Source of the DNA: Prevotella sp.
GTDB taxonomy: Bacteria; Bacteroidota; Bacteroidia; Bacteroidales; Bacteroidaceae
Length of the DNA: 38,137 nt
Assembly (NCBI GenBank): GCA_017449025.1
Contig: JAFSKJ010000103.1
Coordinates: forward strand, 1 to 38,137
Direction: 5' to 3'
A program made the translations under genes and the position numbers. How positions within the stretch are numbered: position 1 is the first letter of the stretch; each line of letters opens with the position of its first letter. The notes below the pieces were generated by a model, which saw only the letters and a program-made list of their open reading frames with translations, did no database searches and had not been told where the DNA came from. Below, in pieces: positions 1 to 38,137 of the stretch.

Positions 1-223
1 GGGGTCGCCCATTGGCGTAGTTGGGGCACTCTTCCAGAGTGCAATCCGCGGCGTTCTTTTTTCCGCAGGTCCTTCGGACACTACGGTTACTGAGCGGCGA
101 CCCCTTTGGGGTCATACTGAGGTCCAACCGTACAGCTCGAAAGATTTCATCCAACCTACGATATGGGTGGTGATAGCGGCCGCCGTGTGAATGAACATCG
201 AGGCCATTTTTAGGAAAAAATGG
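1..223. repeat. hairpin-rich element with alternative pairings
   Basis: Perfect hairpins follow one another: 26-32 with 36-42, 69-72 with 76-79, 99-104 with 108-113, and 204-211 with 216-223. Bases 1-9 (GGGGTCGCC) are the exact reverse complement of 96-104, so they compete with the 99-113 hairpin. This could be a structured RNA or a dispersed repeat. No known RNA family (RNase P, tmRNA, SRP, 6S) was recognised on either strand. Confidence 0.4.
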
Positions 224-235
224 AGCTAACCGCAT
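2..235 (-). CDS. partial small hypothetical ORF running off the left edge
   Basis: A minus-strand frame is open from the window edge to a stop at 296-298. The first ATG in it is at 233-235, giving at least 78 residues with the C-terminus outside the window. The visible protein is Arg/Pro rich with three cysteines near the edge (TCGK, DCTL, ECPN). I do not recognise a domain. The frame coincides with a run of perfect hairpins, so it may be a chance frame in a repeated or structured element rather than a gene. No Shine-Dalgarno sequence is visible before the ATG. Confidence 0.3.
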   Translation of the reverse strand, partial: MRLAPFFPKNGLDVHSHGGRYHHPYRRLDEIFRAVRLDLSMTPKGSPLSNRSVRRTCGKKNAADCTLEECPNYANGRP

Positions 236-249
236 GGCACACATAACCC

Positions 250-282
250 TGCCATCCCCGACAGCATCGGGGATAGCAGGCT
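250..282 (-). terminator. hairpin downstream of the lipoprotein gene
   Basis: Arms 250-263 and 269-282 pair with one mismatch around a five-base loop. It lies just past the 3' end of the minus-strand lipoprotein gene. The T-rich run (284-297) is on the plus strand, so termination of minus-strand transcripts would not be canonical rho-independent. Either role is an inference. Confidence 0.4.
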
Positions 283-322
283 TTCGCTTTTGCTTAAGCG
301 CTTATAAAAAGAAGGAGAGGTG

Positions 323-1126
323 CTACTTAACCAACTTGGCGCGAGCCTCAGCAATCTTGTCTTTGGTGTCGGCAAGCTGAGCCTTCAGCTGGTCTACGGA
401 GATGGCGTTCAGGGGCGAAAGAGCATCAAGAGCCTCGCCTACGGGAACGAAGTCGGTGTCGTACTCCGCAAGACGCTTCACAGCGTCGCCGAGCAGTGCT
501 ATACGGTAGGTGACGTTGGCAGCAGAGTCATCGTCGAAAACGGTGATGAACTTTTCGGTGTTCTGTGTCATGACATAGATCTCCTCGATGAGCGAGGCAG
601 AGACGAGCATCCAGAAGCTGTTGATGCGTCCGTTCTTCTCCATCTCGTCATAGAGTTCCTGACCAGTCTCGTAGATGTCGTCGTCGTTCTCCATCACCTT
701 GAATGAAGGGTCGTTGATGTCGGCCACGAGCTTCGAGATGGCAGCCTTGTACTCGTCTACGGGCATGTCGTAGAGAGCTGCGATGCGCTTGTCCACGCTC
801 AGTGCGCTGAGCACGCGATACTTCTCTGCCAGTGTGGCGGCATTCTCAGCTGCCGAGGGGCTTAGGAGGTAGTCGGGCTTCACCTGCTTCTCCTCGTCGG
901 TGAGCTTAATGCCGTTTTCGCTCTCCTGCACTATTGGCAGCTGCTTGAGCTTGCCAAGCTCTGAAGCGAGGCTGTCGAGTTCCATCTTCACCTTGGCCTC
1001 GATCTGAGTCTGCTCGAAGCTCTTCACGGAGTCGGTCTGCTCTGCCTGTTGTGCACTCTTGTTTCCACCGCAAGCGGCGAAGGTCATTGCTGCAAATGCT
1101 ACAGCGATAATTGATAATTTCTTCAT
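323..1126 (-). CDS. hypothetical lipoprotein
   Basis: The 267-residue protein opens with a typical lipoprotein signal: MKK, a hydrophobic stretch and a lipobox TFAAC, so Cys19 would be acylated and the protein anchored to a membrane facing the periplasm or the surface. After a Gln/Ser-rich linker the rest looks mostly helical, and the C-terminal 30 residues (LKAQLADTKDKIAEARAK) resemble a short coiled coil. I do not recognise a domain. It starts 42 bases after the ABC transporter gene on the same strand with no promoter motif between, so the two are probably co-transcribed and it may assist that transporter; that link is inference. Confidence 0.8.
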   Translation of the reverse strand: MKKLSIIAVAFAAMTFAACGGNKSAQQAEQTDSVKSFEQTQIEAKVKMELDSLASELGKLKQLPIVQESENGIKLTDEEKQVKPDYLLSPSAAENAATLAEKYRVLSALSVDKRIAALYDMPVDEYKAAISKLVADINDPSFKVMENDDDIYETGQELYDEMEKNGRINSFWMLVSASLIEEIYVMTQNTEKFITVFDDDSAANVTYRIALLGDAVKRLAEYDTDFVPVGEALDALSPLNAISVDQLKAQLADTKDKIAEARAKLVK

Positions 1127-1168
1127 TGTTTAATTCTTTAAGTTATTGTTGTTAGAAAAATTTTTGGT

Positions 1169-4069
1169 CTACTGTTCTTTCCTCATATACCTGCCGGGGC
1201 AGTCGGTGAGAAGGAGCACTATGGCAATGACGGCCATGAGCAAGATGACGCCCATGTTGAACCACAGGGTTTTCACGTGCCAGGTGCCTACGATTTTTTC
1301 ACTGCTGTAGAACGGTGCCCGTCCCATAGCGTTTCGCGGGGTAAGATAGATAATACCTGAGCGGGGTACTATATGGTTGTCTACGATGTCGAGCATGCGC
1401 TGCTGGTCGGCACCGGTGACAAACTGTTCCAGCTTTATGTTGTAGTTGTTCTTCTTCAGCTCCATGAAGCTCTCCTTGCCCTCGCGGCGTATGATTGACG
1501 ACACCATGGCGTCTTTCCTCAAGGTGGCCTTGTTAGCCCTTGTGGAGAGTATTCCCTCTGCCTCCTTCATGTATGCTTTAAGCTGCTCGTAGGAGTCGTC
1601 GCCCTCGTACGCGCGCATACCTAAATATTTTGAGAGCACGGGAAGGTTGGTGTGTATCACCTTCAGGTGGTTTTCGTCCACGGTCTTGCCACGGCGCTTC
1701 TCGTCGGCCATGGTCTCAAGCTGCGACTGCAGCTCGTAGAGGAAGGCCACATTATAGAACTGGTTTTCCTGCCGTTCCTTGTCAACCTCGAAGAAGGGCT
1801 TCTCATATTCATTGTCGGTGTAGGAGGTGACGGCCAGCGCCTCGTAGCTCCATCGCGAGGGTATAAGGTCGCCGATGAGCGGCACGTTGCCTGTGGTGCT
1901 GTTAGGTGTAAGGTCGGAGAACGACACCACCAGTCCGCAGAGCAGTATCTGCGGTATGAGCAGCAGTGGTATGCTGATGTAGATGGCCACTATCGAGCTG
2001 AGGCACTGCGAGAGTATGAGTCCCGTGAGGTTGGCCAGGAATGCCGTGAGGAAGAGTATGAGCCACCATGTTGTGAACAGCCCTGTCACTCCCATGATGG
2101 TGTTTCCCACGGCAATGAAGAGGAATGTCTGCACAAGCGAGACGAAGGCCATGAGCACTATCTTCGACCATATATAGCTGCCGTAGGAGAGCTGCAGGAA
2201 TTTTTCGCGTTTCAGCAGTGCCCGGTCCTTGATAATCTCTTCGGCGCTGCCGCTCATGCCTATGAACGTGGCCACGATGACAGCCATGAAGAAATAGCTG
2301 ACAAGGTTCTTGTTGTCCATCACCGTATAGCCCTCGGGCGGCGCATATCGCGTGAGCAGCGAGCATATCACTGCCAGCACGGGGGCTTCGAGCAGGGCTA
2401 TGGCCAGGTACTGCACGTTGGTGATCTTGGTCTTGATGTTGCGTCGCAGGAAGATGGCGAACTGCCGTAGGCAGCCGGGCTTCTCCACGTCAGACTCCGG
2501 CACGTCGCTCTTCGCCGGCTCCTCCATCTTGGGCAGGCGCTGCAGGTACAGCTCGTGCCACTCCTGCGGGGTCATCTTGCGCTCGTCGGAGGTCTCTCCA
2601 CTGTTGTTTATGGCCTTCTCGTCGATAATGTTGAGCACTATCTCTGGATTCACGTTGCCGCAGGTGGGGCAGGCGCTGGTCTCGGCGTCGGCGTAGTTGG
2701 CAGCCTCCTTGAAATAGGTGATGGCGTCGATGGGGTTGCCGTCGAAGACGGGGTAGCCTCCGCGGTCGAGGAGCCACAGGCGGTCGAAGAGCTTGTAGAC
2801 GTCGCTCGACGGCTGGTGGATGTTCACCACCACGAGCCTTCCCTTGTATGTCTGCTCCTTCAGCAGGTTGACCACCTTTTCCGTGTCGGCCGACGAGAGT
2901 CCCGAGGTGGGTTCGTCGAGAAAGAGCACTGCCGGCTCGCGTATCAGTTCGAGGGCTATGTTAAGGCGCTTGCGCTGTCCGCCGGAGATGTACTTGTTGA
3001 TGGGAGAGCCTACCTTCAGGTCCTTGGCGGCATCGAGCCCCAAGTCTTTCAGGGTCTTGATCACCCGTTGCTCTATCTCCTTGTCGGAAAGGGTAGCGAA
3101 ACAGAGCTTGGCGGTATAGTATAGGTTCTGGTAGACGGTGAGTTCCTCAATGAGCAGGTCGTCCTGGGGCACAAAGCCTATCAGATTCTTGGCTTCCGGC
3201 TCGGAGATGTCGTGGCCGTTTATGGTTATCGTACCCTCCTGCGGCTTGAGGCTTCCGTTGAGCAGCGAGAGCAGTGTTGACTTGCCAGTGCCTGAGCCGC
3301 CCATGACTGCGAGCAGCTCGCCGCTGTGCAGTGTGAAGCTCAGGTTGTGCATGCCGTTGTCGCTGTTGGGGAATCGGAAGTTGATGTTCCTTCCGCAGAA
3401 CTCCACCTTGCGGCTGTTGCCCTCGTCCTTGCCGTTGCGGCTGTTATAGGCAGCCATGATGGTAGAGTAGTACAGCGGCTTGCCTGCCTTGCTCTTCAGC
3501 ACGCTGCTCTGCAGCCACACCTGATAGGCTCCGGAGAGCACGGGCACATCGTTGAGCAGCACGCTGTCGGTGCCGCTGTAGGTGAAGATGAGGGCGCCCC
3601 TGTCGGCCAAGAGCAGTGTCTTCAGCGTGCCGCTGATGCCCTCGGGGTGGTGGAGCATGACGCGCTCCGACTCGCGGTCGTTGACAAAGTCCACGAAGTC
3701 GGCAAACAGCTCGTCGGCCACATGGAACTTGTCGGCCATGGCGCGGAACATGGGGTGCAGGTTGTCGCCCTTGACGCCACAGAACTCCATAAGGCGGAGC
3801 AGGAGCATCGACTCCTCGTCGGAGCGTATCTTGCCGTGCAGGTTGTCGCAGATGGATGCCACCACGCTGCCGCTGTCAATGTCAGGCGTCATCTCGTATG
3901 CGCCACGCAGGTCGCAATAAAGGTCAAGGTACTCGTTTACATTGCGTATACCGAAATGATGTCGCAAGTAACTTACGAGCAAGTCCTTTGCCCGCGTCTC
4001 TTCCACTTGCTCTTCCTTGCCAAACAATGCGAACAGGCTAAGGAAGCTGGACAGTATAAGGTCAGTCAT
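1169..4069 (-). CDS. ABCG-like ABC transporter, ATPase fused to ABC-2 permease
   Basis: This 966-residue protein couples ATP hydrolysis to export of an unknown substrate across the inner membrane. Residues 1-140 are a helical, TerB-like region. Residues 145-215 look like a degenerate beta-sandwich, in the place where related proteins carry an FHA domain. The nucleotide-binding domain has Walker A GGSGTGKS at 257-264, signature ISGGQ at 361-365, Walker B VLFLDEP at 381-387 and a following IHQPSS H-loop. A CPTC pair sits at 467-470. From about 550 there are roughly six membrane segments of ABC-2 type interrupted by a large soluble domain, the last near the C-terminus. ATPase-first order and fused permease are typical of the ABCG/White class. 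The downstream lipoprotein is probably in the same operon. Confidence 0.88.
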   Translation of the reverse strand: MTDLILSSFLSLFALFGKEEQVEETRAKDLLVSYLRHHFGIRNVNEYLDLYCDLRGAYEMTPDIDSGSVVASICDNLHGKIRSDEESMLLLRLMEFCGVKGDNLHPMFRAMADKFHVADELFADFVDFVNDRESERVMLHHPEGISGTLKTLLLADRGALIFTYSGTDSVLLNDVPVLSGAYQVWLQSSVLKSKAGKPLYYSTIMAAYNSRNGKDEGNSRKVEFCGRNINFRFPNSDNGMHNLSFTLHSGELLAVMGGSGTGKSTLLSLLNGSLKPQEGTITINGHDISEPEAKNLIGFVPQDDLLIEELTVYQNLYYTAKLCFATLSDKEIEQRVIKTLKDLGLDAAKDLKVGSPINKYISGGQRKRLNIALELIREPAVLFLDEPTSGLSSADTEKVVNLLKEQTYKGRLVVVNIHQPSSDVYKLFDRLWLLDRGGYPVFDGNPIDAITYFKEAANYADAETSACPTCGNVNPEIVLNIIDEKAINNSGETSDERKMTPQEWHELYLQRLPKMEEPAKSDVPESDVEKPGCLRQFAIFLRRNIKTKITNVQYLAIALLEAPVLAVICSLLTRYAPPEGYTVMDNKNLVSYFFMAVIVATFIGMSGSAEEIIKDRALLKREKFLQLSYGSYIWSKIVLMAFVSLVQTFLFIAVGNTIMGVTGLFTTWWLILFLTAFLANLTGLILSQCLSSIVAIYISIPLLLIPQILLCGLVVSFSDLTPNSTTGNVPLIGDLIPSRWSYEALAVTSYTDNEYEKPFFEVDKERQENQFYNVAFLYELQSQLETMADEKRRGKTVDENHLKVIHTNLPVLSKYLGMRAYEGDDSYEQLKAYMKEAEGILSTRANKATLRKDAMVSSIIRREGKESFMELKKNNYNIKLEQFVTGADQQRMLDIVDNHIVPRSGIIYLTPRNAMGRAPFYSSEKIVGTWHVKTLWFNMGVILLMAVIAIVLLLTDCPGRYMRKEQ

Positions 4070-4139
4070 CTCTGCTTCTCAAACATTAATTGCCTACTTA
4101 AAGAAGAGGCTAAAAAGGGTTATGTACATAAACTGATTG

Positions 4140-4147
4140 CAAAAGTA
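4140..4147 (-). promoter_or_regulatory. -7 box for the ABC transporter gene
   Basis: On the minus strand this reads TACTTTTG, a match to the Bacteroidetes TAnnTTTG element, 71 bases before the start codon. No good -33 TTTG at 19-21 bases was seen, so only the -7 part is supported. Confidence 0.5.
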
Positions 4148-4232
4148 CGAAATTAATCCAAAGATTGTAATTAAATTTAGGTTAAAAAATAATAATACGA
4201 GCAAAGACGATGGTTGTTCGCTCATTTATTAG

Positions 4233-4240
4233 TAACTTTG
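4233..4240 (+). promoter_or_regulatory. -7 box for pheS
   Basis: TAACTTTG fits the TAnnTTTG consensus and lies 34 bases before the pheS ATG. A TTG at 4214-4216 is closer than the usual 19-21 base spacing (16 bases), so the -33 element is uncertain. Confidence 0.6.
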
Positions 4241-4274
4241 CAGCCGCAATGTCACAATAAACAACAATTCGACT

Positions 4275-5336
4275 ATGATACTTGACAAGATAGACGAACT
4301 TCTGAAAGAAGTACAGGCGCTGAGCGCCAAAAACGCCGACGAGGTGGAACAGCTGAGGCTGAAATACCTGAGCAAGAAGGGCGAGATTACCGCCCTGATG
4401 AACGACTTCCGCAACGTGGCTGCCGACCAGAAAAAGACTGTCGGCATGAAAATCAACGAACTGAAGACCATGGCCCAGGAGCGCATCAACAAGCTGCGCG
4501 AGGAGTTTGAGGCACAGGAGGGTGAGGGAGAGGCCATTGACCTGACACGCACCCCCTACCCCATCCAGCTCGGCACCCGCCACCCGCTGACCATAGTCAC
4601 CAACGAGATCATCGACATCTTCTCGCGCATGGGCTTCGTGCTTGCCGACGGCCCTGAGGTGGAGGACGACATGCACGTGTTCACCAAGATGAACTTCGCC
4701 GCCGACCATCCCGCCCGCGACATGCAGGACACCTTCTTCGTGAGCCAGCACCCCGACGGCGACGTGACAAAGAACATACTGCTGCGCTCGCACACCAGCT
4801 CGGTGCAGGCACGCATAATGGAGCAGATGCACACCGAGGACGGCAAGCTGACACAGCCCATCCGCGTCATCTGCCCGGGGCGCGTCTATCGCAACGAGGC
4901 CATCACCGCCCGCGCACACTGCTTCTTCCACCAGGTGGAAGGACTGTATATAGACAAGGACGTGTCGTTCACCGACCTGAAGCAGGTGCTGCTCAGCTTT
5001 GCTAAGGAGATGTTCGGGGCCGACACAAAGATACGCCTGCGCCCCAGCTACTTCCCCTTCACGGAGCCTTCGGCAGAGATGGACATCTCGTGCTTCATCT
5101 GCGGCGGCGAGGGCTGCGGCTTCTGCAAGCACACAGGATGGGTGGAGATACTGGGCTGCGGGATGGTGGACCCCAACGTGCTCGAGCTGTGCGGCATAGA
5201 CTCGAAGATATATTCCGGCTATGCCTTCGGCATGGGCGTGGAGCGCATCACCAACCTCAAGTACCGCGTCAACGACCTGCGCCTCTTCTCGGAAAACGAC
5301 ACCCGTTTCCTGCGCGAGTTCGAATCGGCAGATTAG
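4275..5336 (+). CDS. pheS: phenylalanine--tRNA ligase alpha subunit
   Basis: The cytoplasmic enzyme (353 aa) charges tRNA-Phe as an alpha2-beta2 complex with PheT, which is not in this window. Residues 1-90 form the helical coiled-coil arm (MILDKIDELLKEVQAL onward). The class II catalytic core follows, with motif 2 around GRVYRNEAITARAHCFFHQ and motif 3 GMGVERITNLKY near the C-terminus. A CxxCxxxxCxxC stretch precedes TGWVEILGCGMV; this Cys-rich insert also occurs in PheS of Firmicutes and is absent in enterobacteria. The gene stands alone between divergent and convergent neighbours with its own promoter. Identification is secure. Confidence 0.97.
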   Translation: MILDKIDELLKEVQALSAKNADEVEQLRLKYLSKKGEITALMNDFRNVAADQKKTVGMKINELKTMAQERINKLREEFEAQEGEGEAIDLTRTPYPIQLGTRHPLTIVTNEIIDIFSRMGFVLADGPEVEDDMHVFTKMNFAADHPARDMQDTFFVSQHPDGDVTKNILLRSHTSSVQARIMEQMHTEDGKLTQPIRVICPGRVYRNEAITARAHCFFHQVEGLYIDKDVSFTDLKQVLLSFAKEMFGADTKIRLRPSYFPFTEPSAEMDISCFICGGEGCGFCKHTGWVEILGCGMVDPNVLELCGIDSKIYSGYAFGMGVERITNLKYRVNDLRLFSENDTRFLREFESAD

Positions 5337-5358
5337 TTAACGACAACAATTTCTTTTA

Positions 5359-5430
5359 ACGACAACATAGACAACAAGGACAACTTTTTTATCTTTCTAC
5401 ATGAAGAATAGATGTTGTCTATGTTGTCGT
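5359..5430. terminator. 18-bp inverted repeat between convergent pheS and ilvN
   Basis: The arms ACGACAACATAGACAACA (5359-5376) and its exact reverse complement (5413-5430) flank a 36-base AT-rich spacer. They lie between the 3' ends of two convergent genes, so a shared bidirectional terminator is plausible. The core octamer ACGACAAC/GTTGTCGT recurs just outside both arms, including inside the last codons of ilvN. Confidence 0.55.
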
Positions 5431-5454
5431 CAGAAAAAACTATCGCGGTTGTCG

Positions 5455-6072
5455 TCAAAAGGACCTGTTGTCGTTATCTTTTTCCCTCTGGTCAAGGAAC
5501 TCGCTTACCTGCTCTTGAGTACCGCGCGTAACAGCTATCCGCCCTGAGCGCGTGTACTGAAGCACACAGCCGAACTCGTCGAGGGCGCGGTAGAGGGAGA
5601 TAATGTCGTCGGTCTTGCCATTCTTCATGACAATGGTGTAGACAGGGTTCACCTCGGTGATGGTGGCATCGTGGCGGCGCACGGTACGCGAAATCTCCGG
5701 GTTCTGCAGCACAAGGTCGGTCTGCAGCTTGTAGAGTCCGGCCTCGCGTATGAACAGCTGGTCGTCGGTGAAGTAGTTGGCCTTCACCACGTCTATTTTC
5801 TTCTCTATCTGCCTGGTAATCTTTATTATCTGGTCTTCGTCGCTCCATGCGGTTATGGTGTACTTATGCACACCCGGTATGCTCGACGCCGACACGTTCA
5901 GGCTCTCGATGTTGACCTGCCGGCGGGTGAAGACGGCGGTTATCTGGTTAAGTATACCGGCAACGTTCTCGGAGTAGACCAACAGGGTGAACAGCTTAAG
6001 TCCCCCCGAGGCCGTCTTATGAGAGGTGTGCCTGGTTGCCTGTTTTTGCTTATTGTTCTTGTTATTCTCCAT
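5455..6072 (-). CDS. ilvN: acetolactate synthase small (regulatory) subunit
   Basis: This 205-residue subunit stimulates the catalytic subunit IlvB and normally carries feedback inhibition by valine in branched-chain amino acid synthesis. After a polar Asn/Lys/Gln-rich leader of about 25 residues, an ACT domain begins at KLFTLLVYSENVAGILNQIT and runs to about residue 100, followed by the second, ferredoxin-like half with the DEFGCVLQYTRSGRIAVTRG segment. The start lies 12 bases downstream of the ilvB stop, a classic ilvBN arrangement. Its last codons overlap a copy of the GTTGTCGT motif. ilvC and ilvD are not present in this window. Confidence 0.93.
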   Translation of the reverse strand: MENNKNNKQKQATRHTSHKTASGGLKLFTLLVYSENVAGILNQITAVFTRRQVNIESLNVSASSIPGVHKYTITAWSDEDQIIKITRQIEKKIDVVKANYFTDDQLFIREAGLYKLQTDLVLQNPEISRTVRRHDATITEVNPVYTIVMKNGKTDDIISLYRALDEFGCVLQYTRSGRIAVTRGTQEQVSEFLDQREKDNDNRSF

Positions 6073-6084
6073 AATTCCTGCTTT

Positions 6085-7812
6085 TTAAATCTCCAGCATC
6101 ATGTCGTTGACGTTCATTCCCGGGGGCGTCATCGGCAGCACGTCGTCTTCCTCCTTGATGGCGCACTCCAAGATGAAGGGTCCGTCGGTGGTCAGCATCT
6201 TATTGACGGCGGCAGCGAGGTCGGCGCGGTCGGTGACGGCTACGTAGGAAATGCCATAGCCTTGGGCTATCAGCTCATAGCAGGGGTTCATCATCTTGGT
6301 GAACGACTTGCGGCGCATCCAGAACATATCCTGCCACTGGCGCACGTTGCCAAGGTAGTGGTTGTTCATCAGGATCATCTTCACCGGCGTCTTCTGTTCC
6401 ATGATGGTGCCCAACTCCTCAATGCACATCTGGAAGCCGCCGTCGCCCATGAAGCAGCACACCTGGCGGCCCTTGCTGCCGCCGGCCTTCCATCCTCCGC
6501 CTATAACGGCGCCTATGGCTGCCGGCATGCCGTAGCCCATGGTACCCAGTCCGCCACTGGTACAGATGCTGCGCTTATGGCGGTACTTGAAGTAGCGGGT
6601 GGCAAACAGCTGGTTCTGCCCCACGTCGGTGACGAGGATGGCATCGTCGTCGGCCTGCGAGGCCACGGCGTTGACCACCTCACCCATGAGCAGCGGACCG
6701 TGGTCAGGGTGGATGGCAGGCTCAATGACCTTGGTGCGCTCCAGCTCGTCAAGTGGCTTGAACGACTCGCGCCACTCGCTGTGGCTGCCCTCGCTGAGCA
6801 GGGCGGTGATGGCTGGCAGCGACTCCTTGCAGTCGGCCACCACGGCCACGTCGGTCTTCACGTTCTTGTCTATCTCGCTGCGGTCTATGTCCAAGTGTAT
6901 CACCTTTGCCTGCTTGGCGTAGGTCTTCAGGTTGCCCGTCACGCGGTCGGAGAAGCGCATGCCTATGGCTATGAGCACGTCGCACTCCTGCTCCTTAAGG
7001 TTGACGGCGTAGTTGCCGTGCATGCCGAGCATGCCCACGTTCAGCGGATGGTCGGAGGGCAGGGCAGACAGGCCGAGCATGGTGCGCCCGGCGGGAATGT
7101 CGGCCTTCTCGAGGAAGGCCTTCAGCTCCTCATGGGCATTGCCAAGCTCCACGCCCTGTCCTACGAGGGCCAGCGGCCTCTTGGCGTTGTTAATAAGGTC
7201 GGCGGCCCGGCGCACGGCATCGGCATCGGGCTTGGGATATGGAACGTATGAGCGTATGAAGTCAACCTTCTTGGGCTCCCAGTCGATCTCCTCCACCTGG
7301 GCATTCTTGGCGAAGTCGAGAACCACGGGACCCGGACGGCCTGTCCTGGCTATGTAGAAGGCCCGGCTGACAGCCCAAGCCACATCCTCGGCGCGACGTA
7401 TCTGATAGCTCCACTTGGATATGGGCTGCGACACGCCCACAAGGTCAACCTCCTGGAAGGCATCGGTGCCCAAGGCCGTGATGGGCACCTGCCCGGCTAT
7501 GACCACTATCGGCGTGGAGTCGAGCATGGCATCGGCAATGCCCGTCAGCGTGTTGGTGACACCGGGGCCGCTGGTCACCAGGGCCACTCCCACCTCGCCC
7601 GACACGCGGGCATAGCCTTCAGCGGCGTGAGTGGCACCCTGCTCGTGGCGCACCAGTATGTGGTCGAAGCATTTCTTCTCTCCACGGGTATAGTCGAACA
7701 GCGCGTCGTAGACGGGCATGATGCTTCCGCCGGGGTATCCGAAGATGGTCTTCACTCCCTCAGCCTGCAACGCCCTCATCAGCGCCTTCGAACCTGTTAT
7801 TCTGTCTCTCAT
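6085..7812 (-). CDS. ilvB: acetolactate synthase large (catalytic) subunit
   Basis: ThDP-dependent enzyme (575 aa) that condenses two pyruvates, or pyruvate and 2-oxobutyrate, in the first common step of Ile/Val/Leu synthesis. The start MRDRITGSKALMRALQAEG and FGYPGGSIMPVYD are typical. The ThDP-activating Glu is E57 in VRHEQGATHAAEGYAR. The middle FAD/Rossmann-like domain contains GMHGNYAVNL. The ThDP/Mg motif GDG...NN spans roughly residues 455-482 (GDGGFQMCIEELG to MILMNN). Length matches the family. It is the first gene of an ilvBN operon with a clear promoter just upstream. Confidence 0.96.
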   Translation of the reverse strand: MRDRITGSKALMRALQAEGVKTIFGYPGGSIMPVYDALFDYTRGEKKCFDHILVRHEQGATHAAEGYARVSGEVGVALVTSGPGVTNTLTGIADAMLDSTPIVVIAGQVPITALGTDAFQEVDLVGVSQPISKWSYQIRRAEDVAWAVSRAFYIARTGRPGPVVLDFAKNAQVEEIDWEPKKVDFIRSYVPYPKPDADAVRRAADLINNAKRPLALVGQGVELGNAHEELKAFLEKADIPAGRTMLGLSALPSDHPLNVGMLGMHGNYAVNLKEQECDVLIAIGMRFSDRVTGNLKTYAKQAKVIHLDIDRSEIDKNVKTDVAVVADCKESLPAITALLSEGSHSEWRESFKPLDELERTKVIEPAIHPDHGPLLMGEVVNAVASQADDDAILVTDVGQNQLFATRYFKYRHKRSICTSGGLGTMGYGMPAAIGAVIGGGWKAGGSKGRQVCCFMGDGGFQMCIEELGTIMEQKTPVKMILMNNHYLGNVRQWQDMFWMRRKSFTKMMNPCYELIAQGYGISYVAVTDRADLAAAVNKMLTTDGPFILECAIKEEDDVLPMTPPGMNVNDMMLEI

Positions 7813-7851
7813 ATCTGTTTAGTTTCAAAACAATAACGCAAAAAACCGGTG

Positions 7852-7883
7852 CAAAGGTAATAATAAGTGAGCGAACGACCAAA
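7852..7883 (-). promoter_or_regulatory. promoter of ilvBN
   Basis: On the minus strand TTTG (7880-7883), 20 bases, TACCTTTG (7852-7859): an excellent Bacteroidetes primary-sigma promoter ending 39 bases before the ilvB ATG. The leader is therefore too short for a peptide attenuator. Confidence 0.8.
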
Positions 7884-7931
7884 TTTTTTCCATTCCTTTT
7901 GAACAGGCACGGAGAAATATCCGCCAAAACG

Positions 7932-7963
7932 TTTGGCCGGTTCAGTTCTTTTGACTATCTTTG
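7932..7963 (+). promoter_or_regulatory. promoter of the GPH symporter gene
   Basis: TTTG (7932-7935), 20 bases, TATCTTTG (7956-7963). It overlaps the 5' end of the longest open frame (7933), so the coding start must be further down, at ATG 8020. It is divergent from the ilvB promoter, with only 48 bases between the two -33 boxes. Confidence 0.8.
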
Positions 7964-8019
7964 CAACGGAATTGCGCACCGGCGCCAAGGAACCCGTCAA
8001 GACAACCCACAAACAATCT

Positions 8020-9414
8020 ATGGCCAAGAACACAATACTCGAGAAAATAGGATACGGCTTCGGCGACATGTCGTCGAACCTGTTCTGGAAAATCTTCAGC
8101 TACTACCTGCCTTTCTTCTACAGCAACATCTTCGGACTGTCGCTCGTTGATGCCGGCGTGCTGGTGTTCGTCACCCGCATCTGGGATGCCGTCTCCGACC
8201 CCATGATGGGAATCATTGCCGACCGCACCAACACCAAATGGGGCAAGTACCGGCCCTACCTGCTGTGGGTTGCACCCCTGTTCAGCATCTGCGGCATACT
8301 GCTGTTCACCACTCCCGACGTGAACTACGGGGGCAAGCTGATATGGGCCTACGTCACCTACGTGCTGATGATGACCGTCTACACGGCCATCAACGTGCCC
8401 TACAGCGCCATGCTCGGCGTGATGACCGACGACCCGCAGGAGAAGACGGTGTTCTCGTCGTTCAGGATGTTCTTCGCCTACGGCGGCGCGTTCATCTCGC
8501 TGTTCCTATGGGAGCCTCTCACCAAGATGCTTGGCGGATATAACGAGCCGGGCGGATGGTTCTGGGGAATGGTGGTCATAGCAACTATGTGCGTGGTACT
8601 GTTCGTGCTCTGCTTCGCCATGACACGCGAGCACCTGAAAACGGTGTCCACCGTGAGCGTCACCAAGGACTTCAAGTCACTGCTGTCGAACAAGCCGTGG
8701 TGGCTGCTCATTGGCGCCGCCATCTGCTCAAACCTCTTCAACACTGTGCGAGGCGGCACCGTAGCCTACTACTTCCAGGACATCATAGGCCCTGAGGTGA
8801 GCCTGGGCTTCTTCGCCATCAACTTCGTCTTCTACGCCGGACTGTTCCTCGGCGTGGGCGAGGTGTCGAACATGGCGGGCGTGGCACTCTGCGTGCCCAT
8901 TGCCAACAAGTTGGGAAAGAAGACCGCGTTCATTGTTGTCAACATAGCTCTCATTGTGCTCAGCATACTCTTCTTCTTCGTGCCATGCACGCCCACGGGC
9001 TTCTGGCTGATGCTCATACTGCAGGTGGTAATCTCTGTGTTCACGGGTATCATGTCGCCGCTGGTATGGAGCATGTATGCCGACGTCAGCGACTATGCGG
9101 AACTGAAGTTCCACACGGCATCCACAGGCCTCATCTTCTCGTCGGCTTCAATGGCGCAGAAGTTCGGCGGAGCTATCGGCGGAGCGGCGGTGCTGTGGCT
9201 GCTCTCAGCCTTCGGCTACATCACCAACCAGGAGATACTCGCCGCCGGCGCCGTACAGCCCGGACAGGCTCTCGAATGCCTGCGGTGGCTCATGAGCTTC
9301 ATTCCCGCAGGAGTAGCAGCACTGGCAGTGATTGTGGTTTCCATCTACCCGCTTACCACTGAGCGCGTGAATGAAATCAACGAAAAGCTGAAGAAGGTAC
9401 GCTCTGTAGACTGA
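8020..9414 (+). CDS. MFS symporter, GPH (glycoside-pentoside-hexuronide:cation) family
   Basis: A 464-residue inner-membrane carrier of the MelB-like GPH family, expected to import a sugar, glycoside or uronide with Na+ or H+; the substrate cannot be read from sequence. The N-terminus MAKNTILEKIGYGFGDMSSN is characteristic. Asp-rich helix 2 has RIWDAVSDPMMG, followed by the 2-3 loop motif GIIADRTNTKWGKYRPYLLW. About twelve hydrophobic segments follow, with the conserved VWSMYADVSDYAELK in the second half. The start at 8020 is chosen because the promoter occupies 7932-7963. No glycoside hydrolase or regulator lies alongside, so it is probably not part of a polysaccharide-utilisation locus here. 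Confidence 0.88.
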   Translation: MAKNTILEKIGYGFGDMSSNLFWKIFSYYLPFFYSNIFGLSLVDAGVLVFVTRIWDAVSDPMMGIIADRTNTKWGKYRPYLLWVAPLFSICGILLFTTPDVNYGGKLIWAYVTYVLMMTVYTAINVPYSAMLGVMTDDPQEKTVFSSFRMFFAYGGAFISLFLWEPLTKMLGGYNEPGGWFWGMVVIATMCVVLFVLCFAMTREHLKTVSTVSVTKDFKSLLSNKPWWLLIGAAICSNLFNTVRGGTVAYYFQDIIGPEVSLGFFAINFVFYAGLFLGVGEVSNMAGVALCVPIANKLGKKTAFIVVNIALIVLSILFFFVPCTPTGFWLMLILQVVISVFTGIMSPLVWSMYADVSDYAELKFHTASTGLIFSSASMAQKFGGAIGGAAVLWLLSAFGYITNQEILAAGAVQPGQALECLRWLMSFIPAGVAALAVIVVSIYPLTTERVNEINEKLKKVRSVD

Positions 9415-9455
9415 AAGCTGAACATTACGGAGGTGGAAGCCAGCGAGGCTGACAG

Positions 9456-10979
<1,524 letters not shown>

Positions 10980-10995
10980 TATGTCATTATTATCA

Positions 10996-11604
10996 TTATG
11001 GTTGCTGTCGCTTTGACACCTTGTCACGGTTCTTGTTCACAAAATCCTTCCAGCCGCGATACTTCGCCGGACTCTCCGGCCGCCCTATCTGCAAGTAGTG
11101 GCAGTAGGCTGCGGCAAGGGCATCGGTGGCATCCATGAACTTGCCCATCTCCTCCTCCTTTATCTTCAGCAGACGCTGGAGCATGCCGGCCACCTGTTCC
11201 TTCGAGGCACTGCCATTGCCGGTGATGGCCATCTTTATTTTCATGGGAGCATACTCATGAATGGGCACGCTGTGATGGATGGCGGCGGCGATGGCCGTAC
11301 CCTGCGCACGCCCTAACTTAAGCATAGACTGCACGTTCTTGCCGAAGAATGGGGCCTCGATGGCCATCTCGTCGGGCAGCCACTCGTCGATAATCCCTGT
11401 CACACGTTCAAAGATATGCCCTAACTTAAGGTAGCCGTCACCATAGCGGCGAAGGTCGATGACGCCCATGGTCATCATCACCGCACGGGAAGGGTTTCTC
11501 TCAACGCGCAGCAACCCATAGCCCATGATGTTGGTGCCCGGGTCTATACCCAATATCACCTTCTCACTCGATGCCTTCACAGTCCCAATATCCTTTGTTT
11601 CCAT
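10996..11604 (-). CDS. ruvC: crossover junction endodeoxyribonuclease RuvC
   Basis: RuvC (202 aa from the chosen start) cleaves Holliday junctions in complex with RuvAB during recombinational repair. The RNase H-like fold is visible: first catalytic Asp in [14 protein letters not shown], Glu in [12 protein letters not shown], and the C-terminal acidic pair in [27 protein letters not shown] and [17 protein letters not shown] are also typical. The ATG at 11602-11604 is preceded by AAAGGAGAG, an unusually good Shine-Dalgarno, and by a -7 box at 11626-11633 that rules out the longer frame beginning at 11652. The C-terminal tail is Lys/Arg rich and longer than usual. It is followed closely by the ModF-like gene. 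Confidence 0.95.
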
Positions 11605-11625
11605 CTCTCTCCTTTTAACAGCCTG

Positions 11626-11633
11626 CAAAGTTA
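11626..11633 (-). promoter_or_regulatory. -7 box of ruvC
   Basis: TAACTTTG on the minus strand, 21 bases before the ruvC ATG. The strong Shine-Dalgarno lies between, so the leader is very short. A CAAA at 11650-11653 (TTTG on the minus strand) is 16 bases away, shorter than the usual -33 spacing. Confidence 0.6.
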
Positions 11634-11752
11634 GGAAAAAAGCTTGTAACAAACGAGGGATTTTGGAAGATTAACGCAATTCGGCCTAAAATAAAAGCAT
11701 CGGATGCGCCGCTTTTTCGATAGGACGAGTATTCTGTCAATGTAAGCCACCT

Positions 11753-11926
11753 ATGCAAATATTAAGAAACGGGCATTTTGACATGTTTTTCCGTCTGGTA
11801 GACAATTACATTAAAGACTCCTACAAAGGACTGGTGTCAACGCTGCTGAAGGAAGAAAAGCTGTCAGTAGGCGAGTTGCGCGAACTGATTTCCCAAGTAG
11901 AAACTTACGAAAAAACCAAGAAATGA
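11753..11926 (+). pseudogene. C-terminal remnant of a BlaI/MecI-type repressor
   Basis: A frame open from 11690 ends at TGA 11924-11926, overlapping the ATG of the next gene by four bases (ATGA). From ATG 11753 it encodes 57 residues; the part FFRLVDNYIKDSYKGLVSTL followed by LLKEEKLSVGELRELIS resembles the C-terminal dimerisation tail of BlaI/MecI/CopY repressors, which normally precede M56 sensor genes in Bacteroidetes with the same overlap. The N-terminal winged-helix DNA-binding domain (about 70 residues) is missing. It is therefore probably a truncated repressor gene; a small expressed dimerisation-only peptide is possible. Confidence 0.6.
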
Positions 11927-14172
11927 TAACCCTCTTCCTGACATACGAACTGAAAGTAGCCGTTCTGATAGCCACATTCTATATCTTTTGGCGATTGCTG
12001 ACGGCCAAAGAGACCTGGCACAGGCTTAATCGCATCGTGTTGCTTTCGACAGCAGTAGCATCTTTTATTCTTCCGCTATGCGTGATAACTATCCACCAGA
12101 CAGTAGAAGTAGATCCCATTCCTATGGAAGCGATAGATGAGACAATGCTGCCAGAGACAACTGTATTACAGCCAGAAACAGCATTCTCGCCCGCAACAGT
12201 TACTCCTGAGCAGGAACACCACTTCGACTGGCAATTGATTCTCGCTGCTATTTATATTATAGGTGTCGCTGTGGTTATGTCGAAAATGCTACTATCTATT
12301 TGCCGACTGCACAAGATGGCTCTCGAAAGTGAGATTCATCCTCTTTCTGATGGCCGCAAGATAGCTATTAACGAAGAGGCCAAGACGCCTTTCAGTTGGT
12401 GGAAGACGGTATTCTTAAACCACAAAGATTTTGAGATGGGCACCTCTGCCCTCCTTACACATGAACTGGGACACATCCGACTGCATCATTCGCTGGATGT
12501 GATTCTGATAGAGCTACTTACTGCCCTGCAATGGTTCAACCCCACTATGTGGATGCTCCGTGCCGACTTGCGCACCATCCACGAGTATGAGGCTGATCAG
12601 CAGGTTATCTCTCACGGATTCAATGACATTCAGTATCTACATCTTTTAATCCGTAAGGCCGCTGTCCAGAGTGGGTACTCTCTGGCAAACGGTTTTATTA
12701 ACAGTACTCTCAAAAAACGAATTAATATGATAATGAAACCCAAATCAACTAGCAGAAAATGGCTTCGCTTTGCCTATCTGCTCCCCATCATAGGCGTATC
12801 ATTAGCAATGTCGGCCAAGATACAAAAGGAAGAGGTGGTAAATCTCGGATCCTCTGTTGTGTTAGATGATCACATAGAGCAACTGACTGATGAGAATCGC
12901 CTCATTATGCTCATTGATGATATGGACGATTTGAAGAAGATTGCGCCTAAGAAAGGCTTAACAAGGAAAGTAAAGAGCAATCTTGATTTCAACGATCACT
13001 TCACCCGAAAGAGCATAGACGGCAAGACTATCATTGTACATCTGCCCAAAGGTTCTCTATATGAAAACGACAAAGAGTCGAAGAAGATAGATGCCGATAT
13101 TAATTACGCATTCCCTAAAGGCGGCTTTGAATGGCAACTCAATGGAGTAACGTTTGATGATAACAACATTCCTGCCCTCCATTTTAAGACTCTCAAGAAG
13201 ATTGAAAATCACTGGAATGGCAAGAAGAATGTAGTGAACCTCATTACAAGTAATGAATCAGCTATCATTCTCAGCAAGAAAGATGGTCAGGAATGTATAG
13301 GTGTGAAAGTCCCTGTGGGGGCTTTCTACACCTGGCTGGTTAATGGTCAACTGGCAGAAAGAGGAGTTGTGAAAGAAGACAAATGGCTGAATGTGAGAAG
13401 CTTTTGCCCATTGACGGAATACCTTGTAACGCTGGATGGTAAGGAAATAAACAAAAGCTACGTCCCCTACGTACCGCTAAACAGTATCAAGGAAATGAAA
13501 CTGATACAAGGTGAGAGACCACGACGTATAGAGCTCTACACCCATCATGTAACAGAATTCAATAGAGACACAAACTTTGATTATCCAGCTGAGTATAAAG
13601 AAAAAGTAAAAGCATGGATGTTCTTCAAAGCTGTCAACGCCGCCACGGGGCAACAACTCAAAGGGGCTGAGATAACTGTGGTGGAAACGGGACAAAAGGC
13701 AAAGACCAACGATGAGGGTTGGTGCGAACTGAAAGTCCCCTTGGGCACTACCGTCAAGGCCTCTTATCCTGGGCTGAAAGATGAGAGCTACGAGATAAAT
13801 CATATTAATGGCAATGATGTGCAAGGCAGGACATTTTTTATGAGCAAGCCCGACGAGCATATTTATTTGAATGTTGACAAGAAAGCAGAGTTTATTGGCG
13901 ACAAAGACGAGTGGCTTGCCAAGAATACCCATTTACCCAAGGCCGTAAGTGACGAGGGTATTTCTGGTAATGTAGGCATCTGGTTGGTAGTCAATGAAGA
14001 CGGCTCGGTAAGTGGTGTCAGACTTAAGCAAGGAGTCAACAAGACGCTGAATGAAGAAGCTCTCCGACTGTTCCGCAGCATGCCCCGTTGGAGACCCGCC
14101 CTCAAAGACGGCAAACCCGTCAAGAGTCTTGTCCTTACGAGCGTATCATTCGAGAATGACCGGCAATCATAA
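11923..14172 (+). CDS. M56 (BlaR1-like) membrane metallopeptidase with TonB C-terminal domain
   Basis: 749 residues. The N-terminal part has several membrane helices (the first two within residues 1-65, another near 105-125) and the gluzincin motif HELGH at 180-184, followed by the downstream EYEAD glutamate; this is the M56 BlaR1/MecR1 protease domain. Another helix near residue 285 (FAYLLPIIGVSLAMSA) leads to a large periplasmic region. It includes a carboxypeptidase-regulatory-like beta-sandwich (AWMFFKAVNAATGQQLKGAEI) and, in the last 90 residues, a TonB C-terminal-like domain (NVGIWLVVNEDGSVSGVRL). Such proteins sense a periplasmic signal and cleave a partner BlaI; here the partner is only a remnant. 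Base composition is AT-richer than the neighbours (43% GC in a sampled line against 63% in the symporter gene). Confidence 0.85.
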   Translation: MITLFLTYELKVAVLIATFYIFWRLLTAKETWHRLNRIVLLSTAVASFILPLCVITIHQTVEVDPIPMEAIDETMLPETTVLQPETAFSPATVTPEQEHHFDWQLILAAIYIIGVAVVMSKMLLSICRLHKMALESEIHPLSDGRKIAINEEAKTPFSWWKTVFLNHKDFEMGTSALLTHELGHIRLHHSLDVILIELLTALQWFNPTMWMLRADLRTIHEYEADQQVISHGFNDIQYLHLLIRKAAVQSGYSLANGFINSTLKKRINMIMKPKSTSRKWLRFAYLLPIIGVSLAMSAKIQKEEVVNLGSSVVLDDHIEQLTDENRLIMLIDDMDDLKKIAPKKGLTRKVKSNLDFNDHFTRKSIDGKTIIVHLPKGSLYENDKESKKIDADINYAFPKGGFEWQLNGVTFDDNNIPALHFKTLKKIENHWNGKKNVVNLITSNESAIILSKKDGQECIGVKVPVGAFYTWLVNGQLAERGVVKEDKWLNVRSFCPLTEYLVTLDGKEINKSYVPYVPLNSIKEMKLIQGERPRRIELYTHHVTEFNRDTNFDYPAEYKEKVKAWMFFKAVNAATGQQLKGAEITVVETGQKAKTNDEGWCELKVPLGTTVKASYPGLKDESYEINHINGNDVQGRTFFMSKPDEHIYLNVDKKAEFIGDKDEWLAKNTHLPKAVSDEGISGNVGIWLVVNEDGSVSGVRLKQGVNKTLNEEALRLFRSMPRWRPALKDGKPVKSLVLTSVSFENDRQS

Positions 14173-14201
14173 GTTATAAAGTCAAAATGCAAACTATTTG
14201 C

Positions 14202-14235
14202 AAACTCCGATAATGCAGACTTATCGGAGTTTTTT
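14202..14235 (+). terminator. rho-independent terminator after the M56 gene
   Basis: Twelve-base perfect stem (14202-14213 with 14221-14232), seven-base loop, and a run of six T (14230-14235), 30 bases after the stop codon. Confidence 0.9.
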
Positions 14236-14237
14236 CG

Positions 14238-14245
14238 TACCTTTG
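14238..14245 (+). promoter_or_regulatory. -7 box for the truncated DUF4369-like gene
   Basis: TACCTTTG, 35 bases before the ATG at 14281 and directly after the terminator T-run. No clear -33 TTTG at the right spacing. Confidence 0.55.
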
Positions 14246-14280
14246 CCGCCAGTTTTGTAACTCATAAAAACAAACATTAG

Positions 14281-14529
14281 ATGAAGAAAGCATTATTAAG
14301 TCTCTTGATGACAGCCAGCGTAACAGCTGCAACGGCACAGCAGGCAGATCGCTTTGCTGTAACGGTGAAGGTCGATTCGGCCATTGCCAGCGTGCCGCAG
14401 AAAGTGTACCTCGTGTCGTATATGGAACGGGAGTTCCAGCTGCACGACTCGCTCGCCATCGATTCCGTTCACCGCATTGGGACGATGCATGGCAGCGTGC
14501 CCTACGAGTATAAGTCATTTCACGGTTGA
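14281..14529 (+). pseudogene. truncated N-terminal fragment of a DUF4369/thioredoxin-type exported protein
   Basis: The 82-residue frame begins with a signal peptide (MKKALLSLLMTASVTAATAQ) and continues with FAVTVKVDSAIASVPQKVYL, then HDSLAIDSVHRIGTMHGSVP. This looks like the first strands of the DUF4369 domain that precedes a thioredoxin-like domain in many Bacteroidetes periplasmic proteins of about 350 residues. It stops abruptly at SFHG with the rest of the domain and the CxxC thioredoxin absent. No remnant of the 3' part was seen up to the next gene. It is probably a broken gene, although a promoter and start are intact so a short secreted peptide could still be made. Confidence 0.6.
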
Positions 14530-14565
14530 AGCTACCTTTGCAAGTCAGCTTTATACACATATTAG

Positions 14566-16185
14566 CTAATGTGCGGGCGGGGTTGCCCGCGCTTCGAATG
14601 GAAGCACAGCAGAAGTCCACGGCTCTATGCGGCAACTGTGCTGTTTGGTTTCGCGGTCATAATTGATGCCGACAAGTAACAGGCGGTCGGCATACTCGGC
14701 GACCTTGGCCGGATACTGCCTGCGGTGAATCTGGTCGATGGCTGCGTCGGCATCCCTGTTAACCTTCAGTTCAACGATGATGGCTGGCGAGTCTACATTC
14801 TTGCGAGGAATGAGCACAAGGTCGGCAAAGCCCTTACCAGTAGGCAATTCACGATGTATCACATAGTTGCTGCGCGCAAAGTAGTAGGCAATGCTCAGTA
14901 CACAGGCCAGCGAGTTTTCGTTGTTGTACGACAGAATACTTGTGTTGTCATCGTGGACGGCTTCAACCCCGCGTGCCACGGCCTCCTCGTCGCCGTTGAT
15001 GGTATCCTCCAGCAACTGCTCCGACTTCCGTACAGCGTCTACCACATTCTGCCACTTGTTCGCCTTGATAGCCTCTTCCATCTCGCCAGCCACCTCAAAG
15101 TTGGGTATGTAACATTCTGACTTGCTGCGGTCGTATGAGAGATAGCCCAGATGGATTAACACAGTCAGCACGTCATCGCGGCTGTGTATCTCCGACAAGT
15201 CGTTCTTAAATCCCTTGGTATCCACTTTACATCTGGCACCGCCCAACATGCTGATGATGTCGTCTTTCAGACCTTCATAGTTCATCTTGATATAGCCGGA
15301 CACTGCATCGGCTGCACCCGTCTTGCCCCAATAGCTCTCACAATAGTTGCTATAGAGCGCCTGCATCACCGAGTTGGGATTGAAGATTGATGACTGTCCG
15401 CCAATCTGGTAGCCGTCGTACCATTTCTCTAACTCGCTGTAGTCCATGGCAAATTTCTCTGCCAGTGAGCGCACCTCGTCCGTTGTGAATCCAAAAAAGC
15501 CGGCCATGTTACGTGGCGTCACCATCGAATACTCCAGGAAATTGTTCAGTGCCGACTGTGTCTGATACTTCTTGATGGGCAGGATGCCGGTCATATACAC
15601 GCCGGCAAAGGCCGTGTTGGCACTGACGCTCTTGAACATGCGGCGCAGCCAGTTCACGTAACTGTCCATGCCCTTCGAGCCTGGCGGGAACTCGCGGCAG
15701 ATGGCATCCCACTCGTCGATGATGAAGAAGAACGGCTTGCCCGTCTTCAGCACAATGCGTAGCAGCAGCGCCATCAGGTCGTCACCCTCTTCTGTGGGCA
15801 CGTCGGGGAAGGCTGTATGAATGTCGGCACGCACCTCGCGGTCGACAAAACTGACAATACTGTCGTCGCCCTTATATCGTGTAATGAAATCAGTCATGTC
15901 AAGGAATATGACCGGATACTTGTTCAGATGCTTTTCGAACGAGGCATCCTGCGCTATCTTCAAGTCGTCAAAGAGGCTGCGCGAGTCGCACGAGTCGTCG
16001 TAGTAGGCGCATAGCATCTTGGCTGCCATCGACTTGCCGAAGCGGCGGCAGCGTGTGACGCAGCTCATGCTCTGCTCAGTGAAGAGCGTGCGGTTCACCA
16101 CGCTTATCAGTTCCGTCTTGTCAACGTACTCGCTGTTCCTGATTCGTTGGAAATCGGCGTTCCCCCGGTTGATAAATATTCCCAT
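14566..16185 (-). CDS. AAA-ATPase-like / PD-(D/E)XK nuclease-like protein
   Basis: About 539 residues of a family that is multi-copy in Prevotella and Bacteroides and of unclear function. The N-terminal AAA-ATPase-like domain (PF09820 type) opens with MGIFINRGNADFQRIRNSEY and has a P-loop variant TRCRRFGKSMAAKM and Walker B FFFIIDEWDAICRE. The C-terminal part is PD-(D/E)XK nuclease-like: GKGFADLVLIPR followed by AIIVELKVNRDADAAIDQI supplies the D...ExK signature. The frame opens at 16227, but a -7 box at 16215-16222 means the ATG at 16185 is the likely start. It sits convergent to the truncated DUF4369-like fragment, in the AT-richer island. Confidence 0.85.
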   Translation of the reverse strand: MGIFINRGNADFQRIRNSEYVDKTELISVVNRTLFTEQSMSCVTRCRRFGKSMAAKMLCAYYDDSCDSRSLFDDLKIAQDASFEKHLNKYPVIFLDMTDFITRYKGDDSIVSFVDREVRADIHTAFPDVPTEEGDDLMALLLRIVLKTGKPFFFIIDEWDAICREFPPGSKGMDSYVNWLRRMFKSVSANTAFAGVYMTGILPIKKYQTQSALNNFLEYSMVTPRNMAGFFGFTTDEVRSLAEKFAMDYSELEKWYDGYQIGGQSSIFNPNSVMQALYSNYCESYWGKTGAADAVSGYIKMNYEGLKDDIISMLGGARCKVDTKGFKNDLSEIHSRDDVLTVLIHLGYLSYDRSKSECYIPNFEVAGEMEEAIKANKWQNVVDAVRKSEQLLEDTINGDEEAVARGVEAVHDDNTSILSYNNENSLACVLSIAYYFARSNYVIHRELPTGKGFADLVLIPRKNVDSPAIIVELKVNRDADAAIDQIHRRQYPAKVAEYADRLLLVGINYDRETKQHSCRIEPWTSAVLPFEARATPPAH

Positions 16186-16214
16186 ATTGTTTCCTATTCT
16201 GTTATACGACGCTG

Positions 16215-16222
16215 CAAAGATA
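16215..16222 (-). promoter_or_regulatory. -7 box of the AAA/PD-(D/E)XK gene
   Basis: TATCTTTG on the minus strand, 29 bases upstream of ATG 16185. The remaining 16228-16400 stretch is AT-rich with no gene or strong structure seen. Confidence 0.6.
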
Positions 16223-16405
16223 CACATTTTTCCTTATAATTGTTTGCCAATGAGGGAAAATCCGCTCCAAAACCTTGAAAATCGACTATCATATCCACAA
16301 TTATTAGTTAATATTGAGAATATATTAGCCCTTTCTCGCCCATTTCGAAGATAAAATAAATATCATATTTTCCTCCACTATGGCCTTGAATTCATTTTTT
16401 TTCCT

Positions 16406-16413
16406 TAATTTTG
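16406..16413 (+). promoter_or_regulatory. -7 box of the ClC gene
   Basis: TAATTTTG lies only eight bases before ATG 16422. If used, the mRNA would be leaderless or nearly so. A TTG at 16386-16388 is 17 bases upstream. Confidence 0.5.
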
Positions 16414-16421
16414 CAGTCGAA

Positions 16422-18230
16422 ATGGAAAAGAAGAATGAAACAGGCGCGCAACCGACGGTCTTCAACAGGCTGCTGGCATGGCGCAAGGCCCACGTCAGCG
16501 ACAGGTTGTTCCTTGTCGTCATGGCATTGGCAATAGGACTCTTCTCGGCTGTTGCCGCCTTTACGCTCCACTGGATAATCCGCCAGATACAGATGCTGCT
16601 CACCAGTTCGTTCAACGCGCGCTCGTCCAACTGGCTCTATCTGGTATACCCTGTGATAGGCATCTACCTCACGTCGCTCTTCGTGCGCCACATTGTCCGC
16701 GACAACATATCCCACGGCATAACCCGCATACTCTATGCCATCTCTTCGAACAAGTCGAGACTGAAGAGCCACAACATCTGGTCGAGCGTCATTGCCTCGG
16801 CCATTACCATTGGCTTTGGAGGCTCCGTGGGAGCCGAGGCGCCGATAGTGCTCACGGGGTCGGCCATCGGCTCTAACCTGGGACAGATGTTCCACCTCGA
16901 CCGCAAGACCCTGATGACCCTTGTGGGCTGCGGTGCCGCTGGTGCCATAGCAGGAATATTCAAGGCCCCCATCGCCGGACTTGTGTTCACGCTTGAGGTG
17001 CTGCTGATAGACATGACCATGTCGTCGCTGCTGCCCATACTCATTTCGTGCGTCACGGCCACATGCTTCACCTATATATTCAATGGCGGCGATGCACTGT
17101 TCACCTTCCACTTGGACAACGAGTGGAACGTGAGCCGCATACCGGCCTGCATACTGTTAGGCGTGACATGCGGCCTGATAAGCCTCTACTTCATACGCAC
17201 CATGGGAGTGTGCGAGGGGGTATTCAGCAAGTTCAAGGACAAGCCCTACGTGAGGCTGGCCGTGGGCGGAGGCATACTGAGCCTGCTCATCTTCCTCTTC
17301 CCCGCACTCTACGGAGAAGGGTATAACAGCATCAACCTGCTTCTTAACGGCAGGACCGAGGCCGACTGGAACCTGATACTCAACAACTCGTTCTTTGCAG
17401 GGCAGACAACGATGCTCATACCATACATAGCACTGGTGCTGCTGACCAAGGTAGTGGCCACAAGTGCCACCAACGGCGGAGGAGGCTGTGGCGGAACGTT
17501 CGCCCCCAGCCTGTTCGTGGGGTGCTTCACCGGATTCCTCTTCTCTCGGCTGTGGAACATGGAGCAGGTGGGCGTCTACATACCAGAGAAGAACTTCGCA
17601 CTCATGGGCATGGCGGGAGTGATGTCGGGAGTGATGCACGCGCCGCTGACGGGCATCTTCCTCATTGCAGAGCTTACGGGAGGATACTCGCTGCTGCTGC
17701 CGCTGATGATTGTCAGCGTCAGCTCATACCTTACCATCATACTCTTTGAGCCGCACAGCATTTACGGAGCCCGATTGGCAAAGGAGGGACGGCTGCTCAC
17801 ACACCATACGGACCATGCGGCGCTGACGCTGATGAACATGGACTCCGTGATAGAGCGCAACTTCCTCGCCGTGAGTCCTGACATGGAGCTGGGGCAGATA
17901 GTGAACAAAATCAGCCGCAGCCAGTACTCGGTGCTGCCTGTACTCGATGCTGCCGGCTCCCTGCTCGGCGAAGTGAACATTGCGGAGATACGCAACGTGG
18001 TGTTCCGCATTGAACTGTACCACCACTTCACGGCAAGCCAGCTGATGAAGGAGCCACGCGCCACCCTACCCGACTCCACGCCCATGGCCGACGTGGTGAG
18101 GCTGTTCGACAGCACCAACGCTGACTGGCTTCCGGTGCTCGACGCCGACAGCCACTTGAAAGGCTACATATCACGCCAGCGGCTATACACACTTTACCGC
18201 AAGATGGTGGCCGACATGAGCGAAGACTAA
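16422..18230 (+). CDS. ClC-family chloride channel/transporter with CBS domains
   Basis: About 602 residues. The membrane part (residues 30-440) has the ClC signatures: GSVGAEAPIVLTG, with the external gating glutamate conserved in GxEAP, GCGAAGAIAGIFKAPIAG, and GGGCGGTFAPSLFVG. The usual GSGIP selectivity loop appears altered to NISHGI. The cytoplasmic tail has two CBS-like repeats (ERNFLAVSPDMELGQIVNKI and MKEPRATLPDSTPMADVVRL). It moves chloride or another anion, possibly by proton antiport as in ClC-ec1. The frame extends to 16380, but the added segment is atypical and lies over the promoter motif; ATG 16422 is preferred. fmt follows after 16 bases and is likely co-transcribed. Confidence 0.9.
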   Translation: MEKKNETGAQPTVFNRLLAWRKAHVSDRLFLVVMALAIGLFSAVAAFTLHWIIRQIQMLLTSSFNARSSNWLYLVYPVIGIYLTSLFVRHIVRDNISHGITRILYAISSNKSRLKSHNIWSSVIASAITIGFGGSVGAEAPIVLTGSAIGSNLGQMFHLDRKTLMTLVGCGAAGAIAGIFKAPIAGLVFTLEVLLIDMTMSSLLPILISCVTATCFTYIFNGGDALFTFHLDNEWNVSRIPACILLGVTCGLISLYFIRTMGVCEGVFSKFKDKPYVRLAVGGGILSLLIFLFPALYGEGYNSINLLLNGRTEADWNLILNNSFFAGQTTMLIPYIALVLLTKVVATSATNGGGGCGGTFAPSLFVGCFTGFLFSRLWNMEQVGVYIPEKNFALMGMAGVMSGVMHAPLTGIFLIAELTGGYSLLLPLMIVSVSSYLTIILFEPHSIYGARLAKEGRLLTHHTDHAALTLMNMDSVIERNFLAVSPDMELGQIVNKISRSQYSVLPVLDAAGSLLGEVNIAEIRNVVFRIELYHHFTASQLMKEPRATLPDSTPMADVVRLFDSTNADWLPVLDADSHLKGYISRQRLYTLYRKMVADMSED

Positions 18231-18246
18231 CACAACAGAAAAAGAA

Positions 18247-19212
18247 ATGAAAAAGGAAGACCTTAGGATAGTGTTCATGGGAACACCGGAGTTCGCTGTG
18301 GAGACACTGCGGGCAATAGTAGAAAACAACTACCGCGTGGTGGCTGTGGTCACACAGCCCGACAAGCCGGTGGGTCGCCACGGCTCAGTGCTGCAGCCAT
18401 CGCCTGTCAAGCAGTATGCAATGTCTCAGGGACTGCCTGTACTGCAGCCGGAGAAGATGAAAGACCCGGCATTCGTAGAGCAGCTGCGGTCGTATGACGC
18501 CAACCTGCAGGTGGTGGTCGCCTTCCGCATGCTCCCGGAAGTGGTGTGGGGCATGCCTGCATTAGGCACGTTCAACGTCCACGCCTCGTTACTGCCGCAG
18601 TACCGCGGTGCCGCGCCCATCAACTGGGCCGTAATCAACGGTGAGACACGTACGGGAGTCACCACGTTCTTCCTCGACCACCAGATAGACACCGGCCGCA
18701 TTATCATGCAATTGCCCTTCGACATCCCCGACGAGGCCGACGTGGAATACGTCTACGACGGGCTTATGCACCTCGGTGCAGACATCTGCCTGAAGACACT
18801 GGAGCACATCGTTGAGAGCAACGGCTGCCCAGAGTCGAAGCAGCAAGACGAGATTGCCGACGGCGAGCTGCACAACGCGCCGAAAATCTTCAAAGAGACA
18901 TGCCAGATAGACTGGAACCAGCCATCGAAGAGCATTTACGACTTCGTGCGCGGGCTGTCGCCGTACCCCGGCGCATGGACGGCGCTTACGACCGCCAACG
19001 GCCAGTCGACGACGCTCAAGATCCTACGCACAACCAGGACCAAACTACCCCCGTCCGCGCCAGGCACCATCAGCACCGACCGTCGACACATATTCATAGC
19101 CACTGCCGACGGCCAGCTACAGATAGACGAGCTACAGCTTGCAGGCAAGAAGCGCATGACTGCCGCCGACTTCCTAAACGGCACTAAGAACCTTGACAGC
19201 TTCCACTGCTAA
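18247..19212 (+). CDS. fmt: methionyl-tRNA formyltransferase
   Basis: Fmt (321 aa) transfers a formyl group from 10-formyl-THF to Met-tRNA(fMet) for translation initiation. The N-terminal Rossmann domain begins RIVFMGTPEFAVETLRA. The active-site Asn and His are in FNVHASLLPQYRGAAPINWA and the catalytic Asp is in FFLDHQIDTGRI. The C-terminal OB-fold starts near SIYDFVRGLSPYPGAW. Length is normal. It sits 16 bases after the ClC gene, an unusual partner since fmt is often beside def or priA elsewhere. Confidence 0.97.
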   Translation: MKKEDLRIVFMGTPEFAVETLRAIVENNYRVVAVVTQPDKPVGRHGSVLQPSPVKQYAMSQGLPVLQPEKMKDPAFVEQLRSYDANLQVVVAFRMLPEVVWGMPALGTFNVHASLLPQYRGAAPINWAVINGETRTGVTTFFLDHQIDTGRIIMQLPFDIPDEADVEYVYDGLMHLGADICLKTLEHIVESNGCPESKQQDEIADGELHNAPKIFKETCQIDWNQPSKSIYDFVRGLSPYPGAWTALTTANGQSTTLKILRTTRTKLPPSAPGTISTDRRHIFIATADGQLQIDELQLAGKKRMTAADFLNGTKNLDSFHC

Positions 19213-19266
19213 ACAGCTGTCAAAGCTTCCAAGCCTTGTGCCCTCCCCTCGGCTAATCAAAATAAA

Positions 19267-19296
19267 AATGGTGCGCCACCGCAGTAGCGCACCATT
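19267..19296. terminator. bidirectional terminator between fmt and rpsO
   Basis: Ten-base perfect stem (AATGGTGCGC 19267-19276 with 19287-19296) and a ten-base loop. On the minus strand the hairpin is followed by TTTTTATTTT, so it is a good rho-independent terminator for rpsO; on the plus strand the T-run is weak. Confidence 0.8.
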
Positions 19297-19322
19297 ATTA
19301 GTTTGTAGTTGAAGAAAGACTC

Positions 19323-19592
19323 TTACTTACGCAGGCCGAGCTTCTTGATAATGGCACGGTAGCGGTTGATGTCTTTGTTGTAGAGATACTTCAGCAGCTT
19401 GCGGCGGCGACCAACCATCATGGTAAGTGAGCGAGCCGTAACGTGGTCCTTGTGGTTAGCCTTAAGGTGCTCCGTCAGGTGCTTGATGCGATAGGTGAAC
19501 AGAGCTATCTGTGCCTCTGCAGAACCTGTGTCTGTTACCGACTGACCATACTGGCCGAAAATCTCTTGCTTCTTAGCTTGATCTAAATACAT
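19323..19592 (-). CDS. rpsO: 30S ribosomal protein S15
   Basis: 89 residues, the usual S15 length, binding 16S rRNA helices 20-22 in the small subunit. Recognisable segments are GSAEAQIALFTYRIKHLTEHLK, containing the conserved T-GS-E-QI motif, and LTMMVGRRRKLLKYLYNKD near the C-terminus. Expressed from its own promoter with an approximately 105-base leader and ended by a strong terminator, so it is monocistronic. pnp does not follow, unlike in enterobacteria. Confidence 0.97.
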   Translation of the reverse strand: MYLDQAKKQEIFGQYGQSVTDTGSAEAQIALFTYRIKHLTEHLKANHKDHVTARSLTMMVGRRRKLLKYLYNKDINRYRAIIKKLGLRK

Positions 19593-19703
19593 GTTGTTAA
19601 TGATTAATAATTAGTGCGCAAGAACATCTTTCTGACGCCATAACTGCCTTAATCAGAGCAGCCTACGTCTGTCGGATGCATCGGATTTTCCGAAACGCGG
19701 GTG

Positions 19704-19734
19704 CAAAGGTACTAATATTTTCCGATTCCGGCAA
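19704..19734 (-). promoter_or_regulatory. promoter of rpsO
   Basis: TTG (19732-19734 on the plus map), 20 bases, TACCTTTG (19704-19711), read on the minus strand. Transcription would begin near 19697, leaving about 105 leader bases before the ATG. Confidence 0.75.
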
Positions 19735-19755
19735 GGAAATCAGCAAAAAACTACC

Positions 19756-20202
19756 CTATTTTTTCTCATCGGCGCCCACCATCTGCACATCCACGGTCAC
19801 TATGTAGCTGCCAAGGTAGCGCTTATGCCCCTCCTTTATGATTGTCAATGGCAATTTGTTGAGCTTCGACTTAACACCGCCTGAGTGGTAGTCGCCGCCA
19901 TTGTCCTCGCCATCCACATCCTCAAAGAGAATCATCACCTCCTTGCTGAGGTCGGTGCTCTGATAGGTTCTGCTCTCATAATGCCCGCGGCTGTCGGTAT
20001 ACATTGTCTCGTCCTCATCCTTCAGAGTGACTTTTATGCCACTCAAGGGATAGCCATAGGTATTGGTTACATCGCCGACAATCTGATAGTCGACGGTCGG
20101 GTCGCCTGAACCCACACATGACATAATGGTGGAAACAGCGACAAGTGCGCAGCAGAGTGCCACAATAACGTTTTTCACAGCCTTTTTCATTGCTTTTTTC
20201 AT
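19756..20202 (-). CDS. small lipoprotein resembling the rSAM/lipoprotein system family
   Basis: 148 residues with a lipoprotein signal (MKKAMKKAVKN, hydrophobic core, lipobox TIMSC). The mature part starts with a carboxypeptidase-regulatory-like strand pattern (DVTNTYGYPLSGIKVTLKD, then YTDSRGHYE), followed by EVMILFEDVDGEDNGGDYHS. The DVDGEDNGG signature and size match my memory of the small lipoproteins encoded beside a radical SAM enzyme in Bacteroides and Prevotella (the lipo_with_rSAM type). No radical SAM gene is in this window, so it would be an orphan copy or its partner is elsewhere. An unrelated CarboxypepD_reg-like lipoprotein is the alternative. Confidence 0.6.
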   Translation of the reverse strand: MKKAMKKAVKNVIVALCCALVAVSTIMSCVGSGDPTVDYQIVGDVTNTYGYPLSGIKVTLKDEDETMYTDSRGHYESRTYQSTDLSKEVMILFEDVDGEDNGGDYHSGGVKSKLNKLPLTIIKEGHKRYLGSYIVTVDVQMVGADEKK

Positions 20203-20234
20203 AAGATTTACAACTTAAAGCCACTTTTCGGCCA

Positions 20235-20242
20235 CAAAGTTA
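20235..20242 (-). promoter_or_regulatory. -7 box of the small lipoprotein gene
   Basis: TAACTTTG on the minus strand, 33 bases before ATG 20202. It is back-to-back with the ABC-F promoter. Confidence 0.6.
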
Positions 20243-20264
20243 CGTTTTTTTTCTGATAAATGTG

Positions 20265-20272
20265 TATCTTTG
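20265..20272 (+). promoter_or_regulatory. -7 box of the ABC-F gene
   Basis: TATCTTTG, 24 bases before ATG 20297. It overlaps the first codon of the longest open frame (20270), which supports the downstream start. Confidence 0.65.
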
Positions 20273-20296
20273 CACACATTTTTTATCATAAAAGCA

Positions 20297-22279
20297 ATGA
20301 TTTCTGTAGAAGATCTGACTGTAGAGTTCGGAATAAAGCCCCTTTTCAGTGGTGCCAGCTTCGTTATCAACCCCCGTGACCGCATAGCCCTGGTGGGCAA
20401 GAACGGTGCCGGTAAGTCTACGCTGCTGAAGATTCTGTGCGGGCTGCAACAGCCCACGTCAGGCATTGTTAGCACGCCCAACGACACCACCACAGGCTAC
20501 CTGCCGCAGGTGATGAACCTGCATGACGAGACCACAGTGCGCGAGGAAGCCCAAAAGGCTTTTGCCGACATGAGCCGCCAGCAGCAGAAGGTGGAGCGGC
20601 TGGAAAAACAGATGGCTGAGCGCACTGACTACGAAAGTGCCGACTACATGCTGCTGGTGGAGAAGTACACCACCGAGCACGAGCGACTGCTTATGATGGG
20701 GGCCGAGAGCCGCGAGGCAGAGCTTGAACGCACGCTCTTGGGACTGGGATTCGACCGCAGCGACTTCGACCGGCCAACGAGCGAATTCAGCGGCGGCTGG
20801 CGCATGCGCATAGAGCTGGCCAAGATACTGCTTGAGAAGCCCGACGTGCTGCTGCTCGACGAGCCTACCAACCATCTCGACATTGAGTCGATACAGTGGC
20901 TGGAGCAATTATTGTCGCAGTCGGCCCAGTCTGTAGTGCTGGTGAGCCACGACCGTGCATTTATAAATAATGTGTCGAACAGGACCCTCGAAATATCGTG
21001 CGGGAAAATCATCGACTACAAGGTGAAGTACGACGAGTACGTAACTCTGAGGAAAGAGAGGCGCGAACAGCAGCTAAGGGCATACGAGAATCAGCAGCGC
21101 GAAATTGCCGAGGCTCAGGAGTTCATAAACAGATTCCGCTATCAGGCCACCAAGGCCATACAAGTGCAACAGAAAATACGCCAGTTGGAAAAGATGGTGC
21201 CTATAGAGATTGACGAAGTGGACAATGCCGCCATGCACCTGAAGTTCCCGCCATGCCTGCGTTCAGGCGACTACCCGATAATATGCGATGAAGTAAAGAA
21301 GGCGTACGGCGAGCATCTGGTCTTCGACAATGTGAACCTCACCATCAAACGCGGAGAGAAGGTTGCCTTCGTGGGCAAGAACGGAGAGGGAAAGTCAACA
21401 CTGGTGAAGTGCATCATGGGCGACATTCCCTTCGACGGCGTGCTGAAGGTTGGGCACAACGTTCAGATAGGCTATTTCGCCCAGAACCAGGCGCAGCTGC
21501 TCGACGAGCGCCTGACTGTGTTTGAGACCATCGACAATGTGGCCAAGGGCGACATACGCCTTAGAATCAAGGACATACTCGGGGCATTCATGTTCGGCGG
21601 CGAGGCGTCGGAAAAGAAAGTCAAGGTGCTCAGCGGCGGAGAGCGCAGCCGACTGGCCATGATACGGCTACTGCTGGAACCCGTGAACCTGCTAATCCTT
21701 GACGAACCCACCAACCACCTTGACATGGCATCGAAAGACGTGCTCAAGGAAGCCATACGCGCCTTCGACGGCACAGCAATAATAGTATCCCACGACCGCG
21801 AGTTCCTCGACGGCCTCGTCACCAAGGTCTATGAGTTCGGCGGCGGCAAGGTGAGGGAACACCTCGGAGGCATCTACGACTGGCTGAAAGCCATCCCAAG
21901 CCCCTCCCCAGAAGAGGATGTCCAGGCTCATAATTCCCAGCCAACATACAAGAACAAAAACTCCTCATCAAGCAATCAGGCATCCACTCTCTTGGAGGGG
22001 CCTGGTGAGGTTTCCAAGGCTACCACCTACGCCGCCCGCAAGGAACAACAGAAGCAACTGAGCAAGGCAGAGAAAGCGGTGAAGGACAGCGAACAGAAGA
22101 TTGAGAAGATGGAACAGCGGCTGAAAGAACTCGACAGCCTGCTCTGCGACCCGGAGAAGGCCTGCGACATGACCCTTGTGGCCGAATATACCGACACCAA
22201 GCGCGCACTCGACAATGAAGTGGAACGCTGGGAGCAACTGGCTGAGGATGCGGAGGCACTGCGGTCGCAGTTAAACTAA
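20297..22279 (+). CDS. ABC-F family ATPase (Uup/EttA-like)
   Basis: 660 residues with two ABC domains and no membrane segments; ABC-F proteins act on the ribosome E site in translation regulation or rescue. Domain 1 has Walker A GKNGAGKS (34-41), signature FSGGW (164-168) and LLLDEPTNHLD. Domain 2 has Walker A GKNGEGKS (360-367), LSGGERSR and LILDEPTNHLD. The inter-domain linker is charged and helical. A C-terminal coiled coil (about 575-660, KAVKDSEQKIEKMEQRLKEL) is Uup-like. Residues 535-569, just before that coil, are Ser/Pro/Asn rich and encoded by a GC-rich palindromic repeat. The chosen start follows the promoter position. The M13 peptidase gene follows after 37 bases. Confidence 0.92.
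   Translation: MISVEDLTVEFGIKPLFSGASFVINPRDRIALVGKNGAGKSTLLKILCGLQQPTSGIVSTPNDTTTGYLPQVMNLHDETTVREEAQKAFADMSRQQQKVERLEKQMAERTDYESADYMLLVEKYTTEHERLLMMGAESREAELERTLLGLGFDRSDFDRPTSEFSGGWRMRIELAKILLEKPDVLLLDEPTNHLDIESIQWLEQLLSQSAQSVVLVSHDRAFINNVSNRTLEISCGKIIDYKVKYDEYVTLRKERREQQLRAYENQQREIAEAQEFINRFRYQATKAIQVQQKIRQLEKMVPIEIDEVDNAAMHLKFPPCLRSGDYPIICDEVKKAYGEHLVFDNVNLTIKRGEKVAFVGKNGEGKSTLVKCIMGDIPFDGVLKVGHNVQIGYFAQNQAQLLDERLTVFETIDNVAKGDIRLRIKDILGAFMFGGEASEKKVKVLSGGERSRLAMIRLLLEPVNLLILDEPTNHLDMASKDVLKEAIRAFDGTAIIVSHDREFLDGLVTKVYEFGGGKVREHLGGIYDWLKAIPSPSPEEDVQAHNSQPTYKNKNSSSSNQASTLLEGPGEVSKATTYAARKEQQKQLSKAEKAVKDSEQKIEKMEQRLKELDSLLCDPEKACDMTLVAEYTDTKRALDNEVERWEQLAEDAEALRSQLN
21900..22001. repeat. palindromic repeat inside the ABC-F coding sequence
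   Basis: Exact 8-base arms GCCCCTCC (21900-21907) and GGAGGGGC (21994-22001) flank 86 bases encoding a low-complexity Ser/Asn-rich stretch. The arms resemble the CCCCTCC/GGAGGGG palindromes at 37006-37023 and 38059-38080. It is read through in frame. Confidence 0.6.
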
Positions 22280-22316
22280 GAGCAGAAACTCTATAACATT
22301 AATAATAATAACAACA

Positions 22317-24356
22317 ATGACATTGAAAAGTTTAGCCATGACGATGACAATGACAGCCATGTCACTCACGTCAATGGGACAAGAGTCCCTTAAGTCGGGC
22401 ATCGACCTGACCGACATGAACACCAGCGTACGCGCTGGCGATGACTTCTACCAGTATGCCTGTGGCGGCTGGATGAAGAAGAACCCGCTGCCCGCAGCCT
22501 ACTCGCGCTACGGTTCCTTCGACCGACTGGCCGAGGACAACAACAAGCGCATCAACGGCATTCTCAAGGAGCTGTTAGAGAACACATACCCCGAAGGAAC
22601 TGTTGAGCAGAAATTGTCAGACCTCTACAAGATGGCTATGGACTCCGTACGCCGCGAGAGCGACGGCGTGAAGCCCGCCATGACCATCATCAACAAGCTG
22701 GAGGGAGCCAAGACAATAAAGCAGCTCTTCGACGTGCAGCTACAGATGGCGGCCTATGGCGACACCGAATTCTACCGTGCAGGCATGGGTGCTGACGACA
22801 AGAACGCCTCACAGAACATACTCAACGTGTCGCAGGGCGGCATAACCCTCGGACAGAAGGAGTATTACTTAGACAGCGACGAGGCCACGGTGAAGATTCG
22901 CGAAGCCTACAAGAAGCACATCGTAAACATGTTCCAGCTGTTCGGCTTCAGCAAGAGCGCCGCCACGAAAAAAATGAAGAACGTGCTCAGGATTGAGACC
23001 GAGCTGGCCAAGGTGTCGAAGAGCCGCACCGAGCTGCGCGACCCGCAGGCCAACTACAACAAGATGACGCTCAAGGAGTTTGCCGCCAACTATCCCAGCC
23101 TGAAGCTCGAACAGGTGATGAACGCACAGGGGCTGAAGAGCCAGTACATGCAGGAGATGGTGGTTGGCCAGCCCGCATTCATGGAGGGCGCAGAAAAGCT
23201 GGTGGCAAAGCTCAAGCCAGCCGAATACCGCGACTACATGGAATGGGGAGTGGTGCACGGAGCCGCCGGAATGCTTAACGACGCCGTTAGGGAGGAAAGC
23301 TTCAACTTCTTCGGGAAAACAATGTCGGGACGCAAGGAAGACCACCCGCTGTGGCGACGTGCCACCAACCAGGTACAGGCGGTCATGGGCCAGGCATTAG
23401 GAAAAATCTACGTGGAGCGCTACTTCCCCGCAGCAGCCAAGGAGCGCATGACAAAGCTGGTGAAGAACCTGCAGATAGCCCTCGGAGAGCGCATAGCTGC
23501 TCAAGACTGGATGAACGACTCGACAAAAGTGAACGCCCTGCTAAAGCTTAACACATTCTACGTGAAGGTGGGCTATCCCGACAAATGGATAGACATGACA
23601 AAGCTTAAGATTGACACAAAAAAAACTTACTTTGACAACATGATGGAGTGCTCCAAGTTCTGGAACGACTACCAGATTGACCACACCGCAGGAAAGCCCG
23701 TGGACAACGACGACTGGTACATGACTCCGCAGACTGTTAACGCCTACTACAACCCAACCACCAATGAGATATGCTTTCCCGCTGGAATACTGCAAGTTCC
23801 GTTCTTCGACATGACTGCCGACGATGCCTTCAACTACGGTGCCATAGGCGTAGTAATAGGCCATGAGATGACCCACGGATTCGACGACCAGGGCCGACAG
23901 TTTGACAAGGACGGAAACATGCATGACTGGTGGACTGAATCAGATGGAAAGAACTTTACAGAACGCACCGACAAGTACGCCGATTTCTTCTCCGCCATCA
24001 ACGTGCTGCCCGACCTGAAAGCCAACGGCCGTCTGACGCTGGGCGAAAACCTTGCCGACCACGGCGGACTGCAGGTGGCATTCACCGCCTTCAAGAACGC
24101 CACCAAGAACAAGCCCCTGCCCGTAATCGACGGCATGACGCCCGAACAGCGTTTCTTCATGGCATACGCCGGTGTATGGGCCGGCAACATCACCGAGGCT
24201 GAGATACGCCAGCGCACAAAGAGCGACCCCCACTCATTAGGAGAGTGGCGCGTGAACGGTGCACTGCCACACATAGACATGTGGTACGATGCCTTCGGCG
24301 TGAAAGAGGGCGACAAGATGTACATTCCAAAGGAAAAACGCCTGCAACTATGGTGA
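22317..24356 (+). CDS. M13 family metallopeptidase (PepO/neprilysin-like)
   Basis: 679 residues. A short signal-peptide-like N-terminus (MTLKSLAMTMTMTAMSLTSM) suggests export to the periplasm. The zinc site is complete: HEMTH at 516-520 (in VIGHEMTHGFDDQGRQFD) and third ligand E577 in ENLADHGG, with D581 stabilising. The substrate-binding NAYYNPTTNEICFPAGILQ and the closing region WRVNGALPHIDMWYDAFGV are typical of M13. The family cleaves oligopeptides shorter than about 40 residues. Length is normal. It is probably in an operon with the ABC-F gene and ends at a strong terminator. Confidence 0.95.
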   Translation: MTLKSLAMTMTMTAMSLTSMGQESLKSGIDLTDMNTSVRAGDDFYQYACGGWMKKNPLPAAYSRYGSFDRLAEDNNKRINGILKELLENTYPEGTVEQKLSDLYKMAMDSVRRESDGVKPAMTIINKLEGAKTIKQLFDVQLQMAAYGDTEFYRAGMGADDKNASQNILNVSQGGITLGQKEYYLDSDEATVKIREAYKKHIVNMFQLFGFSKSAATKKMKNVLRIETELAKVSKSRTELRDPQANYNKMTLKEFAANYPSLKLEQVMNAQGLKSQYMQEMVVGQPAFMEGAEKLVAKLKPAEYRDYMEWGVVHGAAGMLNDAVREESFNFFGKTMSGRKEDHPLWRRATNQVQAVMGQALGKIYVERYFPAAAKERMTKLVKNLQIALGERIAAQDWMNDSTKVNALLKLNTFYVKVGYPDKWIDMTKLKIDTKKTYFDNMMECSKFWNDYQIDHTAGKPVDNDDWYMTPQTVNAYYNPTTNEICFPAGILQVPFFDMTADDAFNYGAIGVVIGHEMTHGFDDQGRQFDKDGNMHDWWTESDGKNFTERTDKYADFFSAINVLPDLKANGRLTLGENLADHGGLQVAFTAFKNATKNKPLPVIDGMTPEQRFFMAYAGVWAGNITEAEIRQRTKSDPHSLGEWRVNGALPHIDMWYDAFGVKEGDKMYIPKEKRLQLW

Positions 24357-24382
24357 TTTGGCTTGAAAGACACAATAAATAT

Positions 24383-24414
24383 CCGTCGTAAATAAATTTA
24401 CGGCGGTTTTTTTT
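24383..24414 (+). terminator. rho-independent terminator after the M13 gene
   Basis: Ten-base stem (24383-24392 with 24397-24406, one G-U pair), four-base loop, then eight T. The end of the T-run is also the -33 element of the next promoter. Confidence 0.88.
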
Positions 24415-24442
24415 GCCATATCAGTTTTTATTTGTAACTTTG
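24412..24442 (+). promoter_or_regulatory. promoter of the kinase/FHA/AAA+/PP2C operon
   Basis: TTTG (24412-24415), 19 bases, TAACTTTG (24435-24442): a full Bacteroidetes promoter 29 bases before ATG 24472. No other promoter of this quality was found between 24472 and 37000, so it may drive everything to 36990. Confidence 0.8.
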
Positions 24443-24471
24443 CGGCCAATACAACTAAAAAACGAAACTCC

Positions 24472-25413
24472 ATGCCAGACGAAATAACTATCAGACCTAA
24501 TGCCGCGGGCAGCAACTCAGAGACGATGCAGCGAGAAGAGCTGCAACAGAGCCTCCCTTCCAACGACACCACCGCACAGAGCCAGACTATCGCGCGGCAG
24601 GCCACAGGTGTTGCCTGCCCCTATTGTCATACCATCAATGATGCCGACGCATCCTTCTGCGCCAGCTGTGGCAAGCCGTTGCGCAAGGGCGCATGCCCAA
24701 ACTGCGGCAGCGAGCTTGACCTCGACGCCGACTTCTGCGAGGTGTGCCACCAATATGTCCGCCACGACATCTGTTCCTTCTGCGGAGCATCGATAAGCTC
24801 CGACGATGCCTTCTGCCCCGAATGCGGCAGTCCAAGGGGAGGCATTGTGTGCCCCACATGCAACACCCTGAACAACTTTGCCTTCTGCAAGATGTGCGGC
24901 ACACCGCTCACCGACGAGGCCAAGGGAATGGTAGAGCAGATACGCCAGCAACCAGAGTTCGAAATGCTGAAAGAGGCCGCACGCGAGCTTGACGAGCTTA
25001 ACATGCAGGTGCCATACAAGTCAGAGCGCGACGTAATCAGAGACCAGATGAACGAGAAGCTGCGCGAACGGATACTGCTGCTACTGGCAAGAGACAAAGG
25101 CGTAGCCAACCCTATCGTTCCGCCAATGGAGAAGAAGCGCATGACAACGGAAGAGCTGATGAAGAAAAAGGAAGAGAAGCAAAAACAGATAACCGACATC
25201 CTGGACAGAATGGCATTACCGCCAATGGCATCGCCCGCCAAGGCCCGCAACTACGCCATGGCCCAGAAGCCGATGGGAGTAAGACTGGCATGGGTCTGCA
25301 ACTTCAAGCACGCCATGCACTCCAGCCCCTGCGGCTGCGCCAAGCCACAGTTGGGCGGCAAATGGATTATCTTAGGCAGGAACAACAACCAAGAGATTAA
25401 GGACGACAAGTAA
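24472..25413 (+). CDS. protein with four zinc ribbons, first gene of the phospho-signalling operon
   Basis: 313 residues, no membrane segment or enzyme domain. Four CxxC...CxxC zinc ribbons lie in tandem: C49/52/63/66, C75/78/89/92, C101/104/115/118 and C127/130/139/142. An acidic, Lys-rich helical stretch follows (about 145-245). Near residues 275-295 a second metal-site-like cluster appears (CNFKHAMHSSPCGCAKP), ending in GGKWIILGRNNN. The first 48 residues are Ser/Thr/Gln rich and could be phosphorylated. It is probably a scaffold or adaptor for the kinase, whose gene starts nine bases downstream. I know no characterised homologue; function is inferred from context only. Confidence 0.8.
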   Translation: MPDEITIRPNAAGSNSETMQREELQQSLPSNDTTAQSQTIARQATGVACPYCHTINDADASFCASCGKPLRKGACPNCGSELDLDADFCEVCHQYVRHDICSFCGASISSDDAFCPECGSPRGGIVCPTCNTLNNFAFCKMCGTPLTDEAKGMVEQIRQQPEFEMLKEAARELDELNMQVPYKSERDVIRDQMNEKLRERILLLLARDKGVANPIVPPMEKKRMTTEELMKKKEEKQKQITDILDRMALPPMASPAKARNYAMAQKPMGVRLAWVCNFKHAMHSSPCGCAKPQLGGKWIILGRNNNQEIKDDK

Positions 25414-25422
25414 ACATCGACT

Positions 25423-28400
25423 ATGGACTCATTCACCGACGACAATACACTACGAACACTCAACACCCAAGGCAACGCCGCCGGAAAAGGCCTCACCTTG
25501 GACGACCAAAGCACCTTCAAGCCCACGGACAAGTCTGCGATGTCGCAGCCGTCGTTCACGTTCAGGGCGGAAAGAACCGTACAGGGCGACACCGCCACGC
25601 CAACCACCAACGACGACAATGACACGTTCTTCCTGAAGGGCAAGACATACAAAAGCATCAAGTGCCTCAGCGACAGCTCGGGTGAAGCGCAAGTGTTCCT
25701 GGTGGAGCACGACGGCACCGAGTATGTGCTGAAAATCTACTATCCCAACTTCGATGTCAACAAGAAGCTGCTGCTTACCATACGCTCTTTCCAGTTCGAG
25801 ATGATAGTAAGGCTCTACGACTTCGGAAAGACATACGTCAACGGCAAGCACCGCTACTACGAGCTGATGGAATACCTTCGCGGCGGCACTCTCAACCACT
25901 ACAAGCTGGGGCACGACATGAACCGCTTCCGCCGCATAGCCCTACAGGGAGCTGCCGCACTGGCCTACTGCCACAACAACAACATACTGCACAAGGACAT
26001 TAAGCCCGGCAACTTCTTCTTCCGCGACGATAGCCACGAGGAACTGGTGCTCGGCGACTTCGGCATATCGTCGATGCTGGAAAAAGACGGCAAGGCACAC
26101 CGTACGACGCAAGCCCGCACACCCATCTACGCAGCACCGGAAATGTACACCGACGTAATCGACGGCGTGGTAGAGCTGACACCAGCCGCCGACTTCTACT
26201 CATTGGGCATCACGCTCTTCACCCTTTGGCTCGAAGAGAACCCGCTAAGCGCCAACGAGCGCATCATGATGAGGCAGAAGAACGAGGGCAGACTGCCCAG
26301 GCTCAACGAACTGCCGGAGGAGGTGAAGCACATAGTGCAGGGACTGACTGCCGTCAACCCCATGAACCGCTGGGGACTGGAGGAGGTTGAGAAGTGGTTC
26401 CAGGGCGAGGAGGTGCCTGTTGACATCAGCTCGCCGTACCTCAGATACAAGAGCTTCATCGTAGACCCCGAGCGCAACCTCGTTGCCGACAACGTACACG
26501 AGCTAATACCACTGCTCGTAGACAACGAGCGGTTAGCCATCGGCTACCTCTACAACGGACGCATAAGCCAGTGGTTGGAATCATGCGGCAATGTGAAGCT
26601 GGCAACAGTGGTGAAGGACATCGTTGTAAACCGCTACCCCGTTGACCAGCACGCAGGACTAATAGCATCGGTATATGCCATGGAGCCCACATATCCTTAT
26701 ACGGACGTGACAGGAAACGTATGCGACGACATTCACGACATTGCCATCTCGCTGCTCAGCTATCAAGACCAGTACGGCATGCTGCTGCGCAACCCCAACG
26801 ACTCGCTGTTCCTTTATTTAGAGAGCCACACAAAGTGCGACATCGACCGCCTGCGCTCTTACTTCGGCCACTCAGCCTCCAACCTCGACCATGTAAACAA
26901 CAAAAAGATAGACACCCGCATAGCCATACTGAAATGCGTCTTCGAGATAGACAAGGACATTCCGTTCCTGACCAAGTACCAGTCGTCTACCATTGAGGAC
27001 ATTGTCAGAGCCTTCGGCAATGAAAAGCTCACCGATGACGACTGGCACAGCCTCACCGACGGAAGGCTGCTGTCGTGGATGCTGAACCACGAGGACATGA
27101 TGGCCTGCGAGAGCCTGCGCATACTCACCCGGGGGCAGCAATACTCCGACGCGCTGGCCTACAAGGTGCTCTACAACCTCGACCGCAAGGCTGCCTACGA
27201 CCTGAAGGGCGCCAACACCCCCGAGAAGGTGGGCCACATACTCAACAAGCGCCTGCAAGACGCCGAGCACTTGGACGACAAGGAGTTTGCCAAGGCACTC
27301 AACGATTTTGCCGACCCCAACGGCCGCTTTGCCTACTTTGCACAGCTGCACGGATGGGTGGAGGTCCTGGCCGAGTCCGGCCGCACGTTCGACTTCAAGT
27401 CGGAGGAGAACAAGGAGCGCCTGGGTTCCTACGACCTGAAGACAGCGGCATACAGGTTCTGCCGGATACTTGGCGTGACGCCCACCTACCTGCTGCCTGA
27501 CGGCACCGAACTCACCGACGGCCGCTCCATTTCCCCCAACACCAAGCCACAGGTGATGGGCGAGCTCAGAAACGGCAACCTGGCACAGTGGATGGCCGTC
27601 TTCTACCACGAAGACCCCGCACGCGACTTCTCCGAGCAATACTCATACGAGCACGAACTGGAAAAGTGGGTGCTGGCGCTCGGCGAGATAGACAAGACAC
27701 AGACATTCTACAAGCGCTTTGTGGATGCCTGCAACGAAACGTCACGGAAGATGAACGAAGTGCGCACAGGATGGCAAAACGCCAAGCGCAAGGAAAACAC
27801 CTGGCGCTACACTTTCTACGGCCTCTGCGCCGTGTGGATGCTGCTGGTGCTCATCTTCGGAGTCAGCGGCCGCGACTTCATGCTGCGACACTCGTTCATA
27901 ACAATAGGAATGCCATTGGGAGGCATGACGGCAATAATAGTGGCCACCAGGGCATACTTCAGGGGCTACGGCAGCCTCATGTCGGCACTGTGGGGACTGG
28001 TAGGCGCTCTGTCGGCCTTCATCCCCATCTGGGTAATGAAGTTTTGCAACACCAACGCACCGGGGCTGTTCAACATTGCCATCGTGCTGATGACGCTCGT
28101 CTACATGCTCGTGTGCCACCTTACAGATTTCAGAGGCGACGAGAAGGCCGACAACAAGCTTATCAACGAGGTTATGGAAGACGACATACAGTCAACGCTT
28201 ATAGAGCCTCTCTACTACACATTCAAGACAAAGTCGTACAGGTTCAAAGGCTCTAAGTTCGGACTGCTCGACGACGTGTCCGACCAAGTGCGCTCCATAT
28301 CCGGAGAGTCCGTGCTCCATTACATCCTCTGGAGCCTGTTAGTGGCTGGCCTGGTGGCCGAGTTTGTGGTGTTCAGCCCCAAGCTGCTTAACCTCCGCAA

Positions 28401-28473
28401 CCCCTACCTCGACAGCAACTGGAAGCTCCAGCCAACAAAGGTCATCAAACAATTAGAACGCGACGTAGAATAA
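25423..28473 (+). CDS. membrane-anchored Ser/Thr protein kinase-like protein
   Basis: 1016 residues. Residues 1-70 are Thr/Asp rich with TxxD sites (T25, T61, T62), the pThr+3 Asp pattern FHA domains favour. The kinase domain (about 75-330) has the ATP-binding Lys K104 in YVLKIYYP, catalytic loop HKDIKPGN (190-197), DFG at 212-214 and APE at 238-240. The glycine loop is weak and no Glu is obvious where the alpha-C helix glutamate should be. A large region of unknown fold follows (340-790), then about five membrane helices (797-905 and 966-985). So kinase and middle region are cytoplasmic. Its stop overlaps the next start (TAATG). It is the likely writer for the FHA reader and the substrate of the PP2C encoded downstream. 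Confidence 0.88.
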   Translation: MDSFTDDNTLRTLNTQGNAAGKGLTLDDQSTFKPTDKSAMSQPSFTFRAERTVQGDTATPTTNDDNDTFFLKGKTYKSIKCLSDSSGEAQVFLVEHDGTEYVLKIYYPNFDVNKKLLLTIRSFQFEMIVRLYDFGKTYVNGKHRYYELMEYLRGGTLNHYKLGHDMNRFRRIALQGAAALAYCHNNNILHKDIKPGNFFFRDDSHEELVLGDFGISSMLEKDGKAHRTTQARTPIYAAPEMYTDVIDGVVELTPAADFYSLGITLFTLWLEENPLSANERIMMRQKNEGRLPRLNELPEEVKHIVQGLTAVNPMNRWGLEEVEKWFQGEEVPVDISSPYLRYKSFIVDPERNLVADNVHELIPLLVDNERLAIGYLYNGRISQWLESCGNVKLATVVKDIVVNRYPVDQHAGLIASVYAMEPTYPYTDVTGNVCDDIHDIAISLLSYQDQYGMLLRNPNDSLFLYLESHTKCDIDRLRSYFGHSASNLDHVNNKKIDTRIAILKCVFEIDKDIPFLTKYQSSTIEDIVRAFGNEKLTDDDWHSLTDGRLLSWMLNHEDMMACESLRILTRGQQYSDALAYKVLYNLDRKAAYDLKGANTPEKVGHILNKRLQDAEHLDDKEFAKALNDFADPNGRFAYFAQLHGWVEVLAESGRTFDFKSEENKERLGSYDLKTAAYRFCRILGVTPTYLLPDGTELTDGRSISPNTKPQVMGELRNGNLAQWMAVFYHEDPARDFSEQYSYEHELEKWVLALGEIDKTQTFYKRFVDACNETSRKMNEVRTGWQNAKRKENTWRYTFYGLCAVWMLLVLIFGVSGRDFMLRHSFITIGMPLGGMTAIIVATRAYFRGYGSLMSALWGLVGALSAFIPIWVMKFCNTNAPGLFNIAIVLMTLVYMLVCHLTDFRGDEKADNKLINEVMEDDIQSTLIEPLYYTFKTKSYRFKGSKFGLLDDVSDQVRSISGESVLHYILWSLLVAGLVAEFVVFSPKLLNLRNPYLDSNWKLQPTKVIKQLERDVE

Positions 28474-31400
28474 TGAAGTGTGAGCATTGTCACCAAGAGA
28501 ACCGCAGCATAGCAAAGTTCTGCCGGCACTGCGGACACCCACTTGCCAACCATAACGTGCTCGACAAGCTGGTGGGACTTTCAGACCTGAAAGCCCAGCT
28601 CAAGACAATTGTCGATACTTACACCTACCTGCACTCCAGAAAGGACATTGCCAACGTGCGGCTATCCGTAAATGCCATAATAATAGGTGAGACAGGCACA
28701 GGCAAGACAGCACTGGCAGAAATCGTGCGCGACTACTTCTACCAGCACAAGATAATAGACAAGCCAAAGCTCACGATGGTTGATGCCGTGGACTACAGCC
28801 GCTTCGTAGACAAGTGGGACGACAACATAAAGAAAGCACGCAACGGCATACTCTTCTTCGACAACGTGCAGAAGCTGCTCCCCGACAAGTACTCAAACCA
28901 GGTGAACCCGCTGGACAAGCTCTTCGTGGAGATGGACAAGTGGGACGATACGCCCATTGTGTTCATGTCAGGACTGCCAAAGGGACTCGACGACTTCCTT
29001 GAGAGCAACCCGGCAGTGGCAAACCGCTTCAAATACACCTTCCGCCTGCCAACACCGGGCTACCAGGAGCTTTGCGACATCACCAAGGAAACACTGCGCT
29101 CACGCTACGGCCTCACCGCCTTCTCGCCAGAGGCCGACAAGCAGCTGCGCCGCTACTTCAAGCACCAGATAAAGACCAAGGACGACACCTTCGGCTACGG
29201 TCACGTGGCCATCAAGACAGCCGAGGACATCTTCACATCGTTCATAAGCCGCGGAGCTGCCGACAAGCAGATAGAGGTGAGCGACATCAGAGGCTACGTG
29301 CCCAAGGAGCGGACACTCGACGAGATACTCCACGACCTGGACTCTTTCATAGGCATGGACGAGGTGAAGCAGGCTGTGCGCGAGATTGCCTTCTCGGTAC
29401 AGAACAGCATACAGAGACAGGAGCGCGGACTGGGAGAACAGGAAAAGCTCTCCATGCACATCATACTCACCGGAAACCCAGGCACGGGAAAAACCACCAT
29501 AGCACGCAAGTTAGGAGAGATACTGGCCGCCATAGGCTACCTCGACAGCGGACACGTAGTAGAGGTAGACCGCGCCAAGATGGTAAGCCCATACCAGGGC
29601 GAGACACCCAAAGTGGTGGACAGGCTCTGCGACAAGGCCATGGGAGGAATACTCTTCGTAGACGAGGCATACACGCTGGCACCGGTAAGCCAAGCCGGCG
29701 ACCGCGACAATCAGGGGGCACAGGCATTGGAGAAGCTGATGAAGCGCATGGAGGACGACCGCGGGAAGTTCGTCGTCATAGCTGCCGGATACCGCACGGA
29801 GATGGACAACCTGTTCCGCGTGAACCCCGGATTCAAGAGCCGCTTCAACTACTTCCTCAACATCGACGACTACTCACCCGAACAGCTGTTCGACATAATG
29901 TGCGTCTTCGCACGCGAGAAGAAGTACATCTTCTCCGAGCAGGCCAAGGCCAAGGCCATGCGCTGCATCACCGACATGTACAACATGCGCGACAAGGACT
30001 TCGCCAACGGCCGCACCATGCGCACACTGTTCGACGAGATATGCAAGAAGCAGGCCCAGCGGCTGCAGTACAATGACATATCGGCGATGAGCAACGAACA
30101 GCTGATGACCATCGAGGACGAGGACGTGCCCTACGAGACACCGCAGGCCGTCAGTTACACCGACTGCCTAAAGAAACTCGACGGACTGGTGGGACTGTCG
30201 GCAGTGAAGAAGGAGATTTCCAACCTCGCCGCCTTCCTCAACCTGCAGATACGCCGCGGAGAGAGCAACACCTTCCAGGGCAAGCACTACGTGTTCACCG
30301 GTAATCCGGGCACGGGAAAGACCACCGTGGCGCGCATCATGGCCGACGTGTTCAAGACCCTCGGAATTGTGGCTCGCGGACAGCTCGTTGAGGCCGACCG
30401 CTCAAAGCTCGTGGCTGGCTACAGCGGCCAGACAGCCATCAAGACCAACCAGCTTATCGACACCGCCCTGGGAGGAGTGCTTTTCATCGACGAGGCATAC
30501 ACACTGAAGTCGAACGACGGCGACTCCTTCGGTGCAGAGGCCATCGACACCCTGCTGAAGAGACTCGAGGACGACCGTGGAAAGTTCGTATGCATTGTTG
30601 CGGGTTACACCGACCAGATGCACGACTTCATCGACTCCAACCCGGGACTGAAGAGCCGCTTCACGCAAACCATACACTTCGACGACTATTCACCCGACGA
30701 GCTGACGGAGATATTCCTCAACCTGGCCAAGGAAAAGAAGTTCATCGTAGACGAGGAGACCAGCGCCTCCATACACCGGCAGTTCGAGCAGCTCTACCTC
30801 CGCCGCGACAAGAACTTCGGCAACGCCCGCGAGGCACGGCGCATCTTCAACGAGGCCATCGAGAAGCAGAGCCAGCGCCTTGTGGGACTCATGAGCGATC
30901 CCAGCCTCAAAGAGGAGGACATGTACAAGATTCTGCCCGCAGACCTTCCAACAGCCCAGAACGAAAAGGCACGTCCGCTCGACGAGGTGCTCAACGAACT
31001 CGACGACTACGTGGGCATGCGCTCGGTGAAGAACTCCATACGCAGGCTGGCCGTGCAGAGCATGTTCATGAAGCAGAGAGCCGCCATGGGCGCAGGAAAA
31101 GTGCAGCAGATGGCCATGAACTTCATACTTACCGGCAACCCGGGTACAGGCAAGACCACGATAGCACGAAAGATGGGAGAAATACTCTACTCCATGGACA
31201 TACTACCCACAAGCCGCGTGCTCGAAACAAGCCGGGCAACGCTGGTGGGAAAGTACATGGGCGAGACGCCGAAAATTGTGAACAAGATGTGCGACAAGGC
31301 CATGGGAGGAATACTCTTCATCGACGAGGCATATACGCTCAGCGAAAAAGACGACCAATACGGCAAGGAGGCCATAGACACCCTCATGAAGCGCATGGAG

Positions 31401-31787
31401 GACGACCGCGGGAAGTTCGTAGTCATTGCAGCAGGCTACAAGGACAAGATGGATGCCTTCATGCAGACCAACTCCGGCCTTGCAAGCCGCTTCACCCACA
31501 AGCTGCACATCGACGACTACAACGAAGACGAGCTGCTGGCCATCTTCAAGAAAATGGCACAGCGAGAACAGTACACACTGTCGCCGCCCGCTGAGTTCAA
31601 GGTGCTCAACGTCATCTACAAGATGATGATGAACAAGGATGCCACCTTCGGCAACGCCCGCGAGATGCGCAACCTGCTCGACGCCACCATACAGCAGCTC
31701 TCGCAGCGCGTGTCGCAGCTACCGCCCGACCAGATAACCAAAGAGACCTACCAGGTCATATTACCAGAAGACATTACAGAATTATGA
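28473..31787 (+). CDS. zinc ribbon plus four tandem CbxX/CfxQ-type AAA+ modules
   Basis: 1104 residues. An N-terminal zinc ribbon (CEHC 3-6, CRHC 17-20) precedes four AAA+ modules. Walker A motifs are at 72-79 (GETGTGKT), 334-341, 610-617 and 888-895 (each GNPGTGKT). Walker B motifs are at 126-130, 393-398, 669-674 and 947-952. Module 1 has ILFFDN, lacking the catalytic Glu, and is divergent; modules 2-4 have the CbxX-like FxGNPGTGKT, GGxLFxDEAYTL and EDDRGKFV...AGY blocks with C-terminal GNAR-type sensor residues. The modules resemble CbbX and the AAA part of T7SS EccA, which remodel proteins. Four modules in one chain suggests a pseudo-hexameric or stacked remodelling machine. Starts in the overlap TAATG. 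Confidence 0.9.
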   Translation: MKCEHCHQENRSIAKFCRHCGHPLANHNVLDKLVGLSDLKAQLKTIVDTYTYLHSRKDIANVRLSVNAIIIGETGTGKTALAEIVRDYFYQHKIIDKPKLTMVDAVDYSRFVDKWDDNIKKARNGILFFDNVQKLLPDKYSNQVNPLDKLFVEMDKWDDTPIVFMSGLPKGLDDFLESNPAVANRFKYTFRLPTPGYQELCDITKETLRSRYGLTAFSPEADKQLRRYFKHQIKTKDDTFGYGHVAIKTAEDIFTSFISRGAADKQIEVSDIRGYVPKERTLDEILHDLDSFIGMDEVKQAVREIAFSVQNSIQRQERGLGEQEKLSMHIILTGNPGTGKTTIARKLGEILAAIGYLDSGHVVEVDRAKMVSPYQGETPKVVDRLCDKAMGGILFVDEAYTLAPVSQAGDRDNQGAQALEKLMKRMEDDRGKFVVIAAGYRTEMDNLFRVNPGFKSRFNYFLNIDDYSPEQLFDIMCVFAREKKYIFSEQAKAKAMRCITDMYNMRDKDFANGRTMRTLFDEICKKQAQRLQYNDISAMSNEQLMTIEDEDVPYETPQAVSYTDCLKKLDGLVGLSAVKKEISNLAAFLNLQIRRGESNTFQGKHYVFTGNPGTGKTTVARIMADVFKTLGIVARGQLVEADRSKLVAGYSGQTAIKTNQLIDTALGGVLFIDEAYTLKSNDGDSFGAEAIDTLLKRLEDDRGKFVCIVAGYTDQMHDFIDSNPGLKSRFTQTIHFDDYSPDELTEIFLNLAKEKKFIVDEETSASIHRQFEQLYLRRDKNFGNAREARRIFNEAIEKQSQRLVGLMSDPSLKEEDMYKILPADLPTAQNEKARPLDEVLNELDDYVGMRSVKNSIRRLAVQSMFMKQRAAMGAGKVQQMAMNFILTGNPGTGKTTIARKMGEILYSMDILPTSRVLETSRATLVGKYMGETPKIVNKMCDKAMGGILFIDEAYTLSEKDDQYGKEAIDTLMKRMEDDRGKFVVIAAGYKDKMDAFMQTNSGLASRFTHKLHIDDYNEDELLAIFKKMAQREQYTLSPPAEFKVLNVIYKMMMNKDATFGNAREMRNLLDATIQQLSQRVSQLPPDQITKETYQVILPEDITEL

Positions 31788-32347
31788 TTATTTGCCCAAG
31801 TTGTAAAGAAGAAATAGAGGACAACAGCCACTACTGCGACCAGTGCGGACAGGCACTGCTCTACTGCGACCGCTGCGGCCGCGTGGGGTTAGGACGCAGG
31901 TGTACACACTGCGGAGGACTGATGGTAACGCCCGACGGACTGGGGCACAAGGGCACAAGCGTCATGAACGCCACATCGATGTCTACGGGAATACCATCGC
32001 TCTCTACCAGCAACGTCGGAGTGTCACAGCCCTCACCCAGCAACTCCCTGCCCATGCTCATGCTTTACAACGATAGCCTGAACATACGCATACAGGGCAT
32101 CAACGGAGCAGTGATAGGCCGACGGCAAGGCCCCTACACACAGTTCTTCGCACAGAACATGTACGTATCGGGACTTCACGCACAGCTCAAGTACAACGGA
32201 CAGTCGGGATGGAGCATCTGCGACAAGCACTCCTCGAACGGCACCATGGTCAACCAGCACTCCCTGCAGCCCGACGTGGAGTTCACCATCAAGAACGGCG
32301 ACATTGTCACCCTGGCTAACGTCAACCTGCAAGTCAGCATCAGCTGA
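31784..32347 (+). CDS. zinc-ribbon and FHA domain protein
   Basis: 187 residues. Two short zinc ribbons at the N-terminus (C4/7, C18/21, C28/31, C40/43) are followed by a Ser/Thr/Pro-rich linker (50-90) and a C-terminal FHA domain. The FHA signature is present: GRR at 112-114, SGLH at 129-132 (the SxxH pair that holds phosphothreonine) and SSNGTMVN at 150-157. It should bind phosphothreonine, most simply on the kinase or the AAA+ protein. The start ATG overlaps the previous stop (ATGA), indicating translational coupling. No membrane segment. Confidence 0.9.
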   Translation: MIICPSCKEEIEDNSHYCDQCGQALLYCDRCGRVGLGRRCTHCGGLMVTPDGLGHKGTSVMNATSMSTGIPSLSTSNVGVSQPSPSNSLPMLMLYNDSLNIRIQGINGAVIGRRQGPYTQFFAQNMYVSGLHAQLKYNGQSGWSICDKHSSNGTMVNQHSLQPDVEFTIKNGDIVTLANVNLQVSIS

Positions 32348-32375
32348 GTCGGCATTCAACAATAACATAAAGAAT

Positions 32376-33119
32376 ATGGAATTCAGATTAACCGCCGACT
32401 GCCACGTCGGATGTGTGAGAGAGAACAACGAGGACATGATACTCGTAGGAAGCACCTTCCTGCGCAATGACAAGCTGTCGTGGATTTTCAACACCGACGA
32501 ACAGGAGAGGTTCATCGTTGCCGTGGCCGACGGCATGGGAGGCCACAACAGCGGAGAGGTGGCAAGCAGCGACACACTGCACAACCTGCACTACTTCTTC
32601 AACGACATACCTTCCGGACTTCCTACGAGCGACTTCAACGAGGCCATACACGTATGGCTGAAGTCCATCAACAGCATGATAGAGTCGAAGGGACTCGTCG
32701 ACCCCATATACAAAGACATGGGAACAACACTCGTCGCACTCGTACACTACGGCGGACAATTCTACTGGCTCAACTGCGGCGACAGCAGACTATACATCAT
32801 GCACAAGGGGAAGCTCCGGCGACTAACCACCGACCACTCGCTTAACGAGCTGCTCGGCCAGAAGAAGCACTCCAACATCTTAACCAACTGTATAGGAGGA
32901 GGATGCAAAACGTCGTACATCGACATCGTGGTATGCACAAACGACATACAGCCCAACGACACCATAGTGCTATGCAGCGACGGACTCACCGACATGATCT
33001 CCGACAAGGAGATGGCCGACATGCTCGCCAAAGGCTACGATGCCTCACAGCTGCGCAAGGCCGCCATCGACGCCGGAGGCAGCGACAACATTTCTGCCTG
33101 CGTAATTTACACCTATTAA
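32376..33119 (+). CDS. PP2C-type Ser/Thr protein phosphatase
   Basis: 247 residues, a stand-alone PP2C/PPM catalytic domain that removes phosphate from Ser/Thr using two metal ions. The motifs are in order: VRENNEDM, VAVADGMGGHNSGEVAS, DMGTTLVALV, NCGDSRLYIM, LTTDHSLNEL, VLCSDGLTDMIS and GGSDNISACVI. All metal-binding aspartates are present, so it should be active. The frame opens earlier (32304), but that extension overlaps the FHA gene; ATG 32376 starts the domain directly, 28 bases after the FHA stop. It is the eraser of the kinase/FHA circuit. Confidence 0.95.
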   Translation: MEFRLTADCHVGCVRENNEDMILVGSTFLRNDKLSWIFNTDEQERFIVAVADGMGGHNSGEVASSDTLHNLHYFFNDIPSGLPTSDFNEAIHVWLKSINSMIESKGLVDPIYKDMGTTLVALVHYGGQFYWLNCGDSRLYIMHKGKLRRLTTDHSLNELLGQKKHSNILTNCIGGGCKTSYIDIVVCTNDIQPNDTIVLCSDGLTDMISDKEMADMLAKGYDASQLRKAAIDAGGSDNISACVIYTY

Positions 33120-33135
33120 ATATATATAATATAAA

Positions 33136-34053
33136 GTGCCATTAAGACTTCCCGACAGACTGCCGGCAATAGACCTGCTCAAGCAGGAAAACATTTTCGT
33201 GATGGACGCCACACGCGCCCACTCACAGGACATACGCCCCCTGAAAATAGTAGTGCTCAACCTCATGCCGCTGAAAATCACCACCGAGACCGACCTCGTG
33301 CGCCTGCTCTCGAACACACCACTGCAGCTTGAGATAAGCTTCATGAAGCTACAGAGCCACACACCGAAGAACACACCCGTGGAACACATGATGATGTTCT
33401 ACCGCAGTTTCGAGGACATGCGCCACGAGAAGTTCGACGGAATGATCATCACCGGGGCTCCCGTGGAACAGCTCGACTATGAGCAGGTGAGCTACTGGGA
33501 GGAAATAACCACCATCTTCAAGTGGGCACGCACCCACGTCACCAGCACCCTCTACATCTGCTGGGCGGCCCAGGCCGGGCTGTACTACAACTACGGCGTG
33601 CCCAAGTACCCGCTGCCCACAAAGATGTTCGGCATATTCCCGCAGCGAATACTCATGCCCACGCTGCCCATCTTCAGAGGCTTCGACGACGAGTTCATGA
33701 TGCCCCACAGCCGACATACAGAGCTGCACCGCGACGACATCACGGCGTGCCCAGAGCTGACGCTCATCGCCGAGTCCGACCACAGCGGAGTGAGCATAGT
33801 CATGGCCCGAGGCGGGCGCGAGTTCTTCATAACAGGTCACATGGAATATGCACCGGACACCCTCGACCGCGAATACCGCCGCGACAAGGACATACGCACC
33901 GACGTGGCCGTTCCGGTGAACTATTACCGCGGCGACAATCCCGACAACCCGCCACACGTCACATGGCGCGCCCATGCCAACCTGTTCTATGCCAACTGGA
34001 TAAACTACTATGTCTACCAGGAGACACCATACAACATCGACGACATCAAGTAG
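33136..34053 (+). CDS. metA: homoserine O-acyltransferase, MetA type
   Basis: 305 residues; activates homoserine with succinyl- or acetyl-CoA as the first committed step to methionine. MetA-fold members differ in acyl donor and this cannot be settled by eye. The start is GTG, giving the typical PLRLPDRLPAIDLLKQENIF N-terminus. The nucleophile Cys is in YICWAAQAGLYY, the His/Glu pair in FFITGHMEYAPD, and LKIVVLNLMPLKITTETD is conserved. It lies 16 AT-only bases after the PP2C gene, so it is probably read from the same transcript. No SAM riboswitch fits in that gap. The 3' end, including the stop, is part of a perfect tandem duplication. Confidence 0.95.
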   Translation: MPLRLPDRLPAIDLLKQENIFVMDATRAHSQDIRPLKIVVLNLMPLKITTETDLVRLLSNTPLQLEISFMKLQSHTPKNTPVEHMMMFYRSFEDMRHEKFDGMIITGAPVEQLDYEQVSYWEEITTIFKWARTHVTSTLYICWAAQAGLYYNYGVPKYPLPTKMFGIFPQRILMPTLPIFRGFDDEFMMPHSRHTELHRDDITACPELTLIAESDHSGVSIVMARGGREFFITGHMEYAPDTLDREYRRDKDIRTDVAVPVNYYRGDNPDNPPHVTWRAHANLFYANWINYYVYQETPYNIDDIK

Positions 34054-34097
34054 AAGCCACAACATACAACATCGACGACATCAAGTAGAAGCCACAA
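34028..34097. repeat. perfect 35-bp tandem duplication at the metA 3' end
   Basis: Bases 34028-34062 and 34063-34097 are identical. The first copy contains the last seven codons and TAG stop of metA; the second is a non-coding echo in the spacer before the U32 gene. The period is not a multiple of three, and the protein is unchanged. Confidence 0.97.
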
Positions 34098-34128
34098 GTC
34101 GCCGCCTGAAATTTGAGAGTAAAGAGTA

Positions 34129-36990
34129 ATGAGAGAGCTTGAACTGCTGGCTCCGGCAAAGAACATGGAGTGCGGCATGGCTGCCATCAGTCATGGTGCA
34201 GATGCTGTCTACATAGGAGCACCGCGATACGGAGCACGCGCTGCCGCAGGCAACAGCGTGGCCGACATCGCAGCCCTCTGCGCCTATGCTCATCAGTTCA
34301 TGGCCAAGGTCTATGTCACAGTCAACACCATAATCTTCGACGACGAGCTCGACGACACCCGCCAACTGCTGTCACAGCTGGCCGATGCCGGTGTCGACGC
34401 GGTGCTCATACAGGACATGGCGCTGCTAAGCAGCTCTTCACTCCCCACCCTTCACCCAACACTTAACCTTCACGCAAGCACACAGACCGACAACCGCACA
34501 CCAAAGAAGGTGGCATGGCTGCGCGACATGGGGTTCACGCGCGTGGTGCTCGCCCGCGAACTGTCAGTCGACGAGATCAGCGCCATACACCGGGCCGTGC
34601 CCGACATCGAGCTTGAAGTCTTCGTCCACGGTGCCCTCTGCGTCAGCTACAGCGGACTATGCTATGCCTCGCAGCACTGTTTCCACCGTTCCGCCAACAG
34701 GGGAGAGTGCGCACAGTTCTGTCGCATGCAGTTCGACCTTGTCGATGCCGACGGACGAGAGCACATTCACCAGCAGCACCTGCTCTCGCTGAAAGATCTG
34801 AACCTCAGCCGCCACATCGGCGAGCTGGCCACTGCCGGGGCCACATCGTTCAAGATTGAGGGAAGGCTGAAAGACTCCTGCTATGTAAAGAACGTCACCG
34901 CAGCCTACAGCCAGTTGCTCAACAGCTTCATTGCCGACCACCCCGGAGAGTACCGCCGCACGTCGATAGGACAGTGCCGCTACAACTTCACCCCAAACCT
35001 GCTGAAGACCTTCAACCGCGGCTACACCACATACTTCGTCAACGGCCGCCAGCCCGACATCACGTCGCCCCTCACGCCGAAAGCCATAGGCGAGCCTGTG
35101 GGCATCGTGCGCCAGCTGTTGCGCGACGCCATCGTCACAGACGGCAGCACCACCTTCACCAACGGCGACGGCCTCTGCTTCTTCAACGACGAGCAGCAGT
35201 TAGAGGGCTTCCGCGTCAACCGCGCCGAAGGCCGGAAGCTCTTCATGCTCAGCATGCCCGCCGGCCTGCGCGCAGGCATGCAGCTCTTCCGCAACAGCGA
35301 CATGCTCTTCGAACAGCAGCTGGCACGCCCCGACAGCGCCATACGCAAAATACCCGTCAGCATGGCTCTCGCCGAGACCGCCGACGGATTCCAGCTCGCA
35401 GCTCGCATGCTGCACGACCATAACGACACCGCGGCCGGACAAAGTGAGTGCACAGCAACCGTCAACATGGCCAAGCAAAGAGCCGACAAGCCGCAGCACG
35501 ACAACATAGTACGCCAGCTCAAAAAGCTCGGCAACACACCCTTCGAGTGCAGCGACACAGACATCGCGCCCGACTTCCCATACTTCATCCCCAACAGCGT
35601 GCTCACAGAGCTGCGCAGGAGTGTATGCGAAAAGCTAAGCGAGGAAGTGATGTTGAACAGTGAGAAAAAGCTGGACGAAAAGCGGGATGGCCACGAAAGG
35701 GCAATGCCCCCACAGCCTGGCTATCCTCCTGAAGACTCCTACCTCTACAACGCCGCCAACAGCGAGGCCCGCACCTTCTACCGACAGCAGGGCATAGAGG
35801 CCGGAGAGGCCTTCGAGCTGAACGAACCCCACAAGGCCATGCTCATGCAATGCCGCCACTGTCTGCGATACGCACTCGGCCACTGCCTGCGCCACGGCGG
35901 CAAGCCGGCACCCTGGCGCGAACCACTCAGCCTGCGACTCGCCGACGGGCGCATGTTTCCGCTGGCGTTCGACTGCAAGCGCTGCCAGATGAACGTCATG
36001 AAAAAACTCACCATGCTGGCCATAGTGCTGGCAGCCACACTCTTCACCGCCTCATGCACCAACGGAGGACAGAGGCTGCACGACACATGGAACGAGGAGG
36101 AAGAGACAACCGACACCGCCATGACCAAGACGGACATGGCAACGCAAAGCCCATACTACAGGCAGAACGACAACTTCATAGTCAAGGCCGACTCGCTGCA
36201 CCTCATCGAGCAACTGCCAGCCGAGGCCGTCAGCGACATGCCGGTAGACACCATCACACTGCACAAGGGCGACAGGATAGTTGTTGCCGACATCATCACC
36301 ATGTCTGCCGACAGCACCGACTCGGTGTGGGTGCGCGTGGCACGCGACGAATACACCATAGGATGGTCCAGAGAAAGCACACTGCTGCCCGCCACCAAGC
36401 CCGCCGACACCATCTCGCAGTTCATTGACTTTTTTGCCACGACACACCTCGTGGTCTTCTTCGCGCTCATACTCGGAGTGGCCGTGTTCTACAAAACCCA
36501 TCCCCGCACGCCCATAGTCCACCTGCGCGACATCAGCTCCTTCTACCCCACCCTGCTCGTTCTGCTCGTTGCCACAACAGCCACGATCTACAGCAGCATA
36601 CAGGCTCACGACATTGCCACCTGGCAGCAGTTCTACTTCCACCCCACGCTCAACCCCCTCGACGCTCCCGCCCACCTGCGGCTCTTCATCTTATGCTGCT
36701 GGGCCTGCGTGGTGGTGGCCATAGCTGCCATCGATGACACGCGCCGCTATCTGACGCTGCCCACCGCCGTTGCCTACCTCTTAGGGCTGGCCGCCGTCTG
36801 CGCACTGGCCTACATAGTGTTCAACGTCACCACACGCTATTACATCGGCTACCCCCTGCTCATTGCCTATGGTTTTTTCAGCATACGCCACTACATGCGC
36901 CACAACCACGCCCCCTACCGCTGCGGGCACTGCGGACAGCCCATGCTGCGCAAGGGCAACTGTCCCAGGTGCGGCACACTAAATAGCTAA
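34129..36990 (+). CDS. U32 family peptidase fused to a lipoprotein-like SH3/membrane/zinc-ribbon protein
   Basis: 953 residues in one frame. Residues 1-620 are a U32 peptidase-like protein of the type linked to tRNA/rRNA hydroxylation or collagenase annotation: ELLAPAKNMECGMAAISHGA at the start, the U32 signature EVFVHGALCVSYSG near 163 with the cysteines of NRGECAQFCRM, and a Cys-rich close (CRHCLRYALGHC, CKRCQM). At residue 624 a second typical start appears, MKKLTMLAIVLAATLFTASC, a complete lipoprotein signal. An SH3-like region (about 680-755), five membrane helices and a C-terminal zinc ribbon (CGHCGQ, CPRCG) follow. This looks like two genes merged by loss of a stop codon. An internal start at ATG 35998 could still give the second protein separately. 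Confidence 0.85.
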   Translation: MRELELLAPAKNMECGMAAISHGADAVYIGAPRYGARAAAGNSVADIAALCAYAHQFMAKVYVTVNTIIFDDELDDTRQLLSQLADAGVDAVLIQDMALLSSSSLPTLHPTLNLHASTQTDNRTPKKVAWLRDMGFTRVVLARELSVDEISAIHRAVPDIELEVFVHGALCVSYSGLCYASQHCFHRSANRGECAQFCRMQFDLVDADGREHIHQQHLLSLKDLNLSRHIGELATAGATSFKIEGRLKDSCYVKNVTAAYSQLLNSFIADHPGEYRRTSIGQCRYNFTPNLLKTFNRGYTTYFVNGRQPDITSPLTPKAIGEPVGIVRQLLRDAIVTDGSTTFTNGDGLCFFNDEQQLEGFRVNRAEGRKLFMLSMPAGLRAGMQLFRNSDMLFEQQLARPDSAIRKIPVSMALAETADGFQLAARMLHDHNDTAAGQSECTATVNMAKQRADKPQHDNIVRQLKKLGNTPFECSDTDIAPDFPYFIPNSVLTELRRSVCEKLSEEVMLNSEKKLDEKRDGHERAMPPQPGYPPEDSYLYNAANSEARTFYRQQGIEAGEAFELNEPHKAMLMQCRHCLRYALGHCLRHGGKPAPWREPLSLRLADGRMFPLAFDCKRCQMNVMKKLTMLAIVLAATLFTASCTNGGQRLHDTWNEEEETTDTAMTKTDMATQSPYYRQNDNFIVKADSLHLIEQLPAEAVSDMPVDTITLHKGDRIVVADIITMSADSTDSVWVRVARDEYTIGWSRESTLLPATKPADTISQFIDFFATTHLVVFFALILGVAVFYKTHPRTPIVHLRDISSFYPTLLVLLVATTATIYSSIQAHDIATWQQFYFHPTLNPLDAPAHLRLFILCCWACVVVAIAAIDDTRRYLTLPTAVAYLLGLAAVCALAYIVFNVTTRYYIGYPLLIAYGFFSIRHYMRHNHAPYRCGHCGQPMLRKGNCPRCGTLNS

Positions 36991-37001
36991 AAAGCCCCCT
37001 C

Positions 37002-37778
37002 CTAACCTCCCCCTTGGGGGAGGAAGGCTTCACGCGTCATCTCCACAGCCAGCGTATGCTTGCGGAAGTAGCCGAACGACACGTAGTCGAGGCCGCCGAA
37101 GCCCCGCTTCGAACCCCACGAGTTCTTCATGATGAAATAGCGGCGTCCACGCTCGTCGTGGGCCAGCCCCACAATGCTCATGGCGTGGGAGGCACTCTCC
37201 CAGCACACGCCATGACCCTCCTTCACGGCACACTCCGTCCTATGGAGCAGAGTGTCGATGTTTACATTGAGGAATTTATTGTGCAGCCAGTTGTCATCCA
37301 ACTCCACGTCCACCATTTCGCCGTAAGGTTTCCCTCTGTCGCTGGTAAGCAACACATACTCTTCCGGAGCGCATACAGAGTGCGCAAACTCCAACGGGGT
37401 GTACTGCGCACCAAGCATGAACACCCACCGCGGTGCAGGCACGTCACGACTACGCATGGCATCGTAGCCCACAACGCCGTATTTCTCTATCATGGCAATG
37501 AGCGTGGCACCCATGCCGCGCCCCGACTTAGGCGCCGCCGGCTCATGCTCCAACATCTTCTCAATATATGCCGGCGACAGATTGACGGAGTCGCCGCGAA
37601 GCAGGTGCTCCGTCTCAATGGCGGCAAGCATGGCATAGATCCAGCACGACTGGCTCTTACCCTGGTCTTTCACCGGTGTCATGCGGTTCATCACATCGGT
37701 AACCATCGGCCCCTTCGGCTGCTTCTCGGCACAAGCCGCCACCACCAACGCCAGCACTACACATATCCATTGTCTCAT
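37002..37778 (-). CDS. papain-family (C1) cysteine peptidase, lipoprotein
   Basis: 258 residues. The N-terminus MRQWICVVLALVVAAC is a lipoprotein signal, so the enzyme is membrane-anchored outside the cytoplasm. There is no long propeptide. The papain site is complete: oxyanion Gln and nucleophile Cys in KDQGKSQSCWIYAMLAAIE, His in ASHAMSIVGLAHDERG, and Asn in KNSWGSKRGFGG. The last residues LPQGGG and the stop codon are encoded by a GC-rich palindromic repeat. It converges on the U32 fusion gene with 11 bases between stops. Substrate unknown. Confidence 0.9.
   Translation of the reverse strand: MRQWICVVLALVVAACAEKQPKGPMVTDVMNRMTPVKDQGKSQSCWIYAMLAAIETEHLLRGDSVNLSPAYIEKMLEHEPAAPKSGRGMGATLIAMIEKYGVVGYDAMRSRDVPAPRWVFMLGAQYTPLEFAHSVCAPEEYVLLTSDRGKPYGEMVDVELDDNWLHNKFLNVNIDTLLHRTECAVKEGHGVCWESASHAMSIVGLAHDERGRRYFIMKNSWGSKRGFGGLDYVSFGYFRKHTLAVEMTREAFLPQGGG
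37006..37023. repeat. GC palindrome at the 3' end of the papain gene
   Basis: CCTCCCCC (37006-37013) and GGGGGAGG (37016-37023) form a perfect stem that overlaps the last codons of the minus-strand peptidase gene and the spacer to the U32 gene. It could terminate both transcripts, although there is no long T-run. Confidence 0.65.
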
Positions 37779-37821
37779 ATCTCCACAATCAAAAAATCGC
37801 TCGAAGTAGCAATCCCATGTG

Positions 37822-37851
37822 CAAAGTTACACCTTTTTCAGCAAACACCAA
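37822..37851 (-). promoter_or_regulatory. promoter of the papain-family gene
   Basis: TTG (37849-37851), 19 bases, TAACTTTG (37822-37829), read on the minus strand, 43 bases before ATG 37778. Confidence 0.7.
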
Positions 37852-38058
37852 GTGCAACCATCCCCACAACCTCAATTTTAAGTATATTTAATTCAAGCAA
37901 CGCAAAACATATCGCAGCCGATGCCATAGGCATCAGATAGGGGTAGCCAGCCATACAGCTGTGCCAGAGGTACGGCGAAATGGCTGGGAAGACTGAATGA
38001 GCCCACTTTAAAAAGTCAAAACCATGATTAAGACGGCAAAAAACGGAGCGCAGCCACT

Positions 38059-38133
38059 CCCCTCCCATCAAGGGGAGGGGCAGGGGTGGGGTCTGTAACA
38101 TCCTGACAGCGAAGAAGATACTGACCCCACCCC
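38059..38133. repeat. nested GC-rich palindromes at the right edge
   Basis: CCCCTCCC (38059-38066) pairs with 38073-38080, and GGGGTGGGGT (38083-38092) pairs exactly with ACCCCACCCC (38124-38133). Composition and shape resemble a REP-type dispersed element. The stretch 37860-38050 before it holds a minus-strand open frame (to 38101) of 87 residues with no recognisable domain, and nothing else was seen there. Confidence 0.6.
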
Positions 38134-38137
38134 CAAC

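Follow-up and report, generated by a model that had tools for sequence, protein, structure and literature searches.

PpkA-Fha-PppA is a threonine phosphorylation pathway of the type VI secretion system (T6SS). To our knowledge, few Ser/Thr phosphorylation circuits are understood in the Bacteroidota, and the known members of the CbbX/SpoVK/EccA class of AAA+ proteins carry one such AAA module each. The TerY-P triad (PMC11090510) and a GAP1-N2-linked kinase/PP2C/vWA set (PMC7159879) include a vWA protein and a zinc ribbon fused to the kinase. The KKP system consists of a PP2C and, after it, two kinases that carry FHA and cold-shock domains (PMC11341870).

The window analysed here, a stretch of 38,137 nucleotides from a Prevotella sp., contains five co-directional genes in the order ZnR4-KIN-AAA-FHA-PP2C, with one kinase only (Table 1). 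Direct reading of all four junctions gives, in order, a 9-base gap, a TAATG overlap, an ATGA overlap and a 28-base gap, which is the spacing claimed in a preliminary description of this DNA. The zinc ribbons of ZnR4, the kinase, the zinc ribbon with FHA and the PP2C that it listed are upheld by Pfam, and its statement that no described system has this composition agrees with the open-licence literature, in which no paper describing such a set was found. We put at about even the chance that the block as a whole is a single system for protein remodelling under the control of phosphorylation, and propose the following mechanism. The membrane kinase would phosphorylate threonines of its own tail and of ZnR4. 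The zinc-ribbon/FHA adaptor would then dock on the phosphorylated tails and recruit the AAA+ protein, which has a zinc ribbon of its own, to this site at the membrane. There the AAA+ modules may exert a pull on a client or remodel it, in the way that CbbX acts on Rubisco, and PP2C would reset the system.

Table 1. Features of the five-gene block and its surroundings (positions in the window)
Feature	Position	Strand	Details
Stem-loop and T-run resembling a terminator, between the M13 peptidase gene and the promoter	24383..24406	+	
Bacteroidetes-type promoter, TTTG-N19-TAACTTTG	24412..24442	+	TTTG 24412-24415, 19-base spacer, TAACTTTG 24435-24442
ZnR4 gene, four zinc ribbons and conserved Cys/His C-terminal domain	24472-25413	+	313 aa; DZR 7.5e-26
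Candidate docking motif for phospho-Thr at the ZnR4 N-terminus, PDEITIRP	24475..24498	+	
ZnR4 C-terminal domain with WxC-x6-H-x3-6-C	25219..25410	+	pattern in 82/82 homologues; conserved columns
KIN, Ser/Thr kinase gene	25423-28473	+	1016 aa; Pkinase 6.2e-32
Disordered N-terminal tail of KIN; motif of the D-x-T-[ILVM]-R type, here DDNTLRT	25423..25620	+	
AAA gene, zinc ribbon and four AAA modules, modules 2-4 CbxX-type	28473-31787	+	1104 aa; AAA 1.5e-61
Walker B of AAA module 1, DN replacing DE	28860..28865	+	DN in 80/80 homologues
FHA gene, double zinc ribbon and FHA domain	31784-32347	+	187 aa; FHA 3.7e-12, DZR 3.1e-6
PP2C phosphatase gene	32376-33119	+	247 aa with ATG at 32376 as start; PP2C_2 7.4e-14
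metA (homoserine O-succinyltransferase), downstream neighbour	33136-34053	+	Pfam HTS 1.5e-132

A single promoter had been proposed for the five genes, and a Bacteroidetes-type pattern is indeed present upstream of ZnR4. Its two elements were assigned by the Bacteroidetes -33/-7 consensus. The pattern TTTG-N18-22-TAnnTTTG lies within 150 bases upstream of 59 of 76 homologous first genes, against a shuffle mean of 0.27, and was not found before the four downstream block genes (0/78, 0/79, 0/81 and 0/80). A sigma-70 scan gave no match beyond chance. The stem-loop ahead of the promoter belongs to a type of terminator-like site that is, overall, no commoner than in shuffles.

The next gene after the block is metA at 78 of 80 loci, and it lacks the promoter pattern within 150 bases upstream in all carriers (0/79), so that transcription of metA probably continues from the promoter of the block. 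The full pattern is also rare ahead of metA in non-carriers (1/12), and there is therefore no clean contrast between carriers and non-carriers. Because metA is the usual neighbour, probably on a shared transcript, the block could act on methionine biosynthesis or on MetA stability, and PP2C remains beside metA in one genome (L160) in which the other four genes have moved to a place beside parA/parB. A role in methionine metabolism is nevertheless very improbable, given that no MetA match was found in the 12-20 kb stretches around five distant blocks and that, of 17 same-genus genomes with no AAA orthologue, 12 have metA.

The preliminary description named, as a finding that would refute it, homologues that are never neighbours in other genomes. 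Instead, the set is conserved as a block: all five genes occur in order at 76 of 80 named Prevotella/Bacteroidales loci, and the block was found in 6 of the first 6 same-genus carriers examined. Carrier records without a metagenome-bin label include Prevotella sp. ne3005, khp7, P5-50 and P2-180. The full block also occurs outside the class, in different surroundings, in four genomes, one of which has an inserted gene, and one partial block was found there as well. In L140's genome the block is broken, with the kinase on a separate contig. PP2C is missing from the block at L188 as well as from that of L160; in these two cases the phosphatase may be unnecessary, or it may work in trans. No client gene was seen to travel with the block in Prevotella, where the classified neighbours are M13, metA, ABC-F and U32.

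Within the genus, the block is usually flanked by the M13 peptidase gene and metA, and it is co-inherited with these flanks (r 0.67-0.84, from pairwise distances for which 53 to 82 of 82 rows were kept, depending on the gene). On an unrooted tree of 20 rows, gain and loss take a minimum of two changes, against a shuffled mean of 6.4. Co-inheritance with the flanks at one usual site can keep neighbours together without function, and the five genes might be adjacent through inheritance only, with no joint action. That explanation is highly improbable in view of the same gene order at different sites outside the class, a motif common to three of the proteins and the shared zinc ribbons.

The preliminary description had read the block as a phosphothreonine-switched AAA+ machine, and this reading gains independent support because a T-[ILV]-R motif is repeated in the kinase and ZnR4 tails. 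Among the 75 Prevotella kinases of at least 900 residues that were kept, the N-tails contain 158 motif matches against 7.0 expected from shuffles, which ignore the relatedness of the sequences, and the reversed motif occurs 4 times against 6.9 expected. Four distant kinase tails contain 16 matches against 0.27 expected. The density is 31.6 per 1000 aa in the KIN tail vs 0.23 in the remainder of the kinase, and it is 0.04-0.98 in AAA, PP2C, MetA, M13 and U32. T[VILM]R is absent from 8 of 75 Prevotella kinase tails. In ZnR4 the same T[VILM]R lies within 22 residues of the N-terminus in only 31 of 78 homologues (32 matches vs 3.2 in shuffles), and the FHA C-terminus carries a D-x-T-[ILV]-R type motif in four of four distant proteins. 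Counting against the reading, the linker of the Prevotella FHA proteins had none in 82. We propose this motif, which in the window lies around Thr9 of the kinase tail and Thr6 of ZnR4, as a new candidate phosphothreonine dock.

The signature patterns of the signalling proteins, both catalytic and phospho-binding, are kept across homologues. SxxH[AV] is present in 86 of 86 FHA homologues, and GR, SxxH and SSNG occur together in 84 of them; the phosphothreonine-binding residues are kept, and a reader role is predicted. Four motif patterns occur together in 81 of 84 PP2C homologues, and the phosphatase scores 159.9 bits on the Stp1 model, under the cut-off of 230. KIN has a kinase domain at residues ~65-330, a helical region at ~358-775 and long hydrophobic helices near the C-terminus that are likely a membrane anchor. 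In its structure model, built from the window and 67 of 73 available homologues, residues 1-66 have a pLDDT below 50. The result lists of structure searches with KIN were filled by kinase domains. ZnR4 has eight CxxC in 76 of 82 homologues and six in the remaining 6; its residues 243-313 gave no Pfam match up to E 1. It is a candidate scaffold.

The AAA protein carries four Walker A motifs along a single chain and belongs to the CbxX/CbbX-type AAA+ domain class by its CbbX-type AAA fold and AAA_lid_6. The earlier claim of four CbxX-type modules is only partly correct. Four AAA stretches are found by Pfam, but the modules are not equal, with AAA_lid_6 in only three. The Walker B of modules 2-4 has DE in 80 of 80 homologues, and the DN of module 1 is also found in the five distant AAA proteins examined. 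Lacking the Walker B glutamate, module 1 is probably hydrolysis-dead. The earlier reading of a phosphothreonine-switched machine is partly supported: the conserved block, the kept signature patterns and the motif favour it, whereas assembly through the zinc ribbons and remodelling by the AAA+ protein are putative. A single-chain pseudo-ring was also considered; the AlphaFold model of the AAA chain (window and 51 of 78 available homologues) has a pTM of 0.40, and hence no ring arrangement is supported. Distant relatives have up to six modules per chain. Seven loci hold other AAA proteins, with two or three Walker A motifs per protein, and show no further gene of the block.

Matches of the AAA protein also occur in phage sequences. 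A different explanation of the block is an anti-phage or conflict system, in which infection would be sensed by the kinase, with the AAA+ protein acting as effector or dismantling phage structures. The occurrence in the genus is patchy: of 299 same-genus genomes sampled, 123 have the FHA gene and 176 gave no FHA match, and the block is missing from the majority. Five matches to the FHA part alone and a sixth, weaker one come from zinc-ribbon FHA proteins, all within ordinary blocks, of which one lacks PP2C. A gene of the SUKH/SMI1-KNR4 family, which is tied to toxin immunity, lies inside two distant blocks, and a similar clostridial set sits on an integrase-bearing element. PADLOC relates KIN to mad6 (2.2e-38 over residues 90-323) and the AAA protein to TRIP13 (5.6e-26) and IetA (1.9e-24). 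These matches, however, cover generic domains only, and assignment to a named defence family was rejected; on the MAD6 equivalog of the MADS defence system the kinase reaches 83.2 bits with a cut-off of 460. Among viral contigs, the scan found a single weak locus, with FHA alone, and neither ZnR4 nor FHA had a match in 72,556 plasmid records. KIN matches 313 plasmid records, none across >80% of its length, and no annotated kinase, FHA or PP2C adjoins the plasmid AAA matches in two regions with incomplete gene tables. The mobile-element searches also returned a Gloeothece match. With one usual chromosomal site inherited along with its flanks, and an AAA protein that evolves nearly as slowly as MetA (mean pairwise distance 0.200, vs 0.182 for MetA and 0.233 for M13), an anti-phage function is unlikely. 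The conservation pattern points more towards chromosomal physiology than towards phage defence.

The block could also regulate a secretion or surface machine in trans, in the manner of PpkA-Fha-PppA or of EccA in the type VII secretion system (T7SS). It has the same three signalling domain types and likely membrane helices in the kinase, and a T9SS-type cargo protein adjoins one distant block (L089). By sequence, the best solved-structure match of the AAA protein is EccA1, and its score of 712.8 bits on the EccA model, a total summed over four repeated-module stretches, lies above the cut-off of 466.65. The best stretch, however, covers positions 272-548 of 557, the ATPase part only. As the preliminary description had it, secretion genes are lacking as far as one T6SS and one T7SS marker can tell: the window's genome, which is 80.65% complete, has no match to VipB/TssC, for which an E. 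coli control was positive, or to a WXG100 protein. Around four distant blocks, 14 neighbouring proteins were scanned with Pfam, and no T6SS or T7SS part was found among them. Control of secretion in trans is thus quite unlikely.

If the remodelling system is real, abundant rumen bacteria possess a conserved Ser/Thr phosphorylation circuit that links protein phosphorylation directly to an AAA+ remodeller. The docking motif allows an immediate test at the peptide level, and the clean presence/absence site allows a matched comparison of close relatives. We also suggest, tentatively and with less than even confidence, that the block represents an undescribed class of machine, with a poly-AAA+ chain of four to six modules, a conserved dead lead module, recruitment by kinase, FHA and PP2C, a D-x-T-[ILV]-R code shared by several partners and an AAA+ engine exchangeable between lineages. 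On the same reading, the engine would be of the CbxX type in Bacteroidota and of the ClpB type in a clostridial analogue. Dynein and midasin are single chains of six modules, and the six-module form, if true, would be formally comparable with them.

The block resembles PpkA-Fha-PppA by analogy only, in its kinase, FHA and PP2C domain types. It differs in its poly-AAA+ protein and zinc ribbons and in a genome without a VipB match, and its FHA protein scores 31.9 bits on the T6SS FHA model, under the cut-off of 120.25. A kinase, a PP2C and a zinc ribbon are shared with the TerY-P and GAP1-N2-linked sets (PMC11090510, PMC7159879), whereas the block has an FHA adaptor and a CbxX AAA+ protein; no vWA was found among the Pfam families of four of its proteins, or among the 25 of 82 families listed for AAA. 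Kinase, FHA and PP2C signalling is likewise common to KKP, but its order of a PP2C and then two kinases (PMC11341870) is not that of the block. A clostridial plasmid cluster, from Aristaeella lactis (NZ_CP069422.1), has a related kinase (458 aligned columns), a zinc-ribbon FHA protein, an AAA+ protein and a PP2C. It differs in its ClpB-type AAA+, an extra NrdG-like protein and its location on an element with integrases. In contrast to the one module per chain of the CbbX Rubisco activase, the AAA protein has four Walker A motifs, and within the CbbX/SpoVK/EccA class it is set apart by a chain of four modules, with as many as six in distant relatives, by the zinc ribbon at its N-terminus and by the missing Walker B glutamate of its first module.

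The gene coordinates and junction sequences, read directly, confirm the five genes of the preliminary description and each of their junctions. In Pfam, ZnR4 carries four zinc ribbons, KIN a protein kinase domain, the AAA protein four AAA and three AAA_lid_6 matches, the FHA protein an FHA domain with a double zinc ribbon, and the fifth protein a PP2C domain. In NCBIfam, the AAA protein falls into the SpoVK/EccA/CbbX group (777.9, 712.8 and 636.6 bits, each the sum of four stretches). The C-terminal Cys/His domain of ZnR4 has no match in Pfam and is kept in 82 of 82 homologues counted. The genes flanking the block encode an ABC-F-like protein, a peptidase M13, homoserine O-succinyltransferase (MetA) and a peptidase U32.

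Coordinates of the block, its features and the comparison loci
Feature	Sequence	Positions
Five-gene block, + strand	window	24472-33119
Block promoter (start)	window	24412
ZnR4 C-terminal Cys/His domain	window	25219-25410
PP2C-metA junction	window	33120-33140
Site lacking PP2C between FHA gene and metA	L188 (same-genus genome)	9730-10249
SUKH/SMI1-KNR4 family gene within block	L088 (genome outside the class)	5310-6080
SUKH/SMI1-KNR4 family gene overlapping block end	L090 (genome outside the class)	10445-10963
Aristaeella lactis plasmid cluster	L197, NZ_CP069422.1	14693-29466

The preliminary description left it to be seen whether the set is conserved as a block, and it is. A full-length AAA orthologue (identity 72-86%) is present in 6 of 23 same-genus genomes, and in all six the five genes follow one another in order, with the M13 gene on one side and metA on the other. 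Among the best 80 of 141 relatives in a scan of named genomes, all labelled Prevotella, Prevotellaceae or Bacteroidales and frequently bearing rumen isolate names, the five genes are complete, ordered and on the same strand in 76 loci; a contig end truncates two of the four exceptions. The FHA gene occurs in 123 of 299 same-genus genomes sampled (40 of the 130 of good quality). The metA locus was obtained from 12 of the 17 same-genus genomes lacking a full-length AAA orthologue, with two loci from one. At the first metA locus of each, the M13 gene adjoins metA with no block gene between them in 8/12, an ABC-F gene adjoins it in 2/12, and neither flank was matched within the stretch in 2/12.

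Broken blocks are also found. In a Prevotellaceae genome (loci L160 and L186), four block genes adjoin parA/parB and PP2C remains beside metA on a separate contig. In a further genome (L140), the kinase gene is on a different contig, with no ZnR4 seen within the surrounding 17 kb. Since these genomes are metagenome assemblies or similar, both rearrangements may be misassemblies. At L188, PP2C is absent and the FHA gene and metA are about 20 bases apart.

Mean pairwise distances among carriers are 0.200 for AAA, 0.182 for MetA, 0.233 for M13 and 0.341 for U32, and 0.400 for KIN, 0.391 for FHA, 0.411 for ZnR4 and 0.433 for PP2C. Block and flank distances correlate (r 0.67-0.84) about as well as those of flanks with each other (0.69-0.80). 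Block carriers cluster on a tree built from 20 flank sets (minimum changes 2 versus a shuffled mean of 6.4). The distances and tree fit long residence at one site, with a few gains or losses. A role in defence or conflict carries less weight with us. This history is a poor fit to a fast-moving defence island. The SUKH/SMI1-KNR4 family genes in two distant blocks count mildly for a conflict role.

The block has a single promoter, which matches the Bacteroidetes consensus. Of 76 homologous first genes, 59 have the pattern upstream (shuffle mean 0.27); none of the homologues of the four downstream block genes has it (0/78, 0/79, 0/81 and 0/80). The metA gene lies directly after PP2C. Because the pattern precedes metA in 0/79 carriers, metA is probably served by the block promoter, as the sixth gene of the transcript. 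The full pattern precedes metA in just 1 of 12 non-carrier loci, so that the contrast between carriers and non-carriers is not clean.

Across the phylum, 24 of 395 genomes, our own included, have an AAA match at 1e-90 or better. The full block is present in G433 (same genus) and, from the neighbourhoods read, in four genomes outside the class (G302, G109, G255 and G155), with an extra gene between ZnR4 and the kinase in G109; G105, also outside the class, has AAA-FHA-PP2C at the start of a contig. The AAA proteins outside the class have 4, 5 or 6 Walker A modules. G035 belongs to the same order but to another family. It encodes a related kinase and an AAA protein with a zinc ribbon, separated by a gene weakly resembling nucleotidyltransferases, and the contig ends after these genes. 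Seven further loci (L093-L099) encode CbxX-like AAA proteins of 870-1368 aa in which the Walker A motif occurs two or three times. No other block gene lies alongside them; two of these genomes have a block elsewhere. A link of the block to MetA is given lower weight; M13 and MetA neighbours were not found in the five stretches around the out-of-class blocks. Control of secretion is likewise a less favored role. The 14 Pfam-scanned neighbour proteins of the four full out-of-class blocks contain no T6SS or T7SS parts and include an aconitase, a PrpD-family protein, a glycosidase, a T9SS-type cargo protein, a sulfate permease and a ClpB-type ATPase.

Among 75 Prevotella kinase homologues, T-[VILM]-R occurs 158 times in the disordered tails against a shuffle mean of 7.0, and none of 2000 shuffles reached this value. 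Because the sequences are related, these counts are not independent events. At least one match occurs in 67 of the 75 tails, and D occupies position -2 in 88 of the 158. The reversed motif (4 versus 6.9) and S in place of T (4 versus 4.1) are at chance level; K in place of R is in slight excess (10 versus 4.8). Motif density per 1000 residues is 31.6 in the kinase tail and 0.23 in the remainder. In ZnR4 it drops from 10.3 over residues 1-45 to 0.05 beyond them, and in AAA, PP2C, MetA, M13 and U32 it ranges from 0.04 to 0.98. The window has DDNTLRT in the kinase tail and MPDEITIRP at the ZnR4 start. Four distant kinases have 16 matches (0.27 expected), and all four distant FHA proteins end in the same motif. 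FHA domains recognise phosphothreonine. Given this and the preference for Thr over Ser, the natural reading of the motif is a candidate phospho-dock.

The preliminary description envisaged a phosphothreonine-switched AAA+ machine assembled through zinc ribbons. From the observed parts and motif, we infer docking, recruitment and remodelling: the membrane kinase and PP2C would jointly govern docking of the zinc-ribbon/FHA adaptor, which in turn would control the AAA+ remodeller. We put the chances of this mechanism at about even.

No description of this gene set was recognised in searches of open-licence papers. A plasmid cluster of the rumen clostridium Aristaeella lactis, adjoining a DUF4011 gene, encodes a kinase, an unknown protein, a zinc-ribbon FHA protein, an NrdG-like protein, a ClpB-type AAA+ and PP2C. 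Its kinase matches the KIN profile over 458 columns (99.9% probability) in one alignment covering the kinase domain and beyond, and its FHA protein matches the block FHA weakly (50.8%). The FHA protein has STIRP, and the kinase tail has TTINPD twice. Like the block, the cluster combines a related kinase, a zinc-ribbon FHA protein, an AAA+ and PP2C, but the AAA+ is ClpB-type and the NrdG-like protein is added. It looks like an analogue with a different AAA+ engine, a single case which suggests that the signalling set has been joined to different AAA+ engines in different lineages.
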